Source: Spirosoma pollinicola (GTDB lineage: Bacteria; Bacteroidota; Bacteroidia; Cytophagales; Spirosomataceae). From it: DNA of 64,000 nt. Positions 1 to 64,000 of this stretch are shown here, one piece after another. The notes under the pieces were generated by a model. It did not search any database and was not told where the DNA came from. It saw nothing but the letters and a program-made list of their open reading frames with translations. The DNA lies in the NCBI RefSeq assembly GCF_002831565.1, contig NZ_CP025096.1, forward strand, positions 558,001 through 622,000. The letters run 5' to 3'. The translations under genes were made by a program, and so were the position numbers. How positions within the stretch are numbered: position 1 is the stretch's first letter; each line of letters begins with the position of its first letter.

Positions 1-539
1 GCATACGGACTAGCATTTGTACCCTCTGCCACAGGCGTGCGAGCCTCGGGACTGTGCGCCAGTAATGCTATACCCCCGAATATATAGGGTGTAATTTTTG
101 CTCGTGATTCTGAATTCCGCCCATCCTCAATAAAATTATAAATACCCGTTACGGCAAACTCTTTCAAATCATTCCGGAAGTGAAGATTCCGGGCATATTG
201 AGGCAGGTTAGCCTCAATATTGCTTTTTGAGAATGTATAATCATCACCCACAATACGCGCCCAGGTGAACATAGCCCGAGCAGCAAAATGAGGAGTAAAC
301 TGACGCGTATAGCCTAACCCCACGTTCCAGCGGGGTAAGGTAGTCAATGCCTTAAATGGCTTACGGTAACCGGCCAGATCACCAAAATAGGTGGACGTAC
401 CTGCCCCAAACGTAATTGACGAATAGGGTGCGAAATGGGTGTTTGGTCGCCGTTGTGCCAAACTTTCCGTAACCAAACCTGACAGCAAACAGATTGCCGC
501 AGCGCCTATTACTACCTGTTTATACTTATTCATACTCAT
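1..539 (-). CDS. DUF6089-type outer membrane beta-barrel protein (partial, 3' end off the window)
   Basis: About 179 codons are present; the reading frame runs off the left edge, so the C-terminus is missing. The N-terminus has a lysine pair, a hydrophobic stretch and an Ala-x-Ala-type signal peptidase site (SLA-QRRPN). It is followed by glycine/aromatic-rich alternating segments (FGAGTSTYFGDLAGY) typical of small beta-barrels. Downstream of a CBS gene and nadK, this matches the conserved Bacteroidota order CBS - nadK - DUF6089 - isoprenyl transferase - bamA, so the family call rests on both sequence style and synteny. The probable role is in the outer membrane; the function is unknown. Two ATGs lie 6 nt apart (539 and 533) and I cannot choose between them. 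Confidence 0.7.
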   Translation of the reverse strand, partial: MSMNKYKQVVIGAAAICLLSGLVTESLAQRRPNTHFAPYSSITFGAGTSTYFGDLAGYRKPFKALTTLPRWNVGLGYTRQFTPHFAARAMFTWARIVGDDYTFSKSNIEANLPQYARNLHFRNDLKEFAVTGIYNFIEDGRNSESRAKITPYIFGGIALLAHSPEARTPVAEGTNASPY

Positions 540-700
540 TAAATACGTGAATCAACACAACTAACCCAAAAGCCAGCCAATTCCGAAACGGAAGGGCCGT
601 TGCTTTTATTGGCAATAGGTCCTAAAATTTATGTCACACAGGGAAAACAACGAAATGAAATGCGATCATTCGGCAGAATTTCAGCACCGATACCCGTTTT

Positions 701-1576
701 TTAATTACGGATGTCCCAGCCCCAGTTAAGTTTACTGCGCAGGGTGTTCAGAAAATTATCATCACTTAGTTTAACTAATCGCGCCTTGAACGTTTCTTTC
801 TGAACACTAATTCGAACAGAGGTATCGACCGTGTACGAACGGGAGTCCAGAGCCGCCAGGAAATTGCCACTTCGACTTTCGACCTCAAACGCCAGTTGGC
901 AGGTATCCATCACAATCATTGGCCGGACATTGAGGTTATGCGGGCTTATGGGGGTGATAATAAAACTTTCTGTTTGGGGTAAAAGAACCGGACCTCCGCA
1001 ACTAAGAGAATAGCCTGTGGAACCCGACGGCGTTGAAATAATCAACCCATCGGCCCAATACGAATTTAGAAATTCGCCGTCGAGGTACGAATGCACGGTG
1101 ATCATCGACGAGGTTTGGGTTCGCGTAATTGTGAAGTCATTTAACCCAAACGGCAGATTACCAAAAATATCCTGCGTTGAGCGCACACTTACCAGACTTC
1201 GCTCGTCGATGGTGTATTGTCCATTAAAAAGGGCATCGATCATAAGCCTTACTGAGGCCGGCGCGACTGTAGCCAGAAAGCCCAAGCGACCGATATTAAT
1301 GCCGATAATTGGAATTTGGCGTGCGCCAACATGGGTAACAGCGTCGAGAAGCGTACCATCGCCCCCCAGGCTGAAGATGAAGTCGGCATCAGAAACGCCC
1401 TCTTCAACGGTATAAGTAGCCTGACTGTAGTGAGCTACGCCCGTATTATCCAAATACTCGCGATACCCTTTCGAAATAATTACCTCGGTCTGCCGTCTGG
1501 CCAATTCCTCAAACATCGACTGAATGTAGGGCCGTGCCGATTCGGGAAAGTTGCGCCCGTGAATGGCGATTTTCAT
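701..1576 (-). CDS. nadK: NAD kinase
   Basis: A cytosolic ATP-dependent kinase that turns NAD into NADP. The protein is 291 aa from the ATG at 1576, which begins MKIAIHGRNF; a longer frame exists upstream, but it only reads through the intergenic hairpin. The diagnostic GGDGT motif is at residues 71-75 (FSLGGDGTLLDAV). The later Asn/Ser/Thr-rich nucleotide-binding segment (ADGLIISTPSGSTGYSLS) is also intact. It lies between the CBS gene and the DUF6089 gene on the same strand, the usual Bacteroidota arrangement. A long inverted repeat lies just upstream and would fold in its leader. Confidence 0.95.
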   Translation of the reverse strand: MKIAIHGRNFPESARPYIQSMFEELARRQTEVIISKGYREYLDNTGVAHYSQATYTVEEGVSDADFIFSLGGDGTLLDAVTHVGARQIPIIGINIGRLGFLATVAPASVRLMIDALFNGQYTIDERSLVSVRSTQDIFGNLPFGLNDFTITRTQTSSMITVHSYLDGEFLNSYWADGLIISTPSGSTGYSLSCGGPVLLPQTESFIITPISPHNLNVRPMIVMDTCQLAFEVESRSGNFLAALDSRSYTVDTSVRISVQKETFKARLVKLSDDNFLNTLRSKLNWGWDIRN

Positions 1577-1591
1577 AGAGAAGTAGTGAGT

Positions 1592-1688
1592 AAGTGGCAA
1601 GTTAATAAGTGGTAAGGTATAAGTGGCTGGCGCGAAAGCTATACATGCGTCATCCACTTATACCTTACCACTTATTGACTTGCCACTT
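1592..1688. repeat. Long intergenic inverted repeat in the nadK leader
   Basis: Two 35-nt arms, 1592-1626 and 1654-1688, are reverse complements with one mismatch; the loop is 27 nt. The arms are internally repetitive (AAGTGG units). The repeat fills the gap between the CBS stop and the nadK start, ending 2 bp before the CBS stop codon. There is no T-tract, so it is not a classical terminator. The loop begins CTGGCGC, and the same AGTGGCTGGCGC string occurs in the hairpin near 16.47 kb. Confidence 0.85.
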
Positions 1689-1689
1689 T

Positions 1690-2358
1690 TTAGGTATTTA
1701 GATAACGAAGCAACGAATCGAGCCGGTCCTGGTCAATACTTTCGACGGGGGCGTTGGCAAAGGCTGCTTCAATGTGATAACCAAAGCGTTCGAGTGTTGA
1801 GATAACGGAAGTAATGTCGCGCCGGTTAAGCTTAAGCGTCAACCGCGAGCGGTCGGGCATTCCATAGGCAGCGCTGGCAAAATAACTGCTTATAATTTTA
1901 ACATTATTTGTCTCGATCAGGCGGCTAATTTCGGTTAATGAGTAATCGCGCTCATTCATGTTCAGGATCAAAATAGCCCCGGCTTCCTGTACACCCAATT
2001 CCTGTGCAAATTTTTTGAGCAGTTCATTCACAGAAATTGTCCCGCTAAACTCGCGTCCCTCCGTGATAACAGCGATGACATCCATCTGATGTTGCACAAC
2101 CAGGCTTATGACTTCGAGCAAATGTTGATCTTCGTTCACAAAGGTTTTCTCGAACAGGCACATCACATCGCGCAGCGGCAAGTCCTCATCGGCAACATCC
2201 ATGAGTAGTTCTTCGCTTACGATGCCCCGGTATTCGCCCTGGTCTGTCAGTACGAGTTGCCCGACGCGATGCTCCTCCATCCACGCCAAAGCCTGCCCGA
2301 CCAGGTCGGTTGGCTTCAGAGCCGGCAGCATGGGATCTATAAGTTCGGCAGCCAACAT
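1690..2358 (-). CDS. CBS domain-containing protein
   Basis: 222 aa, soluble. Two CBS repeats span roughly residues 5-60 and 65-125 (MLPALKPTDLVGQALAWM is a typical CBS start). They are followed by an ACT-like C-terminal half (about 128-220) with an ILILNMNERDYSLTEISRLI segment. Such proteins usually bind adenosyl ligands or act as regulatory partners; no catalytic domain is visible. It lies directly upstream of nadK, as in many Bacteroidota, which suggests a nucleotide-sensing role, but this is inference. Confidence 0.85.
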   Translation of the reverse strand: MLAAELIDPMLPALKPTDLVGQALAWMEEHRVGQLVLTDQGEYRGIVSEELLMDVADEDLPLRDVMCLFEKTFVNEDQHLLEVISLVVQHQMDVIAVITEGREFSGTISVNELLKKFAQELGVQEAGAILILNMNERDYSLTEISRLIETNNVKIISSYFASAAYGMPDRSRLTLKLNRRDITSVISTLERFGYHIEAAFANAPVESIDQDRLDSLLRYLNT

Positions 2359-2477
2359 AAGTAATAGAAAGTCGTATGGTAAAGAGAAACTGTCTGCCGA
2401 AAACTACGGAAATTCTTCCATAGTTTTCAACTTTCGCACAGGGAACAGAATTTATGCTATCTGCTATATAAACAAAC

Positions 2478-3254
2478 TTACGCAACTAACTCGTTCACTG
2501 GATTTCTGGCAAGCCAATTATCCAGTAATTCGTTAAACTGGTCCGGGCATTCCATCATGGGCGCATGGCAGCACTTGTCAATAAAGTGCAACTCTGACTC
2601 CTCAATTAATCGATTAAATTCGTGCCCCACCTCGGCTGGTGTAATGGTATCATTTAGACCCCAAACAAGCAACGTGGGCACCTGAATTTTATACAAATCT
2701 TTTGCTACGTTATTTCGCTGGGCCGATTTGGCAATACCCACAATGCTCATACATTTAGGAATACTGCTGGTGATCTCGAACACTTCGTCGATCAGGTCTT
2801 TCGAGGCCACTTTGGGATCGTAGAATGTGTAGGCTACACGCTCCGCAATATAATCGTAGCTGCCACGCTTGGGAAACGAGCCACCCATACCGTTCTCAAA
2901 CAACCCCGAACTGCCCGTCAGTACTAACCGACGCACTTGTTCTGGATTTTTGAAGGTATAGAGAATGGCTAAATGCCCACCCAGCGAATTGCCCAGCAGT
3001 GTCATATCATCCAGCGATTTCTGCGCCACAAATTTTTCGATATAGACCAATAGCCCTTCCAGACTTGCCTGCCGAATGGGCATTTCGTAAATAGGCAACA
3101 GCGGAATAATAACCCGATACCGATCCGAAAACGTATTAATAACGCTGTCCCAGTTACTGAGAGCACCGAACAGGCCATGCAGCAGAAGGAGCACTTCGCC
3201 CTGGCCTTCATCTACATAGCGGAAACCTGCTTCTTCCCGAATCTGATAGTTCAT
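2478..3254 (-). CDS. Alpha/beta-fold hydrolase
   Basis: 258 aa, no signal peptide, cytosolic. The oxyanion-hole segment LLLHGLFG is at about residues 23-30, and the nucleophile elbow GNSLGG places Ser at residue 90. The acid is probably Asp in WGLNDTITP and the base His in KCCHAPMMECP, so the triad looks complete. The fold matches the MenH/BioH/epoxide-hydrolase-like group of about 260 aa; the substrate cannot be told. Its ATG overlaps the stop of pabA by 4 bp (ATGA), so the two are translationally coupled. Confidence 0.85.
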   Translation of the reverse strand: MNYQIREEAGFRYVDEGQGEVLLLLHGLFGALSNWDSVINTFSDRYRVIIPLLPIYEMPIRQASLEGLLVYIEKFVAQKSLDDMTLLGNSLGGHLAILYTFKNPEQVRRLVLTGSSGLFENGMGGSFPKRGSYDYIAERVAYTFYDPKVASKDLIDEVFEITSSIPKCMSIVGIAKSAQRNNVAKDLYKIQVPTLLVWGLNDTITPAEVGHEFNRLIEESELHFIDKCCHAPMMECPDQFNELLDNWLARNPVNELVA

Positions 3255-3868
3255 GCGTATTGCGCGGTTAAGGTTGTGGTAGGGTGGTTATTTTTATACG
3301 TAAAAAAGACAAAATCAATCCAGTTTTCGATGAGCGTCAGCCCATGCTGTGTCAATGCGGCTTCGGGATGGAACTGAACGCCCCAGATGGGTAATGCTCG
3401 ATGCCGCATGGCCATTAATTCGTTCTGCACTGTTGCTGCGGTAGTGACCAGTTGCGTGGGCAATTCCGTTAAAATCAGCGAATGATAGCGCGTCACCTCA
3501 AATTCTGTCGGCAATCCCCGCCATAATACATCGTCTGTCTGGGTCTGAATAACAGACACTTTTCCATGCATAGGGCGGGTAGCCAGTGCGAGGGTAGCCC
3601 CAAAAAACTCACCCAGTGCCTGATGGCCCAAACAAACACCTAATATCGGTACGCGCTGATGATAATGAGCGACAATATCCAGTAAACGGCCCGCCTGTCG
3701 GGGTATACCCGGCCCGGGCGATAACACAACCGCATCAACCGGGGCATCGGTAAGGCGGCTCCACGAGTCATTGTTCCTGACAACCCGGCAGTTTGCGCCT
3801 GCCTGTTGCAGGTAGTCTACCAGCATGTAGGTAAATGAATCGAAATTATCAACCACCAGCACGTTCAT
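3251..3868 (-). CDS. pabA: Aminodeoxychorismate/anthranilate synthase component II (glutamine amidotransferase)
   Basis: 205 aa from the ATG at 3868 (MNVLVVDNFDSFTYMLVDYL, the classic family start); another ATG 15 nt upstream is less likely. It is a class I glutaminase that channels ammonia to chorismate-using partners for folate or tryptophan synthesis. The nucleophile Cys79 is in GVCLGHQ, and His167/Glu169 are in WGVQFHPEA. The oxyanion motif PGPG is at 51-54. No component I gene is in the window, so trpG versus pabA cannot be decided; pabA is chosen because no trp genes are near. It overlaps the downstream hydrolase by 4 bp. Confidence 0.88.
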   Translation of the reverse strand: MNVLVVDNFDSFTYMLVDYLQQAGANCRVVRNNDSWSRLTDAPVDAVVLSPGPGIPRQAGRLLDIVAHYHQRVPILGVCLGHQALGEFFGATLALATRPMHGKVSVIQTQTDDVLWRGLPTEFEVTRYHSLILTELPTQLVTTAATVQNELMAMRHRALPIWGVQFHPEAALTQHGLTLIENWIDFVFFTYKNNHPTTTLTAQYA

Positions 3869-4026
3869 GCCGCTATAACACAAATCGTTTTGACAAAATT
3901 AATGTTTCTAAAAAAAAACAACAAGTATTATTTTTTAGCCTTTGATTATCAATATGTTAAAAAATAAACAACTTGGAAATAGTCAATTTTTATAAAAAAA
4001 GTACTACCTAAATTCAATGGAACCCA

Positions 4027-4055
4027 TTGATTGGTGTGCACAGCGTTTAAATTTG
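4027..4055 (+). promoter_or_regulatory. Candidate promoter of the FAD oxidoreductase gene
   Basis: TAAATTTG at 4048-4055 matches the Bacteroidota -7 element TAnnTTTG, with TTG at 4027-4029 at an 18-bp spacing. It lies 32 bp before the chosen ATG in the AT-rich divergent region with pabA. The call is from sequence match only. Confidence 0.5.
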
Positions 4056-4086
4056 ACTTTTATTCACGAACCTGTTCCTTTTGGGT

Positions 4087-5403
4087 ATGCCTATAGATTC
4101 AACCAACGCTGGAGTCAAACCGACCGGTGCACCTGTCATCATCATTGGCGCCGGTATGGCTGGCCTGACGTGTGCTGTTTATCTAAAGCAAGCCGGTATC
4201 GACGCACTTGTGCTCGATGCGGCCGATGGTGTTGGCGGCCGGGTTCGCACGGATGTTGTGGATGGTTTCCGGCTCGACCGGGGGTTTCAGATTTTGTTAA
4301 CGGCCTATCCCGAAGCGCAGCGACTGCTAAACTATTCGGCACTTGATCTACGCTCATTTCGGTCGGGGGCGCTTATTCGTCAGCAGGCAGAGCCGCAATG
4401 GATGAGTTTACTGAATTCCTTTCAGGAACCTCTCTCAGTATTTCAAACGCTGGCCTCGCCGGTTGGCACGCTGGGCGATAAGCTGCGTATTGTCGAGCTT
4501 CTGCGACGAACCCAGGAGTTGCCTATCAGCGAGCTTTTTCGGCAAACACCAACAACCACGCTCGCCCTGCTTTACGAAATAGGATTTTCTGACCAGATTA
4601 TCGAACGATTTTTTCGCCCGTTTTTTGGGGGGGTGTTTCTGGAGGATGCACTCACCACATCGAGCAATTTCTTTGAGTTTTGCTTTCGGATGTTTTTTGT
4701 AGGCGGAGCGGCTATACCTGCAAAGGGCATGGAAGCCATTCCGAATCAGTTGGCCGGTCGGCTGGCACCCGAGCAAATCAGACTCAAAACGTCTGTTAAT
4801 AAGGTTAACGGGAATACGGTATATCTGGACTCCGGCGAAACCCTGACTGGCCGGGCCATTGTGCTGGCTGTCGATGCCACGCAGGCCGCCCGCCTGACGG
4901 GTCGACCGGTGCCGCCAGAACAAGCCTTCAACCACACGACCTGTACGTATTTTGCCGTACCGTCTGCTCAGTTCACCAACGGCCCAACCCAGAAAAAACT
5001 CTTATTGCTCAACACCCACCGCAGCTCGGCAGTACACAACGTAGCTATATTGAGCGATGTAGCACCCGGTTATGCACCAACCGGGCAAACGTTGATTTCC
5101 GTTAGCACACAGAGTTTGGTCATGTTCGATGAAGCCGAACTGACGAAGAAAATCAGAGAAGAACTGAATGGATGGTTTGGCGAAGGCGTACAGAAGTGGC
5201 GGCATCTGCGAACGTATCATATCCCTCACGCATTGCCCGACTACACGCCCGAACAAGCGGGGAACGACGCCATTCGGCAACCGCTTCAGTTAACGGATAG
5301 CTTGTACCAATGCGGTGATCAAACGGCCTACCCCTCTCTCAATGCAGCCATGCAAACAGGTCGGGAGGTGGCAGAGTTGTTGATTGGTGGAATGGTGAAG
5401 TAG
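4087..5403 (+). CDS. FAD-dependent amine oxidase/phytoene-desaturase-like oxidoreductase
   Basis: 438 aa from the ATG at 4087; a TTG two codons earlier is also in frame. The N-terminal Rossmann dinucleotide motif GAGMAG is at residues 21-26, followed by the GGR(V) motif (VGGRVRTDVVDGFRLDRGF) typical of amine oxidase and carotenoid desaturase families. The C-terminal FAD-binding segment YQCGDQTAYPSLNAAMQTG is intact. Substrate unknown; no carotenoid genes are adjacent. The stop codon lies within the left arm of an inverted repeat. Confidence 0.85.
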   Translation: MPIDSTNAGVKPTGAPVIIIGAGMAGLTCAVYLKQAGIDALVLDAADGVGGRVRTDVVDGFRLDRGFQILLTAYPEAQRLLNYSALDLRSFRSGALIRQQAEPQWMSLLNSFQEPLSVFQTLASPVGTLGDKLRIVELLRRTQELPISELFRQTPTTTLALLYEIGFSDQIIERFFRPFFGGVFLEDALTTSSNFFEFCFRMFFVGGAAIPAKGMEAIPNQLAGRLAPEQIRLKTSVNKVNGNTVYLDSGETLTGRAIVLAVDATQAARLTGRPVPPEQAFNHTTCTYFAVPSAQFTNGPTQKKLLLLNTHRSSAVHNVAILSDVAPGYAPTGQTLISVSTQSLVMFDEAELTKKIREELNGWFGEGVQKWRHLRTYHIPHALPDYTPEQAGNDAIRQPLQLTDSLYQCGDQTAYPSLNAAMQTGREVAELLIGGMVK

Positions 5404-5471
5404 TGAAATGGTGGAGTGGTTAACTGGCTGGCCCAAATACACCACCAATTAAGCACTCCACCATTTCACTA
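5401..5471. repeat. Intergenic inverted repeat between convergent genes
   Basis: Arms 5401-5427 and 5445-5471 are 27 nt with two mismatches. The left arm starts on the stop codon of the FAD oxidoreductase gene. The motif AACTGGCTGGC sits at the loop edge. It lies between convergent genes and could end transcription from both sides, but it has no U-tract. Confidence 0.75.
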
Positions 5472-5489
5472 TTCCACCACTCTACCAAA

Positions 5490-7115
5490 TTACTGATTAC
5501 TAATGAGTGGGTCCAGAAACAGGTAACGTGCCCGGTTGGTCTCTGTTTCGGGGCGGGTGTTCACATCAATGTGCATATACTGAACACTGTTGCCGCTGTT
5601 GGCCGCCGACCATTTCGGTAAACCCGGTCCATTTGGGTTTGCTGTTTTTATGAAGTTTGCAAAGTAATTCTGCATCACTTCCGACACTTTATAATCATCC
5701 GGTGTCCAGGCATAGGTTTTGTTCGTAGCCAGATTGCCCATAGCATACTCAATCTCAGCCGAGTGAACAGCGCCCGTTGCCGGTGCAATTTTCATAGCGT
5801 TTGTATCCGTCGACTTCACAACACCACCTGCCAGACCCGGTGTGGCATTGCCCATTTCGGGGGTCATAGCCGGACGTGGCCGCGAGTAATAATACCGGTA
5901 AACAGGTTTACCACCCGTTTTGCTCTGCATATCGGCCCATTTCCAGGTGCTATAGGCCAGAAAACGGTCGCTGGCCAGAGCCGTTGCCGACTGTAGAACT
6001 TCGGCTTCGGTTGTGCCCGGATAGAGTTTCAGAACCTCGTCGGCTTTGTCGTTATAGAGTTTTTTTACGGCGCTGGCATAACTTTCCGGTGTTGGCTGCT
6101 CTTTGCCCAGAACAGCCCGATAGTTCATTTCTTCCGAATTCCAGCCAACCAGCAAGGGGACGTGTGCCTGTTCACCAGCGGCAAAAATTTCGAGCGGAGC
6201 CTTTGGGAAGAAATAGCCATCAACAGTCGAGTTGAAACGAGGTGTTGTTGGTTTAGCCGTAGCTTCCAGCAGTTGGTCGGCCGGTATGGCCCGAAGTTCG
6301 GCCAGTGAATTGGCACCAACAGCCGTTGCAAACGTAGTGCCCGACTCTTCTCCTTTGGCAAGGGGTGTAGGGGGTAAGCCACCGAGCAACGAGCCACTTT
6401 CGCCAATAGCTCCGGCTATCAGGTTTTTCGAGAGTGGCGACACCATAAGTCCACTTACTGCAATGGAACCAGCTGATTCGCCCGCGATCGTTACCCGTTT
6501 AGGATCTCCGCCAAAGGCCGCAATGTTCTGCTGCACCCAACGCAGAGCCGCAGCCATATCCAAATAAGCATAGTTACCCGACGAGTGATGGGGCGACTCC
6601 TTCGTTAATTCAGGATGGGCCATAAAGCCAAACACGCCAAGCCGGTAATTTACGGTCAGGGCCACAATGCCTTTACGGGCCATGCTTTCGCCATCATAAC
6701 GCCCCTCCGAACCATCGCCAGCCATAAAACCACCTCCATAAAAATACACGAGCACGGGCAGTTTCTCATTGGCTGATTTGGCGGGCGTCCACACATTTAA
6801 ATACAGACAGTCTTCACTCATGCCATTCGAGCGAAAACCCATATCGCCAAAAATAGCCCGTTGCATAGCGCGGGGGCCAAATTTATCAGCCTTACGCACG
6901 CCCTGCCAATTCTTGACGGGCTGGGGTTCTTTCCAGCGCAACTCACCTACCGGAGGCTGGCCAAAGGGAATGCCTTTAAAGGCACGAATGCCACTGGGTT
7001 CGGCTATGCCCTCAACGAGGCCATTAGCCGTTTTGGCCTGTGGAGCCGGTGTTTGCGCTAGGGCCGAATGGGCTACTTGCATAGTCAACAGCGACAGGAT
7101 AAGCAGGGTTTTCAT
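5490..7115 (-). CDS. Secreted type B carboxylesterase/lipase
   Basis: 541 aa with a clear signal peptide (MKTLLILSLLTMQVAHSALA, then Q), so periplasmic or secreted. Type B carboxylesterase signatures: EDCLYLNVW at 101-109, the oxyanion-hole GGGF at 127-130, and the nucleophile elbow GESAGS with Ser214. The acid is probably Glu in the WNSEEMNY segment and the base His in GAVHSAEIEYAMG. The family hydrolyses carboxylic esters; substrate unknown. It is divergent from the Nudix-type regulator, with a perfect palindrome between them, so it is a plausible target of that regulator. Confidence 0.88.
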   Translation of the reverse strand: MKTLLILSLLTMQVAHSALAQTPAPQAKTANGLVEGIAEPSGIRAFKGIPFGQPPVGELRWKEPQPVKNWQGVRKADKFGPRAMQRAIFGDMGFRSNGMSEDCLYLNVWTPAKSANEKLPVLVYFYGGGFMAGDGSEGRYDGESMARKGIVALTVNYRLGVFGFMAHPELTKESPHHSSGNYAYLDMAAALRWVQQNIAAFGGDPKRVTIAGESAGSIAVSGLMVSPLSKNLIAGAIGESGSLLGGLPPTPLAKGEESGTTFATAVGANSLAELRAIPADQLLEATAKPTTPRFNSTVDGYFFPKAPLEIFAAGEQAHVPLLVGWNSEEMNYRAVLGKEQPTPESYASAVKKLYNDKADEVLKLYPGTTEAEVLQSATALASDRFLAYSTWKWADMQSKTGGKPVYRYYYSRPRPAMTPEMGNATPGLAGGVVKSTDTNAMKIAPATGAVHSAEIEYAMGNLATNKTYAWTPDDYKVSEVMQNYFANFIKTANPNGPGLPKWSAANSGNSVQYMHIDVNTRPETETNRARYLFLDPLISNQ

Positions 7116-7201
7116 CTTATTTGGTTTAGTGTATTCGTAAAAAAGGAATCTGTTAGTTATGATTTATGGATAAATCAGGAAACTAAATAATGAATTACTT
7201 C

Positions 7202-7230
7202 TATTATTGTAACAACTTGATACAATAATA
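7202..7230. promoter_or_regulatory. Perfect palindromic operator candidate
   Basis: TATTATTGTA (7202-7211) and TACAATAATA (7221-7230) are exact reverse complements separated by 9 bp; the half-sites are centred 19 bp apart, about two helical turns. It lies between the divergent carboxylesterase and Nudix-wHTH regulator genes, the expected position for an autoregulated operator. Assignment to that regulator is inference. Confidence 0.6.
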
Positions 7231-7286
7231 CACCCATCACTCGGAACGACCAAAATTTTTGTTACTTGCGGCTAAATTTTAATGGC

Positions 7287-8027
7287 ATGAGCGATCAGTT
7301 GCACCCGGTAGAGATCACACCTAATGGACAAGGCTTTTTACCAGGCATAGCCATCGACGCGGTTATTTTTGGATTTCATCAAAATCAACTGAAAATTCTC
7401 CTGCTTGAATACCGCAATACGGGGCTAATGGCATTGCCGGGGGGGTTTATTCTGGCAACCGAAAATTTGAACGATGCCGCCCGGCGGGTCTTATCGGAGC
7501 GAACGGGGCTCGATGATATTTACCTGGAGCAATTTTATGTCTTTGGCGATCTCAATCGCGCTGACCCGGCCCCCATGCGGGCCATTATGACTGCCAAGGG
7601 CCTAATCCCTGCCGAACACCATTGGTTATTGGGTCGGTTTATTTCGGTAGGCTATTATGCGCTGGTCGATTTTACAAAAGCTGTACCCATCCCCGATTCA
7701 CTGTCGGATAGTTGCGGCTGGTATGATTTATCCAACCTCCCTCCGTTGATACAGGATCATAAAACTATTGTGCAGAAAGCATTAAACACTTTACGCACAG
7801 ACCTTGACCGGAAACTAATCGGATTTAATTTACTGCCGGAAACGTTCACAATGGCCGACCTGCAATCTCTTTACGAAACCATTCTGGATCAAAAACAACA
7901 TCGCTCCGGCTTCCAGCGCAAGATGCTTAGCCTGGGTATTTTAGAGCGACTGGATAAACACTATAGCGGAGGTGCGCATAAAGCCCCTTATTTGTATCGG
8001 TTTATAACAGAAAGCCAGCAGTTATAG
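7287..8027 (+). CDS. Nudix-fold transcriptional regulator with C-terminal winged helix (NrtR/AraR-like)
   Basis: 246 aa from the ATG at 7287; an upstream TTG frame start is rejected. The N-terminal half is a Nudix domain, but the Nudix box is degenerate: GGFILATENLNDAARRVLSE keeps Gly and the first Glu but has Val and Arg where the REUxEE glutamates should be. Pyrophosphatase activity is therefore unlikely. The C-terminal part (about 170-245, TMADLQSLYETILDQ... then FQRKMLSLGILERL) is the winged helix seen in NrtR- and AraR-type regulators. It is divergent from a carboxylesterase with a perfect palindrome between. nadK, nadE and pncB are in the same window, so an NAD-linked role is possible, but no copy of the palindrome was seen upstream of those genes. 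Confidence 0.8.
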   Translation: MSDQLHPVEITPNGQGFLPGIAIDAVIFGFHQNQLKILLLEYRNTGLMALPGGFILATENLNDAARRVLSERTGLDDIYLEQFYVFGDLNRADPAPMRAIMTAKGLIPAEHHWLLGRFISVGYYALVDFTKAVPIPDSLSDSCGWYDLSNLPPLIQDHKTIVQKALNTLRTDLDRKLIGFNLLPETFTMADLQSLYETILDQKQHRSGFQRKMLSLGILERLDKHYSGGAHKAPYLYRFITESQQL

Positions 8028-8062
8028 TCTAAAAACTGCCAAACTGCTTTATTGACTTGTTC

Positions 8063-8890
8063 ATGCGTGGAAACGTATTTGTGTTCGTTCGGTATTTTTT
8101 ACTCGTCCTGATTGCCTTACCGATTAGTTTCTTCATGCTGTATCCGCAAGTACTGAGGTGTATGCGCGTCGACTCATCGGCAGACTTTCGGCAACTCAAG
8201 GGAATAAGCGGCATCTACGTAAATCGAACAGCTACGGCTAAACAGGAAACAACGCTCCGGCAACATACGCAGGCAGCCCACGACCGAATACGGCGGTTCT
8301 GGGGCAATAAACAGGGTAAGGCTAGTTTAATTTATTGCCCAACTCAGGACGATTACGAGCAGTATTGCGCCGGGGGCGAAGGCGCGGGGTGCAGCGTTGG
8401 AACACCCTGGGGCAGATCGTATCTGATACTGGGACCAGACGGAAATAACACCGATGTGATTGCCCACGAGCTTTGCCACGACGAACTCTTTGCCCGACTC
8501 GGCTGGTGGCGCGTTAAACGGCAGATTCCGCAATGGTTCAACGAGGGGCTTGCCCTGATGGTCGATTACCGATTCAGCAGTCCCTCCGTCTGGGAGCAAC
8601 CGGACAGTTCCGAGCAAACCACGCCTTTTATGGGTGAGAAGACCATAATCCCCTTCCCGCAACGCCCTATGCTTAAGCTGGCAGACCTGGAAACCACCCG
8701 CGATTTTTTTGGTGGCGACTATACCCACACCATGCTGGCCTACCAGACAGCCGTCGAAGAACTAGCCCGCTGGCTCGCCGTAGTTGGCCGGGCTGGTGTT
8801 CCGGAACTAGCCAACGCGGTAAAAATTGGCAACGAATTTGGCGAAACCTACCGACGGCTTGAACGAGTAAAACGGAACAGTAAACGCTAG
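8063..8890 (+). CDS. Membrane-anchored metallopeptidase-like protein (HEXXH, peptidase MA-like)
   Basis: 275 aa from the ATG at 8063. An N-terminal membrane anchor or signal (about residues 6-29) precedes an extracytoplasmic domain. The zinc motif HELCH is at 135-139, and a third-ligand motif of the gluzincin type follows in QWFNEGLALM (Glu161). Cysteines at 92, 102 and 110 may form disulfides. The family is small and poorly characterised; substrate unknown. The gene follows the Nudix regulator by 35 bp on the same strand and may share its transcript. Confidence 0.75.
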   Translation: MRGNVFVFVRYFLLVLIALPISFFMLYPQVLRCMRVDSSADFRQLKGISGIYVNRTATAKQETTLRQHTQAAHDRIRRFWGNKQGKASLIYCPTQDDYEQYCAGGEGAGCSVGTPWGRSYLILGPDGNNTDVIAHELCHDELFARLGWWRVKRQIPQWFNEGLALMVDYRFSSPSVWEQPDSSEQTTPFMGEKTIIPFPQRPMLKLADLETTRDFFGGDYTHTMLAYQTAVEELARWLAVVGRAGVPELANAVKIGNEFGETYRRLERVKRNSKR

Positions 8891-8934
8891 CTCATCATCA
8901 TCTCTAGCGTATAATAGACAAAGAATAAGTCTGG

Positions 8935-9876
8935 CTAGCGCACATTCAGAACAGCTCCCCGCTTTACCGTTCCAGCCAATTCGCTGGGCAAATTCGCCAA
9001 AATATCCTGCTTGAAAGCGTTGATGAGGTGTCGTTTCAAAAAGCTTCTGTGCATGACCAGACTTACCTCACGAACAGGGGCAGGTGCATCGAATGGACGC
9101 AGTCGCGACTGGCGAACGGCATCCATATCGAGCGTAGCCAGATAAGGCAGAAGTGTAAACCCGTCCTGTTTATCAATCAGTTTAATGAGCGTTTCAAGCG
9201 ATCCCGTTTCGTAACGTAGTGTCGTTTTACCGTTGGCATGACGGTCGGCACCGCACAGATTCATAACCTGCGTACGAAAACAGTGTCCTTCGGTCAACAG
9301 CCACAATCCATCCGACAGCAGGTCCGTTGGCGAAACGGTTGATTTACTTAACATTGGGTTTGACTCAGCGGCATAAGCAACGAACGGCTCCTGAAACAGC
9401 GGAATTTCTGTAATGCCATCCTCGTCAAGGGGAGTGACGACCAACCCCACGTCAATAAGCCCGTTCCGCAGTTTTTCAATCACTTGCTCGGTTACCAGTT
9501 CCTGAATATGCACCGATACGGCGGGATACTTTCCAATAAATTCACCGATAAAATAGGGCAACAAATACGGAGCCAGCGTTGGAATAATACCAACACGAAA
9601 ATCGCCTTTGAAGTCTTCCTTCGACTCACTCACAATTTCAGGTATCCGCCGGGCTGCCCGGAGCACATCTCTTGCCTGGACCAAAATCGACTGCCCCGTT
9701 TCGGTAGGTACAACAGGTTGCTTCGACCGATCAAACACCTTTATGCCCAGTTCATCTTCCAGCTTTTGAATCTGCATACTCAGCGTAGGCTGCGTTACGT
9801 GGCAAGCTTCGGCTGCCGTTGCAAAATGCCGATAGGTATCAACGGCAACAATATAATCGAGTTGGGAAAGAGTCAT
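8935..9876 (-). CDS. oxyR: Hydrogen-peroxide-sensing LysR-type regulator OxyR
   Basis: 313 aa. LysR HTH at residues 1-60 (FATAAEACHVTQPTLSMQIQ). The C-terminal effector domain carries Cys199 and Cys208 in EGHCFRTQVMNLC, the same positions and 8-residue gap as the E. coli OxyR disulfide pair. This separates it from generic LysR proteins. On oxidation it is expected to activate peroxide defence genes; ahpC and an AhpD-like gene lie 3-4 kb away. It is divergent from hemH across a region with a 40-bp inverted repeat. Confidence 0.93.
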   Translation of the reverse strand: MTLSQLDYIVAVDTYRHFATAAEACHVTQPTLSMQIQKLEDELGIKVFDRSKQPVVPTETGQSILVQARDVLRAARRIPEIVSESKEDFKGDFRVGIIPTLAPYLLPYFIGEFIGKYPAVSVHIQELVTEQVIEKLRNGLIDVGLVVTPLDEDGITEIPLFQEPFVAYAAESNPMLSKSTVSPTDLLSDGLWLLTEGHCFRTQVMNLCGADRHANGKTTLRYETGSLETLIKLIDKQDGFTLLPYLATLDMDAVRQSRLRPFDAPAPVREVSLVMHRSFLKRHLINAFKQDILANLPSELAGTVKRGAVLNVR

Positions 9877-9888
9877 TACGTTTAAAAG

Positions 9889-10064
9889 TATAGAAGTTGT
9901 TTAAACTTTTAAAATCAGGCTCGAATTGGGCGTTTTTTGTCATGCTGACGAAGGAAGCATCTTTGGATAAGCTAAAATGGATTTATCCGAAGATGCTTCC
10001 TTCGTCAGCATGACAAAAAACGTTATGATTTATATATAAAAATAAAAGTTTAAACAGCTTCATA
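9889..10064. repeat. Nested long inverted repeats between oxyR and hemH
   Basis: The inner arms 9931-9970 and 9983-10022 are 40 nt with one mismatch and a 12-nt loop; each carries the string TGCTGACGAAGGAAGCATCT. Outer arms 9889-9911 and 10043-10064 match around GTTTAAAC. Together the structure fills most of the 342-bp oxyR-hemH divergent region. No T-tract follows. A repeat with this sequence style occurs between genes in related genomes (from memory, not checked). Confidence 0.8.
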
Positions 10065-10119
10065 GATAAAATCAATACAAATCTAAATCACATTGAACGA
10101 AACAAATCTTTCTCTGTCG

Positions 10120-10127
10120 TATTTTTG
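10120..10127 (+). promoter_or_regulatory. Candidate -7 element of the hemH promoter
   Basis: TATTTTTG fits TAnnTTTG and lies about 90 bp before the hemH ATG. No -33 TTG at good spacing was found, so the match is partial. Confidence 0.4.
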
Positions 10128-10218
10128 TGGGGTCAAGAATCCGACTCAACCGACCTGAATGCAGATTTGTATAAAAACAGGCTGCAACTTACTCGTTATC
10201 TTCACTGTTTCTCTGAAC

Positions 10219-11280
10219 ATGGACGTCTCTGTTTTGCAACCACCCGTTAGTGCCAAAAAATCGTACGGCAAAACGGGCGTTTTAATCGTTAATCTGGGCA
10301 CTCCCGACAGCCCTTCTGTTCCGGATGTACGCAAATACCTGCGCGAGTTTTTGATGGATGGTCGGGTAATCGACATTCCGGCTATTCCGCGCTCATTACT
10401 TGTAAACGGTGTTATTGCGCCCTTTCGGGCCCCTAAATCGGCCAAAATTTATAAGCAGCTCTGGACCGACACCGGCTCACCCTTAAAATACTACGGTCAT
10501 GTTGTTGAACGTGAGCTGCAGCAATCACTGGGCGATGACTATGTCGTCAGGCTGGCAATGCGCTACCAAAGCCCCAGCATTGACGCTGGACTAGACGGAT
10601 TTCAGAAACTTGGATTAACCGATATCATCGTCATTCCGTTTTTCCCGCAATATGCCTCGGCGTCAACGGGTTCGGTTTACGAGAAAGTGATGGACATTGT
10701 GAAAACCTGGCAGGTAATGCCAGCCATCCGGTTTATAAACCGCTTTCTGGAACACCCGAAATTCATTGAAGGCTTTGCCCAGATTGGCCGAAAACACATG
10801 GCCGCTTATGACTACGACCATTTTGTATTCAGCTACCACGGCTTGCCCGAACGGCAAATCCGGAAAGGCGACGTCACGAAAAGCGTTTGTCAATTTGGCG
10901 AGTGCTGTGGGTCGCTTCAGGCGTTGAATCAGCATTGTTACCGGGCGCAGTGCTTCGAAACCACACGCTTACTGGTGAAGGCACTCAGCATTCCCGAAGG
11001 CAAATTCACAACCTGCTTTCAATCGCGTTTGGGCAGCGATCCCTGGATTAAGCCCTATACCGACGATATCATTAAAGAATTACCCGGCAAAGGCATTACC
11101 AGTGTGCTCGCTTTTTCGCCCGCTTTTGTAGCCGATTGCCTCGAAACAACCATCGAAGTGGGTGTTGAATACAAAGAATTATTTGAACAGGCTGGCGGTA
11201 AACACTGGCAACTGGTTGAAAGTCTGAACGACAGCCCACTCTGGATTGAAACGCTGGTTGATCTGGTCAATCATGGTTGA
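10219..11280 (+). CDS. hemH: Ferrochelatase
   Basis: 353 aa from the ATG at 10219 (MDVSVLQPPVSAKKSYGKTG); an in-frame ATG 60 nt earlier would add a poorly coding extension. It inserts Fe2+ into protoporphyrin IX, the last step of protohaem synthesis. Family signatures: VLIVNLGTP at 21-29; catalytic His207 in SYHGLPE; the conserved acid in SPAFVADCLETTIE. An internal cysteine-rich stretch (CQFGECCGS...CYRAQC) could ligate a 2Fe-2S cluster as in some bacterial ferrochelatases, but this is unproven. Proximity to oxyR suits a link between haem and peroxide control. Confidence 0.93.
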   Translation: MDVSVLQPPVSAKKSYGKTGVLIVNLGTPDSPSVPDVRKYLREFLMDGRVIDIPAIPRSLLVNGVIAPFRAPKSAKIYKQLWTDTGSPLKYYGHVVERELQQSLGDDYVVRLAMRYQSPSIDAGLDGFQKLGLTDIIVIPFFPQYASASTGSVYEKVMDIVKTWQVMPAIRFINRFLEHPKFIEGFAQIGRKHMAAYDYDHFVFSYHGLPERQIRKGDVTKSVCQFGECCGSLQALNQHCYRAQCFETTRLLVKALSIPEGKFTTCFQSRLGSDPWIKPYTDDIIKELPGKGITSVLAFSPAFVADCLETTIEVGVEYKELFEQAGGKHWQLVESLNDSPLWIETLVDLVNHG

Positions 11281-11324
11281 TTAGTGAGTGAACAAACCAT
11301 TTCACCAATCGACTAGAAAAAACT

Positions 11325-11360
11325 AAAAGCCCGCTTCTCGCTTGGAGAATGCGGGCTTTT
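11325..11360. terminator. Rho-independent terminator after hemH
   Basis: AAAAGCCCGC and GCGGGCTTTT form a 10-bp stem extended by TTCTC/GAGAA. The terminal T run suits the + strand and the leading A run the - strand, so it may act both ways. Confidence 0.85.
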
Positions 11361-11491
11361 CATTACGGCAGATACAGCACGAAAAGTCTTTTTAATGCAC
11401 TTATATAGATTTGGGGTACAACGCCATAGCAACACGGTAAGGCTTATGTATATATACCCTGCTGTAACTGTGTTATCTCTTCCTTAACAAT

Positions 11492-11514
11492 AGACTAAAG
11501 AGATTGTTTAGTCT
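11492..11514. terminator. Small hairpin at the end of the cytochrome c gene
   Basis: AGACTAAA (11492-11499) and TTTAGTCT (11507-11514) are a perfect 8-bp inverted repeat with a 7-nt loop, 3 bp beyond the cytochrome stop codon on the minus strand. It is AT-rich, so a weak terminator or 3' stabiliser at best. Confidence 0.5.
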
Positions 11515-11517
11515 CCG

Positions 11518-12510
11518 TCATCGATTGGCTACCAATTTTGTTGCTGGCGTAAACCGCTCTACTTTATGTTCAACAGGTTTGAGCGTTCGGAGATAGTCGT
11601 ACACGGCACCTAAGTCGCTCTCAGTCATGCCACTTAGCACGGTCCAGGGCATAACTGTATTGAATTCACCGGCTTGAACAGCGGGTTGCTCCTTGTGCTC
11701 ATACGCTTTAAATCGACGAACGAATGTCTCTTTTGTCCAACTGCCAATACCCGATTTATCGGCTGTAATATTCATTGACCGCACCGTGCCCGTGGGTACC
11801 GGGAACTCACGTCCACCGGCAAAGTCCATGCCTGGTAACGCTTTTCCCTGCCCGTCGACGGGTGTATGACAATCCGCACAGGCAGCAAACGTGGTGATGT
11901 ATTTGCCATACGCTACGGGGTCGGTTGTATCAGGAAGTTTGCCCCCTTCAGGTTTAACCGGCATTGTATTAATGATAAAGTTCATTGGAAAGTCCGACTC
12001 GGCCGCTGGTATCACATTGTCAATCGGCTTCAGTGTTCGCAAATACGCAATGATATCCTTGATATCAGCCGGGTCCATTTTCGCGTAACTTAAATAGGGC
12101 ATTACCGGAAACAAGGCATGTCCATCGCGGCTAACACCGGCTGTAATTGCCCTGTAGATTTCGCCATCGGTCCAGTCACTGAGATAGGCTGGTGTCAGGT
12201 TTTGAGCATAGTAATTGCCGGGAAACCCCATTTCACGCAGGAAGCCCTCCCCGCCTTTTCCTTCGGTGCCAGCGACATTAGGCCCGGTTAGCTTCGAGAA
12301 ATCCCGGGAAGAGTGACAATGCATACAGGAAGCCACATGATTTGCCAGGTAGCTCCCGTGCTCAATTTGAGCCGCTGTTGGTTTAATGGCCATTTCAGGC
12401 GCAGCCTCAACGCCAGGTAAAGCCAGTTTGAGATAGACCGCACACAGAATTACCAGCAAGATGAATGCGCCGAGGACGCTCAGAACAATTTTTCCAATTC
12501 GTTTTTTCAT
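11518..12510 (-). CDS. Membrane-anchored diheme cytochrome c
   Basis: 330 aa. One transmembrane anchor at about residues 7-28 is followed by two cytochrome c domains facing the periplasm. Haem-binding CXXCH sites are CMHCH (62-66) and CADCH (211-215); the likely axial methionines lie in FPVMPYL (Met137) and in TVMPWTVL. Each domain ends with the same YLRTLKP helix, suggesting internal duplication. It is an electron-transfer protein; the partner is unknown. It is monocistronic on this evidence. Confidence 0.9.
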   Translation of the reverse strand: MKKRIGKIVLSVLGAFILLVILCAVYLKLALPGVEAAPEMAIKPTAAQIEHGSYLANHVASCMHCHSSRDFSKLTGPNVAGTEGKGGEGFLREMGFPGNYYAQNLTPAYLSDWTDGEIYRAITAGVSRDGHALFPVMPYLSYAKMDPADIKDIIAYLRTLKPIDNVIPAAESDFPMNFIINTMPVKPEGGKLPDTTDPVAYGKYITTFAACADCHTPVDGQGKALPGMDFAGGREFPVPTGTVRSMNITADKSGIGSWTKETFVRRFKAYEHKEQPAVQAGEFNTVMPWTVLSGMTESDLGAVYDYLRTLKPVEHKVERFTPATKLVANR

Positions 12511-12606
12511 TGCAGAGAGGATGGTTTACAGGCAATTATAAAATAAATTTTAAAAAGCTGGTAGTCAATGTTTGTAAGCGGTGGGTGATTTCAATAAAAT
12601 GTATAC

Positions 12607-12651
12607 AAAAAGCCCGTTAGACCTTCACAATGAAGGTTTAACGGGCTTTTT
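12607..12651. terminator. Strong bidirectional terminator downstream of the AhpD-like gene
   Basis: AAAAAGCCCGTTA (12607-12619) pairs perfectly with 12639-12651, and an inner ACCTTCA/TGAAGGT stem extends it. It lies 47 bp after the minus-strand stop at 12698. Confidence 0.9.
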
Positions 12652-12697
12652 GCAAGTTAGAACTCAAGCAGCCGAAGCTAACCTGACTCCCGGTATT

Positions 12698-13285
12698 TTA
12701 CAGCAACGTAATAAAGCCTTTGATTACCGACACAAGTCGAATAGCATCGAAAATGCGGGCTTCGGTGGCACCGTGTTTCAGGACGCTCTCTTCGTGTGAC
12801 CGAACGCACAATTCGCAACCATTAACCGCCGATACGGCCAGACTCATAAGTTCAAAAAACTCTTTACCCAGCACCGGATTCATCATGATACTCATGCGAA
12901 TACCCGGCTGTGTCTGCTGGTAATAATCTTTGCTGATGAAGTGACGGAACCGATAAAATACATTGTTTGTGCTCAGCAAAGACGTACAGGCAATGGTTTC
13001 AGCGATTTCGGCGTCGCTGGTACCTTCCTGCTTGGCGGCACTCGTCAATGAATCAATCAGAGGTTGATATTTTTCATTAACAGCAACAGACAAAGCCAGT
13101 AACAAGGCTTCTTTTTTCGTTAGCGTCTGGGTGCTGTTCAGCACATTGCCAACGTTGATTTTCAGATCACGCAGGTAGCGATGATCGGCTTGCGCCAACG
13201 CATCAAGCGCGGGATGTTCGCCAGCGGTATCCAGCCCTACCAAATTCAGCAGCGATACAACAGTTTCGTTTTGGGTAGTTGTCAT
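12698..13285 (-). CDS. Carboxymuconolactone decarboxylase-family protein, AhpD-like
   Basis: 195 aa. The AhpD redox motif is present as NGCELCVRSHE: Cys157, Cys160, His164. AhpD-type proteins reduce AhpC through this Cys-x-x-Cys pair. It lies just downstream of ahpC on the same strand, separated by a 92-bp gap containing an inverted repeat, so it probably serves as the reductase partner and shares its transcript. A thiol-recycling partner such as AhpF is not in the window, which supports this role (inference). Confidence 0.88.
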   Translation of the reverse strand: MTTTQNETVVSLLNLVGLDTAGEHPALDALAQADHRYLRDLKINVGNVLNSTQTLTKKEALLLALSVAVNEKYQPLIDSLTSAAKQEGTSDAEIAETIACTSLLSTNNVFYRFRHFISKDYYQQTQPGIRMSIMMNPVLGKEFFELMSLAVSAVNGCELCVRSHEESVLKHGATEARIFDAIRLVSVIKGFITLL

Positions 13286-13305
13286 TCTTTAAAGAGTGAA
13301 AGAAT

Positions 13306-13368
13306 GAAAGAGTGGAAGAGTGAAAAGTCAGTGGGAGACCACTCACTCTTTCACTCTTCCACTCTTTC
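13306..13368. repeat. Purine-rich inverted repeat between ahpC and the AhpD-like gene
   Basis: Arms 13306-13325 (GAAAGAGTGGAAGAGTGAAA) and 13349-13368 are perfect 20-nt complements. The left arm is itself made of GAGTGAAA-like units. It belongs to the same style of gene-border hairpin seen near 1.6, 5.4, 16.5 and 49.1 kb. Confidence 0.8.
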
Positions 13369-13377
13369 GCTCATTGA

Positions 13378-13932
13378 TTAAGCCGATAGTGTTTCTTCGC
13401 CTTTAACCCAGTTGCAAGGGCAAAGCTCATCGGTTTGCAGGGCGTCTAATACGCGGATTACTTCGTTCACGTTCCGGCCAACCGATAGGTCGTTGACAGC
13501 TACCCAACGAACAATACCTTGTGGGTCAACGATGTAGGTTACACGGTAAGCAACTCGTTCATTTGCCTCCAGAATGCCTAATTCTTCGGCCAGTGATTTC
13601 GATGTATCGGCCAGCATTGGGAATTTCAATCCACGCAGATCGTCGTGGTTTTTGCGCCATGCCAGGTGAACGAACTCACTGTCGGTCGAAGCACCGATAA
13701 CCATCGTATCACGATCCTGAAAATCTTCGAATTTGCTGTTGAATTCAGCGATTTCAGTCGGGCAAACAAACGTAAAGTCTTTAGGCCACCAGAACATAAC
13801 CAACCATTTGCCGGAATTTTTGTAATCATCCGACGAAACTTCGTAAAACTCATTGCCTTTATCGAGCGAAACAACAGCCAGTTTTTTGAACTCAGGAAAA
13901 TCTGAACCAACGGAAATAATATGGTTTTTCAT
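13378..13932 (-). CDS. ahpC: Peroxiredoxin AhpC (2-Cys)
   Basis: 184 aa from the ATG at 13932 (MKNHIISVGSDFPEF); a longer frame upstream reads through the promoter. Peroxidatic Cys57 is in FTFVCPTE. The C-terminal DELCPCNW places candidate resolving cysteines at 171 and 173, closely spaced as in AhpC1/AhpE-like bacterial proteins paired with AhpD. It reduces H2O2 and organic peroxides. Likely under OxyR: an ATAGA-N5-TCTAT element lies about 100 bp upstream. Confidence 0.93.
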   Translation of the reverse strand: MKNHIISVGSDFPEFKKLAVVSLDKGNEFYEVSSDDYKNSGKWLVMFWWPKDFTFVCPTEIAEFNSKFEDFQDRDTMVIGASTDSEFVHLAWRKNHDDLRGLKFPMLADTSKSLAEELGILEANERVAYRVTYIVDPQGIVRWVAVNDLSVGRNVNEVIRVLDALQTDELCPCNWVKGEETLSA

Positions 13933-14007
13933 GGAATTTATTGAGGTTGTAATTAGCGTACATCTTGATTGAGTGCAAAGTACGCTAGCAATTCTCAGAT
14001 GATTTAT

Positions 14008-14041
14008 GATTTTTATCAATCAAGCAATAGACAAAATCTAT
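14008..14041. promoter_or_regulatory. Candidate OxyR site upstream of ahpC
   Basis: ATAGACAAAATCTAT (14027-14041) is an inverted repeat with 5-bp arms that fits the OxyR element ATAG...CTAT at all but one position. A weaker GAT-TTTT-ATC (14008-14017) is centred about 21 bp away. Relative to a near-consensus -7 (TACTTTG on the minus strand, 13976-13982), the centres would fall near -40 and -62. Short motifs, so tentative. Confidence 0.35.
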
Positions 14042-14175
14042 CATTTATCAGCAATTATTATGACATTCAACTACTTGCGCAAAAGGAATATAGCAGGGCG
14101 ATGGAAATATTCTTAAAAGAATAATCTAATTAATTAAATACGTCCTAATTATAATTTTACCGATACAAACAAAAA

Positions 14176-14205
14176 AGCCCGATAAACAGCTATGTCTATC
14201 GGGCT
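14176..14205 (-). terminator. Terminator of the 14.2-15.3 kb gene
   Basis: AGCCCGATA (14176-14184) and TATCGGGCT (14197-14205) are a perfect 9-bp stem. The A run at 14170-14176 gives a U-tract on the minus-strand transcript. It lies 21 bp beyond the stop codon. Confidence 0.85.
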
Positions 14206-14225
14206 CATCTAAAACCAATTTCCGG

Positions 14226-15308
14226 TTAAGCAGCCATACGCATATAAGGTTCTTCTCCCGACTGGGGTTCTGCCAGCATAGGTGCTATAATCGTGTTCAT
14301 CCGCTCACGCACAAAGCTCTCCTGCAAATAGGAAGGCAATTTCGCTACCAATTGCCGATAAGCCTGAATGCCAAGTGCTTTGGCAATGTATGCTTCATGC
14401 ACTGAGTTGACGTGAGCAACGATGTTTACCAAACTCTGGTGGAATAGTTTGACATCTATTTCAGAATCAACAAAGCGCTCGATCTCACGGTTTGTCGATG
14501 AGATTCTCAGTCGACTCAGCATATCGAAGTAGGTGGTATAGCCAATTTGCTTCGCCAGCTGCTTGTACTGCTCTACGCTGAATTTTTGCAGAATCTCGCC
14601 CGTTTTGGGACTACGTAGCGCCGTTTTCGGATTTGTCTGGATAGCGTTGCGTAACGCCCGGACACGCTGATCGCGGGTAGTTTTCAAAAACTGGGACAAT
14701 TCAGCCTGCGCCGAAGCCGCCCGCGAAGGCAGCAACAGATCAGTTTTTGAGGCAACACTAAATCGCTTCGACATGGGCAATCGCTGGATGCGATAGCTGT
14801 TTATAGGACCAAGTGCATAATAGCCAATGGAGGCTGGGTAATAGCCCCGAACAACCGAATTGCCGATCCGCTTCCGAATCAGTTCTTCGTTACTTACATT
14901 AATGCCCTGCACAGCTAAAAACGCCCGTGCGCTAAACAATGCACTGTAATAAGCCTGCGGGAATGTCCAGTGCAGTGAACTTTGCAGATACTGTTCGTCA
15001 TTGACGACGGGAGTGATCCGCAACGCATATTCAGCACTCCAGCTGTTTAATAATAATTTCTCCAATGCCTTACGGCTCTCGTCGGTTGCACGTCCGTAAA
15101 ACTGTTGAAAGACGGGAAACTTTGCGAGGTCAAAAAGGTCGTTCTGGTGATGGATGTGATAGTCCATCGCAAAAAAATGGTTCAGAAATACCTGCGCCGG
15201 AATGGATTTCCGCCAGTTGTCGTCGAGCGGTAAATTACCCGTCGAAGCCGGTGCAAGGGGTGCCTGTGCGTCCTGGGAATGCATCGTCACGTTGGTTATC
15301 TGTGTCAT
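14226..15308 (-). CDS. Hypothetical protein
   Basis: 360 aa, not recognised. No signal peptide or membrane segments; rich in helix-forming residues. The stretch QAYYSALFSARAFLAVQG at about 118-135 resembles the central helix of HEPN-type proteins, but there is no clear R-x4-6-H catalytic motif and the likeness is weak. Other blocks (IPAQVFLNHFFAMDYHIHHQ; FDMLSRLRISSTNREIERF) are not diagnostic. It has its own terminator and no co-transcribed neighbour; the start at 15308 is the first ATG of a well-coding frame. Confidence 0.75.
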   Translation of the reverse strand: MTQITNVTMHSQDAQAPLAPASTGNLPLDDNWRKSIPAQVFLNHFFAMDYHIHHQNDLFDLAKFPVFQQFYGRATDESRKALEKLLLNSWSAEYALRITPVVNDEQYLQSSLHWTFPQAYYSALFSARAFLAVQGINVSNEELIRKRIGNSVVRGYYPASIGYYALGPINSYRIQRLPMSKRFSVASKTDLLLPSRAASAQAELSQFLKTTRDQRVRALRNAIQTNPKTALRSPKTGEILQKFSVEQYKQLAKQIGYTTYFDMLSRLRISSTNREIERFVDSEIDVKLFHQSLVNIVAHVNSVHEAYIAKALGIQAYRQLVAKLPSYLQESFVRERMNTIIAPMLAEPQSGEEPYMRMAA

Positions 15309-15399
15309 ATTTTATTAACGAAAAAGTGGCTTTCGTCGTTCATTTCTCATCAACTTTTTTAGCTATATAAATAATTGATAATCAGATAGTTATATTCGA

Positions 15400-15428
15400 T
15401 TTTTCAGCTCAAAAATTGAGCTGAAAAA
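15400..15428. repeat. Perfect 13-bp hairpin upstream of the OmpA gene
   Basis: TTTTTCAGCTCAA (15400-15412) and TTGAGCTGAAAAA (15416-15428) are exact complements with a 3-nt AAA loop. It lies between divergent genes and about 27 bp upstream of the OmpA -33 element, so it is not an end-of-gene terminator for either neighbour. It could be an operator or a structured leader for the minus-strand gene. Confidence 0.7.
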
Positions 15429-15454
15429 TGACCTCTTCGTATATAGACAAGACG

Positions 15455-15484
15455 TTTGATTTTGCTTATTTAGATGTACTTTTG
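15455..15484 (+). promoter_or_regulatory. Bacteroidota-type promoter of the OmpA gene
   Basis: TTTG (15455-15458), 18 bp, then TACTTTTG (15477-15484): a full match to the -33/-7 consensus. The predicted transcript starts near 15488, 24 nt before the ATG at 15512, which supports that start over the longer frame. Confidence 0.7.
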
Positions 15485-15511
15485 ACCGACTTTTCAACGT
15501 TGTTTTATCAC

Positions 15512-16444
15512 ATGAAGTGGATAAATTATGTATTGCTCGTTGGGTACCTGTTTTTAAGTAGCCTGACAACGTCAGTTTTATGGGCTCAGCCCCAGCACAA
15601 AGTAGCCCCGACTGAGGGGACGGCCTCAATGGAAGGAAGGGTAGTAGATGCACAAACCAAGCAACCCCTTGCCGGAGCGATTGTGATCGCTAAAAACCAG
15701 GAAGGCGCCGTTCGGACGCAACAGTCGACCGTTGCTGATGGCGCCTACCAACTTATCCTGGACCCCAAGCAAACCTATATCATTACGACTAAAGCCGACG
15801 GGTACATTACGCTTGATGAACAATGGGTTTTCACCTCCTCAAAAGCCGACCGAGTTATTCGCAAGCCAACGCTTCTCTTTCGGTTTAATGCACAACAGGC
15901 CAAGGCGGCAAGTTCACCGACTGCTAAAGCTCCACCTGTTCCAACTCCGCCGGTTTCTACACAGGCAGCCAGCCAGCCACCTGTAGCTAGCCAACCGATC
16001 GCTGGCAATGCGCCAACCGCCGATAATCAGCGGGTAGCTCCACCAAAAACGCTTGATGCAAAGGTTGTTTATACGCCACCGCTCATAGTGGCAGCGGTTG
16101 GTAAAACGACGCAGTTACGCGCCCTTCAATTTGTACAAAGCAAGACCGAACTGCTGCCCGATGCCCAACCGGCGCTGGAACAGCTTCTGCAATTCATGCA
16201 GGGCCAACCCACCGTTGAAATCGAGCTATCCGGCCACACCGATAATCAGGGCGATTTTGACGAAAATCTGAAACTGTCAAAGCAGCGGGTGGATGTTGTG
16301 AAAGACTATTTAGTAAAAAGTGGAATAGCTGCCAATCGAATTACCACACGCGGCTACGGCCCTACGCGTCCCATTGCCAGCAATAACTCGGAAACAACGC
16401 GGCAACAGAATCGCCGGGTAGAGATGATTGTCGTGAAGCAGTAG
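15512..16444 (+). CDS. OmpA-family protein with carboxypeptidase-regulatory-like domain
   Basis: 310 aa. Signal peptide (MKWINYVLLVGYLFLSSLTT...WAQ); a beta-sandwich CarboxypepD_reg-like domain at about 40-120 (MEGRVVDAQTKQPLAGAIVI); a Pro/Ala/Thr-rich linker (about 130-185); then a C-terminal OmpA-like peptidoglycan-binding domain (SGHTDNQGDFDENLKLSKQR ... RITTRGYGPTRP). It probably tethers the outer membrane to peptidoglycan. The start at 15512 fits the promoter position. Confidence 0.88.
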   Translation: MKWINYVLLVGYLFLSSLTTSVLWAQPQHKVAPTEGTASMEGRVVDAQTKQPLAGAIVIAKNQEGAVRTQQSTVADGAYQLILDPKQTYIITTKADGYITLDEQWVFTSSKADRVIRKPTLLFRFNAQQAKAASSPTAKAPPVPTPPVSTQAASQPPVASQPIAGNAPTADNQRVAPPKTLDAKVVYTPPLIVAAVGKTTQLRALQFVQSKTELLPDAQPALEQLLQFMQGQPTVEIELSGHTDNQGDFDENLKLSKQRVDVVKDYLVKSGIAANRITTRGYGPTRPIASNNSETTRQQNRRVEMIVVKQ

Positions 16445-16446
16445 GA

Positions 16447-16534
16447 TCGGTTTACGGTATTTGGTTTATAGTGGCTGGCGCATGAGACTACTACCATAGC
16501 GGTGGATCACCTTAAACCAAATACCATAAACCGA
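16447..16534. repeat. Inverted repeat between convergent OmpA and EamA genes
   Basis: Arms 16447-16468 and 16513-16534 are 22 nt with one mismatch. The loop begins with AGTGGCTGGCGC, the same string found in the nadK hairpin although the stem sequences are unrelated. Confidence 0.75.
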
Positions 16535-16536
16535 CT

Positions 16537-17394
16537 CTACTGCCTCCGCCCCAGCCAAAGCCCCCCGATCACCAGCCCAGTGCCAACAATGGTGTAGCTT
16601 GTGATGGGTTCACCCATAAGGAAGTAAGAATAGGCGAACCCAAAGATCGGGCAAAGAAACAGCCACAGAGAAGCCCGAATGGCATCTTGACGAACGAGGT
16701 AAAACCAAAGTTGCAAAGCCCCTACTGACACGGGTACAATAAGCCAGAATACGGACAACCAGAATCGTTCGTCGTAGTGCGCATTGCTAAAATCGGCAGT
16801 CAGGAGCGTGAAGGGCAGTATCAATATACCACCCAGTAATACCTGCCAGCCATTGATAACCAAATCAGGAAGCCGCCATTTGATACTGGCATAATAGACT
16901 GTGGCAGCCGAAACCGAAACCATTCCACCCAGCAGGATCAATAGGCCCTCAACTGTAGCGTAGCTATTTTGAAGCAGTGGGTAAGTGGCTACGCCAACCC
17001 CCACCAGACCCAGCAGTAGCCCACTAATCTGATATAAGGTCGGCATTTTGCGCAGCCAGAGGGCCGACAGCAGCGCGATAAACAGCGGATTCGTTGCTGT
17101 AGACAAGCTACCGATTCCGGCCGATACCTGCTTAAGCGCCAGCACAAACGCACCGAGATAAATAGTTGTATTGAGCAGCGCAAAAATGGTAAGCTGCCGC
17201 CATTCTATGCCCTTCGGCCAGGCGTTTTGTACACGCTGAATGCCGTAGGCAAACATGAGCATGCCGCCCCCGGCTATAAAAAACCGAACGGTAGCCAGGA
17301 TGAGCGGATGCACCGACTGCACACCAAATTTAGTAGCCACAGAGGCCGATGCCCATAGGGCGGCAAAGAGAAGACCGGGGAGGAGTTGACGCAC
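16537..17394 (-). CDS. EamA-family (DMT superfamily) permease
   Basis: 285 aa with about ten hydrophobic helices in two EamA repeats (about 5-135 and 145-283); it opens with LLPGLLFAALWASASVATKF, a typical repeat start. An inner-membrane small-metabolite exporter or carrier; the substrate cannot be inferred. It converges on the OmpA gene across an inverted repeat. Confidence 0.88.
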   Translation of the reverse strand: MRQLLPGLLFAALWASASVATKFGVQSVHPLILATVRFFIAGGGMLMFAYGIQRVQNAWPKGIEWRQLTIFALLNTTIYLGAFVLALKQVSAGIGSLSTATNPLFIALLSALWLRKMPTLYQISGLLLGLVGVGVATYPLLQNSYATVEGLLILLGGMVSVSAATVYYASIKWRLPDLVINGWQVLLGGILILPFTLLTADFSNAHYDERFWLSVFWLIVPVSVGALQLWFYLVRQDAIRASLWLFLCPIFGFAYSYFLMGEPITSYTIVGTGLVIGGLWLGRRQ

Positions 17395-17449
17395 AATTAT
17401 AATTTTCGAATTCGCACTTTTTTCACCGTGAGAACTGTAAAGGAATCAT

Positions 17450-17749
17450 TCAGTTTTCACCGAACTCCTGTACTGTTTTTAAAATAATCCGAGCTTTTTC
17501 TTCGGTAGTCGTTCGAGGTAGTCTATAAAATAAAATGCCCGAATGAACATGACCTTTTTGAAAATGCAACTTCCCAAAATCGCTGTCACCCGTCAACAAA
17601 ACAGTGGCTGACAAAACAGCTGTTTCCAACACTGTTTCATCAGCCACACCACTTTTTGTTTCCTGAATGGAAACGACACTGTATCCTTCAGAACGTAGCA
17701 GGCGAATCACTCCTGCTTCCACATTTTCATCAGCCAGTAATTCAATCAT
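17450..17749 (-). CDS. DUF5615 PIN-like protein (putative toxin)
   Basis: 99 aa. Begins MIELLADENVEAGVIRLLRS with the PIN-like acidic motif (D-E-N), followed by VLLTGDSDFGKL carrying the second acidic cluster. DUF5615 proteins are predicted PIN-fold nucleases usually paired with DUF433 proteins. Its ATG overlaps the stop of the upstream DUF433 gene by 4 bp. Confidence 0.85.
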   Translation of the reverse strand: MIELLADENVEAGVIRLLRSEGYSVVSIQETKSGVADETVLETAVLSATVLLTGDSDFGKLHFQKGHVHSGILFYRLPRTTTEEKARIILKTVQEFGEN

Positions 17750-17985
17750 GCGACCAGTTTGCGGCTGCGTTTGCTGTGCACCGTATAAGCAGCAAACCGC
17801 AAACAGGCATAAATCTGCTCACGAGTCAAGTGTGGATAATCATCGAGAATTTCCTCGACAGTTTCAACAAACCCTAACTTCTCAACAATCAGTTCAACAG
17901 TAATCCGGGTACCTTTAATGATGGGTTTTCCGACCATGATGGCCGGATCAGCAGTAATATAGTCCTGCCATTTTACATCAATCAT
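17746..17985 (-). CDS. DUF433 protein (putative antitoxin partner)
   Basis: 79 aa. The DUF433 signature is clear: DPAIMVGKPIIKGTRITVEL and the helical DYPHLTREQIYACLRFA segment, a small HTH-like fold. Coupled by a 4-bp overlap to the DUF5615 gene, the common arrangement of this predicted toxin-antitoxin-like pair. The C-terminus is basic (SKRSRKLVA). Confidence 0.88.
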   Translation of the reverse strand: MIDVKWQDYITADPAIMVGKPIIKGTRITVELIVEKLGFVETVEEILDDYPHLTREQIYACLRFAAYTVHSKRSRKLVA

Positions 17986-18012
17986 GATCGTGTCATTTTT
18001 TACAAATATACA

Positions 18013-20112
18013 TTAAAACCCAATTTTGCCCCGGGCTGGATTGCCTTTCCGTCCATTGGGCTTCTGTTCATTCGCCCAATCGCGCATCTCGGCGAGTTCT
18101 TTCTCGAAACCGCCCGACAGGATTGGGAAGCGGCACCACGAACGGGGGTCGAGGTTATGATCGTCGAGGTGGAACGAGGGGGCGTAGCGTTCACGCTTCC
18201 ACTGATTGCGACTCCAGAGTTTGAAGAATCGCTCCACCCAAATCACCAGCTTGTCGCGGTCGTGCGCACCGGCATAGCGTACTTCCATCAATTTCAATAC
18301 TTCAACCGGCGATTGCTTGTCGCGAATGGCCGACTCTTCAATAGAATTCAGCACATCGTAGGGCATCAGGTCGTCTTCGTCGGTTTGTTTTTTGTCCAGC
18401 GGCCGGAGCTCGGCGGTGGGTTGCAGGCTATTCACGGCATTCAACCCTTTCACTTTAATCAGTTCATCAGGTGCCGTCGGGCTGGTAGCCAGACTGGTTC
18501 GGTCGGTGGGTTCGGGCGCGTTTTTAACGTTCAGTCCCACGGTTTCGAGCCAGCGCAGCCAGCCCCGTAAAAAATGCTTGTCGATGCCGGTTATGGGCGA
18601 AATACTGCCCGACGTATCGCCATCCATCGTCGCATAACCAACGGCGGCTTCAGAGCGGTTCGAGGTGGTGAGCAGCAAAGCGTTATTAATATTAGCCAGC
18701 ATCCAGATACTCGGAGCCCGCACCCGTGCCTGTATATTTTGCAGCGCCAGATCGTCGGTATCCCACGACAATTTGCGGCCCAACTGCTCTTCAATCAAGC
18801 CTGTATAGGTTTCCACCAACCCGTTGATATTGATGTTCAGGAATTTTGCACCAATGTCGTCGGCCAGCTCTTTCGCCGAGTTGTACGTATCGTCCGATGA
18901 GTTTTCGGTACCCTGATACATCACTGTCAGCAGTTTACCAATTACCTCTTCAGGCGTTTTGCAGTCCTGAATCGCTTTGATATAGCCAAGTTTTTTCTTG
19001 ACACCATCCATGCCGATGTTCTCAACCGCCATCCGAATCATCAGGAAAACAAGGGCCGCAATGGACGATGAATCGGCGCCACCGCTCAGGGAGAGCACAT
19101 AGCCCTGCGAACGGCTTTTACGCAGGTAATCGAACAGACCAAGCGCAACAGCCCGCGCAAATTCTTCTTCTTTCAGGTAGCCGCCCCGCTCCCAGCCTTC
19201 GAGTTGTGCTTTCTGAATAACGGGTGCGATTTCGGGCCAGTCGAAGCGATCGGAAACCCGCAGATTCGGGTAGGCAAGCGCAATATTTGCGCGATTTTGA
19301 GTCTGGTTCAGGCGGGTAGCTTCGACGTCAACAACCGCCGGAACGATCAAGAAATCTTCATAACTCAGGCGCGGACCCGATACCAGCAGTTCACCATTGG
19401 AGGCAACCATCGCATCGCCATCGTAAATCATCCGGCCCGATTCGTTCCCCAGCATATTGGAATACACGTAGCTAACGCCAAACGCCCGCGAGGCATCGAC
19501 CACAAACCGTTCGCGCACCTGCGATTTCAGAAAGGCAAAATGACTGGCGGTTGGGTTCAGGATAATATCAATTCCCCGCTCGTACAGAATCCGCCCCGGA
19601 CGGCTGGCCACCCAGGCGTCTTCACAAATCTCAAACCCAATACGAACCCCTGACAAATCATAGACCACATCGCCAAAGGGATACATAAACTCCCCGATTT
19701 TGATCTCATCCCGAACATAGGCAGGCCAGGGCTGGAACCAGCGCGTTTCGTAATGGACGCCGTTATTGGCCAGATACTGTTTGGCCGTGAATCCCAGAAT
19801 CCGCTTGTTGGCAATTAAACAGGCCGTATCGAACGTTCGGTTGTTGTGGCGCAGGGGCAGTCCCACAGCCACGACGATGTCATTCGTATGTTCAACGATT
19901 TCCAGGAGTGACGCAATGGACTGGTCGATGGTATTCTGAGCAAAAAACGCATCCTCGCAACCATAGCCCGAAATACAGAATTCGGGCAGACACAGCAAAC
20001 TGACGTTCTGCCGTTGGGCTTCTTCGATGGCATCAATGATATTTTGCTTGTTGTGCTCCCACGCAAGCGGGATTTGATTCAGGACACCAGCGGCTACTTT
20101 AAGGAGTTTCAT
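18013..20112 (-). CDS. nadE: Glutamine-dependent NAD+ synthetase
   Basis: 699 aa from the ATG at 20112 (MKLLKVAAGVLNQIPLAWEH); the frame extends upstream but only through purine-rich repeats. It amidates nicotinate adenine dinucleotide to NAD using glutamine-derived ammonia. N-terminal nitrilase-type glutaminase (about 1-300): Glu44 in LPEFCISGYG, Lys in FTAKQYL, Cys in FEICEDAW. C-terminal synthetase (about 320-699): PP-loop SLSGGADSSS. Two-domain length is typical of the NadE(Gln) form. pncB and nadK in the same window are pathway partners but not in one operon. Confidence 0.95.
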   Translation of the reverse strand: MKLLKVAAGVLNQIPLAWEHNKQNIIDAIEEAQRQNVSLLCLPEFCISGYGCEDAFFAQNTIDQSIASLLEIVEHTNDIVVAVGLPLRHNNRTFDTACLIANKRILGFTAKQYLANNGVHYETRWFQPWPAYVRDEIKIGEFMYPFGDVVYDLSGVRIGFEICEDAWVASRPGRILYERGIDIILNPTASHFAFLKSQVRERFVVDASRAFGVSYVYSNMLGNESGRMIYDGDAMVASNGELLVSGPRLSYEDFLIVPAVVDVEATRLNQTQNRANIALAYPNLRVSDRFDWPEIAPVIQKAQLEGWERGGYLKEEEFARAVALGLFDYLRKSRSQGYVLSLSGGADSSSIAALVFLMIRMAVENIGMDGVKKKLGYIKAIQDCKTPEEVIGKLLTVMYQGTENSSDDTYNSAKELADDIGAKFLNININGLVETYTGLIEEQLGRKLSWDTDDLALQNIQARVRAPSIWMLANINNALLLTTSNRSEAAVGYATMDGDTSGSISPITGIDKHFLRGWLRWLETVGLNVKNAPEPTDRTSLATSPTAPDELIKVKGLNAVNSLQPTAELRPLDKKQTDEDDLMPYDVLNSIEESAIRDKQSPVEVLKLMEVRYAGAHDRDKLVIWVERFFKLWSRNQWKRERYAPSFHLDDHNLDPRSWCRFPILSGGFEKELAEMRDWANEQKPNGRKGNPARGKIGF

Positions 20113-20313
20113 AAGTAAAAGGCGAAAGAGCGAAAAGCGAAAGAGTGATTCACTCAATCGCCGACGCGGTACTGTGTATGATGCTGCAAGGATAACAAAG
20201 ATTGTTGGCAAATGGGTTTGTCAACAAATCGCATTGCTCGAAAATATGAATAACCCATAAATTAATGCAGCGGAGTAATGCCCTTTACAGGATATATAAT
20301 TAGTGATTGGGTT

Positions 20314-20364
20314 AGTAAAGACGAAAGCCGGGCTGGTACGTCCAGACCCGGCTTCGTCTTTACT
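20314..20364. terminator. Terminator of the S9 peptidase gene
   Basis: A long near-perfect stem (20314-20332 with 20347-20364; AGTAAAGACGAA...GCCGGG and complement), 15 bp beyond the minus-strand stop codon. The flanks are not rich in T, so it may work mainly by stem strength. Confidence 0.75.
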
Positions 20365-20379
20365 GTCTATCCTGAAAAA

Positions 20380-22869
20380 CTACTTCTCATTATTCCCTCC
20401 TCCCACTTTACCAGCCTTGTTGGTCTGAGCAGCGGGTGCCGGGTTTTTGACGTATTTATCCATCCAGCCGTTCATCTCCCACAACATGTGTAGTAGAGAC
20501 TCTTTAGCCGTATAGCCGTGGCTTTCGTAGGGCAAAAAGACCAGTCTTGTAGTGGCCCCGAAGCCTTTGAGGGCATTGTAGTAGCGCTCAGACTGAATAG
20601 GAAAAGTCCCGGTGTTGTTGTCGGCTTCGCCGTGAACCAACAATAAGGGCGTCTTCATTTTGTCGGCGTTCATAAACGGCGACATTTTATTGTAGACATC
20701 CGGTGCCTGCCAGTAACTGCGTTGTTCATTCTGAAACCCGAACGGCGTCAGCGTGCGGTTATAAGCCCCACTGCGGGCAATGCCCGCTTTGAAAAGCTTG
20801 CTATTGGACAACAGATTGGCTGTCATGAAGGCCCCATACGAGTGACCGCCCACACCCACCCGACTCGAATCAACAACGCCTAACCGAACGCCCTCATCAA
20901 TGGCCGCTTTGGCACTCGACACCAGCTGCTCCACGTAGGTATCATTTGGTTCTTTATCGCCTTCACCCACAATAGGAATGCTGGCATTGTCCAGAATCGC
21001 ATAGCCCATCGTCACGAAGGCCGCCCCGCCCCAATAGCTGATCCGATTGAACTGGTAGGGTGATCCAGATACCTGACTGGCGGCTTCTTTACTTTTAAAT
21101 TCGGCAGGATACGCCCATAAAAATGTAGGTAACGGCCCCTGCTCTTTCTTGTAGCCAACGGGCAAATAGAGTGTGGCGGTCAGTTCAACACCGTCGGCCC
21201 GCTTGTAGCGAAGCTGCTGTTTCTGAATCCCTTTCAACTGCGGATAAGGATGGGGGAAGAAACTAGCCTGAATGGGCGCAATCCTCGCTTTCAGGTTGCG
21301 AACAAAATAGTTCGGATTTTCGTCAGGTGTTTCGCGGGTAGTCAGGATTACCTGTCTACCCGCATCCAGAACGGCAATGGGCTGCTCGAAATACGGAGCC
21401 GCCGAGCGCCAGAGTTCGCGACTCTGTTTTGTTTTCAGATTCAGCAGACTCACAAAGGGGCGGTCACCCTGGGGCGATGAACCAACGGCGTTCAACATCA
21501 GAATGTCGCCACTGGGCAACAGGTTCAACACCTCACGACCGTACTGATTGTGCTTCATATCGGGCTGGCCGGGATTGTTGTACCGGTCTTCGTATGAACG
21601 GTCGAAGAGGACTGCCGTTTGCCAATCGGCAGGATTAACCGTCTTTGTGATGGTCTTACGCGTCTGCCACCAGCGTTCTGTGGCCAGTGCTGTCGACTCA
21701 GTGCCCCAATCAAAGTTCTCGAACCGGAACTGAGCGGCATAAATTTCTTTCGGCTGAGCCGAGAAGGGCGCGTCAATCATGAACACCTTATCCCGAATAT
21801 CGGCTTTCACTTTCGGGTCGCCTTTATCCTGAGCCACCGTATAGTACACAGAAGCCGGGGCGTCAGCCCGCCAGTTGAAATCGCGTGGGCCAGTGGGTGC
21901 TCCATCGGGACTGTAGGGCACGCTCTCCTGCAAAGGCCCATCATTCAGGCTCTTAACCAGCGAACCGGCCATAGCATAAATTTCTGTTTTGAGCGGAAAC
22001 CGACCAACGGGCACCAGATACGAAAACGGCGTATGGACAGTCTCAACCATAACGTACTTACCATCCGGCGAGGGCTCAGCCGACCGAATGATTCCCGGCT
22101 GACCAATATTGGTCGTCGTTCCGTCAAGACTCATCCGAACGACCTGCGCGGTTGTATGGAACGCAAACTGCCGCTCATCGGACGGGCTTTTTAGCAAGTC
22201 CTGATAGGTGGGTGCCTGCCCCCGTGAACCCGCCACGTTCTCCTGCGTAGTTGGTCCGCTGGGCACCCGGCTCACTTCCGAAGCGGGGCCACGGTTGGCC
22301 GGAACCGTTTTCACGATCAGGCTTTTGCTGTCTGATACCCAATGATACGGCATCCCCAGTGTTGCATTGAGTGCCAGGGAGCCAACTTTTTGGGCTGTGG
22401 CCGTAGCAACATCGGCTACGTACAGGTCGATCTGGCTGTTAGTCGAATTGGCAAAGGCAATCTTCGTTCCATCGGGCGCCCATTGAACGAAGCTAATGAG
22501 GGACGTAGCAGGCAGGCCCGTTATTGCTTTATCGTCTTTATCAGTCAGTTTTTTAATTTTTAGCCCCGTAACGTAGCGAACACGGCTGGGGCCGGTGTTG
22601 GCCGGGTTCAGCCGCAGACCCGCCAGTTTGAGTTCAGGCTGTGCCAGTTCGGCTATACCGGGAGCTGCAGCCTGTTCCAGAATAAGCATCATATCCCCTT
22701 TCGATGACATACTCACGTTCGGGGTGAGGGGTGCCGTCACCAGATCAGCCAGCGCTTTGGGTGGGGTTTGGTAGGCGGGCGCATCCTGGGCATAGCCCGC
22801 AAGCGAAAACGCAAGCCATAAAATACATAAAAGCCATCGGCTTTGTTTAGCGGTCAGGTTGTGAAGCAT
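20380..22869 (-). CDS. Secreted S9 family (prolyl oligopeptidase-type) serine peptidase
   Basis: 829 aa. Signal peptide to about residue 28 (LWLAFSLAGYAQ), then a WD/beta-propeller-like region (about 60-520, with WAPDGTKIAF and PSPDGKYVMV blades), then the catalytic domain. Nucleophile elbow GGHSYGAFM; acid in VHGEADNNTG; His in PYESHGYTA. The length and the GEGDKEPNDTYVEQL segment recall the glutamyl endopeptidase (S9D-like) branch. Periplasmic peptide degradation is the likely role. Confidence 0.9.
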   Translation of the reverse strand: MLHNLTAKQSRWLLCILWLAFSLAGYAQDAPAYQTPPKALADLVTAPLTPNVSMSSKGDMMLILEQAAAPGIAELAQPELKLAGLRLNPANTGPSRVRYVTGLKIKKLTDKDDKAITGLPATSLISFVQWAPDGTKIAFANSTNSQIDLYVADVATATAQKVGSLALNATLGMPYHWVSDSKSLIVKTVPANRGPASEVSRVPSGPTTQENVAGSRGQAPTYQDLLKSPSDERQFAFHTTAQVVRMSLDGTTTNIGQPGIIRSAEPSPDGKYVMVETVHTPFSYLVPVGRFPLKTEIYAMAGSLVKSLNDGPLQESVPYSPDGAPTGPRDFNWRADAPASVYYTVAQDKGDPKVKADIRDKVFMIDAPFSAQPKEIYAAQFRFENFDWGTESTALATERWWQTRKTITKTVNPADWQTAVLFDRSYEDRYNNPGQPDMKHNQYGREVLNLLPSGDILMLNAVGSSPQGDRPFVSLLNLKTKQSRELWRSAAPYFEQPIAVLDAGRQVILTTRETPDENPNYFVRNLKARIAPIQASFFPHPYPQLKGIQKQQLRYKRADGVELTATLYLPVGYKKEQGPLPTFLWAYPAEFKSKEAASQVSGSPYQFNRISYWGGAAFVTMGYAILDNASIPIVGEGDKEPNDTYVEQLVSSAKAAIDEGVRLGVVDSSRVGVGGHSYGAFMTANLLSNSKLFKAGIARSGAYNRTLTPFGFQNEQRSYWQAPDVYNKMSPFMNADKMKTPLLLVHGEADNNTGTFPIQSERYYNALKGFGATTRLVFLPYESHGYTAKESLLHMLWEMNGWMDKYVKNPAPAAQTNKAGKVGGGNNEK

Positions 22870-22929
22870 AAGAGGTTATTTCAGATCAATTGCGTATTAA
22901 AGATACCCTGATTCCACCTAATTATCACC

Positions 22930-23871
22930 CTAAAAATTACCATATTCTACCTGCACGCAGGTTAGCCCCAGGGTTTGCCGCCACATATCTACAACTTGCT
23001 GGCGGTCGTCAACAACCAGTTCGACATAATACTGCCCGGCAATATGCTGGTCGAATAATTCATGTTTGACCAGTGCGTCTTTCCGGTTATCGTTTTGTGG
23101 ACGCATGAGGAGTTGGTAATCGGCTGGTTGCCAGCTAAAATACTGCTCGAGCCAGGCCATCGTCTCGGCTCGGCAGACAGCATCTCGACCCGAGAGAAAC
23201 ACAACCAGATAACCCGACGCCCGCAATGCCTGTACCAGTCGGATAATTGGCCAATTGGGTGCGTCGATCCCTACCCGATGCCAGGCAAAAGGTGAGCGAT
23301 CTCCCCGCAGCGCAACCGTACCGTCAATATCGACAAGCACACAACGAGTTAAGGTTTCATCCTGTTTACGCACAAAGGCAGGGCTGCGCGTAAGTACCTC
23401 CGTCTGAAAATTGAACGTTCGTTTCAAGGCGGCCAACTGTTCGGCTTGCCGTAAAATACCGGTCTCTCCTATCGAATCGTCACGGTACTTATCGCGTTGA
23501 ATACACTCAGCCACAGGTATGTCCAGCAGTTTGTAGCTGATTTCGACCGCATCGAATTTGGCCGTAAGCATCCGTCGGAACTCATTGAAGTAACTCAATC
23601 TCAGATTCGTGTTGTCGATCAGCACGTGCCAGCCCCGCGCTAAACCTTCCAGAATGGTTGTTTTTTGTAATTCACTAACGAGGACTTCGATTCGATCTTT
23701 CTCACGATCTGGCCAGGTTTGCCAATACTCAGTCAGCGAAACGGGGAGCAAACTGCGACGCAGGTCGTCGCGATTGACACGCAGCCAGTTTGGATTCTCC
23801 AGGCAAAACCGTTTGGCAAACGTTGATTTGCCGCTACCGCTTAGCCCCGATAGAATGAGCACTTTTTTCAT
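22930..23871 (-). CDS. T4 Pnkp-like polynucleotide 5'-kinase/3'-phosphatase
   Basis: 313 aa from the ATG at 23871. N-terminal P-loop kinase: GLSGSGKS at 9-16, Asp35 and Arg38 in NRDDLRRS, and Arg126, which coincide with the catalytic numbering known for phage T4 polynucleotide kinase. C-terminal HAD phosphatase: DIDGT with Asp181 and Asp183, and VVFLSGRD downstream. The kinase-phosphatase order and length match T4 Pnkp (301 aa), which heals broken RNA or DNA ends. No ligase (RtcB/Rnl) is adjacent, so the pathway is not defined here. Substrate could also be another small 5'-OH nucleic acid. Confidence 0.85.
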   Translation of the reverse strand: MKKVLILSGLSGSGKSTFAKRFCLENPNWLRVNRDDLRRSLLPVSLTEYWQTWPDREKDRIEVLVSELQKTTILEGLARGWHVLIDNTNLRLSYFNEFRRMLTAKFDAVEISYKLLDIPVAECIQRDKYRDDSIGETGILRQAEQLAALKRTFNFQTEVLTRSPAFVRKQDETLTRCVLVDIDGTVALRGDRSPFAWHRVGIDAPNWPIIRLVQALRASGYLVVFLSGRDAVCRAETMAWLEQYFSWQPADYQLLMRPQNDNRKDALVKHELFDQHIAGQYYVELVVDDRQQVVDMWRQTLGLTCVQVEYGNF

Positions 23872-23928
23872 AACGAATTCTCGAATCACCTACGTAAACA
23901 CGTCTGTTAAGAAACTAAACAAATTTTT

Positions 23929-23955
23929 AACCACAGAGGCACAGAGTACACAGAA
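23929..23955. repeat. Intergenic ACAGAG-type repeat
   Basis: AACCACAGAGGCACAGAG and a following CACAGAA form three imperfect copies of an 8-9-bp unit, of a style seen between genes in many bacterial genomes (from memory). It may be the remnant of a dispersed repeat. Confidence 0.4.
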
Positions 23956-23979
23956 TACGCAGTTTTTGAGCGCAAAAAA

Positions 23980-24006
23980 GCCCGGCCTCTACCAGAGAAG
24001 CCGGGC
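23980..24006 (-). terminator. Terminator of the T9SS-sorted protein gene
   Basis: GCCCGGC (23980-23986) pairs with GCCGGGC (24000-24006), with an inner TCT/AGA. The preceding A run (23974-23979) gives a U-tract on the minus strand. It lies 20 bp after the stop codon. Confidence 0.85.
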
Positions 24007-24025
24007 ACAGGATGTATGGTTCGAT

Positions 24026-25204
24026 TTATAAGACGATAATTTTCAATGTCAGCCGCGTTGCGCCCTGCTGACCACCGAGCAAATACAAGCCGGGAGCGAG
24101 TTGCTGAGTGGGCACTAAAATGACCCGTGTATCCGATTCGCGACGAAGCTGAACTGGAATTGGTGCGCCCGTCACGCTTTGTAAGGTCAAAGTCAATGGG
24201 TCAATATTTCGGAGCGCAACACGAATAAAATCACCCGCCACAGGGTTTCCAACTAGGCTAAACGATGGCGTTACCTTATCGAGAACAACGGCAATGAGTT
24301 GAGAATAAACTATAGATTGATCGTCGCCTTTATCAACTTGCTTTAGTCGATAATAGCTTGTTCCGGCCAGTGGCTCCTGATCCAGTAACGAATACGTCTG
24401 CTTCCCATCCGACTGGCCAACAGCAGTTACCCGCCCTACGGCACTAAACTCATGTGCATCGTGACTGCGTTGCACCTCGAAATAATCGCTGTTTGTTTCC
24501 CAGGCTGTTTCCCAGTTTAAGGCAACCTGACTACCAACAGTTTTAGCCTGAAAATCAACTAAATGCACAGGTAGGGGTGCAAACCAGGTTAAATCTTCAA
24601 TCGTTATGGTTTGCGCTCCAGGATTAGCGATGACCTGGGCAGCATTGTTACAATAGGTAATGGTAATTTCGGTGACGACGTCTGCAAATAGTACCTTATT
24701 ACCCGGATCTGAGGCCGATGGCGGTGCATCGCCGGTACCCGTTATTGTGCTACCCGAAATACTTGAGTATGTACCTGCCGTGCCCGACGCACTGATCGTT
24801 GGCGTTACGTTGCCACCAACGTTCTTACCACTAACGCTTACCTGATCGATAAAATCAAACAAAGCCCCATTGACCGCCCCTCTGTCAATATTCAATAACC
24901 TGAACGTTAATCCCTGAACGCCAGGACTAAAACTAATGGTCGTGGTCACACAAGCTGAGTTTGTTGTATGGTTGACTGCCAACTGAAGCCCCCGGCTAAA
25001 TGCCTGTGGAGAATTGCTTTGCAAACCAGACGTCGTTCCCCCCATTACGACAGTGACATTGGTAACCGGATTACCTATCCCGGTATATGATTTGGACAAG
25101 TCGTGAGTGGTCCAGCCGCCATCAGTAGTCTGAAAGTCTAAATCAGGTTGCGCAAAGCCTACGCTACTTATCAGTAAACTCACAATTAAATAAACGTATT
25201 TCAT
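24026..25204 (-). CDS. Secreted protein with type IX secretion C-terminal sorting domain
   Basis: 392 aa from the ATG at 25204 (an ATG 6 nt upstream is possible). Signal peptide MKYVYLIVSLLISSVGFAQ. The middle region is a beta-rich domain of unknown function (about 25-215), followed by a fibronectin-like segment (LNWETAWETNSDYFEVQRS). The C-terminal 80 residues (SLVGNPVAGDFIRVALRN ... LAPGLYLL ... LKIIVL) fit the type A sorting domain that is cleaved after export by the type IX system. So it is a cell-surface or released protein; target unknown. Confidence 0.82.
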   Translation of the reverse strand: MKYVYLIVSLLISSVGFAQPDLDFQTTDGGWTTHDLSKSYTGIGNPVTNVTVVMGGTTSGLQSNSPQAFSRGLQLAVNHTTNSACVTTTISFSPGVQGLTFRLLNIDRGAVNGALFDFIDQVSVSGKNVGGNVTPTISASGTAGTYSSISGSTITGTGDAPPSASDPGNKVLFADVVTEITITYCNNAAQVIANPGAQTITIEDLTWFAPLPVHLVDFQAKTVGSQVALNWETAWETNSDYFEVQRSHDAHEFSAVGRVTAVGQSDGKQTYSLLDQEPLAGTSYYRLKQVDKGDDQSIVYSQLIAVVLDKVTPSFSLVGNPVAGDFIRVALRNIDPLTLTLQSVTGAPIPVQLRRESDTRVILVPTQQLAPGLYLLGGQQGATRLTLKIIVL

Positions 25205-25344
25205 ACTCATCCAGGGGTTACGCTCAGCAGAATAGCTATACTGAACAGGTAGGTGGAAACCCAAAGATAAGTATCTATTTATTTAAAATAATGTATTAAC
25301 AAGTGTCCAATAATTTATTAAGTTAAATTTATTGATATACTGAC

Positions 25345-26853
25345 TTATACTTGCGTCTGACCCTCCCGAAGTGATAAAATTAACTTCGTCTTCAACTCAT
25401 GTAATCCTTTCTCCAACCCGACGGGGTATGTGTGCGGATTGACAAAGCGTTTTACACCCGGATGCAGCTTAGCCAGTTGGGTTTGTACTTTGGCCCGCAC
25501 ACTGTGAATGTCCGGTATTTCATAAACCCGTTTCCCCAGGCGAAATACAGGAATCAATAGATCATCAAAATCCTGATTGGCGTCGAAACGTCGGCGTTTC
25601 GTAAAATCCAGCGGGTCAATCATCGTGATGGCTTTGCTTATTGAGCCATCCATACGTTCCGAATCATAGATCATATCGGCAATAAAGCCTCGCTCGTCGC
25701 TGAATCGGCGCACCTGCTGAATGCCTGGCGTTGAAATTTTAATAGCCTGCTCCGAGAGCTTCATTTTGTACTCCCAGGCCAATGCGCCGTCCTCATCCGG
25801 CTGGCTGGACCGTTCCCGTCGTAATGCGGCTAACTTATATACGCCCCCCAGAGCCGGCTGGTCAAAGGCCGTAACTAGTTTTGTACCGACGCCCCAAACG
25901 TTAATTTTTGCCCCCTGCTGCCGTAAACTGCTAATAATCGTTTCGTCGAGGTCATTACTGGCCACGATGGCCGTATCCTCAAAACCGGCCGCATCGAGCA
26001 ACTTCCGGGCTTCGATACTCAGATAGGCCAAATCGCCTGAGTCGAGCCGAATACCGGCCAGTTTATACCCACGCTGTTTCAGCCTGTGCCCGGTCTCGAT
26101 GGCGTGCCGAACACCCTGTAAACTATCATACGTATCAACCAGCAGGGTCACATTGTTGGGTAGTACATCGGCATAGGCATCAAACGCCTGTTGCTCATCG
26201 GTAAACGACATTACCCAACTGTGCGCGTGCGTCCCCCCCACCGGAATATCGTACAGCTTACCGGCCAGCACATTCGATGTAGCATCACACCCACCAATAT
26301 AAGCAGCTCGGCTTGCTGTCATCCCCCCATCAACTCCCTGTGCCCGACGCAAACCGAACTCCAGCAAGGTGTCATTTTCGACCACAAGCCGAAGCCGGGC
26401 TGCTTTTGTAGCGATGAGTGATTCGAAATTAATGAGATTCAGTAAGGGCGTTTCGAGTAGCTGACATTGTAAAATCGGGCCGCGTACCCGCACCAGTGGC
26501 TCATTCGGGAATACGACCGTTCCCTCTGGTATGGCTTCTATGTCGCATGTAAGTTTCAGATTAGCGAGGTAGTCGATAAAAGCCTCTTCAAACAAGGGTT
26601 TTCCATCGTTCCCAACCAGCGTTTTCAGGTACCTCAAATCCTTTTTCGAAAACCCGAAGTTATCAATGTAGCCAATGACATTTGCCAAACCACAGGCAAT
26701 AGTAAACCCTCCATTAAAGGGATTTTTTCGAAAATAGAGGTTAAAGACAGCCTCTTTCTCGGCTGTTTTTGTTTTCCAGTAACCATAGGCCATCGTTACC
26801 TGATACAGGTCCGTCAGCAAACTCAGGGATGTATCGTAGAGCTTATTTGTCAT
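25345..26853 (-). CDS. pncB: Nicotinate phosphoribosyltransferase
   Basis: 502 aa. It makes nicotinate mononucleotide from nicotinate and PRPP in NAD salvage. Family landmarks: the N-terminal SLLTDLYQVTMAYGYW, the active-site GGTHAHSWVMSF with the catalytic His, and the phosphate-binding IRLDSGDL. Full length for the long bacterial form. NadE and NadK for later steps are in this window; NadD is not. Confidence 0.95.
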   Translation of the reverse strand: MTNKLYDTSLSLLTDLYQVTMAYGYWKTKTAEKEAVFNLYFRKNPFNGGFTIACGLANVIGYIDNFGFSKKDLRYLKTLVGNDGKPLFEEAFIDYLANLKLTCDIEAIPEGTVVFPNEPLVRVRGPILQCQLLETPLLNLINFESLIATKAARLRLVVENDTLLEFGLRRAQGVDGGMTASRAAYIGGCDATSNVLAGKLYDIPVGGTHAHSWVMSFTDEQQAFDAYADVLPNNVTLLVDTYDSLQGVRHAIETGHRLKQRGYKLAGIRLDSGDLAYLSIEARKLLDAAGFEDTAIVASNDLDETIISSLRQQGAKINVWGVGTKLVTAFDQPALGGVYKLAALRRERSSQPDEDGALAWEYKMKLSEQAIKISTPGIQQVRRFSDERGFIADMIYDSERMDGSISKAITMIDPLDFTKRRRFDANQDFDDLLIPVFRLGKRVYEIPDIHSVRAKVQTQLAKLHPGVKRFVNPHTYPVGLEKGLHELKTKLILSLREGQTQV

Positions 26854-27005
26854 AGGTTGCGAAGGTAATTAAGCCCAGGCTTCGCAGAAAATAGTACATA
26901 GAAAAAGATTTTTTGATTAATTTGGCCTAATAATTGTGAGGGCACTTTTATTGAATGCTCACCCACTCGACGTAACGAACTAATCTACAGACTGTAGCAC
27001 CATTC

Positions 27006-28457
27006 ATGCAGAAATTAAGTCTTTCTCAATCTCTCCAGCAGAAGTTATCTCCGCAGCAGATTCAATTCATCAAGCTGTTACAGATTCCTACTATTGAACT
27101 GGACACACGCATTGAAGAAGAGCTGGAAATTAATCCGGCGCTCGAAGAGGGTATGGATGAGGACTATGACCAAAAAGATGATGACGACTCCTTCGATGAT
27201 ACAGATGACTTCAAAGACCGTGATAATGACCTCGATATAGATAGCTATATTCAGGACGAAGACTATGCCGGGTATAAGATGCAAGGGGATGGCAACCAGG
27301 GTGAAGAGGAGCGCGATATGCCACTGGCAACCAGTTCCAGCCTTACCGATTCCCTATTGCAACAGTTCGGGTACTTGAATTTAACGGAAGATCAACGTGT
27401 CGTTGGCATGCAACTCATTGGCAGTATTGAATCAGATGGGTATATCCGTCGGTCAATTCAGGCTATTGTAAACGATCTGGCGTTCTCCCAAAACGTATTC
27501 ACCGACTCGGAAGAGGTAGAAGATGTACTGCATAAAATTCAGTCTTTCGATCCGGCAGGTATTGGTGCCCGCTCACTACCAGAATGCCTGTTGCTACAAC
27601 TTCGGCGCAAAGACCAGTCAGACCCTTATACCATTCTGGCTATTCGAATCATCGACGAATTCTTTGACGAATTCTCTAAAAAGCACTACGACAAAATTCA
27701 GCGACGGTTAAACATCAGCGACGAGTCGCTAAAGCGGGTTATCGATATCATTATCAGGTTAAATCCCAAACCCGGCTCTATGGAAGGCGAATCGGGTAAC
27801 ATTCAATACCTGATTCCCGATTTCCTGCTGTCGAACAGCAATGGTAAGCTTGAATTGACGCTAAATTCCAAAAACGCGCCCGAATTGCGTATCAGCCGCT
27901 CGTTTGCCGATATGCTCGACACTTACGACAAAAGCAACAAGAAGCAGAATAAGAACCTGAAGGAAACGGTCTCCTTTGTAAAGCAGAAGCTGGATGCCGC
28001 CAAATGGTTTATCGACGCTATCAAGCAACGTCAGCAAACCCTGCTCAGGACAATGAACGCAATTGTTCGCTACCAATATGATTTTTTCCTGACCGGCGAT
28101 GAATCCCGGCTTCGGCCCATGATTCTGAAAGACATTGCCACGCTGATCGACATGGACGTATCGACAGTGTCGCGGGTGGCCAACAGCAAAGCCGTTCAGA
28201 CAGAATTTGGCATCTATCCGCTTAAATATTTTTTCTCGGAGGGTATCTCTACCGATACCGGTGAGGACGTCAGCAGCCGAGAGGTAAAAAACATTCTGAA
28301 AGACCTGATCGATGCCGAACCTAAGCTTCATCCGCTCTCTGATGATAAACTCGAAAAAATCCTGAACGACCGGGGCTACAACATCGCCCGCCGAACGGTA
28401 GCCAAATACCGCGAACAACTGAACATTCCGGTAGCGCGACTGCGGAAACAGTTATAA
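27006..28457 (+). CDS. rpoN: RNA polymerase sigma-54 factor
   Basis: 483 aa. Region I is Gln/Leu-rich (SLSQSLQQKLSPQQIQFIKLL), followed by a highly acidic linker (about 45-80), the core-binding region, an HTH, and the C-terminal RpoN box ARRTVAKYRE that binds the -24 element. Full length. The gene stands alone, without the hpf/ptsN neighbours of proteobacteria. It needs AAA+ activators, none of which lies in this window. Confidence 0.95.
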   Translation: MQKLSLSQSLQQKLSPQQIQFIKLLQIPTIELDTRIEEELEINPALEEGMDEDYDQKDDDDSFDDTDDFKDRDNDLDIDSYIQDEDYAGYKMQGDGNQGEEERDMPLATSSSLTDSLLQQFGYLNLTEDQRVVGMQLIGSIESDGYIRRSIQAIVNDLAFSQNVFTDSEEVEDVLHKIQSFDPAGIGARSLPECLLLQLRRKDQSDPYTILAIRIIDEFFDEFSKKHYDKIQRRLNISDESLKRVIDIIIRLNPKPGSMEGESGNIQYLIPDFLLSNSNGKLELTLNSKNAPELRISRSFADMLDTYDKSNKKQNKNLKETVSFVKQKLDAAKWFIDAIKQRQQTLLRTMNAIVRYQYDFFLTGDESRLRPMILKDIATLIDMDVSTVSRVANSKAVQTEFGIYPLKYFFSEGISTDTGEDVSSREVKNILKDLIDAEPKLHPLSDDKLEKILNDRGYNIARRTVAKYREQLNIPVARLRKQL

Positions 28458-28535
28458 AAATGAATACTGGATAATGTAAAATGCAATAGACATAGCGCGT
28501 ATTTTTACAGCATTATTCATTCTACATTATTCATT
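28455..28535. repeat. Imperfect inverted repeat between rpoN and the PAP2-like gene
   Basis: AAAATGAATA and ATAATGTA blocks on the left are repeated in inverted form on the right (TACATTATTCATTTT). Imperfect, with unequal spacing. It begins at the rpoN stop codon. Confidence 0.5.
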
Positions 28536-28540
28536 TTCCA

Positions 28541-29179
28541 TTGAGTATTCCTCTTGCCCGTGTTCTGTCGGTTCTTCTTCATCCGTTGCTGATGCCGACG
28601 TTCTTATTCGGTCTGTTGCTATTCCGCGTCCCCGGCGTATTAGGGCTGGATGTCTTTTCGCCTTCTTTGCGGGGCAGCATTCTTGTCTTGATTTTTGTGG
28701 GCACCTTCATGGTACCATCGCTGGTTATCTACTACCTTTTCAGGGGTGGGTATGTCCAAAGTCTTCACTTGACTACCCTGGCAGATCGGCGTTTACCATA
28801 CTTCCTGACGGCCGTGATTTATACAATCACGGGTTACTTATTTACCTTTCACATGCAGGTATTATCGACCCTTGCCCCTGAGATCGGCATCCTGATCGGT
28901 AGCATTGCAGTGTCGATCCTACTGGTAGGCCTTGTTAGCTTAAACTGGCAAATAAGTGCGCATACGGTTGGTATTGGCGGTGTGGTTGGCGTTGTCAGTG
29001 GCCTGATGCTCCGATTCAGCCTGAATGATCTGTTTATACCACTCTTGCTCCTAATCGTGCTGGCGGGTTTTGTAGCGAGTGCCCGGCTCAAATTAAATGC
29101 ACACACACCGGCCCAGATCAGTGCCGGCCTGGCGCTTGGCTTGGTGGTTAGTTTGCTCACGGTGTTTTGGTTTGTCTAA
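28541..29179 (+). CDS. PAP2-like integral membrane protein
   Basis: 212 aa, about six transmembrane helices. Residual PAP2 phosphatase motifs: DRRLPYF (for KX6RP), SAHTVGIGG (for PSGH), and ARLKLNAHTPAQ (for SRX5HX3D, with Gln in place of Asp). A membrane phosphatase acting on lipid phosphates is possible, but the missing Asp leaves activity in doubt. The start is the TTG at 28541, because the next ATG would remove half of the first helix. Confidence 0.6.
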   Translation: MSIPLARVLSVLLHPLLMPTFLFGLLLFRVPGVLGLDVFSPSLRGSILVLIFVGTFMVPSLVIYYLFRGGYVQSLHLTTLADRRLPYFLTAVIYTITGYLFTFHMQVLSTLAPEIGILIGSIAVSILLVGLVSLNWQISAHTVGIGGVVGVVSGLMLRFSLNDLFIPLLLLIVLAGFVASARLKLNAHTPAQISAGLALGLVVSLLTVFWFV

Positions 29180-29194
29180 AGACTTATGATTGGT

Positions 29195-29992
29195 ATGTAC
29201 GAAAATCTTCTCTACGAGGTTACAGATGCGGTTTGCCGTATTACCCTCAACCGTCCACAAGTATATAACGCCCTCAGCCCCGGCCTGATTCAGGACATAA
29301 CGACTGCCATAGAAGCCGCCGGTGCCGACCAACAAATTCGGGTAGTAGTGCTTACCGGCGCGGGCGATAAGGCGTTTTCGTCGGGTGCTGACCTGAAAGA
29401 AGGCATTACCACGAGTCTATCGGCGGGCGGTCAGCTTGCCCTTGGCGATTCTCTCCGGGCAACTTACCACCCTATGATTCAGGCCATCCGCAATCTGGCC
29501 AAGCCCGTCGTTGGCCGTATCAATGGCCTGGCTGCCGGAGCGGGCTGCTCGCTGGCACTGGCCTGCGACGTGGTGATCTGCACAGACGAAGCGTATTTCA
29601 GCCAGATCTTTGTAAACATCGGCCTTATGCCCGATGCCGGGTCAACGTTCTTTCTACCCCGACTCATTGGCCCGCAACGGGCATTCGATATGTGCAGCAC
29701 CGGCCGACGTGTTTACGGACCCGAAGCCGCCCAGATTGGTCTGGTCAGCCGTTCGGTAGCAACGGCGGAGTTGGACACGGCCGTAGATGCCGTTGTGTCC
29801 TATTATGCGGTTGCCCCTACCCTTGCCATTGGGAAAATGAAAAAAGTTTTGAATCAATCACTCTACTCTGATCTCGACCACCAGCTCGAACAAGAAGCTG
29901 ACAGTCAGGACGTATTAGGCCGTTCGACGGATGCGATGGAGGGTATTGGCGCCTTTCTGATGAAGCGCAAAGCAAATTTTTCCGGCAAATAG
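29195..29992 (+). CDS. Enoyl-CoA hydratase/isomerase family protein
   Basis: 265 aa from the ATG at 29195 (MYENLLYEVTDAVCRITLNR); an ATG 9 nt upstream is also possible. Crotonase fold: oxyanion-hole segments FSSGADLKEG and INGLAAGAGCSLALACD are intact. It probably acts in fatty-acid or phenylacetate-type CoA ester metabolism; the substrate is not deducible. It is 15 bp after the PAP2-like gene, likely the same transcript. Confidence 0.85.
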   Translation: MYENLLYEVTDAVCRITLNRPQVYNALSPGLIQDITTAIEAAGADQQIRVVVLTGAGDKAFSSGADLKEGITTSLSAGGQLALGDSLRATYHPMIQAIRNLAKPVVGRINGLAAGAGCSLALACDVVICTDEAYFSQIFVNIGLMPDAGSTFFLPRLIGPQRAFDMCSTGRRVYGPEAAQIGLVSRSVATAELDTAVDAVVSYYAVAPTLAIGKMKKVLNQSLYSDLDHQLEQEADSQDVLGRSTDAMEGIGAFLMKRKANFSGK

Positions 29993-29993
29993 A

Positions 29994-30024
29994 TTGACAA
30001 ACGTCATTTTTCTACCTACTTTTG
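29994..30024 (+). promoter_or_regulatory. Promoter of tRNA-Arg
   Basis: TTG (29994-29996), 20 bp, TACTTTTG (30017-30024): a full -7 match. The -33 begins 2 bp after the enoyl-CoA hydratase stop codon, so the tRNA has its own promoter. Confidence 0.65.
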
Positions 30025-30058
30025 CACTCCCAATCAACGGGAAATGCTACATAGCAAT

Positions 30059-30135
30059 GCATTCGTAGCTCAATTGGATAGAGCACCTGACTACGGATCA
30101 GGAGGTTTGGGGTTCGAATCCCTACGAGTGCACCA
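30059..30135 (+). tRNA. tRNA-Arg (anticodon ACG)
   Basis: 77 nt including an encoded CCA. Acceptor GCATTCG/CGAGTGC, anticodon stem CCTGA/TCAGG with loop CTACGGA (anticodon ACG), and T-arm with TTCGAAT loop all pair. It reads CGN codons through inosine at position 34. The tRNA marks the left edge of a degraded accessory region. Confidence 0.97.
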
Positions 30136-30146
30136 AAGTACAATTT

Positions 30147-30185
30147 AAAGGCCTTGCAATTCTCTGATTTGCAAGGCCTTTTTAC
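30147..30185 (+). terminator. Terminator of tRNA-Arg
   Basis: AAAGGCCTTGCAA (30147-30159) pairs perfectly with 30169-30181, followed by T residues. Strong intrinsic terminator 11 bp after the CCA end. Confidence 0.92.
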
Positions 30186-30213
30186 TTATAACCAATTAGT
30201 TAGTACTTTTTTT

Positions 30214-31660
30214 GGATCAATTCCAAAAGTTGTGGAGAGCGTTGTATTTTTCTAGGTTTGTGCTCTTAATCAAACCTACTTGCTTTGGAGAGTTTCTGGC
30301 CCATCATCCAGTTCCTGTTGCCTGAGTTTATTCTGGAAAATTTCGAATTGACATCCATTGACCGTCCCCAGGGCGTCTTTCACGTTTATATCGAAGAGAA
30401 AAATGCGGATCAGACGGACCCAGAGCGAAAAAACTTACTCTCTAAAGGATTCTTTCCGGTCATTACTGTTCAGGACTTTCCCATCCGTGGTCAGCAAGTA
30501 TTCCTCCATATCAAGCGTCGTCGCTGGCTGAACACCAGGACCGGCAAGGTGGTCTACCGAGACTGGACCCAAGTGGCTGATGGAACGCGAATGACGAGTG
30601 AATTCGCACGGTCCGCCGTTGCGGGCTTTTTTAAAACAGATCAGTCGATACCAACCCGACTAGCATTCGAGCTATTGGTGGATTTTATGGCGTTGGTGGC
30701 CAAGCCTTGTTGCGTCAATACCGTGATTGTCAACGTGGCTTTACGAATTGGGATCAACGGGCACATGCCAAGGACTGACTACTGTATCCCCAAAATCTGG
30801 GTCCGCATCTGTCGCTGGATGAAACAAGCCTATCACAGGTTGAGTTCTACACGATTCTGACCAATAAAGCCGCCCAAGGCCGATCTGGCAGCCTTGTGGC
30901 CATTGTAGCAGGGACTAAGGCCGAAACGGTGATTGACATTCTGCGTAAGTTGCCTGACAAACAGCGCAAAAAGGTAAAATAGATTACCCTGGACATGGCA
31001 GGGAACATGGGGCTGATCGCCAAAAAATGTTTTCCGAAGGCTACCCAGGTAACCGACCGTTTCCATGTGCAGCAACTGGCTTTGGAGGCTGTTCAGGACA
31101 TGCGCATCCACTACCGCTGGCAAGCCCTGAATGCTGACAATGAGGCCCTTGAGCAAGAAAAGGGGAACCAACTGGTTTATCAACCAGCAGTACTGACCAA
31201 TGGGGACACGGTGAAACAACTGCTGGCTCGCAGTCGGTACGTGCTCTATAAAAAGCCGACAGATTGGACGGCCAGTCAGCAAGAGCGGGCCACTTTACTA
31301 TTTGATCGCTATCCTGATTTGAAGACGGCTTATGAGTTGAGTCAGTCGCTGAGTCATATCTTTGAGAAGACGACCGACAAACTCTATGGCTTAGTCCGTT
31401 TGGCCAAGTGGCATGAAAAAGTACGCCAAGCCGATTTCAAGGCCTTCAACCCGGTGGCCCGGTCGATCCAGCACCACTACGAGACCATCCTCAACTACTT
31501 TGACAATCGCAGTACGAATGCCTCGGCCGAGTCCTTCAATGCCAAGATCAAAGCATTCAGGAGCCAATTTAGAGGGGTTCGAAACGTGGAATTCTTTCTC
31601 TACCGCCTAACTCAGTTATATGCTTAATCCTAGATGCTTCACAACTTTTGGAATTGATCC
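30214..31660 (+). mobile_element. ISAon1-type (ISL3-like) insertion sequence, inactivated
   Basis: 1447 bp bounded by 21-bp perfect terminal inverted repeats, 30214-30234 and 31640-31660 (GGATCAATTCCAAAAGTTGT plus G). It holds one two-part transposase, described separately, with two nonsense codons. No target duplication is seen: the flanks (CTTTTTTT on the left, CTTAAATC on the right) do not match, and the right end is fused to the middle of an SDR gene whose missing half is not on the left. This suggests a deletion next to the element. Confidence 0.9.
30285..31627 (+). pseudogene. ISAon1-family transposase, two-frame, with two in-frame stops
   Basis: The N-terminal region (30285-30860 frame) has SIDRPQGVFHVYIEEKN and QVFLHIKRRRWLN, typical of the ISAon1 N-terminal protein. 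The catalytic region lies in the second frame. It begins within the first (QYRDCQRGFTNWDQRAHAKD), includes LSLDETSLSQVEF with the first catalytic Asp, DRFHVQQLALEAVQDMR, and the C-terminal ASAESFNAKIKAFR with the Glu. Frame 2 is broken by TGA at 30776-30778 (Trp expected before LLYPQNLGPH) and TAG at 30980-30982 (between KKVK and ITLDMAG). Not functional as it stands. Confidence 0.88.
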
Positions 31661-31842
31661 CTTAAATCGGCAGCGATGAAATGAATGCCATTCGTTTGGT
31701 CTTCCGGCTTGTTTCGGGCCGTAACGATCACGGTGGCCCCTGCCGTCAGCAGCCGATCGGTGATCGCCTTACCCATTCCTTTACTGCCACCGGTAACCAG
31801 GGCTAGTTTGCCTGTCAGTTCGTTTTCAAAAGTAGCCTCCAT
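31639..31842 (-). pseudogene. Short-chain dehydrogenase, truncated by the IS
   Basis: Only the first ~60 residues of an SDR remain: MEATFENELTGKLALVTGGS..., with the cofactor motif TGGSKGMG. The host sequence ends at 31661, after AADLRD, where it meets the IS terminal repeat; the last few codons are read from the IS. The YxxxK active site is lost. It is divergent from an HxlR regulator with a 22-bp palindrome between, so it was probably its target. Confidence 0.85.
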
Positions 31843-31914
31843 AACGCTGTTGTTTTGTTCAGGACAAATTTCGGTAGTACGACAGGTGTTGATAAGTACG
31901 GACTTACGATTCAG

Positions 31915-31936
31915 ATAGGGATAAATTTATCCCTAT
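31915..31936. promoter_or_regulatory. 22-bp perfect palindrome, HxlR operator candidate
   Basis: ATAGGGATAAA (31915-31925) is followed immediately by its exact reverse complement (31926-31936). The last base touches the -33 TTG of the downstream regulator gene. Confidence 0.65.
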
Positions 31937-31966
31937 TGAAGGGGCCCATGTACCGGGTTATCTTTG
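31936..31966 (+). promoter_or_regulatory. Promoter of the first HxlR gene
   Basis: TTG (31936-31938), 20 bp, TATCTTTG (31959-31966), a full -7 match. The predicted start of transcription falls at about 31970, next to the ATG at 31971, so the message may be leaderless. Confidence 0.6.
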
Positions 31967-31970
31967 TCGT

Positions 31971-32330
31971 ATGTACGAACGAAAGACATTGCCTGAGTTG
32001 AACTGCGGGCTCGACCTGATTGGCGAAGTACTCTACGGAAAATGGAAGATGCGGCTTTTGTGGCTTATCCACGAAGGTTTTCAACGCCCCAGCGAGCTCC
32101 AGCGAAAAATTCCGGGCGCTTCCCGGCGTGTACTGAACGTACAGTTAAAAGAACTGGAAAGCCACGAATTGGTGGGGAAAGTAATTTATCCGGTTGTCCC
32201 TCCTAAAGTGGAGTATTTTCTCACCGATTTGGGCCAATCGCTCATCCCTGTTATTGGTGCTATCGGGCAATGGGGCGATCAGCATGAGGAGCAGTTGCGG
32301 ACGCTCATTCTGAAGGGCATCAACCCTTAA
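31971..32330 (+). CDS. HxlR/DUF24-family transcriptional regulator
   Basis: 119 aa winged-helix protein: CGLDLIGEVLYGKWKMRLLW then PSELQRKIPGASRRVLNVQL, the HxlR core. The N-terminal Cys12 is in the position used for thiol sensing in DUF24 regulators such as YodB and HypR. It probably represses the divergent SDR gene, now truncated, through the palindrome at 31915-31936. Confidence 0.9.
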   Translation: MYERKTLPELNCGLDLIGEVLYGKWKMRLLWLIHEGFQRPSELQRKIPGASRRVLNVQLKELESHELVGKVIYPVVPPKVEYFLTDLGQSLIPVIGAIGQWGDQHEEQLRTLILKGINP

Positions 32331-32372
32331 CCCCAATGATAGACACTGTAACCGGTTTCTAATTACGTTCAT

Positions 32373-32729
32373 TCACACGTCCCCCGAGAGGATTTTTTTC
32401 CGGTGTAACTCGCCCCAGCTACGTAGTGATTCAATTACCCCGTTAAGGGTCTCACTATGCGGGGTCAACATGTACGTGACTTTGACGGGATAGGTATCGT
32501 ACACCTTCCGTTTTACTAGACCGTTTACCTCCATATCCCGTAGCTCTTTGGCGAGCATTCGGTCCGTAATCCCGTGGACTTCCTTGGAAATTTCGCCAAA
32601 CCGCTTTTCCCCGAAGGTGAGGGCCACAATAATAGGCAGCTTCCATTTGCCATTCAACACATCCAGCGCATCCCGGATAGGTCGCAATATACTGATACAC
32701 TCGGCGTGCTTAAGATCGGTCGTTTCCAT
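32373..32729 (-). CDS. HxlR/DUF24-family transcriptional regulator
   Basis: 118 aa; HxlR core with GKWKLPIIVALTFGEKRFGE and ISKEVHGITDRMLAKELRDM. N-terminal Cys11 (AECISIL) may sense electrophiles. It is divergent from a pirin gene; two perfect tandem palindromes lie between them, so it likely controls itself and the pirin. Confidence 0.9.
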   Translation of the reverse strand: METTDLKHAECISILRPIRDALDVLNGKWKLPIIVALTFGEKRFGEISKEVHGITDRMLAKELRDMEVNGLVKRKVYDTYPVKVTYMLTPHSETLNGVIESLRSWGELHRKKILSGDV

Positions 32730-32776
32730 TTTATATAGTTGTCATGGTTAGCTGGATTACAATCTAGCCCTGTTAG

Positions 32777-32827
32777 CTATACTGGAGTATAGTGCTATAC
32801 TCTAGTATAGTACTCACAAAAGTATAG
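32777..32827. promoter_or_regulatory. Tandem HxlR operators
   Basis: CTATACTGGAGTATAG (32777-32792) and CTATACTCTAGTATAG (32795-32810) are two perfect palindromes with 18-bp centre spacing. A third half-site AGTATAG sits at 32821-32827. Confidence 0.75.
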
Positions 32828-32844
32828 TAAGAACCGTAAATTTG
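32817..32844. promoter_or_regulatory. Divergent -7 elements for hxlR (-) and pirin (+)
   Basis: On the minus strand TACTTTTG (32817-32824) and on the plus strand TAAATTTG (32837-32844) both match TAnnTTTG. The extra operator half-site overlaps the first, so one bound protein could block both promoters. Confidence 0.55.
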
Positions 32845-32891
32845 TATCATCAATGATGAACAATATGTAGCGCCATCTATAAAACAGGAAT

Positions 32892-33764
32892 ATGAACCGT
32901 CATCGGAAACTCGTCAAAACATATACTCCGCCTACTCAGCCGGGGTTTTTAGGACCTGGCCACTTAGCCAGTCCGGTTATTCAGGTCGATTTTACAGAAA
33001 GTGATCCGTTCATTATCTTGATGGATGATCGACTCGACAAGCAAGATGAGCAGCCTGTGGGCGGTCCGCATCCCCATGCCGGATTTGAAACCGTATCCTT
33101 GCTCCTGGAAGGTAGCATAGGCGACGACGCTTACCAGATGAAGGGTGGTGATTTGCAGCTCATGACGGCGGGGAGTGGGATCATCCATACCGAAACCATC
33201 GAAGGGAAAGCGTCGATGCGCCTGTTGCAGTTATGGTTGAATCTACCCAAGAAAGATCGCTGGGCTACGCCACGGGTACAGGATCTGCCTTTGGAGAAAG
33301 TTCCTACGGCAACCCACCAGGGAACAACCATAAAGGTATACAGCGGATCTCTGGCGGGAATGACGTCACCCATTCAGAATTATACCCCGCTTATTCTTGC
33401 CGATATCCACTTGCAGCCCGGCACGACGACTGTGCAACACCTGCCGGCCTCCTTCACCACGTTCCTGTATGTGCTTGAGGGAAGTCTGCAACTGGGCGAT
33501 GAAGCCAACGAACTCCATCGGGATCAAGTGGGCTGGCTGGATAGACACGCCGAAGAGACACTAAGCGAGCTCAAGCTCACAGGCGGTGAAACCGGAGCCC
33601 GGATCATTCTCTATGCTGGAGAGCCGCAAGGGGATGCCATCGTGTCGCACGGCCCTTTCATTGGCGATACACAGGATGACATTCGACGACTCTATCAGGA
33701 ATACCGACAGGGCAAACTGCACCACATCGCCACCGTGGAGGCTTCGCAACGGATTCTCTGGTAA
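32892..33764 (+). CDS. Pirin family protein
   Basis: 290 aa, two cupin domains. The N-terminal cupin has the metal ligands of pirins: His-x-His in GGPHPHAGFETV, and His and Glu in SGIIHTETIEG. Bacterial pirins bind iron and some have quercetinase activity; the in vivo role is uncertain, often tied to redox or electrophile stress. Its promoter is overlapped by HxlR-type operators. A clear paralogue lies at 56.7 kb. Confidence 0.9.
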   Translation: MNRHRKLVKTYTPPTQPGFLGPGHLASPVIQVDFTESDPFIILMDDRLDKQDEQPVGGPHPHAGFETVSLLLEGSIGDDAYQMKGGDLQLMTAGSGIIHTETIEGKASMRLLQLWLNLPKKDRWATPRVQDLPLEKVPTATHQGTTIKVYSGSLAGMTSPIQNYTPLILADIHLQPGTTTVQHLPASFTTFLYVLEGSLQLGDEANELHRDQVGWLDRHAEETLSELKLTGGETGARIILYAGEPQGDAIVSHGPFIGDTQDDIRRLYQEYRQGKLHHIATVEASQRILW

Positions 33765-33855
33765 AGCCAGCCACGGCTTCTTTACTAAAATGGCTTTGCC
33801 TGCTGGAGAGCCTTCACATAAACTTCGTTATTACAACTCAATAATTTTCAGTCAC

Positions 33856-34404
33856 ATGTCAACTACTAAATGGGTTCTTGACCCCACGCACAGCGAATTA
33901 GGCTTCAAGATCAGACATTTAATGATCAGTAATGTATCGGGTTCTTTCCAACAGTTTCAGGTAGACGTTGAAACCCAGGATGACGACTTTAGCACCGCTC
34001 AAATATGAGCTACCGCCCAAATTGCGTCCATTCATACCAACAATGAGCAACGCGACCATCACCTGCGTAACTCCGATTTTTTCGAAGCCGAAACCTATCC
34101 CCAGTTAAGCTTCCAATCGACAAAAGTTGAGAAACTATCCGATGACACCTTTACCGTTTATGGGGATTTAACGATGAAAGGCGTTAGTAAACCGGTCAAA
34201 CTATCGGTTGAGTATAGTGGCGTAACGAAAGACCCCTGGGGTGGCGTTCGGGCGGGCTATACCATCAGTGGAAAGATCAACCGTAGTGATTGGGGCATTA
34301 CCTTCAATGGCGTACTGGAAACCGGCGGGGTAGCATTAGGTGAAGAAGTAAAGCTTACAAGTGAAATTCAACTGGTCAAACAGCTGGAGCCTGTAGTCGC
34401 CTAA
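33856..34404 (+). pseudogene. YceI-family protein with in-frame stop
   Basis: The frame MSTTKWVLDPTHSELGF... reads as a YceI/polyisoprenoid-binding lipocalin-like protein of 182 aa, except for TGA at 34006-34008 (codon 51, STAQI-stop-ATAQI). Past the stop the family pattern continues (NSDFFEAETYPQLSFQST ... DLTMKGVSKPV) to the normal end. A nonsense change in an otherwise clean gene suggests recent loss, or a base-call error. It follows the pirin gene by 91 bp. Confidence 0.88.
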
Positions 34405-34525
34405 CCATAAGTAAAGTAATAAGCAAGCTTTTAAACTCGTTTGCCACCACCTGGCAGGGGCTTTGAAAGGCTGCTTAGTCTTTTTCGGTTCAACTGAACA
34501 GGAACTGTCTAGAAAAGCCTAAACG

Positions 34526-35646
34526 ATGAAAAAACAGAAACTACGAGTTGGTCTGGTTGGCTTGCAGGCCGGCCGAAGTTGGGCGGCTGTTGCCCATCTA
34601 CCGGCGCTCCGCCAATTGACCGACCACTATGAGATCGTTGGCGTTGTCAACTCCAGCCTGGAAAGTTCACGGGCGGCCGCCGAGGCCTGCGCTATTCCTC
34701 GCGCGTTCGGCACTATTGACGAGATGGCCGCATCGGAAGATATTGACCTGGTTGTCGTGACGGTTCGCGTACCGCTGCATTATGAGGCCGTCAAGAGCAT
34801 CCTCTCGCATGGGAAGCATGTCTATTGTGAGTGGCCGCTGGGTCGCACCCTGGCCGAAGCCGAAGAGCTGGCCGCTATGGCCCGCGAGCGTTCCGTGGTG
34901 GCGGTGGCAGGAACGCAGGCACGGGTATCACCGGCGATCCGTACGCTCTCCGAGCTCATCCAAACGAATTCGATCGGTTCGATTGTATCCAGTCGCATCC
35001 ACGGTTGGGCCACCCCCTGGGGGCTACGATCAGCGATACAAAAAACGAGGCATATTTACGGAAGCAAGCCAGTGGGGCTGACCTGCTGACCATCCCGTTC
35101 GCGCACACGCTTGCCGCTGTCTGCGATGTGCTGGGCAGTATCCGTGAATTATCCGCCAACGTTCACACGCGCTATCCACGGGTAAAAGTGCTCGATTCGG
35201 GTACATATATCGAGGCTGACGCGCCTGATTATATCTCGGTGATCGCCAGCCTGACCAACGGTGCCCCGCTTTCTATGGAGTATACGGGTGGGCATCCGGT
35301 TTATGGGGACGCTTTTAGTTGGCAAATTGAGGGAACAACGGGGCAGTTGGTTATAACAGCCTCCACCGGACATACCCAACTGGCGAATATCGCCATTACG
35401 CGTTATTCTCCCTCCGGGCAGGAGCCAGAACGTATTGAGATAGCCGGTATGGACCATTTTGGGCCCCATACCAACGTCAAAGAAATCTACCGAAGGCTGG
35501 CTAGTGATATACTGAACGGAACCCAAACAGCTCCCTCGTTTGAGGAGGCTGTTTGGCTGCACAAGTTGATAGACGACATTCGCCTTTCCTCCCGGACCGG
35601 ACAACGGATAAGTCAGGCAACTCCAGTTGGGAACCTGGCTTATTAG
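34526..35646 (+). pseudogene. Gfo/Idh/MocA-family oxidoreductase, frameshifted
   Basis: The N-terminal Rossmann domain (MKKQKLRVGLVGLQAGRSWA ... HGKHVYCEWPLGRTLAEAEE with the conserved EKP-like site as CEWP) is in one frame to about 35020. The C-terminal substrate domain (ISDTKNEAYLRKQASGADLL ... IEGTTGQLVI) is in the next frame. The break is at the G run 35019-35023. It can be mended by one added G, or by removing an 11-nt GC-rich block (CCACCCCCTGG) to give HGWGATISD. Confidence 0.85.
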
Positions 35647-36055
35647 TTTAAATCGACGATTTAAATTGTGAAACATTCGATTACACTCGAGTGTTTCTGC
35701 TCTTTCTATTTACAGATTGTCTAGTTTGCCATTTCTTGAGACGCCCCCATTAGGCAGCAACAAGTTGAAGGTGAGTATCTCGCAATAACGCTCTATTCTT
35801 GTTTCGAGGACTAGACTTTTTAACGCCAAGTGACGGATTTTGTACGAAACGGCAAAGCAACCCAAAGTCAATACTTACTTGAATGAATCCTATAAACGGT
35901 TTTTCTGCCGGTTAATAGCCAGAAAATGGCTAACAAATTGGGCTTTTCAAACTCATGCCGGACTTTTGCAACCGCACCGGCGGCCCGGAGCCACTATGAT
36001 TAGGTTATGTGACAAATTGATGAAAAAATCTGTAGCTGGTCAACCCGATCTGTAA
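35647..36055. other. Intergenic stretch with a 19-bp palindrome and the left copy of a 42-bp inverted repeat
   Basis: TTTAAATCG-A-CGATTTAAA (35647-35665) starts directly after the Gfo/Idh stop and may be its 3' hairpin. The repeat copy is at 35961-36002. An open frame at 35840-36055 has no recognisable protein features, and I do not call it a gene. Confidence 0.6.
35961..36002 (+). repeat. 42-bp repeat, left copy (inverted pair with 37064-37105)
   Basis: Begins GACTTTTGCAACCGCACCGG and ends TGATTA; matches the reverse complement of 37064-37105 with one mismatch. The core is strongly G/C-rich in an AT-rich setting. Confidence 0.85.
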
Positions 36056-36570
36056 TTAACTTTTAAGACTTATCGGCAAGCCATTACTCGCCAAACGGGC
36101 TAAGTTTTTTAGTGCTATTGGAAATTTAGTTTTATACTCCTTTCTCAAAAGCAGTCCATAAAATGAGGATAAAAACCCTGTACAAACTACTTCGTGATTA
36201 ATAGTGCAGCCGCGATCATTGACAATTAGGGTATGAATAAAGCTCATTTTTGCACCCAATAAACTGGTTACCTCGGTATAGCTTTTGAATCGACTTACCT
36301 CTGTGAAAATCATATTGAACTTCATTCCATTAGGAGCGGTATTAGTACCGGTTGTGACTACGGCGAAAGGACCATTTAAGCTGATTTTTCCAACCAAAGG
36401 ATCCCAGGTAGGAGCAATATCAGTGGCTTCATACCATGCTCATACTGTTTCCACAGGAGCTGTCGTCTCTTCGCTCGCTTCCAGATGCCAGTTTTTTGTA
36501 CAAGTAGGGCGTAGACTAAACCTAAAATGATAACTGCAATTATGATATACATACTATTTTTATTAGACAT
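36056..36570 (-). pseudogene. SRPBCC-family protein remnant with nonsense codon and probable frameshift
   Basis: The main frame downstream of 36397 reads MVGKISLNGPFAV...; upstream in the same frame it continues as ASEETTAPVETV-stop-AWYEATDIAPTWDP, a normal SRPBCC start with TGA (36440-36442) where Trp is expected. A hydrophobic N-terminal helix (MYIIIAVIILGLVYALLVQ) is encoded in another frame from 36570, so a second lesion lies near 36480-36510. The family binds hydrophobic ligands; this copy looks dead. Confidence 0.7.
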
Positions 36571-36716
36571 AAATAGAATTTATTAACAAAGACATTAAAC
36601 ATCATCTGGACTACGTCAAAGCTAAGTCAGATATACCAAGGTCGATGTCAGTAGGGGTTGAGATTTCAACATATCTACTTAAGAATAATATGAAAAAGAT
36701 ATTATGTAAAGCGGAG

Positions 36717-36731
36717 TCTGCGTCGCAGACA
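36717..36731. repeat. Small perfect hairpin
   Basis: GTCTGCG-T-CGCAGAC, 7-bp arms around a single base. GC-rich within AT-rich DNA; function unknown. Confidence 0.5.
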
Positions 36732-36768
36732 CTTACTAATTACTAGTGCTGGGGATGCCCAGTCTTCA

Positions 36769-36966
36769 TTATGAGCGACGGCCGAAAAAGTATTCCTTAA
36801 GAAACAAGATTGCAAACCCAAACGCCACAACTGTGCCGATTACGTGTGCAATATCTCCCCCTGTCATGTTCTCAAAAAAGGGACGACCTAACAGGCTTAA
36901 AAAGTTGAAGCCTCCAATAACTGTAAACACGAAGAACTGGAGAAGAGACCTGCGTCGATTTTTCAT
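36769..36966 (-). CDS. Small two-helix membrane protein (hypothetical)
   Basis: 65 aa. Basic N-terminus (MKNRRRS), two hydrophobic helices (about 9-27 and 38-57) with a short polar loop, and a basic tail (FFGRRS). Not recognised. The clean frame and charge pattern favour a real gene. Confidence 0.55.
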   Translation of the reverse strand: MKNRRRSLLQFFVFTVIGGFNFLSLLGRPFFENMTGGDIAHVIGTVVAFGFAILFLKEYFFGRRS

Positions 36967-37063
36967 AGTTTTTGGTGTGTTAGGGCCGCATTAATAAGTG
37001 CTAATAAAGGCTAGTTACCAATACTCTTTGCAAGCTCTTTAAGCTACGGTGATTCTTGTTGTA

Positions 37064-37105
37064 TAATCAGAGTGGCTCCGGGCCGCCGGTGCGGTTGCAA
37101 AAGTC
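37064..37105 (-). repeat. 42-bp repeat, right copy (inverted pair with 35961-36002)
   Basis: Reverse complement of the left copy with one mismatch, lying just beyond the 3' end of the minus-strand gene at 37125-37514. The pair encloses about 1.06 kb containing the SRPBCC remnant and the small membrane protein. Confidence 0.85.
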
Positions 37106-37124
37106 GGTCAGTCTCATAAGCGAA

Positions 37125-37514
37125 TCATTCCGGTCGCCAGTACGTACAAGGACATAATCGCGCCCGTGTGCTGGCAGCAATCATCACGAACCAGACAAGT
37201 ATTCCCAAAATGAAGCCGAATTGCCCTAATTTTCGGTGATATTTCAGATTACTTCTGGCGGCCAATAGACTCTTAATCAGAAATATGGTCAGCCAACCGG
37301 TCATCACAGTTCCATGCGCATGCGTGAACCTGTGAGACTTTAACGATTCGCTGGATACCCCTTGGTAACTGGGCATAAACCAGACTATCGAAATGATAAA
37401 AAAGACGATCTCCATGCTGACGAAAAAATAGTGTCCCCGACGATTGGGTCGATTGGCAGCAACTGATTCAACTGGTGAATGGATCATAGAAAGCATATTT
37501 TTGCACCTGAACAA
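37125..37514 (-). CDS. Membrane protein, probably truncated or frameshifted at the C-terminus
   Basis: 129 aa. Three hydrophobic helices with the pattern HAHGTVMTGWLTIFLIKSLL and YHRKLGQFGFILGILVWF, seen in small heme/quinone-type membrane proteins of unknown function. The last residues (STRARLCPCTYWRPE) do not look like family sequence. Removing an 8-nt G/C block (CGGGCGCG) would restore a hydrophobic ending (STIMSLYVLATGMIRL), so the gene may be damaged. Confidence 0.5.
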   Translation of the reverse strand: MFRCKNMLSMIHSPVESVAANRPNRRGHYFFVSMEIVFFIISIVWFMPSYQGVSSESLKSHRFTHAHGTVMTGWLTIFLIKSLLAARSNLKYHRKLGQFGFILGILVWFVMIAASTRARLCPCTYWRPE

Positions 37515-37544
37515 GCGTTGAATTAGGAACGCAGTCCCAAGAAC

Positions 37545-39032
37545 CTAAAACTGAAAGTATATAAAGGACCCGCTACTTTTCTGGGTCAGAATTACCAGAA
37601 TGAGCAGACTTGACCAGCCAAGACTTAGCCCCCACCAGGGCAGCCGTTTCGAAAACGCAAGCAGCGAACTGTCCCGCATCAGCCAGTGACAGACAATAAT
37701 GCCGATCGTAATACTACTGACCGTCAGGATGGCCAGGTTCGTGAGCATAGGCGCGCCATTGGGAATAACACCAAACATCGACAGCAGCAGCAAGGTAGCA
37801 CCACCGAACGTAGGAGCCCGGAAAAAGACCCACGTAATGTTTACCAAAAGCAGTGTCAGCATCGCCAGCCCAAACTGAGCAAGCGGACTGGAAACGTGTA
37901 TGGGTGGAATAATAGCGGCACGATTCAGCATCGACCCGTCGACCATTGCCTCCGCCCGAATTGCCCGACGCTGAGCCGACCTGTCGCGCCAGAATCGCTC
38001 GATGCAGAGAAACAACCCATGTAGCGCCCCCCACACAACAAACGTCCACGACGCTCCATGCCAGAGCCCACCCAACAGCATCGTAATCATCAGGTTTATA
38101 TATGTTCTAACGGTGCCGTGCCGGTTGCCCCCCAAGGGGATATACAGGTAATCACGCAGCCAGGTTGACAGCGTAATGTGCCAGCGACGCCAGAAATCGG
38201 AGAACCCAATGGCCGCATAGGGATACCGAAAATTATCGGGCAGTTCAAACCCCAGACACAACGACACACCAATGGCGCAGGTCGAATAGCCACCGAAATC
38301 GCAGAAAATTTGCCCCGAAAAGGCTAATACGCCCATCCAGGCATCGAGCGGTTGCACCGGAAACGGCAGGCCAAAGATCAGATCAGCAGATGCTGCCAGC
38401 AGCCCGTCGGCAATCGTTACCTTCATGAATAAGCCTAGTGAAAGCAGAAATAGCCCCCAGCTCAGTTGCTGCCCCGTGGCCCGGCGCGGTGTTTTGAACT
38501 GCGGAATCAGGTCTTCCGGACGCACAATCGGGCCAGCCACCAGGTGGGGGAAATACGTAACAAACAGCGCGAAGTTCAGAAACGAAGGTTCGGGCGCAAA
38601 TTTGCGTCGATACACGTCCAGCGTATACGAGAGCGTAACGAAGGTGTAAAAGGAAATGCCGATGGGTAGAATAATATCGGGTTTTACGGCATGAAACACG
38701 ATGCCCATCGCCGACAGGAGTGCCGTAAAGTTTTCCAGCAGAAACCCGCCGTATTTGAAATAACTCAGCATACCCAGATTCAGTACCAGACTGACGGTTA
38801 GCAGGAGTTTTCGATTGCGAGGCCGCTGCTCAACCGAAATCAGGCGTGCCATGTAGAAATCGACGACCGTTGACAGCCACAGTAGCAGAATGAAGGGCGG
38901 GTTCCATAGGGCGTAGAACAGATAGCTGGCCAGCAGCAGGTTTATCTTTTTTACCTTCCAGGAAAAAGGCAGGTTGTGCAGCACCAGAATGACCGCAAAA
39001 AATAGAATGAAGGTGTAGGAATTGAAGACCAT
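37545..39032 (-). CDS. MBOAT-family O-acyltransferase (AlgI-like)
   Basis: 495 aa polytopic inner-membrane protein. MBOAT signatures: SDFWRRWHITLSTWLRDYLY and GLWHGASWTFVVWGALHG with the catalytic His. Such proteins move acetyl groups across the membrane to a partner that acetylates a polysaccharide. The SGNH-type gene 12 bp upstream on the same strand is the likely partner. Confidence 0.92.
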   Translation of the reverse strand: MVFNSYTFILFFAVILVLHNLPFSWKVKKINLLLASYLFYALWNPPFILLLWLSTVVDFYMARLISVEQRPRNRKLLLTVSLVLNLGMLSYFKYGGFLLENFTALLSAMGIVFHAVKPDIILPIGISFYTFVTLSYTLDVYRRKFAPEPSFLNFALFVTYFPHLVAGPIVRPEDLIPQFKTPRRATGQQLSWGLFLLSLGLFMKVTIADGLLAASADLIFGLPFPVQPLDAWMGVLAFSGQIFCDFGGYSTCAIGVSLCLGFELPDNFRYPYAAIGFSDFWRRWHITLSTWLRDYLYIPLGGNRHGTVRTYINLMITMLLGGLWHGASWTFVVWGALHGLFLCIERFWRDRSAQRRAIRAEAMVDGSMLNRAAIIPPIHVSSPLAQFGLAMLTLLLVNITWVFFRAPTFGGATLLLLSMFGVIPNGAPMLTNLAILTVSSITIGIIVCHWLMRDSSLLAFSKRLPWWGLSLGWSSLLILVILTQKSSGSFIYFQF

Positions 39033-39044
39033 TGTCAGGGTTGA

Positions 39045-40121
39045 TTAAAGCGTAGAGGAAGGCGTTCTGAAAGTCGATACAGATGGATTTCGTTGCAGCG
39101 ACCAGCCCATTTTCTGCTCAATAACCGGGAGCAGATCCTGTGTGAAGAACACGGCATCTTTGGGCGTCAGATGCGACCATTCCGGACATGTGAAGCGGCT
39201 CAAGGCCGGGTAGTCGGCTGCGTGAATTCCGGGGGTATTCGTATACGAAAGCAGTCGATCCCAGTAGGCCGCACGGGGGAACATCTTGTTTTCAATATCC
39301 CGCATCGGTCCGTCCGAAGGCGTCCGGATGAAGACGACCTTACCACCGCGCGCCCGAATCTGATTGACCGATTGCCTGGTTTCTTTAAAGATTTCCTCCA
39401 GGGGAGGCCCCGCAATGGCTTCTTTAGGGCTATGTGAACCGATATTTACCCATTCATTCTTTACCTGACGCTGCAGGTTGGTATCGGCGACAAAGGCGGG
39501 CCACATCTTCGTTTGCCGGTCGAATTGGTTAAACCCGAATTCATAAGGAAATGTCGGTCCACCCCACGTACCAAGTCGATTAGGGATGGGCAGATGAGTC
39601 AGCAGGGGCCCCAGCGCCAAATTCAGGTCATCCAGAAACACAAAATTGGCCTCCAGAACGTGGTTGATCTGAAAACTGATCTGCTGGGAAAGTGACCAGT
39701 TTGGATATGCCTTGACCCGTTTGATCGCTTCCTGTTCCGGGAAAGACCCGGTTGGCGTAAAAAACAAGGGCTCGGTGACGTCGATAAGTAGCGTCCCTTT
39801 GAAGTTCGGATCGTTGCCCAAATCGGTCAGGAATGGCCGTGGAGATGTACCTGGCATGGATAACTGAATCGGTTTCTCACCCGTGATGCGCTCCCAGGTA
39901 GCCAGATCGAGGTCGAACTTGATGCGCGAGGAACCAATCAGAACGGGTCGACTATGGCTGCTCTGATAGACCTGTTTTCGTTTGCTGGACCATAAACTCT
40001 CGTCGTCGTTATACGAAAGGACATAATTTTCATGCCGCCAGTAGCGTTCCCATCCGATTACGAACGTTAGAACGAGGACTACTGTGAGCCAGCCGGTTTT
40101 GGAATAGTTTGTTGTGTTCAT
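39045..40121 (-). CDS. SGNH-type periplasmic protein, partner of the MBOAT acyltransferase
   Basis: 358 aa with an N-terminal signal anchor (WLTVVLVLTFVIGWERY). SGNH-like features: GSSRIKFD (block I serine) and a C-terminal CPEWSHLTP segment with the candidate His. This fits AlgJ/AlgX-like O-acetyltransferases working with MBOAT proteins. It lies 12 bp upstream of the MBOAT gene, so the two are co-transcribed. Polysaccharide target unknown; no glycosyltransferases are near. Confidence 0.75.
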   Translation of the reverse strand: MNTTNYSKTGWLTVVLVLTFVIGWERYWRHENYVLSYNDDESLWSSKRKQVYQSSHSRPVLIGSSRIKFDLDLATWERITGEKPIQLSMPGTSPRPFLTDLGNDPNFKGTLLIDVTEPLFFTPTGSFPEQEAIKRVKAYPNWSLSQQISFQINHVLEANFVFLDDLNLALGPLLTHLPIPNRLGTWGGPTFPYEFGFNQFDRQTKMWPAFVADTNLQRQVKNEWVNIGSHSPKEAIAGPPLEEIFKETRQSVNQIRARGGKVVFIRTPSDGPMRDIENKMFPRAAYWDRLLSYTNTPGIHAADYPALSRFTCPEWSHLTPKDAVFFTQDLLPVIEQKMGWSLQRNPSVSTFRTPSSTL

Positions 40122-40161
40122 GATTTGCCGGTTAAGTGGATCTGGTAAGTGCCAGGCTCTT

Positions 40162-41016
40162 TTATTGAGTTTTTACAACAATCAGCGGTACGTTGCCGGT
40201 AAATTCTGCCGATGCCGCACTAAACCCACCAAACCCACTGTCTGCATCGACGGAACAGCCACACCAAACGCCGAGAAAATAAGCTGAACCCTGTCTCGCA
40301 AAGAAGGGAAGGTCAAACACCTCGTGAAAGCCACTTCCTGAACCATTATGGCCTTCTACCCAGCCAGTTCCGTCATTCCAGAGCTGTACACGATTGTCCA
40401 GAATGAGCCTGTTTACAGAATTGGTCTGCTCGAAAACGAAGACGCCGACGAAGCCATGATTGTGAGCGGTATAGAAGAGCGATTTGTCCCACCATGAGAA
40501 AGAGTAGTCAACAACGGTCCGAAACCGAACAATACCATTGGTGATCGGCCAAAACCATTTACCAATCTGGGCATTGGCTGAAATGGCCCCGGCGCCGATT
40601 TCCTGACTACGAACGTGAATCTGGCCAATATCAGCCCGCCCTGAGGCCTCCTGCCCTCCATGCTGGACGCCAAAGTCATAAGGGGGAGCAAAAATGGCGA
40701 TAATGGAACCGGGCAATAGTGCTGAATCAAATGTTGGCGTATCAGGCGGCTTGACGGGTGGAATTTTGCTAAAAGACGCTTCGAGCTCAGCACGCATCTT
40801 GTCCGTTAATTCCGCATAGGTCCGCGCCAGTGCCTCGCTTAGTGGTCTGGTGATTTCACGAAACTTCTTTTGCTGAGTCTGTTGTTGTTCGACTTCGCGC
40901 GCAAATCGGGCGCTCATCACGTCAGTCACTTGTCCCGATTCTGCTTCTGACAATGCGGGGCCGTGAATGGCTTCGAGCATTTTACGCGCTTTGTTGGTTT
41001 GTTTTTCAGTAGCCAT
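40162..41016 (-). CDS. Hypothetical protein with helical N-terminus and beta-rich C-terminus
   Basis: 284 aa, not recognised. Residues 1-100 are charged and helical (AREVEQQQTQQKKFREITRP), without a signal peptide. The rest is rich in aromatic and glycine residues (WFWPITNGIVRFRTVVDYSF; FLGVWCGCSVDADSGFGGFS), like a beta-sandwich or carbohydrate-binding fold. It lies 40 bp upstream of the SGNH gene on the same strand; whether it belongs to that operon is unclear. Confidence 0.7.
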   Translation of the reverse strand: MATEKQTNKARKMLEAIHGPALSEAESGQVTDVMSARFAREVEQQQTQQKKFREITRPLSEALARTYAELTDKMRAELEASFSKIPPVKPPDTPTFDSALLPGSIIAIFAPPYDFGVQHGGQEASGRADIGQIHVRSQEIGAGAISANAQIGKWFWPITNGIVRFRTVVDYSFSWWDKSLFYTAHNHGFVGVFVFEQTNSVNRLILDNRVQLWNDGTGWVEGHNGSGSGFHEVFDLPFFARQGSAYFLGVWCGCSVDADSGFGGFSAASAEFTGNVPLIVVKTQ

Positions 41017-41056
41017 GGTTTTATGGAATTAGTTAAGCGTTAGCCTTATGTATTAG

Positions 41057-41570
41057 CTATTTTACATTGATGAGTTTCCCCTCGGGGTAGTCCTGCCAAA
41101 TCATAGCGGCAATTTCTCAGATGCCTTTCTGCTTTTCCAAGACCGAAAACTGACAGGCGTTGATTTGCTGGTCATCGGGCAGGTCGGCAGTCAGGGTAAA
41201 CGTGCCCCAGGCCCAATGCCCGTTGATGTGGGTTTTATACTGAGTGAATACGTTTTAGGTAGGTGGTACATCGACAAGCTCGATCAAACGATTACCTATC
41301 ATTTTTACCCTATTGTTGTACCCATGAGCTTCAATCATTACTCCTCCGCCGGGCGCAGCCTGATAATACAAATCCGGCGATTGGACAAAAAGGCTTCCAA
41401 AACTTTTGATGTCGCGTTATATCAAATGCCAGCTGCCTATTTTCTAAAACCTGGCGGATGACGGCCTCATCGCCCGACGTTTGATCCAATGAATTCGTTG
41501 CGAAGGCAGTCAGTGCAGCAACTGACAGCATCAGTAAAAGCAGGCCGGTTTTTATTAGTTTATGGATAGT
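41057..41570 (-). pseudogene. NTF2-like secreted protein, decayed paralogue
   Basis: Translated piecewise on the minus strand: a signal-like stretch (KTGLLLLMLSVAALTAFA), DEAVIRQVLENRQLAFD, a 1-nt frameshift, then SFGSLFVQSPDLYYQAAP and EAHGYNNRVKMIGN. A TAA interrupts before NVFTQYKTHINGHWAWG and a TGA before EIAAMIWQDYPEGKLINVK. It aligns with the intact genes at 43990-44490 and 54123-54617 (QSP.LYYQ, HVNGNTAW, EGKLI.VK). No good start codon remains. Confidence 0.78.
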
Positions 41571-41643
41571 AATTCGAATTGATGTTGTTCGATGAAGGCA
41601 AACTTTACGCCGACGAATCCAGGGGAAAGCCGGTCTGATCGGC

Positions 41644-42480
41644 TTAATTTTTAATATCTGCCGGAGCGATTATAATCCGATAGCCCCCATGCGTACCCGG
41701 CTGAATGAAAGCGACGCCAATCCCTTCTGATAGTTTCCGTTTTGCCTGACTGGCTCCTGCTTCTGCTTTGGGTAAATACCCGTTAGCAATGGCATATTTT
41801 ACAATCGGTATCGCTTTTTCTTTGGCCCGTTGCTGGGTAATGCCCTTTGCTTCCTCATCCCAGACTTTTATGGCGAAAAGAGCGGTGGTATTATCCAGAA
41901 TCAGCGCCAGTTCATTGACATTGATAGTCTTGTTGTCTACCAGCCATTGCTGTTCTTTTTCCAGCGTTATTTCTTTTCCGCTGCTTGTCGAAATATAGTT
42001 TGAGGTTGGCTGGGACTGGGAAAGAGCCGGAAACTTAGGTACAATGCCATAGACCAACGTGGTTTGCCTGTCCTTAAACGCTACATCAATCAGCGCCGAA
42101 GGCAGCATTCCTTTGCTCACATCTCCTTTAAATTTATACGTATAAACCCAGATGCTCTGCCCGGTCTGATACGTTCGAAAGCCCCTCATGAACTCCATTA
42201 TTTCCTGGCCAAATCCAAATCCCTTCGCCACAGAATCGATCTTCCTGGCTATTGGGGAAAACTGCTCCAGCGGGGTGGCCTTCTGGGCCTCCGGGTCGAA
42301 AAGGTCCCAGGCCTGTTTATAATTTCCATTAAAAACAGCCGCTATGAAGCTACGGGCAACGTGATCCTGCGGGTCGGCTATAGGTTGAGCGTCAGCGGTT
42401 ACGCTCAGAAAAAGGGGTACCAGTATCCAACAAATGATGCCGCTTTTGATGAGCCACCTGGGTTTACATTGCTTTTTCAT
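41644..42480 (-). CDS. Secreted protein with DUF3887-like N-terminal domain
   Basis: 278 aa. Signal peptide to about residue 32 (LVPLFLSVTADAQ). ARSFIAAVFNGNYKQAWDLF resembles the DUF3887/NTF2-like start in which a small alpha+beta domain binds a ligand. The rest (LALILDNTTALFAIKVWDEE) is not diagnostic. Function unknown. The likely cellular place is the periplasm. Confidence 0.7.
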   Translation of the reverse strand: MKKQCKPRWLIKSGIICWILVPLFLSVTADAQPIADPQDHVARSFIAAVFNGNYKQAWDLFDPEAQKATPLEQFSPIARKIDSVAKGFGFGQEIMEFMRGFRTYQTGQSIWVYTYKFKGDVSKGMLPSALIDVAFKDRQTTLVYGIVPKFPALSQSQPTSNYISTSSGKEITLEKEQQWLVDNKTINVNELALILDNTTALFAIKVWDEEAKGITQQRAKEKAIPIVKYAIANGYLPKAEAGASQAKRKLSEGIGVAFIQPGTHGGYRIIIAPADIKN

Positions 42481-42684
42481 GATATGGAAAGATTGAAAAA
42501 TCCGGTATAGAAGTATAGCAGCAGCTTATACTTGTTTGCTGACTAGTGTTTTATTCATCGGTGCTGTGTCATAGAATCTGTTGGTCAATGGGAAAAACAA
42601 AACTGTCCTACTGAAATTGATAGACGTTGTAGTAGTCGGATTTTGGCCTGCCTGGGGAAACGTCCGTTATGACTGATTTTCTGC

Positions 42685-43440
42685 TTAATGATGGGTCCAT
42701 CCGCCATCCACGTTGATCGTCTGGCCGGTAATGAAATCACTGTCATCCGAAGCCAGAAATACCACTGCGCCCGCGAGATCATTCGGTTCTTCCCGGCGCT
42801 TGATAATCTGCTGGTCAAGCGTAATGGACTGAATGTACTCAACCGTTTCCGGGGGTGCCATTTGCTGGACCCCCTCCGTCAACGTAAGGCCGGGCGTAAC
42901 ACAGTTCACATTGATGCCTGAGCCGGCTAACTCGCGGGCCAGGGTACGGGTGAACGACAGAATTGCCCCTTTCGATGCTACGTAGGGCAAGAGCATTGGC
43001 GTGCCCGCCCATATCGTATTGGAGGAGATGTTTATGATCCTACCTTTTCCCTGCTGGCGCATAATGGGAATAAAGGCCTTACAAAACAGCCACATCCCCT
43101 TTACGTTGACAGCCATCACCTGATCCCATTCGTCTTCCGAAACCTCATCAAAGGGAGCGAGCTTAGGAATCAGGGCTGCATTATTAACCAGAATATCAAT
43201 CCGGCCGTAGTGTTGCAGGACACTGTCGGTCATGGCCTGAACGGCCTGCCAATTCTCTATATTGGTTGTTATTTCCGACACCTGCCCACCCGCTTTCTGT
43301 ACGTCCGAAACGGTTTGTGCACAGGACAGGATATCAACTGCCACCACCAGAGCACCCTCGCGGGATAAAGCCAGACAGTATGCCTGGCCGATGCCACGAG
43401 CAGCCCCCGTAACGATAGCAATCCGATCTTTTAGCCTCAT
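42685..43440 (-). CDS. Short-chain dehydrogenase/reductase
   Basis: 251 aa classical SDR: TGAARGIGQ cofactor loop, NNAAL at about 86-90, catalytic Ser in NISSN and YxxxK in YVASK, and a C-terminal ITGQTINVDGG. NAD(P)-dependent alcohol or ketone oxidoreductase. Not in an obvious pathway operon. Confidence 0.92.
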   Translation of the reverse strand: MRLKDRIAIVTGAARGIGQAYCLALSREGALVVAVDILSCAQTVSDVQKAGGQVSEITTNIENWQAVQAMTDSVLQHYGRIDILVNNAALIPKLAPFDEVSEDEWDQVMAVNVKGMWLFCKAFIPIMRQQGKGRIINISSNTIWAGTPMLLPYVASKGAILSFTRTLARELAGSGINVNCVTPGLTLTEGVQQMAPPETVEYIQSITLDQQIIKRREEPNDLAGAVVFLASDDSDFITGQTINVDGGWTHH

Positions 43441-43466
43441 TGCAGTAACGGGTTAAGTAGGTAAAC

Positions 43467-43964
43467 TCAGTGGATAATCTGTAGCTGGGAGACACCCGTA
43501 AAAGCAAGAACAAAAACGGCTCCCGACGATTGACTAAGCGAGGGCCCTACACCCGCGTAGAGATCACCTATCCGGTCCATCGTGAACTTCACTGTATTGC
43601 CGAAGACTTTGATACTGACGTTGATTGTTTTGTGATCGCTGGCAGTCATGGCAACCGACACGCTAAGGGCCTCCGTAGCATTGGCATTGAACGGTTGCCG
43701 GGGGGTCGGTGCAAACCCACCCGCAGGGACTGGATCGATGGAAAGCCGTCTGTCGCTGAAATACATTTTCATTGGACTGGCCGATTCCATATGCGCTGGT
43801 CGAAGCGGAGGTCCACCAAATTCTGTCCCGCCCGATTGTGGATGAAAAATCAGCGATCCGTCGGCATAGCTGGCGATGCCATTGTTTTGATTACTTACCA
43901 GTGTAATGTGGACTGAACTGCCGTCTTTGGCAGTAGCCAATACCTGCTCAAGATTCATGGCCAT
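43467..43964 (-). CDS. Hypothetical protein
   Basis: 165 aa, not recognised. No signal peptide; beta-rich with Gly/Pro/Ser turns (GGTEFGGPPLRPAHMESASP; AGGFAPTPRQPFNANATEA). It could be a lectin- or lipocalin-like binding protein, but nothing diagnostic is present. It sits 26 bp upstream of the SDR gene on the same strand. Confidence 0.65.
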   Translation of the reverse strand: MAMNLEQVLATAKDGSSVHITLVSNQNNGIASYADGSLIFHPQSGGTEFGGPPLRPAHMESASPMKMYFSDRRLSIDPVPAGGFAPTPRQPFNANATEALSVSVAMTASDHKTINVSIKVFGNTVKFTMDRIGDLYAGVGPSLSQSSGAVFVLAFTGVSQLQIIH

Positions 43965-43989
43965 AATTTTAGTTTTTTAATGTGCTGGA

Positions 43990-44490
43990 TTACTTAATTT
44001 CTATCAGATTGCCTTCCGAATATACTTGGGTCGTCAGGGCGGCAATCTTCCATCCAGCCGCCTGTTTTTCCAGAATCAGCAGGTCACGCCCATTCCACTT
44101 TTTACCGTCACCCTCCCAGTGGGTCGTTTCATCGACCCAGGCGGTGTTGCCATTGACGTGAATATGGGTATCTGTGCTGGGGATAGGGGTAGGATCGGCT
44201 GGGAAATCTTGTGGATCATCTTTCATGTGATTCCCGACCATGTGCGTCATAGCCTCCCAGCCTCGTGCCATATACAAGTGATTATCCGCAGTAGTGACCT
44301 GGTAATAGAGCGTTGGCGATTGGATAAAATAGCCGGAAAATACCTTTAGTTCACGCTTATTGAAGGCAAGGTGGGAAGCGTGGAGCACCTGCCGAATGGC
44401 GGCTTCTTCGCCCGTCGTTTGGGCAGATGAACAGATTGAAAATACCAGCAGCATGGTAGCTGATACCAAGGAGATCAGGGTAATTTTCAT
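43990..44490 (-). CDS. Secreted NTF2-like/SnoaL-like protein
   Basis: 166 aa. Signal peptide MKITLISLVSATMLLVFSIC...SSA. The mature part is an NTF2-like alpha+beta barrel: EEAAIRQVLHASHLAFNKRE, SPTLYYQVTTADNHLYMARG, HIHVNGNTAWVDETTHW. One of three related secreted proteins in the window (another intact at 54.1 kb, one decayed at 41.1 kb). Ligand unknown. Confidence 0.82.
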   Translation of the reverse strand: MKITLISLVSATMLLVFSICSSAQTTGEEAAIRQVLHASHLAFNKRELKVFSGYFIQSPTLYYQVTTADNHLYMARGWEAMTHMVGNHMKDDPQDFPADPTPIPSTDTHIHVNGNTAWVDETTHWEGDGKKWNGRDLLILEKQAAGWKIAALTTQVYSEGNLIEIK

Positions 44491-44574
44491 TGGATTTAGT
44501 TGGGTTTATTGGTTTGTAAAGGATTGGTATTCATTCGCCCGGCGGCTTTTATCCTCCGAGGCCGCGCGCCGTCG

Positions 44575-44796
44575 TCATTCGTTTTTAAGTTGCTGATTTT
44601 GGAAACTGTACAAACCCTGCTCATCACTGGAAGTACTTTTGGAAATGCTCGAATCACGGATGTTTACCAAAGCTATACTCGCAAAAGGCATTGAACTACC
44701 AACTCCATCCTGAACGGTCCCACTTAGAATCGCTTGTGCCCGTACTTGCGTGAAGGGTGTGGATAGAATTAGGAATAGAAGTACAGGAGATTTCAT
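44575..44796 (-). pseudogene. N-terminal fragment of a CarboxypepD_reg/TonB-receptor-type outer membrane protein
   Basis: 73 codons: signal peptide MKSPVLLFLILSTPFTQVRA, then LSGTVQDGVGSSMPFASIAL ... SSDEQGLYSF, the usual start of a regulatory-like domain that precedes an outer-membrane receptor. The frame stops after NQQLKNE, and no barrel follows. The break lies at an unusually G/C-rich stretch (44551-44576). A remnant rather than a gene. Confidence 0.65.
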
Positions 44797-44942
44797 GATT
44801 GGTGTAACCAGTAAATACAGCTAATAGCCTCAAACGTAGCGAGTTGACTGGCGGGCTAAAAACAAGGCAGCGTGAGCGGTATGGTATTCTGCGTGAACCG
44901 TCATAATTCTGAGTGGCGACTGTAAACGGTCAGGAAAATAGC

Positions 44943-45015
44943 TCACTCAAAAAAATGACCATTCACTCAAAAGAGGAGGTTGTTCAGCCTGAGAATGAAG
45001 AAAGAGGAGGCTGTT
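44943..45015 (+). promoter_or_regulatory. Direct repeats upstream of the kinase operon (LytTR operator candidate)
   Basis: TCACTCAAAA occurs at 44943-44952 and 44963-44972, a 20-bp period that suits paired LytTR contacts. A second pair, GAGGAGG(T/C)TGTT, occurs at 44973 and 45004, 31 bp apart. A near-consensus -7 (TACCTTG, 45022-45028) follows. Confidence 0.5.
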
Positions 45016-45046
45016 TATCAGTACCTTGTATATTATTTATAATGAT

Positions 45047-47059
45047 ATGCGCTCACTGTTTCTCCTGGCTCTGTTGCTGAATTGGTTTGCCGTATCAGGG
45101 CAGGCTCCGCCCGTGTTTATAATCAGCGAGATACCCCAACAGGGCGTTCTGCTAGACAAAAATTGGAAGTGGCAGACAGGGGATAATCCGCAGTGGGCAA
45201 AGCCGGAATTTGATGATCGTCGCTGGCAGGGTATTGATCCAACGAAAGACATCAGGGAGTTACCTCAGTTACACCAGGCTTCAATTGGCTGGTTTCGGTT
45301 GCGATTTTCACTGGCCGACTCCCTTGATAGTCAGTTAGCCCTCATGATCTGGCAGTCAGGTGCTACTGAAGTTTACTTAGATGGAAAGCGCATTCACCGC
45401 TTAGGGAAACTAAGTAGCGATCCGAACCAGATAAAAGCACTCAATCCCGCTGGCAAGCCTGTTTCTTTCCCTATCAGCAACTTTACCCAACATCTACTGG
45501 CAGTACGGTATGCGCTTCAAGCCGACCTATCCTATCCGCCCAAGTCTAATTACGAGAGTCGAGGCTTTAAGGCTATTCTAAACACCCTGGAAAGGGCCAT
45601 TGATCAAGACCGTCAATTCAAAGATTTTGAAGGAGACTCCTTCAGGCTTGGCGTGTTTTTTATCATGGGAATCTTGTCTCTGGCTATTTACCTGTTTTAT
45701 CCGGTGCAGAAAGCAAATCTGTATTTTTCTGCTTACGCTTTTTTGCAGGCAACAGGTTGGTTTGTATTACTTTATACGCTTCATCATGATGAGATTGAAC
45801 CGCAATATCTGCTGCATATTATATTGTTGATCAGCGAAATAATCGCGGATTTATTTATGCTATGGGCTATTTATACATTATTGGCACAGCCTAAAGGCTG
45901 GAGTTTTAAATGGCTGGTAGTTTTAGCTGTTTTCAATTCATTTGCCGATGCTTTTATTTATGGCTGGGGTTGGCTAATCTATGCTACGCTCTACAGTAAT
46001 CTAATCAGTATTGACATCACGCGGATAGCCGTCAAATCGGTTAGAAATGGGCGAAAAGGAGCCTGGATTATAATGGTCGGGTGCATGGGATTCCTCGTGT
46101 TTTGGGCCTTATTTTCGCTGCAATGGTTAGATTTCCTTAAGCCGCTCATCCCCTCCCGTATATTATTTAATATAGCTCTACTGAGCATTCCCGTTTCGGT
46201 ATCACTCTACCTGGCCTATGAGTTTGCCTTAACCCACCGTTCGTTACAGCAACAAATAATCGAAGTCAAAAATCTTTCACGGGAGAAACAGCAGTTATTA
46301 ACTACGCAGAACCAAATTCTGGAACGCCAATTGGCCCAGCGCACTCAGGAGATTGAACAACAAAGCCGCCTGCTGGAAAGCCAGCGCATTCGTCAACTCG
46401 AAACCGAATTCGAACAGAAACTGGCCGATACCGAGATGACTGCTCTGCGGGCTCAGATGAATCCGCACTTCATTTTCAATTGCCTTAACTCCATCAAACT
46501 CTACACCCTCGACAACGAAGCCGACAAAGCCTCCGACTACCTGACTAAGTTTGCCCGACTGATTCGGCTCGTGCTGGAAAACTCCCGCTCTGAATTAGTC
46601 CCGCTTCAAAACGAGCTGGAAGCCCTTCAACTCTACATCGAACTGGAAGCCATGCGTTTCAAACAAAAGGTCGAGTTCAGCATTCAGGTTGCCCCCGAAA
46701 TCGACCAGCGGTTTATCCATATTCCGCCCTTATTACTACAACCTTACGTCGAAAACGCCATCTGGCATGGGCTGATGCACAAAGCTGAAGGCGGCACAGT
46801 AACCGTGGAAGTGACTCAGCCACAGGAGAATCTACTGCATATAGAAATCACCGACGATGGCGTAGGACGGCAGCGAGCAGATGAGTTAAAGAGTAAGTCG
46901 GCAGGTAAGCACAAGTCGTTCGGTATGCAGGTAACAGCGGACCGGATCAGGATGATCAATCAGTTATATAACATCCATACGCAGGCCCGGATTCTGGATC
47001 TGGTCGATAGTTTCGGCGAGGCTTGTGGCACACAGGTTATTTTAGAGATACCCGTATGA
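45047..47059 (+). CDS. LytS-type sensor histidine kinase (first of a tandem pair)
   Basis: 670 aa from the ATG at 45047. Signal peptide (LLALLLNWFAVSGQA); an extracytoplasmic jelly-roll-like domain (about 25-185, WFRLRFSLAD ... EVYLDGKRIHRLG); seven hydrophobic helices (about 200-385); a coiled coil (about 390-465); then the His_kinase domain with His474 in MNPHFIFNCLNSIK and the ATPase N box LQPYVENAIWHGLM. This is a 7TM-DISM/LytS layout. It overlaps the next kinase gene by 4 bp (ATGA). Confidence 0.92.
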   Translation: MRSLFLLALLLNWFAVSGQAPPVFIISEIPQQGVLLDKNWKWQTGDNPQWAKPEFDDRRWQGIDPTKDIRELPQLHQASIGWFRLRFSLADSLDSQLALMIWQSGATEVYLDGKRIHRLGKLSSDPNQIKALNPAGKPVSFPISNFTQHLLAVRYALQADLSYPPKSNYESRGFKAILNTLERAIDQDRQFKDFEGDSFRLGVFFIMGILSLAIYLFYPVQKANLYFSAYAFLQATGWFVLLYTLHHDEIEPQYLLHIILLISEIIADLFMLWAIYTLLAQPKGWSFKWLVVLAVFNSFADAFIYGWGWLIYATLYSNLISIDITRIAVKSVRNGRKGAWIIMVGCMGFLVFWALFSLQWLDFLKPLIPSRILFNIALLSIPVSVSLYLAYEFALTHRSLQQQIIEVKNLSREKQQLLTTQNQILERQLAQRTQEIEQQSRLLESQRIRQLETEFEQKLADTEMTALRAQMNPHFIFNCLNSIKLYTLDNEADKASDYLTKFARLIRLVLENSRSELVPLQNELEALQLYIELEAMRFKQKVEFSIQVAPEIDQRFIHIPPLLLQPYVENAIWHGLMHKAEGGTVTVEVTQPQENLLHIEITDDGVGRQRADELKSKSAGKHKSFGMQVTADRIRMINQLYNIHTQARILDLVDSFGEACGTQVILEIPV

Positions 47060-49074
47060 AGACGCTGTTACGTATCTGTTTAATAGCCGCGCTGGTTTGG
47101 CTGTCCGGCCTGACAGCGTGGTCACAAACGTCGGCTCTCTTTCCTATCCATGCTATACCGCCAGATGGCGTTTTGCTGGACAAGAACTGGAAATGGCAGG
47201 CAGGTGATGATCCACAATGGGCAAATCCGACATTCAATGATCGTCGCTGGCAGGCCATCGATCCCACAAAAGACATCATGGATTTGCCGCAGCTACATGA
47301 GTCCCGCATTAGTTGGCTTCGCCTGCATTTTTCACTGAAAGATTCCATCCCGCATCAGTTGGCCCTGCTGGTCTGGCAGATTGGCGCATCGGAGATTTAC
47401 CTGGATGGAAAACGTATTCATCAGCTAGGAAACCTAACCAGTGATCCACACGCGATTCGGGCAGTTAATCCGGCAGGCAAACCTATTTCGTTCCCGGTTA
47501 GCCCATCGCCTAGTCATGTGCTGGCGGTGCGGTACGCCTTACAGCCTAACCTTACATATACAACCATTTTTCTCTATGAAAACCGGGGGTTCAAGGCGGT
47601 CGTTAATACAATGGAACAATCCCTTGACCAGTACCATCAGGCCAACGATTTTGAAAGGAGCAGTTTCAGGATTGGCGTCATTTTCATTCTGGCCATCTTA
47701 TACCTGGCCTTTTATCTTTTTTATCCGGTACAACGCGTGTACCTGTATTTTTCCTTTTATGGCTTTTTTCAAACCTGTGTCTGGTCAATTGAGCTATATA
47801 TCCGCTTTCAACCCCGGGTCGACGTACAATACCTGCTGCACCTTGTCGAGTTTAATCTGTCCGTCTTTGATACAGTTCTGATGCTATGGTCCATCTATTC
47901 GCTCCTGGAGCAGCCCAAAGGCCGGACCTTTAAAGCGCTTACCGTTTGTGGCATTTTATGCATGATGGCGGGCAACTTTATTTACGGATGGGGCTGGTTA
48001 CTCTTTGGCTTTTTCTTTCTGAATCTGATCAATCTGGATGTCCTCCGAATCGTGATCAGATCGATCAAACAACAGCGAAAAGGGTCCTGGATTATTTTGG
48101 GAGGAAGTCTTAGCTTCCTGTTAGGATGGACTTTGTTTACGATCGCAGTGCTGGGCTACATTCCTCCCCCGCCTGTTGATACGTTCAGCATTGCGCATTT
48201 GAGCATTCCCATTGCCGTAGCCCTGTATATGGGTTATGAATCAGCTATCGCCCACCGTGCTCTACACCATCAACTGATAGAGGTTGAACGCCTTTCTCAG
48301 GAAAAGCAACAGCTATTAGCGACACAAAATGCCATTCTGGAACGGCAGTTAGTTCAGCAAACCAATGAAGTTATCCTGGAACGTCAGCTCGAAGAGCAGC
48401 GCGTTAATCAGCTACGTTCTGATTTTGAACGCCGGGTAGCCGAAGCTGAAATGACCGGACTACGGTCGCAGATGAATCCGCACTTTATCTTTAATTGTCT
48501 CAATTCCATAAAGTTATACGCGATTGAAAATGAATCAGAAAAAGCGTCGGAGTATTTAACCAAATTCTCCCGTCTTATCCGGATGGTCCTCGAAAACTCC
48601 CGCTCCGAACGCGTGACGCTGCAAAACGAACTGGGAACGTTACGGCTCTATATGGATATGGAAGCGATGCGGTTCAAACACAAATTAGCATTCCAGATCG
48701 ACGTAGCACCGGATGTCGATGCGAAATTTCTGGAGATACCCCCTTTATTGATTCAGCCTTACGTCGAAAATGCTATCTGGCATGGGCTGATGCACAAACC
48801 CGCGGGTGGTACCGTGCATGTACAAGCCACCTTACCCCAGGAAACATTGCTCCAGCTGACCATTACCGACGATGGCGTGGGGCGAACCCGGTCTGCCGAA
48901 TTAAAAAGCAAATCGGCCAGTCACCGAAAATCGTTTGGGCTGAAGATGACCTCCGAGCGGATTTCACTCGTCAACCAGATTTATCAGACCCATACACAGG
49001 TAGTGATCAGGGACTTGATGGACACCAGCGGGCAGCCTGTCGGAACCGAAGTTGTTTTACAAATACCTATTTAA
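47056..49074 (+). CDS. LytS-type sensor histidine kinase (second, paralogous)
   Basis: 672 aa from the ATG at 47056, which overlaps the first kinase's stop. Same architecture and strong sequence identity along the whole length (for instance PTKDI, EIYLDGKRIHQLG, MNPHFIFNCLNSIKLY with His476, IQPYVENAIWHGLMHK), so a gene duplication. Both copies keep the His and the ATP-binding motifs, so both look active. The sensory part and the coiled coil differ most. Heterodimer formation is possible. Confidence 0.92.
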   Translation: MKTLLRICLIAALVWLSGLTAWSQTSALFPIHAIPPDGVLLDKNWKWQAGDDPQWANPTFNDRRWQAIDPTKDIMDLPQLHESRISWLRLHFSLKDSIPHQLALLVWQIGASEIYLDGKRIHQLGNLTSDPHAIRAVNPAGKPISFPVSPSPSHVLAVRYALQPNLTYTTIFLYENRGFKAVVNTMEQSLDQYHQANDFERSSFRIGVIFILAILYLAFYLFYPVQRVYLYFSFYGFFQTCVWSIELYIRFQPRVDVQYLLHLVEFNLSVFDTVLMLWSIYSLLEQPKGRTFKALTVCGILCMMAGNFIYGWGWLLFGFFFLNLINLDVLRIVIRSIKQQRKGSWIILGGSLSFLLGWTLFTIAVLGYIPPPPVDTFSIAHLSIPIAVALYMGYESAIAHRALHHQLIEVERLSQEKQQLLATQNAILERQLVQQTNEVILERQLEEQRVNQLRSDFERRVAEAEMTGLRSQMNPHFIFNCLNSIKLYAIENESEKASEYLTKFSRLIRMVLENSRSERVTLQNELGTLRLYMDMEAMRFKHKLAFQIDVAPDVDAKFLEIPPLLIQPYVENAIWHGLMHKPAGGTVHVQATLPQETLLQLTITDDGVGRTRSAELKSKSASHRKSFGLKMTSERISLVNQIYQTHTQVVIRDLMDTSGQPVGTEVVLQIPI

Positions 49075-49182
49075 AGAGTGAAATCAGACCGCCGAAGCGG
49101 AGCGAATGGCTGACGCAAAAATTTACCAGATGGCACTCACTCTTTCGCACTTTCACTCATTCACCCTTTCACTCATTCGCCT

Positions 49183-49938
49183 ATGAAAGCCCTCATCATT
49201 GACGACGAACCGGATAATGTAAGGCTGCTGGCCCTGCAACTGGCCCGGCATTGTCCGCAGGTTGACGTTATAGGCCAGTTTACGGATAGCATCGACGGCC
49301 TGAAAGCGATTCAGAGCCTCCGACCGGCACTGGTTTTTTTAGATATTGAGATGCCCCTCATGAATGGGTTTCAACTGCTGGAAAAGGTTGGTGAAATTAC
49401 GTTTCATATCGTGTTCGTGACCGCATATGACCAGTATGCGGTGCGGGCCTTTCGGTTTAGTGCGCTGGATTATCTGCTTAAACCCATTGATACCGTGGAT
49501 CTGATTGCGACCGTACGTCGGGCCGAAACCACAGCCCGCATCAACCCCCAGCAACTGGATCTGATGCGGCAATATTATCCTGCCAGTGCGGCAGGTGTTA
49601 GCCCAATTACGAAAGGGAGGATTGCTTTACCACATGCCAGCGGGATGGTTTTTGTGGAAACAAAGCAGATTGTTTATTGCGAATCGGATAGTAACTACAC
49701 GCGTTTCTATTTGGCCAATGGCGAGCAGTATGTGATTGCCAAAACTCTGGGGGATGTCCAGGACGTACTCGAAACGGGTGATTTCGTACGTGTTCACCGA
49801 CAGTATATCGTCAACCTGGAGCACATTCAAAAATTAGTGAAAGGAGAGGGCACCTATCTTTTGTTAACCAATGGTGTCAATATACCCGTTGCCCGACAAC
49901 AGAAAGACCGTCTGATGGAACGATTTGGGTGGGTGTAA
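49183..49938 (+). CDS. LytTR-family response regulator
   Basis: 251 aa. Receiver domain 1-120 with phospho-acceptor Asp54 in FLDIEMP and the KP lysine in LLKPID. LytTR DNA-binding domain at about 148-250 (IVYCESDSNYTRFYLANGEQ ... FVRVHRQYIVNLEHI). It follows the two kinases after a 108-bp gap and is their natural partner. Confidence 0.93.
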   Translation: MKALIIDDEPDNVRLLALQLARHCPQVDVIGQFTDSIDGLKAIQSLRPALVFLDIEMPLMNGFQLLEKVGEITFHIVFVTAYDQYAVRAFRFSALDYLLKPIDTVDLIATVRRAETTARINPQQLDLMRQYYPASAAGVSPITKGRIALPHASGMVFVETKQIVYCESDSNYTRFYLANGEQYVIAKTLGDVQDVLETGDFVRVHRQYIVNLEHIQKLVKGEGTYLLLTNGVNIPVARQQKDRLMERFGWV

Positions 49939-49963
49939 ATTCAGTTATTTAAAAACAACTAAT

Positions 49964-50281
49964 ATGGTTATGTCTATCGATTGTACCATTTGAAGTATCC
50001 GCTCCTGGCAACTGGGCGACGAGCAGTCACTTCAATTACACGGGAATAACAAAGAGATTTGGCTAAACATGCGCGATCGTTTCCCCTATCCTTATACCCA
50101 GGCCGATGCCCGACAACGGCTTGAGTCTGGAGAGAGCACTTATCCCGAAACCAGCTTTGCGATTACTGTTGAGGGTGAAGCTGTTTGAGGGATAGGCTTC
50201 GTGCTCCACGACGATATTGAGCGTTGTTCGGCTGAAGTAGGGTATCGGTTAGGCCAAACCTGCTGGGGACGGGGCATCGTA
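49964..50281 (+). pseudogene. RimJ/RimL-type GNAT acetyltransferase fragment
   Basis: One frame reads SIRSWQLGDEQSLQLHGNNK ... NMRDRFPYPYTQADARQRL ... GIGFVLHDDIERCSAEVGYR LGQTCWGRGIV, typical of Acetyltransf_3, but is cut by TGA at 49991 and 50186. It ends at the IS3 left end inside the acetyl-CoA motif (WGRGI). The missing C-terminus is not found on the other side of the IS. Confidence 0.8.
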
Positions 50282-50353
50282 TGGTGCTCCCCAAAAACTG
50301 GAAAGCAAGAATAACTTGAAACAACTTATCTTGCAACTAAGAAATGTTCAATA

Positions 50354-50652
50354 ATGGCCAACTCCATCCGACGCACTCACGATGCTCAATTCAAGACCAA
50401 GGTGGTCTTAGAAGCGCTCAAAGGGCACAAAACTTTGGCCCAGTTGAGCAGCTAATTCGGTATTCATGCCCAGATGATCACCGATTGGAAACGACAGCTA
50501 CTAGACGCGATACCGACAGCCTTCGAGACTGGTAACAACAAACCGGTCTTATCCGCCGAGCAACGCGAACAAATCGAAGCTCCTCTATTTCAACAAATCG
50601 GGCAACTCAAAGTGGAAAACGATTGGCTCAAAAAAAAATTACGGACGAATTA
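50354..50652 (+). pseudogene. IS3 OrfA with in-frame TAA
   Basis: MANSIRRTHDAQFKTKVVLE ... TLAQLSS-stop-FGIHAQMITDWKRQLL: the HTH protein of IS3 elements, stopped by TAA at 50453-50455 (a Gln or Glu is normal here). The frame then runs through a Leu/Lys-rich segment (QLKVENDWLKKKL) to a stop at 50652. Confidence 0.8.
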
Positions 50653-51523
50653 ATCGGTGACCGGTGTCGACTGATTGACCCTCAACATGAGCACCTCAGT
50701 ATCGCTCAGCAATGTAACCTACTGAGCCTCCCTCGGTCGAGTTACTATTACCAGCCGTTAGGTGAGTCAGTCGAAAATCCGGCCTTGATGGTGCGCATCG
50801 ACAAACTGTTTACCGAACGGCCGGAGATGGGTGTGCGTCGAATGCATCAGGAAATCAGCACGCCAGATAATCCAGTCAATATCAAACGTATACATCGATT
50901 AATGCGCTTGATGGCTCTAGAAGCGGTTTATCAGAAACCCAATCTCTCAAAACATGCTCAAGGTCATCAAATTTATCCTTACCTGCTGCGAGGGGTGAAC
51001 ATCCAGGAGCCTAACCACGTCTGGTCCACCGATATTACGTACATCCCAATGGCGAATGGATTTTTATATTTGTGCGTAGTCATCGATTGGTACACACGTT
51101 TCATTTTAGGTTGGCGCTTATCGAATACTCTACTGGCCGACTTTTGTATCGACGCTTTAGCCGATGCTTTTGCTAAATGGGGACAACCGTGTATTTTCAA
51201 CCGCGCGGGCGGCCCCGACTGATCAAGGAAGTCAATTCACCTGTAAAGACTTTTTAACACCTCTACAAGAGCGAGAAGTTGCCATAAGCATGGATTCGAA
51301 GGGCCGTGCCTTAGACAATATTTTTGTCGAGCGATTTTGGCGAACGCTCAACCGGGTGGCCGGAGCCATACGAACATGTTTATTTGCGGGCTTATCCAGA
51401 TGGTTTATCCTTTTTAAAGGGCTGGATACGTACTTCCACTTTTACAACTACCAGCGTAAGCACCAATCGTTAGACTACAAGACACCTGCTCAATTATACG
51501 TCGAACAAACGAAGGGGGAATGA
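50623..51523 (+). pseudogene. IS3 OrfB (DDE transposase) broken by two GC-rich insertions
   Basis: Intact start of the catalytic protein: SLPRSSYYYQPLGE ... VWSTDITYIPMANGFLYLCV (first Asp) to KWGQPCIFN. Here a 16-nt G/C-only block (51202-51217) shifts the frame before TDQGSQFT (second Asp). A second 16-nt block (51352-51367) splits ERFWRTL from KYEHVYLRAYPDGLS, and a 1-nt loss follows near 51410. Removing these restores a normal protein ending FYNYQRKHQSLDYKTPAQLY. Confidence 0.85.
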
Positions 51524-51600
51524 AAAATGTACAAATCTGTATCAGCCTCCCCAAGCTTAAATTAACGTGAAAGTTGTCCAACTAATTGGGAGCACCTTAA

Positions 51601-52085
51601 TATCTTTACTTGGATGGAACTGTTAGTGGGGATGCCTTGACAGTAGTAGGTCAAGACACGATTTGTCCGGTTTAGGGAAAGTAACCGGTGTGGTTTGCGT
51701 TGATATTGCGACACCATGCTTTTTCACCAAAATATGGTCCGATGATTTTGTCAGGTCAATCAAGCCAACGGATTGGGAGCTGATCAGGCAATACAAAGTT
51801 GGGTTATATTATGTGATAGCCCATTTTACAGCTACGGCCACATATATGAGTGACAAGTTTTTGACGTCTCACACACCAGTTACCCTAATCCGGGCTGGAA
51901 CTATTCAGCCCATGATCAAAGAAGCCGAAAAAGCGAAGTGGCTTACTTGCAGTCAGTTTTTCGGGACAATGCCCAACCATCGCTATATCGTCGCTAAAGA
52001 TGCCGACCACCGAGTCTGGGAGAAGATCCCTCAACTAGTGATTGAGGAAGTAGTCAATTTATATCAACAAGTTGGGCGCAAGTAA
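51601..52085 (+). pseudogene. Alpha/beta hydrolase, C-terminal half
   Basis: After the IS the reading DGTVSGDALTVVGQDTI, then a small frame shift, then VTGVVCVDIATPCFF ... FLTSHTPVTLIRAGTIQPMI ... ADHRVWEKIPQLVIEEVVN resembles the last part of an alpha/beta hydrolase, including the catalytic His. The N-terminal half with the nucleophile is missing at the IS junction. Confidence 0.65.
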
Positions 52086-52251
52086 AGTCGAGCCAGTTGA
52101 TCAGGCACCCTAAGTTCAGCACTATGGAGCTGACGAATCGGGTGTCATAGCTAAGCTAGAGCGAACTAGAAAATTCTCATTAAATCGCTCCTAATGGGGA
52201 CGAAGAAATTATTATGTACCTGTTTCTTAAATGGAAAGTTCTACCATTCGC

Positions 52252-52776
52252 TCATTTTGCTAATCGTAGGCCGAAATCATGGCGCTCATCCACCACGCGC
52301 TTAATGAGTCCAATCTGGCCACAGTGGTACATGGTGTGCTTTATATTCCAATCAACGGCCTCCCGTTTTGTGGTAGCGATTGGATGAGGTGTATGAGTGG
52401 GTTCTAGCAGATCATCTAGTTCTGAAGTTTCCAGAGTTGCTAAGATAGCCAACGACTTTTGTTGCATGAATTGCAAGTCAGCTATTAATTGAACTGAATC
52501 TACTTTACCTATTGACAGGGAAGGGCCTGCTGCTGTGAACAACTCACTGTAGTCTCGGATTGGCAACTGTTGAAGTATATCCATTTGGTGCCCCCGAATT
52601 ACCATAATGGAATGAAAATAATGACTTATAATCAAATGTCCAAGCTGCCAATCAATACTGGATTCTACTGTCGGAGGAATGATCGTCCACTTGTCAAGCG
52701 GCACTGACTCAACCAGCTTATTAACCCATTGATACGCGTTATCGGTTTGATTGATCAACATCTGGGTTTCAGTCAT
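52252..52776 (-). CDS. DinB-family protein
   Basis: 174 aa four-helix bundle. Metal ligands of the DinB/YfiT fold: His47 in DWQLGHLIISHYFH, and two C-terminal His in IKHTMYHCGQIGLIKR. Members are metal-binding, often thiol-transferase-like enzymes (bacillithiol or mycothiol use). Own transcription unit; function not specified. Confidence 0.85.
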   Translation of the reverse strand: MTETQMLINQTDNAYQWVNKLVESVPLDKWTIIPPTVESSIDWQLGHLIISHYFHSIMVIRGHQMDILQQLPIRDYSELFTAAGPSLSIGKVDSVQLIADLQFMQQKSLAILATLETSELDDLLEPTHTPHPIATTKREAVDWNIKHTMYHCGQIGLIKRVVDERHDFGLRLAK

Positions 52777-53215
52777 CGGTAGTAAACGAGTTTGGCTTAG
52801 CTGACAAGCGGTAATTTTTTAGTCGGCTAAGTTATTGTAACTATCTAAATAAGCGAACGAGTGCTCGTTTTTAGATAAGATTTTTGAGTTATTAACGCGA
52901 AGACTCTATTAGTGGGACAAGCCCAACCGTCTCGCTAAATCGCTCCCGCTTGAGACGACAAGATGCCCATATTTCTATGCCTTTTACTGGATGGCCAATC
53001 AAGGCGTTGCAACAATAAATTGGTAGAGAGAAGTGGCAGATGAACTAGTGTCTATCAAATTTCTTATCTGAAGCAAGGATGGCATCAATTGGTAAGACGG
53101 GTCCCTTAAGCGATTGTCCCTCAATCCTAACACGTTTGTAAATCAGGATTTTATACCGTAACATTACTTTTAGATGTTCGCTGGTATTTTCTCCTGAAAG
53201 TGAAATTCGCCAACT
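52777..53215. other. Intergenic stretch without recognisable genes
   Basis: 439 bp, no good frame. CGTCTC...GAGACG is an inverted pair near 52930-52962, and the block TAAATCGCTCC here also occurs near 52183, so part of this DNA is duplicated. Probably eroded coding sequence. Confidence 0.5.
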
Positions 53216-54046
53216 ATGATCAATCGAATTTACGCTCCACATCCTGCCCTGATCAGTTTTATCAAGGGGTATCAAGTTGTTCATGTGCTGACCCCAGCCG
53301 GATCGCCTTTACTGACCTACCCGTTTCCACCCCATGCGGTGCAGAATTTATCATACTATCCACGCGATTCAGTCGATGTATTTTACTATCAAACCCGACA
53401 GACAAGTACTGCCCCCACCTGTATTGGCGTTGGCGCCCAGATTTCGCGAGTTGATTTGACGATGGGGCGAGATCACCTAATTGTTGCTACCTTTTTTGAG
53501 CCGGGCGGCTTACACCGACTGTTGGGCATTCCGATGGCCGAAATCTTTGATTTCCCATTAGATGTTTCTTTACTGTGGAACGCTGAAATCCGACGGGTGA
53601 ACGAACAACTCCGGGAAACAACACACTATGACAAGATGCAGCAAATCGTCGAAGCCTTTTTGTTACGTCAGTTTCAGAAAAAGCAAGCCCTGAAGCACCC
53701 CATTGATAGGGCTTTTCAGTTCCTAGAAGACCCAACCCGATTGGTTTCACTGGATTATCTGGCTGACCAGGCTTGTCTAAGCTCCCGGCAGTTCGAACGC
53801 AAATGCTACGAACGGTTAGGACTGGGGCCCAAAATGTTCCGACGACTAGCGCGATTTAGTAAAGCCTTTCGTCTGAAAGAGCAACGGCCCGACCTGGATT
53901 GGCTCGAGGTTGCCCTTCACAATAACTACTATGATCTTCAGCACATGCGTCGAGATTTTAAAGAATTTTCGGGCACGACTCCCACCTTGTTGTTGGAAGA
54001 GGAAACCCGTTCGCTACTACATCCTTACAGTTCCCACAGTTTTTAA
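53216..54046 (+). CDS. AraC-family transcriptional regulator
   Basis: 276 aa. N-terminal cupin-like sensor of the DUF6597 type (MINRIYAPHPALISFIKGYQ). C-terminal AraC double HTH from about 170 (VSLDYLADQACLSSRQFERK ... GLGPKMFRRLARFSKAFRLK). It lies 76 bp upstream of an NTF2-like secreted protein gene on the same strand and may regulate it. Confidence 0.88.
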   Translation: MINRIYAPHPALISFIKGYQVVHVLTPAGSPLLTYPFPPHAVQNLSYYPRDSVDVFYYQTRQTSTAPTCIGVGAQISRVDLTMGRDHLIVATFFEPGGLHRLLGIPMAEIFDFPLDVSLLWNAEIRRVNEQLRETTHYDKMQQIVEAFLLRQFQKKQALKHPIDRAFQFLEDPTRLVSLDYLADQACLSSRQFERKCYERLGLGPKMFRRLARFSKAFRLKEQRPDLDWLEVALHNNYYDLQHMRRDFKEFSGTTPTLLLEEETRSLLHPYSSHSF

Positions 54047-54122
54047 CGGATCGATTGTCGTTTTTTTACCCCTATGCTGGTAGGTAGTCTATGTAGTTTT
54101 GGCCAAACAAAATCGACTAATC

Positions 54123-54617
54123 ATGAAAAAATTGATTTTACTGGGATGTGCAGCCATGCTGTTCAACATCACCAATGGCCAGCAGCAACCGACCGTATCG
54201 AAGCAGGAACAGGCCGCGATCCAACAAGTTATTCTGGATTCAAAGGCTGCTTTTGATAAGCGAAATTTAAACACGTTTTTCAACTATTTCATTAAATCAC
54301 AGGCTTTATATTACCAGGTTTATGAGGCTTCTGGTCAATTGATTCTGGCTCATGGCTACCCCGCCATGAGCCACATGGTGGGTAGCTATGTGAAAGAACA
54401 CCCTCAGCCTTCCAAAGGGAAATATGCCCAATTGGATCCCCGTGTTCATGTCAACGGTAATACAGCCTGGGTCAGTGCAACCGGTGAAATGGATATGGGC
54501 GGAGAAAAGACAAGTTCCCGCGACTTTTTTGTCCTCGAAAAACAAGGAAGCCAATGGAAAATTTCGGCCATAATCGTGCAGGACTATGCTAAAGGGAAGT
54601 TGATTGTCGTAAAGTAG
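54123..54617 (+). CDS. Secreted NTF2-like protein
   Basis: 164 aa from the ATG at 54123. Signal peptide MKKLILLGCAAMLFNITNGQ. The mature part: QEQAAIQQVILDSKAAFDKR, NYFIKSQALYYQVYEASGQL, RVHVNGNTAWVSATGEMDMG. Paralogue of the protein at 43990-44490 and of the pseudogene at 41.1 kb. Ends before a good terminator. Confidence 0.85.
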   Translation: MKKLILLGCAAMLFNITNGQQQPTVSKQEQAAIQQVILDSKAAFDKRNLNTFFNYFIKSQALYYQVYEASGQLILAHGYPAMSHMVGSYVKEHPQPSKGKYAQLDPRVHVNGNTAWVSATGEMDMGGEKTSSRDFFVLEKQGSQWKISAIIVQDYAKGKLIVVK

Positions 54618-54687
54618 TTTGTTCAACCAGGTGAACAGAGTACTCATTCCTAAAGTAATAGGAACAACTTCACATCTGAATTCTTTC

Positions 54688-54712
54688 AAAAAGGGGTTAT
54701 AAACCCCTTTTT
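54688..54712 (+). terminator. Terminator of the NTF2-like gene
   Basis: AAAAAGGGGTT and AACCCCTTTTT form a perfect 11-bp stem with a 3-nt loop and a T-rich exit, 71 bp after the stop codon. Confidence 0.9.
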
Positions 54713-55358
54713 CTTTATTCTCATGAAAATCATCCAAAGTCGAGATTTAGCAGGCATCTCAAAATAGCCGAACGCGATTGGGTTTACAGACCAGTAGGTA
54801 GCTAAAGCGAGTCCCCTCTTGATTATTTTACGATCCCACTCCGGTGAACCGGCCGTTGCGGTACCTTTTTTAAGATATACTTCAATTAGCCATTTACTTG
54901 AATTTAACTTCCACTAAAAAGCAGTGTGGAATCTTGTAGCTGTCGTAAAAGTGTTCCGGATCAACCCGGCTTGAGCTACTTCACAATAAGCTTCACTTTT
55001 ATCCGCTCTTATATAGGGCGTCACAAAAGCCAGTATATACTTGTTGGCCTCGGGTGCAATGGATACCTGAGCTTCTTTAACAAAGAAACTTTTGATCGCG
55101 AATTTTCCTTTTCGCTCGGGTCAACAGGATAGTTTCCACTGGCTGAAAAACCATTAAAGTGAACGGTTTCGTGTACGATTTAAGACGATAACGGCAAAGG
55201 GCAAGCTGGGCCGCAACTCAGCCAGTATCGTCCATTTGGCCAAGCGTTTCTTTACTTGACCTCGTACTACATTGACTAGCTGTACAAATTATTGTTGATG
55301 GACCATTTCGTATGAATGGGCGCGCTCCCCCATAGTTGCTTATCAAATGAATACCGTA
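54713..55358. other. Intergenic stretch, possible decayed coding DNA
   Basis: About 650 bp with no intact gene. On the minus strand near 54917-55115 a coherent-looking frame without a start reads FFVKEAQVSIAPEANKYILA, then FVTPYIRADKSEAYCEVAQA, and might be the end of a lost secreted protein. I cannot name it. Confidence 0.4.
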
Positions 55359-55994
55359 TTAATCGTCTGTTGAGCCAATCTCCTCTTTAACCCGGCCTAC
55401 CACCGCAAATAGCGGATCACTCCAGCCACGCGGGCTACGATCAAGGACCTCTATTTGGTCGAACAGGCCGGTTTGCTCATAATACGAACGGACCAACTGC
55501 TGATGTCCCAGATCATCAAGCGATTGCCAGATGGCAACGGCCTTGGTAGGAAACATGCGATTGGAGAACACGGTCAGGAACGGACTGCCGGGCCGCAGCA
55601 CCCGCGCCACCTCCCGGTAAACAATCACCGGCTGAGTCAGGTACTGCACCGACACCGTTACCATGCCCCCGTCGAAGGTACTGTCGCGGTAAGAGAGGCT
55701 GGGTGTTTGGTTGAGGTTCTGTACCACGTACTCGGTGAGTTGTGGGTTGGCCTTCAACTCGACCTCGTTCATGCCCAGTCCGGCTACGCGTCCGTACTGT
55801 ATGTTGGTAGGCAGGTGGCTTACCCAACTGCTCATCAGATCGAGAATATTACCGCCAACGGGCAAATATTCGGCATATAAGTTGGTGGTAGCCCGGACGG
55901 CAGCATCGTCGATGTGGTTGACCAGGCGGGGCTGCCCGTAAAATTGCCGGTCGTCGGTTTCGTCGTACCGTTGAAATGGATTATTAGCGGTCAT
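55359..55994 (-). CDS. SAM-dependent methyltransferase
   Basis: 211 aa from the ATG at 55994 (MTANNPFQRYDETDDRQFYG). Motif I is seen as GGNILDLMSSWVSHLP, with the acidic residue after strand 2 near GLGMNEVEL and motif IV-like YRDSTFDGGMVTVSVQYLTQ; class I fold. Substrate unknown. It stands alone. Confidence 0.8.
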   Translation of the reverse strand: MTANNPFQRYDETDDRQFYGQPRLVNHIDDAAVRATTNLYAEYLPVGGNILDLMSSWVSHLPTNIQYGRVAGLGMNEVELKANPQLTEYVVQNLNQTPSLSYRDSTFDGGMVTVSVQYLTQPVIVYREVARVLRPGSPFLTVFSNRMFPTKAVAIWQSLDDLGHQQLVRSYYEQTGLFDQIEVLDRSPRGWSDPLFAVVGRVKEEIGSTDD

Positions 55995-56230
55995 AAGAAT
56001 CATGTAACTGATCAAGAGACTAACCGATCGTTTATAGGGGATGTTTTGCTGGATCAGGCGTAAAACTGATCAAGAAATGAGCGAACTTACCCACCATGCT
56101 TAGTCTGCTTTGGCTATAATGGTCCGCGTTTTATAGGGGGTTCGGTTTGTTGACTTGTTACCGTTTATCGGTCTGCCACAGCGTATGCTACGAACTGAAT
56201 TGGACAGATATTAAAAAGTTGGTGTCTTGC

Positions 56231-56290
56231 AAAAACGCTCATAAATGAGACAGGGGAACATTCAGCTATTTGACTCGACAATACGGGCGT
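56231..56290 (+). repeat. 60-bp direct repeat, left copy
   Basis: 57 of 60 bases match 62821-62880 in the same orientation; similarity stops sharply on both sides. It contains CTCATAAATGAG, a small palindrome, and ends ACAATACGGGCGT. Confidence 0.88.
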
Positions 56291-56646
56291 TTGACTAGCC
56301 ACTCATATCTTTGGTTCGGGCCACCACGCTGAATCTGGTATTCGGAGAAACCTTTATAGGCTCAGGGCTACGGATAGCCAGGTCGCCCGGGAGCCGTACC
56401 TGACATACGCTCTAAGGCAACACTTTATAGCTTACCGAAGCAGCAAGACAAGTAGCTTACATTTTTCTAAAACTAATTAGCTAAACCTGGAAACAATAGT
56501 ACAAATCAGACCGAAAAGCATATGGCATTGTCGACGCCATGATTTGTTGGCTGATGGTTGGTAAGTGACTATTGGTACCTGATAATAAATCGTTTCAAGT
56601 CTACTCACTAATCACCCATAACGTCCCATGTGCTACCGGGACGTTG

Positions 56647-56714
56647 TTGATCTAGGTCAATAGTTTTTATTACCATACCTCAATGGCTGGCCGAGCTGGG
56701 CAATCGTAAGTTTG
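56647..56714 (+). promoter_or_regulatory. FNR-type box and promoter of the pirin gene
   Basis: TTGATCTAGGTCAA (56647-56660) fits TTGAT-N4-ATCAA with one mismatch. CATACCTCAATG follows 20.5 bp from the box centre, and the -7 TAAGTTTG is at 56707-56714. Box centre to predicted start is about 64 bp, close to a class I activator position. A leader hairpin (TTGTTCCT/AGGAACAA, 56712-56734) ends 4 bp before the ATG. Confidence 0.6.
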
Positions 56715-56738
56715 TTCCTCAATAAAAGGAACAACGTA

Positions 56739-57602
56739 ATGAGAAAAAGGACCATTGCCAGCCTGTATACACCGCCTGACGAACGCGGCTTTCTGGGGGC
56801 TGGTCATATAGCACGTAGTGTTTTGACCGGCGGTTTTCAAAAAACAGATCCGTTTATTTTCCTGATGGACGACTGGCTGGATAAGAAAAATGACGAACCC
56901 GCCGGTGGCCCTCATCCCCACGCCGGTTTTGAAACGGTGTCTCTTCTGATTGATGGGGAAATAAAGGAAATGCTGGAGTCCATGAAAAAGGGGGACTTTC
57001 AGATCATGACGGCTGGTAGCGGTACGATCCACACCGAAACCATAGAAGGCCCCACAAAAGGGCGTTTGTTTCAACTATGGCTGAACCTGCCCCGCAAAGA
57101 CCGCCAGGCTACACCACGTATTCAGATTCTACCCGCCGAACATGTTCCGGTGGTAAACAAAGAGGGCGTGTACATGCGGCTGTACAGCGGTTCACTGGCC
57201 GGTATCCAATCACCCATACAACATTACACACCGCTCATTGTCGCCGAGTTTGAGCTGCAAGCAGGCGTTGGCACTAGCGTTCAGTTGCCGGCCAACTTTA
57301 ACACGTTTCTCTATGTCATCAGCGGTTCCCTACAAATCGCGGGTAAAGACATAAACCACGATCAGGTAGCCTGGCTGGATGTAGTCGATACCGAAGAAGA
57401 CAGCCAACTGACGATGCAGGCGAGCGAACAGGGGGTGCGTTTTGTGCTGTATGCGGCCAAGCCAACCCACGAGGCCATTGTTTCCTACGGGCCTTTCATC
57501 GCCGACACCCAGGCTGAGATTACCGACCTGTACAAACAATACCGAAGCGGGGCCATGAAGCACATCGCCACCGTACCGGAAGCACAGAAACTGACCTATT
57601 AA
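56739..57602 (+). CDS. Pirin family protein
   Basis: 287 aa from the ATG at 56739. Cupin ligands conserved as in other pirins: GGPHPHAGFETV and SGTIHTETIEG. Clear paralogue of the pirin at 32.9 kb along the full length. First gene of the FNR-boxed cluster; the next gene follows after 16 bp. Probably an iron-binding protein acting on aromatic or quinone-like compounds (family knowledge). Confidence 0.9.
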   Translation: MRKRTIASLYTPPDERGFLGAGHIARSVLTGGFQKTDPFIFLMDDWLDKKNDEPAGGPHPHAGFETVSLLIDGEIKEMLESMKKGDFQIMTAGSGTIHTETIEGPTKGRLFQLWLNLPRKDRQATPRIQILPAEHVPVVNKEGVYMRLYSGSLAGIQSPIQHYTPLIVAEFELQAGVGTSVQLPANFNTFLYVISGSLQIAGKDINHDQVAWLDVVDTEEDSQLTMQASEQGVRFVLYAAKPTHEAIVSYGPFIADTQAEITDLYKQYRSGAMKHIATVPEAQKLTY

Positions 57603-57618
57603 TTTTTACACAACAAGC

Positions 57619-58230
57619 ATGAGTTACACAATTGGCATTATCGGTTCAGGCCATATCGGGCGTGGACTGGCTACACATTTAGCAAAAACAACTTACCCGG
57701 TGCTGATCACCAACCGCCGGGGACCAGCGTCGTTGACAGACTTGGTGACTTCCATTGGCGGATCGTTGAGGGCCGCCGACTTTACCCAAACCATTGCCCA
57801 GGCCGACGTTTTGTTCATCGCCGTCCCCTGGTCACAGCTATCGGATCTGGCCAGCCAACTACAGGGGCATAATGGGAAGATTTTGGTCGACGCCACTAAT
57901 AATATTCTGTCGGTCAGCCCTTTCCAACTGGCTGATACCGCGGGCAAACCAACGGGTGAACACGTAGCGGCCCTGTTTCAGACCCATCGGGTCGTTAAAG
58001 CGTTCAATACCCTGGCGGCTGCTACCTTGGCTCAGCCTTCACAAAGCGGTATTGGAAATACAGTCATTGTTATCAGTGGTGATGATGGCGATGCGAAAAA
58101 ACAAGTAGCCGACATTACCAAAGCAATGAGTTTTGAACCGATTGATTTGGGCACGTTCAGGCAGGGCGGCCACCTTCAGGATGTGGGCGGGGCCTTGTCC
58201 GGGATTGAACTTATTAAGGTAAACCGGTAA
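57619..58230 (+). CDS. NADP-dependent F420-reductase-like oxidoreductase
   Basis: 203 aa Rossmann protein: MSYTIGIIGSGHIGRGLATH has the GxGxxG motif; AVPWSQLSDLASQL and VVKAFNTLAAATLAQPS match the family of NADP oxidoreductases (coenzyme F420-dependent type, COG2085). The F420 requirement is not implied in this phylum. Coupled to the pirin gene by a 16-bp gap. Confidence 0.88.
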   Translation: MSYTIGIIGSGHIGRGLATHLAKTTYPVLITNRRGPASLTDLVTSIGGSLRAADFTQTIAQADVLFIAVPWSQLSDLASQLQGHNGKILVDATNNILSVSPFQLADTAGKPTGEHVAALFQTHRVVKAFNTLAAATLAQPSQSGIGNTVIVISGDDGDAKKQVADITKAMSFEPIDLGTFRQGGHLQDVGGALSGIELIKVNR

Positions 58231-58293
58231 GCAACTGACTACGCCAGCAGTAGTACAAGGCCATCATTAATCAGTAGACAACGCGCGTCATTC

Positions 58294-58575
58294 ATGGACA
58301 TTCAGCATAAAGACAACGGACATAAGGGACTGTTTTACGTAGCGGTAGACGGTAAAACAGAAGCCGAAATGACCTATGTATGGTCGGGCGATCAACGAAT
58401 CATCATCGACCATACCGGCGTAAGCGAAGCCCTCAAAGGCGAGGGTATTGGCAAACAACTGGTGCAGGCAGCCGTTGTCTGGGCGCGGGGAAAACAGCTG
58501 AAAATTCTGCCGCTCTGTCCCTTTGCCCGAGCTATATTTGATAAAACGCCTGACTATCAGGATGTACTGTTTTAA
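58294..58575 (+). CDS. Small GNAT-like N-acetyltransferase (YjdJ type)
   Basis: 93 aa. GNAT core: MTYVWSGDQRIIIDHTGVSE then ALKGEGIGKQLVQAAVVWAR with the acetyl-CoA loop, and LCPFARAIFDKTPDYQDVL. Matches the short YjdJ/GNAT family. Third gene of the cluster. Confidence 0.85.
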   Translation: MDIQHKDNGHKGLFYVAVDGKTEAEMTYVWSGDQRIIIDHTGVSEALKGEGIGKQLVQAAVVWARGKQLKILPLCPFARAIFDKTPDYQDVLF

Positions 58576-58613
58576 CGGGCGAAACCAATAAGTGGGATAT
58601 ACGGTCAGGTTTC

Positions 58614-58681
58614 GTTGATGTACATCAACAGTGCTTTTTATCATACCTCAATGCCTGCCGCTTTCCGGGGCGCTAATTTTG
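58614..58681 (+). promoter_or_regulatory. FNR-type box and promoter of the esterase-SDR operon
   Basis: GTTGATGTACATCAAC (58614-58629) is a perfect TTGAT-N4-ATCAA palindrome. CATACCTCAATG (58642-58653) starts 20.5 bp from its centre, as in the pirin promoter. The -7 TAATTTTG is at 58674-58681, giving a box position near -63. Confidence 0.68.
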
Positions 58682-58740
58682 TCGCGTCCCAAAAGGGATT
58701 ACCAGTTTCAACATCTTCACAAACTTAACGGCTATAAACA

Positions 58741-59733
58741 ATGAGTAGCACGGCACAGGAGCGCCCGTTTAAAGGCGAGCAGGACCCACAGATTTTTTCA
58801 GAGGTTAGAACATTTTTGCAGGCATTGAATGCAGGCGATGGGAAGCCCGTGGAAGCCTTAAGCCCCGCCGATGCCCGGCAGGTATTGACCGGTGCTCAGC
58901 AATCGGTCGAGGTCGATTACTCGGGTATTACCGAGACCGAAAAAACGATCTCACAGAACGGCTACCAGGTAAACGTTCACATCGTAAAGCCCGAACAGAG
59001 TCAGGATGGTGCACCGGTGTTCCTCTTCATCCACGGGGGAGGCTGGGTGCTAGGCGACTACCCGACCCACCGACGAATCGTGCGTGATCTGGTAGTGCAC
59101 AGTGGTGCTGTGGCCGTTTTCCCCGATTATACGCCTTCGCCCGAAGCGCAGTACCCAACGGCTATCAACGAGATTTACGCCACCCTGCAATGGGTAGCTG
59201 AACATGGCGCTGAAATAGGGGTGGATGGCAGCAACATGGCCGTTGTCGGCAACAGTGTTGGTGGTAATATGTCGGCGGTGGTGGCCTTGATGGCTAAACG
59301 CAACAACGGTCCCAAACTCAAATTACAGGTGCTGCTGTGGCCCGTTACCAATGCCGATTTTGATACCGGCTCGTACAACCTGTTTGCCAGCGGTCGGTTC
59401 CTCACCAAAAACATGATGAAGTGGTTTTGGGATAACTACCTGCCCGACACCACTAAGCGCAACGAGATCTATGCATCACCCCTCCAAGCTACTGCCGAGG
59501 AGTTGACAGGCTTGCCACCAGCGCTGGTACAAACTGCCGAAAACGATGTATTGCGGGATGAGGGCGAAGCCTATGCCCGTAAGCTGAACGAAGCGGGTGT
59601 GCCGGTAACCCACACTCGGTATGGTGGTTTGATTCACGACTACGGCCTGCTGAATCCCATTGCCACCGTGCCGGCAGTACAAACGGCTATGTTGCAGGCA
59701 GCTGCAGTGATCAAAGCGGCTTTAAAGGCCTAA
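58741..59733 (+). CDS. Alpha/beta hydrolase, hormone-sensitive-lipase-like esterase
   Basis: 330 aa. HSL-family motif HGGGWVLGDY at the oxyanion hole, nucleophile elbow GNSVGGN, acid in AENDVLRDEG and base in GGLIHDYGLL. No signal peptide is seen. Acts on short-chain esters; natural substrate unknown. 32 bp before the SDR gene. Confidence 0.9.
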   Translation: MSSTAQERPFKGEQDPQIFSEVRTFLQALNAGDGKPVEALSPADARQVLTGAQQSVEVDYSGITETEKTISQNGYQVNVHIVKPEQSQDGAPVFLFIHGGGWVLGDYPTHRRIVRDLVVHSGAVAVFPDYTPSPEAQYPTAINEIYATLQWVAEHGAEIGVDGSNMAVVGNSVGGNMSAVVALMAKRNNGPKLKLQVLLWPVTNADFDTGSYNLFASGRFLTKNMMKWFWDNYLPDTTKRNEIYASPLQATAEELTGLPPALVQTAENDVLRDEGEAYARKLNEAGVPVTHTRYGGLIHDYGLLNPIATVPAVQTAMLQAAAVIKAALKA

Positions 59734-59765
59734 ACGTCTCAAAAAAATAGAAACGAAGAAATACC

Positions 59766-60512
59766 ATGACTAAACTTCAGGGAAAGGTCGCTTTTGTTAC
59801 CGGCGGTAGCCGGGGAATTGGTGCGGGCATTGTAAAACGGTTAGCCGAAGAAGGGGCCAGTGTTGCCTTCACCTATGTCAGTTCACGAGAGAAAGCAGAA
59901 AAACTGGCCACTGAAAGTCAATCCCTGGGTGTCAATGTGCTGGCGATCAAAGCGGATACCAGCAGTGATGCAGAAATTGATGCGGCCATTAAATCAGTAG
60001 TCGATACGTTCGGGCGTATCGACATCGTCGTCAACAGTGCCGGCTTATTTATCACCGGCACCATCGATGCTGCCGAAGCCGATGTAGTGGCCTTCAAGAA
60101 ACAGTGGGAGGTCAATGTGCATGGCGTCGTGCATACCGTTCGTACGGCATTGCCGTATATGGGTACTGGCGGCCGGATCATCAGCATTGGCTCTACCGGC
60201 GGCAGTCGCTCGGCTTATGCGGGTATAGGTGATTATGCGGCTACAAAAGCGGCCCTCGCGGCCTACACCCGTAGCTGGGCCCGGGATCTGGGCAGCAAAA
60301 ACATCACCGCAAACATCATACAGCCGGGGCTGATCGACACCGACATGAATCCGGCCGATGGTCCGTACAGTTCGTCCATGCTGCAATCCGTAGCCCTGGG
60401 GCGGTATGGTAACCCGACGGACATTGGCGCTGCGGTGGCCTTCCTGGCGAGCGATGACGCTCAATACATCACCGGTATAACGCTGAACGTAGACGGGGGC
60501 CAAACCACGTGA
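59766..60512 (+). CDS. Short-chain dehydrogenase/reductase (FabG-like)
   Basis: 248 aa. TGGSRGIGAG cofactor loop, NSAG at about 90, YAATK catalytic pair, and C-terminal YITGITLNVDGG. Same transcript as the esterase. Together they could hydrolyse and reduce an ester or carbonyl compound (inference). Confidence 0.92.
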   Translation: MTKLQGKVAFVTGGSRGIGAGIVKRLAEEGASVAFTYVSSREKAEKLATESQSLGVNVLAIKADTSSDAEIDAAIKSVVDTFGRIDIVVNSAGLFITGTIDAAEADVVAFKKQWEVNVHGVVHTVRTALPYMGTGGRIISIGSTGGSRSAYAGIGDYAATKAALAAYTRSWARDLGSKNITANIIQPGLIDTDMNPADGPYSSSMLQSVALGRYGNPTDIGAAVAFLASDDAQYITGITLNVDGGQTT

Positions 60513-60524
60513 TGCGTGCTCTTT

Positions 60525-60570
60525 GTTGATGTACATCAACGTTTTGCATCGACGGCAACGCGTACTTTTG
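60525..60570 (+). promoter_or_regulatory. FNR-type box and promoter of the NTF2-NmrA operon
   Basis: GTTGATGTACATCAAC (60525-60540), the same perfect palindrome as at 58614. TTTG at 60543-60546 and -7 TACTTTTG at 60563-60570 follow; a start near 60574 places the box centre at about -41, the class II position. Confidence 0.68.
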
Positions 60571-60582
60571 GGTAGCAAGACA

Positions 60583-60633
60583 CACGAAGCTGTTTGCGTT
60601 GAGCGCAAAGCGCTCAACGCAAACAGCTTCGTG
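60583..60633. repeat. Perfect 24-bp hairpin with AAA loop in the NTF2 leader
   Basis: Arms 60583-60606 and 60610-60633 are exact complements (start CACGAAGCTGTTTGCGTTGA). It begins about 9 nt after the predicted transcription start and ends 32 nt before the ATG at 60666. No T-tract follows. Confidence 0.85.
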
Positions 60634-60665
60634 CAATGTTAAGAAACGAACGAGCCAGATTCCCT

Positions 60666-61025
60666 ATGGATACCCAGTTATTGAATACGCTCCAGCAAAC
60701 CCACCTGGCTGTCTGGAACGAGAAAGACCGTACAACGCGTGACGCACTGATGCAAACCATCTATGCCGACGATATAAAAATGTACGACAAGGCGTTTATC
60801 CTGAGCGGCAGCGCAGCCGTTTCTGATTTTATCGATACGCTGTTTGCGGGTGATGCCAATTTTACCTTCACCATAGCAAAACCGATGGAAAGCACCCAGC
60901 ATGGAGCCCGCCTATACTGGGAAATACGGACCGGCCCCCAGCCGAATGTCCTGACCGGCATGGATTTTTTTGTGGTAGAAAAGGAGAAAGTAGCGCATCT
61001 GTTTGTATTCATGGATGCTCAATAA
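60666..61025 (+). CDS. NTF2-like (SnoaL-type) protein
   Basis: 119 aa from the ATG at 60666 (MDTQLLNTLQQTHLAVWNEK); no signal peptide, unlike the secreted relatives elsewhere in the window. TRDALMQTIYADDIKMYDKA and LTGMDFFVVEKEKVAHLFVF fit a SnoaL-like barrel. Small-molecule binding or isomerase-like; unknown. Lies 33 bp before the NmrA-like gene. Confidence 0.85.
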   Translation: MDTQLLNTLQQTHLAVWNEKDRTTRDALMQTIYADDIKMYDKAFILSGSAAVSDFIDTLFAGDANFTFTIAKPMESTQHGARLYWEIRTGPQPNVLTGMDFFVVEKEKVAHLFVFMDAQ

Positions 61026-61058
61026 AGGGAGGTTAAATCACCAAAAGTAATTCGCAAA

Positions 61059-61913
61059 ATGACCGTAAAACCCGTAATCCTGGTTACCGGAGCCACCGGT
61101 AACCAGGGCCGTGCTGTCACAAAAAGCCTGCTGGAGCAGGGTGAATTTACGGTTCGTGCCCTGGTTCGGAACAAGGCGAGCGAGAAAGCCAACGCGCTGG
61201 AGACGTTGGGCGCCGAGTTAGTCGCCGGTGATTATGAGGACCTGGCGTCACTGGAAAACGCACTACAGGGCGTCTGGGGTGTATTTTCCATGCAGGATTT
61301 TGCCCACGGTGTCGATGCGGAAGTTAATCAGGGAAAAACAGTAGCTGATCTGGCTAAAAAAGTGGGCGTTAGGCAGTTTGTTTATTCGTCTGTGGGAAGT
61401 GCCAATCGCCATACGGGTATTCCGCATTTTGACAGCAAGTACCAGATAGAAGCGTATATCCGGGCAATCGGGTTGCCGTATACCATCCTGCGCCCTGTCT
61501 ACTTCATGTACAATTACAGGAACATGCAGGCCATGATTGATGATGGCCTGATTGCTTTGCCCCTAAGCCCCGACACGAAACTACAGCAATTATCCGAGGC
61601 CGATTATGGCAACATGGTGGCGACCGTGTTTGCTGATAGCGCCCGTTTTTTAGGAAAAGAACTAGACCTGGCCAGTGTAAGTATCTCAATGACTGAGCTG
61701 GCAGCAACCTTAAGCGAAGTACTCAACAAACCCGTGCGGTACCAGCAACTTTCGCTTGACCGTTTCCGTGAACAGGCCGGTGACGAGATGAGTCTGATGT
61801 TTAGCTGGTTTGAATCGGTTGGCTATAGTGCCAACCTAGCGGAATTGGAAACGATGTTCTTTCCACTCTCATCGGTGGATGCGTACCTGGTCCACCATTG
61901 GGAAACTACCTGA
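61059..61913 (+). CDS. NmrA-like NAD(P)-binding protein
   Basis: 284 aa. GATGNQGRAV is the NmrA nucleotide motif, followed by VRALVRNKAS and the conserved QFVYSSVGSANR and LPYTILRPVYFMYN. Atypical SDR without a classical YxxxK; QdoR- or HSCARG-like members sense redox or act as reductases. Last gene before the regulator. Confidence 0.88.
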   Translation: MTVKPVILVTGATGNQGRAVTKSLLEQGEFTVRALVRNKASEKANALETLGAELVAGDYEDLASLENALQGVWGVFSMQDFAHGVDAEVNQGKTVADLAKKVGVRQFVYSSVGSANRHTGIPHFDSKYQIEAYIRAIGLPYTILRPVYFMYNYRNMQAMIDDGLIALPLSPDTKLQQLSEADYGNMVATVFADSARFLGKELDLASVSISMTELAATLSEVLNKPVRYQQLSLDRFREQAGDEMSLMFSWFESVGYSANLAELETMFFPLSSVDAYLVHHWETT

Positions 61914-61976
61914 TGGGTTGGATTATAACGCAATAAAGTCGTCACCCTGCCCGGCCATGCGTTGATTGACACTGAA

Positions 61977-62573
61977 TCAGCTTGCTTTTTTCAGATGTTG
62001 ATGGCGAATGCGGCTCAGCGTTTCTTTGGTTATACCCAGGTAAGATGCGATAATATGCTGGGGAAAACGCTGCAGGAATTCGGGATATAGTTTAGTCAAC
62101 TCCTCATAGCGGTAATCGGCCGTGTAGTTTTGGGCCATGTTCAGGCGTTTTTGAACTGCCATGTGCTGGTTATCATCCAGCTTTATCCGCATTTCGTTGA
62201 AGGCCGGAATGGTATTAACGCGTTCGTAATAGCCATTTGCCTTGGGCAGTAAGAGCAACTCGGTTTCTTCCCAGGCATCTATGTTGTAAATAGACGGTGT
62301 TTCTTTATGAAAGCTCTCCCGGTCCGACGTCCACCAGTTTTCGATGCATAAATTGAGCACGTGCTCATACCCTTTTTCGTCGACCGTATATTGCCGGGTG
62401 GCTCCCTTCACAATGAAGGCGATGTATTTACAGACTTCACCTTCCTGCAGCAGGAATTGCCGCTTTCTTAATTTTTTGGGGATGAACGCTTCCTCCAGCA
62501 GGCTGATATCGGTTTCGGAAAGTGGTATGGTGGAGCGTTCTTGTATATATTGTATAAGTGGATTAACCATCAA
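61977..62573 (-). CDS. Crp/Fnr-family transcriptional regulator
   Basis: 198 aa. cNMP-binding-like domain (about 20-110) and a C-terminal winged helix. Recognition helix ASYLGITKETLSRIRHQ has E184-T-L-S187-R188, the same E-x-x-S-R that FNR uses for TTGAT half-sites. The N-terminal cysteine set of iron-sulfur FNR is absent, and Cys48/Cys76 do not form that pattern, so the signal is something else. It converges on the cluster it probably controls. Confidence 0.9.
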   Translation of the reverse strand: MMVNPLIQYIQERSTIPLSETDISLLEEAFIPKKLRKRQFLLQEGEVCKYIAFIVKGATRQYTVDEKGYEHVLNLCIENWWTSDRESFHKETPSIYNIDAWEETELLLLPKANGYYERVNTIPAFNEMRIKLDDNQHMAVQKRLNMAQNYTADYRYEELTKLYPEFLQRFPQHIIASYLGITKETLSRIRHQHLKKAS

Positions 62574-63046
62574 CCAGCGGACAAAGTAAAAAGTCTAAGA
62601 CAACGTTTCAGGTGCTAAAGATAGTAACTGGCAAAATAGGGTTTGCTGAAACGGAAAGTTATACAAACCGATGTCTGTCTTATTCTAACGATGTATCGGC
62701 GGTTGATAGGACGGGCTAATTATTATATCTGTCAATCATATACTGTATGCCTAAAGGCATATGCTAAGGATTGTGTTTGACAGTTATCAAAAATCAAACG
62801 ACCATCGTAACATATTCTCAAAAAACGCTCATACATGAGACAGGGCAATATTCAGCTATTTGACTCGACAATACGGGCGTCAAAAGAGATAACTTAATCA
62901 CTTTAAGATGAAATATCAAATACAAACAACCCTTTATCCCTGAAAGCTACCATTTGAGTAGTATGCTTTGCATAGTACTATGTTATTTATTTTAATTTGT
63001 TGAATAAATAATTTGTTGCCTTGCAAAATCTACATTAACAGCCTAG
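62574..63046. other. Intergenic stretch with the right 60-bp repeat
   Basis: 473 bp. Besides the repeat at 62821-62880 nothing coding is seen; no FNR-type box was found in front of the Crp/Fnr gene. AT content rises towards the CPBP gene start. Confidence 0.6.
62821..62880 (+). repeat. 60-bp direct repeat, right copy
   Basis: Matches 56231-56290 at 57 of 60 positions, same orientation, with unrelated flanks. The two copies enclose about 6.5 kb containing the whole FNR-boxed cluster and its regulator. Confidence 0.88.
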
Positions 63047-63865
63047 ATGCTAACCGATCTTAATAGCTTCAATCAGAAATCAGTCTACACGTTGCTTCGT
63101 GTATGGCTCTTTTACATACTTAGTGTGGCTATATTGCTCTTTACGTCCCGATTGACAAAGAGCCTGCCTACAACGATTGCCAATTTGCTGTCAATCGCAC
63201 TGGCCTCCCTTTTGACTGTCGGGTTGGTGGTTGTATTTGCCCGATGGGAAAAACTCCGTTTAGCCTATGTGGGTCTCAAACCCGGCCGTCAGAGTGCTAA
63301 CCGATTTGTAACAGGTTATGTCATTGGGGCTTCTATGGCTGTGATGCAGGCATGCTTCGTACTGCTTTTTGGTCATCTTCGGCTTATTTTTAATCCACAC
63401 ATGACGGCGGCGGAGATTGGTTTATCAGCTTTGCTCTATTTGTTGGTGGCCTGTCGGGAAGAACTGGTTTTTCGCGCCTACGCGTTGAGAAGTCTTAGTT
63501 ACTCCATGACTTCAGCAATAGCCCTACTGATCATTCTTGTGATCTTCATTAGTGAACATGTGCTGGCTGGCATGGGCTGGACGATGGCACTAGTCGGTTC
63601 AGGATTGGGTGGCCTTTTATTTGGTATCTCAGCGCTCAAAACTCGTGGACTAGCTTTGCCGGTAGGGCTTCATAGTGCCTGGAACTTCGGTCAATGGATG
63701 ATGGGCTTCAAAAACAAAAATGGGATCTGGGAAGCAGTCGTCGAAAAAGGGTATGAAGCCAAAACGGAAACCATTGGTTTAGTCGCTTTTGCAGGAGTAA
63801 TGATTCTGGCGATTGCAGCCGTTTCTCTCTTCTATACTGGCAAAAATAAGCTCGGTAGACTGTAA
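63047..63865 (+). CDS. CPBP-family intramembrane metalloprotease
   Basis: 272 aa with about eight membrane helices. CPBP (Abi/CAAX) signatures: Glu138-Glu139 and Arg143 in CREELVFRAY, His171 in SEHVLAG, and His209 in GLHSAWNFGQ, all intact. Prenyl-protein-protease-like or bacteriocin self-immunity proteins belong here. Outside the repeat-bounded cassette. No peptide gene was seen beside it. Confidence 0.9.
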   Translation: MLTDLNSFNQKSVYTLLRVWLFYILSVAILLFTSRLTKSLPTTIANLLSIALASLLTVGLVVVFARWEKLRLAYVGLKPGRQSANRFVTGYVIGASMAVMQACFVLLFGHLRLIFNPHMTAAEIGLSALLYLLVACREELVFRAYALRSLSYSMTSAIALLIILVIFISEHVLAGMGWTMALVGSGLGGLLFGISALKTRGLALPVGLHSAWNFGQWMMGFKNKNGIWEAVVEKGYEAKTETIGLVAFAGVMILAIAAVSLFYTGKNKLGRL

Positions 63866-63933
63866 ATGAACCTAAATTCACGGTCTTACGTAAACGCTCG
63901 TTTTTTTTACTAATTCTATAAATCAGCGTTTTA

Positions 63934-63990
63934 CGGGGCCACCGTGGCGCGGCTATTTTCATTTTGGTCCGGCTGCTTCGGCAGTCCGAC
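63934..63990. other. GC-rich block and TTCG-loop hairpin at the window edge
   Basis: GGGGCCACCGTGGCGCGGC (about 63936-63954) stands out in AT-rich DNA. GGCTGC-TTCG-GCAG-CC-like pairing (about 63967-63990) forms a hairpin with a TTCG loop. No gene could be read in the last 135 bp. Confidence 0.4.
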
Positions 63991-64000
63991 TGGATGGCCC

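Follow-up and report, generated by a model that had tools for sequence, protein, structure and literature searches.

In E. coli, CRP activates class II promoters as a dimer bound near position -41.5, and tandem (class III) promoters add a dimer upstream. The recognition residues of FNR are E..SR. A consensus of TTGANCNNGATCAANG was given for FixK/FnrN, and iron-sulfur cysteines were described as marking the Fnr branch, in the available part of PMC4999443. In Bacteroidota, redox-linked pirin genes of Bacteroides fragilis were raised on oxygen exposure according to the available part of PMC11304471, where neither a CRP/FNR regulator nor the box reported here was seen to be connected with them. 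A literature search conducted outside most subscription journals found no description of a regulator of the type reported here, its targets or its promoter.

The 8.79-Mb genome of Spirosoma pollinicola harbours a small detoxification-like cluster next to its own CRP/FNR-family regulator. Coordinates refer to the window, the whole stretch of 64,000 nucleotides that was analysed. Three transcription units were predicted on the plus strand. Unit 1 would start with a pirin-family cupin gene (56739..57602; Pfam PF02678, PF05726), followed by an F420-dependent NADP oxidoreductase-like gene (57619..58230; PF03807, NCBIfam npdG below cutoff) and a GNAT-type acetyltransferase gene (Acetyltransf_CG, 58294..58575; PF14542). 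Unit 2 would comprise genes for an alpha/beta hydrolase, a hormone-sensitive-lipase-like esterase (58741..59733; PF07859, LipP1 model below cutoff), and a short-chain dehydrogenase/reductase (SDR, 59766..60512; PF13561, PF00106). Unit 3 would consist of a SnoaL/NTF2-like gene (60636..61025; PF12680) and an NmrA-like NAD(P)-binding gene (61059..61913; PF05368). The true start of the SnoaL gene may be the ATG at 60666, because several relatives have an ATG there when leaders are compared. Pfam agreed with the gene content listed in an earlier note on this DNA (pirin, reductase, GNAT, esterase, SDR, NTF2-like and NmrA). A leader hairpin was rejected as a common regulatory part, being missing in several relatives.

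The regulator is encoded on the minus strand (61977..62573) and belongs to the CRP/FNR superfamily, combining an N-terminal cNMP-binding-like beta-roll (PF00027, 35.3 bits against a cutoff of 27.5) with a C-terminal winged helix that carries the E..SR helix; no HTH model was listed in the Pfam search. Its AF2 model (mean pLDDT 95.5) places a helix at residues 183-197, and the fold matches 3dn7, FNR and CRP structures. Counted from the TTG start, the motif ETLSR within the recognition helix KETLSR occupies residues 184-188, with T185, L186, S187 and R188 invariant in 71 alignment rows (L118 was shortened, and L144, L145, L150, L152, L153, L156, L158, L161, L162 and L163 were omitted). The start is probably the ATG at 62570, from which E184, S187 and R188 become residues 183, 186 and 187. 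The nearest solved relative is 3dn7, a cyclic nucleotide binding regulatory protein of Cytophaga hutchinsonii, by sequence (E 1.4e-33), by profile (2e-51) and also by fold; its helix reads PEYLSEIRK instead of KETLSRIRH, so that 3dn7 may not share the box. The regulator resembles FNR/FixK-type systems in its E..SR recognition residues and in a box of the TTGAT-N4-ATCAA type, but it lacks the iron-sulfur cysteines and adjoins its likely targets, which are not respiratory by Pfam. Its only cysteines are C48 (68/71 rows) and C76 (10/71), and it scored 20.3 bits with the curated NCBIfam FNR model NF008365 (cutoff 228). Judged by its sequence, the regulator is not an FNR, because the iron-sulfur cluster cysteines that were looked for are absent. 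The check agreed in this respect with the earlier note, which had proposed FNR-like recognition residues E184, S187 and R188 without the FNR cysteines.

Each predicted unit is preceded by a box at an activator position. At the pirin promoter, the distal box GTTGATCTAGGTCAAT (56646..56661, plus strand) contains TTGATCTAGGTCAA at 56647, with one mismatch to TTGATN4ATCAA, and its centre lies at about -65.5, 53.5 bp from the -7 element TAAGTTTG (56707..56714). The esterase promoter carries the perfect palindrome GTTGATGTACATCAAC (58614..58629, plus strand) at about -64.5, 52.5 bp from the -7 element TAATTTTG (58674..58681). The same GTTGATGTACATCAAC forms a single box before the SnoaL gene (60525..60540, plus strand) at about -42.5, the class II position, 30.5 bp from the -7 element TACTTTTG (60563..60570), and occupies the same place in relatives. 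The two 16-mers contain identical copies of TTGATGTACATCAA at 58615 and 60526. All -7 elements lie on the plus strand, and these box positions use the placement of TAnnTTTG at -12 to -5 in a mapped flavobacterial transcriptome, as given in the available part of PMC9723704, the Spirosoma transcription starts being predictions. Palindromes of the TTGAT-N4-ATCAA type at activator positions, as expected of FNR-type operators, were found here, and the three boxes proposed earlier, the last two as identical perfect palindromes, were recovered; their predicted centres differ by 1.5 bp from the earlier values of -64, -63 and -41. Upstream of the regulator, a fourth candidate box, at 62777, is not kept in L064 and was treated as chance.

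The sequence CATACCTCAATG, which the earlier note had found at the same 20.5-bp offset in the first two promoters, lies at exactly that offset from both box centres. Most of it falls inside a degenerate second box whose centre lies at about -42, 23 bp downstream of that of the distal box; the box of single-box promoters has the same position. This proximal box reads ATTACCATACCTCAAT at the pirin promoter (56669..56684, plus strand, about -42.5), where the 23-bp offset is common to relatives, and TTTATCATACCTCAAT at the esterase promoter (58637..58652, plus strand, about -41.5). With a second degenerate box at about -42, the promoters of the pirin and esterase units resemble tandem-site promoters and not simple class I ones, which corrects the earlier reading of the two "-64" promoters. 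The second box recurs among 56 non-redundant promoters selected solely for a strict distal box together with a called gene start: TCA occurred at index 34 in 31 of them (mean 1.5 per position), CATCG at index 35 in 27 (mean 0.36) and TTTG at index 65 in 31 (mean 0.82). When 62 promoters were scored at various offsets from the distal box, 22 had at least 7 of 10 box matches at +23 and 11 at +16, with 6 or fewer at all other tested offsets. The 42-row promoter alignment omits 10 of 52 sites (L132, three of L147, the second sites of L144 and L145, the first of L145, L156 and two of L154).

The arrangement would resemble class II and class III promoters of E. coli CRP in having a box near -41.5 and, in the predicted tandem promoters, an upstream site. 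It would differ from class III in the upstream site at about -65, the fixed 23-bp spacing, the degenerate proximal site and the Bacteroidota -7 element.

The exact 16-mer GTTGATGTACATCAAC occurs twice in the whole 8.79-Mb genome, both times at this locus. With up to 3 mismatches it was found in 72 places (32 for the reversed control), TTGATN4ATCAA in 19 (4) and TTGAYN4RTCAA in 65 (34). In the genome scan suggested in the earlier note, the exact 16-mer is confined to the locus, but looser boxes occur elsewhere; at one of these, a one-mismatch box at genome position 731919 (L197), a search listed none of the window's genes. A plain motif count within the window was dropped as too weak, the loose pattern with up to 1 mismatch giving 6 matches against 2.97 expected (7/100 shuffles reached 6). 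Across relatives, TTGAYN4RTCAA was found within 1 kb of the regulator at 53 sites in 47/80 loci and was missing in 33/80. In the same 80 loci, 11 permuted half-sites gave 0-3 sites or loci each, and half-site gaps other than 4 (0-10) gave 1-6 sites. The contrast was weaker with one mismatch allowed (66/80 loci, controls 13-41/80). The boxes that precede the pirin, esterase and SnoaL genes are mostly retained in orthologous loci, and strict TTGAYN4RTCAA boxes before the pirin gene were kept in L064, L069, L087, L088, L196 and L199. Scanning 59 genomes with a promoter sequence model yielded 35 matches at E <=1e-3, of which at least 4 were training sites; a listed regulator lay no more than 6 kb away in 30 cases and no more than 300 bp away in 19. 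The architecture of a regulator with two-site promoters recurs in several orders of Bacteroidota. Four of seven orthologue genomes (G025, G031, G026 and G007) were taken as the same records as loci L084, L085, L086 and L089.

In the sequences compared, helix residue 184 tracks the half-site letters: E accompanied TTGAY in 48 rows and D accompanied TAGAY in 12, without exception (60/60). The count covers the 60 regulators with an assigned box and a readable E or D, out of 81 (those of 80 loci and that of the window), with 21 outside it. For one of the 48 E rows, L147, the TTGAY boxes probably belong to another regulator encoded on that contig. Among 15 D-type loci, a TAGAY box stood within 1 kb in ten, and L122, L125 and L155 were assigned none. 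A DNA pattern search of 395 genomes gave 39 places and was mostly noise, 26 of the 34 loci examined having no regulator within 1.5 kb. The coupling held in 6/6 additional loci that this pattern alone had brought up, L213 having been excluded from 7 readable loci as identical to training locus L098. Kinship limits this test, because the best tree needs just three E/D switches (the starred branches force only one), so that a sign test cannot reach significance; the Fisher test ignores kinship. Preferences at the NTAN centre and at T/C6 were rejected as helix-encoded, since no clade-specific residue lies in the helix.

Taken together, exact-copy uniqueness, enrichment by the regulator, conservation before the same genes and the helix/half-site coupling support the reading that the local regulator reads its own boxes, as far as sequence can tell. 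The strict boxes could instead be read mainly by one or more other E-type paralogues, with the neighbouring regulator as a member of a cross-talking network, which we regard as unlikely. One query matched 13 CRP/FNR paralogues in this genome, and 1-28 were matched per genome in the 52 of 59 genomes with any. The ETLSR core is common to several paralogues, the clade-specific residues all lie outside the helix, and each of the five other ETLSR paralogues has a symmetric box no more than 100 bp away (four TTGAY, the fifth GTGAY), which makes cross-talk possible. The same survey also favours a link between helix and box, in that TTGAY, TAGAY or GTGAY boxes within 400 bp were found for 0/7 of the other, non-ETLSR paralogues. 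Against this stand the confinement of the exact 16-mer to the locus, boxes that follow the neighbouring regulator across genomes, helix types that track the adjacent box locus by locus and genome G418, which holds both TAGAY and TTGAY promoters, the latter without a regulator within 1.5 kb. The term "self-contained" used in the earlier note is thus apt in part, because four other E-type paralogues adjoin TTGAY boxes, and the architecture is not specific to this unit. Horizontal transfer of the 6.5-kb unit as a cassette, with boxes that were merely carried along and are silent on present function, is given little credence. Its distribution is patchy, and homology in L064 is confined to 56285 to 62793, ending about 30 bp or less from a pair of 60-bp direct repeats; yet boxes mostly persist where synteny breaks up in orthologous loci, including a displaced operon copy in G026.

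The role of the boxes can also be read differently. That the proximal TTATCAnnnTCATCG is a core-promoter (-33) motif or that of another factor, leaving the -65 box to act alone, is improbable. The element does overlap the -33 region, with a left half that is weak in most promoters, and the lesser peak at +16 (11/62) is also box-like. However, the position coincides with that of the class II box, and the motif is nearly missing from other TAnnTTTG sites: TCATCG stood at the proximal place in 5/1276 sites without a strict box within 150 bp, compared with 7/46 with one, and of 9 such background sites where CATCG falls on that place or 1 bp away, 7 resemble proximal boxes themselves. The box form itself was seen in L154 and L147, each with a pair of perfect boxes at a distance of exactly 23 bp, and in some promoters of L149, L158 and L162 that lack a distal box, where the left half of the proximal one is perfect. 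Local regulators of similar gene sets often act by derepression, and a repressor that frees the genes in response to an electrophile or redox signal would suit a -42 box touching the -33 region. In addition, twelve TAnnTTTG elements precede a box by up to 160 bp (one by 29.5 bp, the other eleven by more than 95 bp), so activator geometry does not account for all elements in the neighbourhood of boxes. Repression is nevertheless improbable: none of the 62 boxes within 2.5 kb was found to overlap TAnnTTTG, just one lies 95 bp or less downstream of it, and the spacing to the 26 TAnnTTTG elements found downstream within about 150 bp clusters at two fixed values (29.5-30.5 bp, 8; 50.5-53.5 bp, 11), as expected of activators.

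The regulator at 61977-62573 is thus probably a local activator of three units with single-box or tandem-box promoters that may respond to a stress-type signal, a reading drawn from the arrangement of genes and sites. We infer that its dimer would read GTTGATnTAnATCAAC and would activate the pirin-reductase-GNAT, esterase-SDR and SnoaL-NmrA units. At the SnoaL promoter, the single perfect box at about -42 would suffice (class II geometry), whereas the pirin and esterase promoters would pair a near-perfect or perfect box at about -65 with the degenerate box 23 bp downstream. A second dimer would likely be loaded cooperatively on the weak proximal site and then contact RNA polymerase. The effector is a guess, probably a small molecule or redox cue that electrophile, quinone or oxygen stress gives rise to; the gene content suggests electrophile or redox stress, and the induced oxidoreductases and small detoxification-type enzymes would respond to such stress. 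The redox-linked pirin genes of B. fragilis offer a likeness within Bacteroidota, as far as the available part of PMC11304471 goes.

The predicted second degenerate box at about -42 and the coupling of residue 184 to the half-site, as read from these alignments, are new here. There is perhaps an even chance that Bacteroidota hold a large class of local CRP/FNR activators that serve as private switches, with a stereotyped promoter (a perfect box near -65 combined with a degenerate one near -42), a helix code (K-E for TTGAY, K-D for TAGAY and R-E for GTGAY) and, in this clade, a beta-roll pocket that senses a reactive-electrophile or quinone-type signal. The two-box promoter model and the residue-to-base rule would allow targets to be predicted from sequence alone, and the pairing of a strong distal with a weak proximal box would provide a natural test case for cooperative activation on a Bacteroidota promoter.

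The region 56646-62573, which lies within a single contig of 8.79 Mb, comprises three co-directional gene runs and a CRP/FNR-superfamily regulator (61977-62573, minus strand) facing them. By Pfam assignment, the runs encode pirin, an F420-type reductase and a GNAT protein (run 1), an esterase and an SDR (run 2), and SnoaL-like and NmrA-like proteins (run 3), with a TTGAY-N4-RTCAA box at the head of each, together with a TAnnTTTG element, the predicted Bacteroidota -7 element. In a whole-genome scan, a check proposed in the earlier note, the 16-mer GTTGATGTACATCAAC had 2 copies, both between 56646 and 62573. A fourth strict match (62776-62791), located ~200 bp ahead of the start of the regulator gene, is not kept in L064, the relative's locus with the closest unit.

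Relatives of the regulator were collected in a search that yielded 80 loci, with titles naming Bacteroidota taxa in nearly all cases (one only ‘bacterium’) and Spirosoma as the closest named relatives. Matches at 81-96% identity were found in seven same-genus genomes, four of them apparently the same records as loci already among the 80, and an eighth genome yielded a fragment of 82 residues. Across the 80 loci (1.36 Mb), there were 80 strict boxes, 53 of which were at most 1 kb from the regulator, spread over 47 loci, compared with 0-3 for permuted half-sites; when one mismatch was allowed, 66 loci were recovered versus 13-41 for controls. Within 2.5 kb of the regulator, 60/62 boxes were outside crudely called ORFs, and the nearest gene start was 70-165 bp away for 52 of the 57 boxes with a called start within 350 bp. 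Among 56 proteins scanned, the first genes after boxes encoded SnoaL_2 (15), pirin (9), short-chain dehydrogenase (5), DoxX_2 (4), isochorismatase (3), NmrA (2) and YceI (2). A pirin homologue was present somewhere in 40/80 loci, often at just 23-32% identity.

In orthologous loci (regulators ≥81% identical), most boxes were kept while the gene order breaks up. Pirin was preceded by a box in all seven loci with a full pirin gene (the window, L064, L069, L087, L088, L196 and L199), the esterase in 5/6 (it is missing in L088, in which the aligned stretch is degenerate) and SnoaL in 9/11, with L068 and L088 lacking a strict box. In genome G026, the operon is on a different contig from the regulator, with three boxes still present: L196 (contig C7) spans pirin to a truncated NmrA gene and carries the three boxes, and L067 (contig C8) contains a SnoaL gene that has a box, what remains of NmrA, and the regulator. 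DNA homology to L064 is confined to 56285-62793. The whole unit is flanked on both sides by a 60-bp direct repeat (56231-56290 and 62821-62880, 95% identical), which has just 2 copies in the genome and gave one weak match (75%) in relatives when 39 genomes, including its own, were searched. The homology limits and the bracketing repeat suggest that the unit moved as a block. A perfect hairpin with 24-bp arms (60583-60633) is located at ~+9 of the predicted SnoaL transcript and, its own reverse match aside, is single-copy in the genome. Hairpins at the same place in L064 and L065 show paired stem differences, L068 has an unrelated palindrome ahead of its SnoaL gene, and an equally strong hairpin was absent from the other ten leaders folded.

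The distance from box to downstream -7 element clustered at 29.5-30.5 and 50.5-53.5 bp (19/26 occurrences within ~150 bp), whereas of 12 TAnnTTTG elements on the opposite side, upstream of a box, one was at 29.5 bp and the rest were >95 bp away. With TAnnTTTG placed at -12 to -5, as given in PMC9723704, the two clusters correspond to box centres at ~-42 and ~-65. The earlier note had placed boxes at about -64, -63 and -41; these positions broadly stood, but the far boxes appear not to be lone sites. Far-class promoters share a second element, TTATCA-nnn-TCATCG, whose centre is exactly 23 bp away from that box, which puts the element at the near position. This element is probably a second box, since its right half matches that of the near-class box in position relative to the -7 element, two loci (L154 and L147) carry two perfect boxes 23 bp apart, the proximal box of some promoters without a distal box (L149, L158, L162) has a perfect left half, and the element is not general among TAnnTTTG sites. 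TCATCG was found at that offset in 5/1276 TAnnTTTG sites without a strict box versus 7/46 with one, and of the nine background sites carrying CATCG at this offset or shifted by one base, seven themselves resemble proximal boxes. Box-like matches also form a smaller peak at +16 (11/62), which speaks against a second box but was taken to arise from the T-rich run and the ATCA within that same element. In E. coli, class I sites are positioned at -61.5 and further helical turns. A lone site near -65 would therefore be off-face, so that a tandem arrangement appears to fit the far promoters better. The clearest tandem CRP/FNR operators were located at L154:9654-9692 and L147:842-880, with two perfect boxes each.

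A promoter model of 72 positions, built from 42 promoters, gave 35 hits at E ≤1e-3 in 59 genomes, at least four of them training sites. The E-values are rough, and the stricter filtering used over 40 genomes loses weak hits. For thirty of the 35, a listed regulator lay no more than 6 kb away (300 bp or less for 19). The other five comprised two in the displaced operon copy of G026, two additional sites belonging to the same unit in genome G031, at distances of 6.6 and 9.7 kb, and one in genome G052, where a weak regulator match (28%) ends 6 bases before the hit.

Residue 184 of the recognition helix (KETLSR in the window regulator) is D in 15/81 regulators. When each locus was assigned a symmetric TTGAY or TAGAY box, E occurred with TTGAY in 48 cases and D with TAGAY in 12, with no mixed cases; 21/81 regulators fell outside this count because the box was unassigned or the residue unreadable. 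For L147, which is among the 48, the TTGAY boxes probably belong to a second regulator on the same contig; the RETLSR regulator of L147 has a GTGAC box 37 bp beyond its end. In a tree computed without residue 184, either trait needed three changes, just one of which was forced by starred branches, so that kinship limits this test. A DNA-pattern search of 395 genomes led to 34 fetched loci, eight with a regulator within 1.5 kb and seven of these with a readable helix, all agreeing; as L213 is identical to L098, the new agreeing loci are 6/6 (2 D, 4 E). In the window's own genome, a symmetric box lay no more than 100 bp from 5/5 other ETLSR paralogues (4 TTGAY and 1 GTGAY, the latter beside an RETLSR helix), and 0/7 paralogues with other helices had a TTGAY, TAGAY or GTGAY box within 400 bp. 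The self-contained regulon proposed in the earlier note is only partly supported: the exact 16-mer is confined to the locus, but four E-type paralogues in this genome adjoin TTGAY boxes, so that cross-talk is possible. RETLSR-type regulators adjoin GTGAY-N4-RTCAC boxes at L140:9581, L147:6877 and the own paralogue L025, three clean cases beside an imperfect one (L105), and could possibly form a third specificity class. The link matches CRP, whose arginine reads TGTGA.

The AF2 model of the regulator had a mean pLDDT of 95.5 and a pTM of 0.88, and its nearest solved relative was 3dn7. The protein lacks the FNR iron-sulfur cysteines, as previously noted; with these absent and the curated-model score far below the cutoff, it was not assigned to FNR. 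Five residues (E78, W81, D84, E86 and S87) show no variation across 71 rows, and C48 is retained in 68 of these, suggesting a conserved effector site. The clade of the window protein (15 rows, SH-aLRT 98) is set apart from the other rows by residues 89, 90, 103, 110, 116, 119, 129 and 134, all outside the helix, a pattern that would be expected if the signal had changed.

The superfamily and the box type were already known, and the promoter layout and residue rule, neither of which was found in the open-access literature searched, would be the new part. B. fragilis pirins rise with oxygen, according to PMC11304471. Judged by gene content, the SDR, NmrA, pirin and SnoaL proteins of the unit, together with isochorismatase and DoxX in relatives, suggest reactive small-molecule or redox stress.
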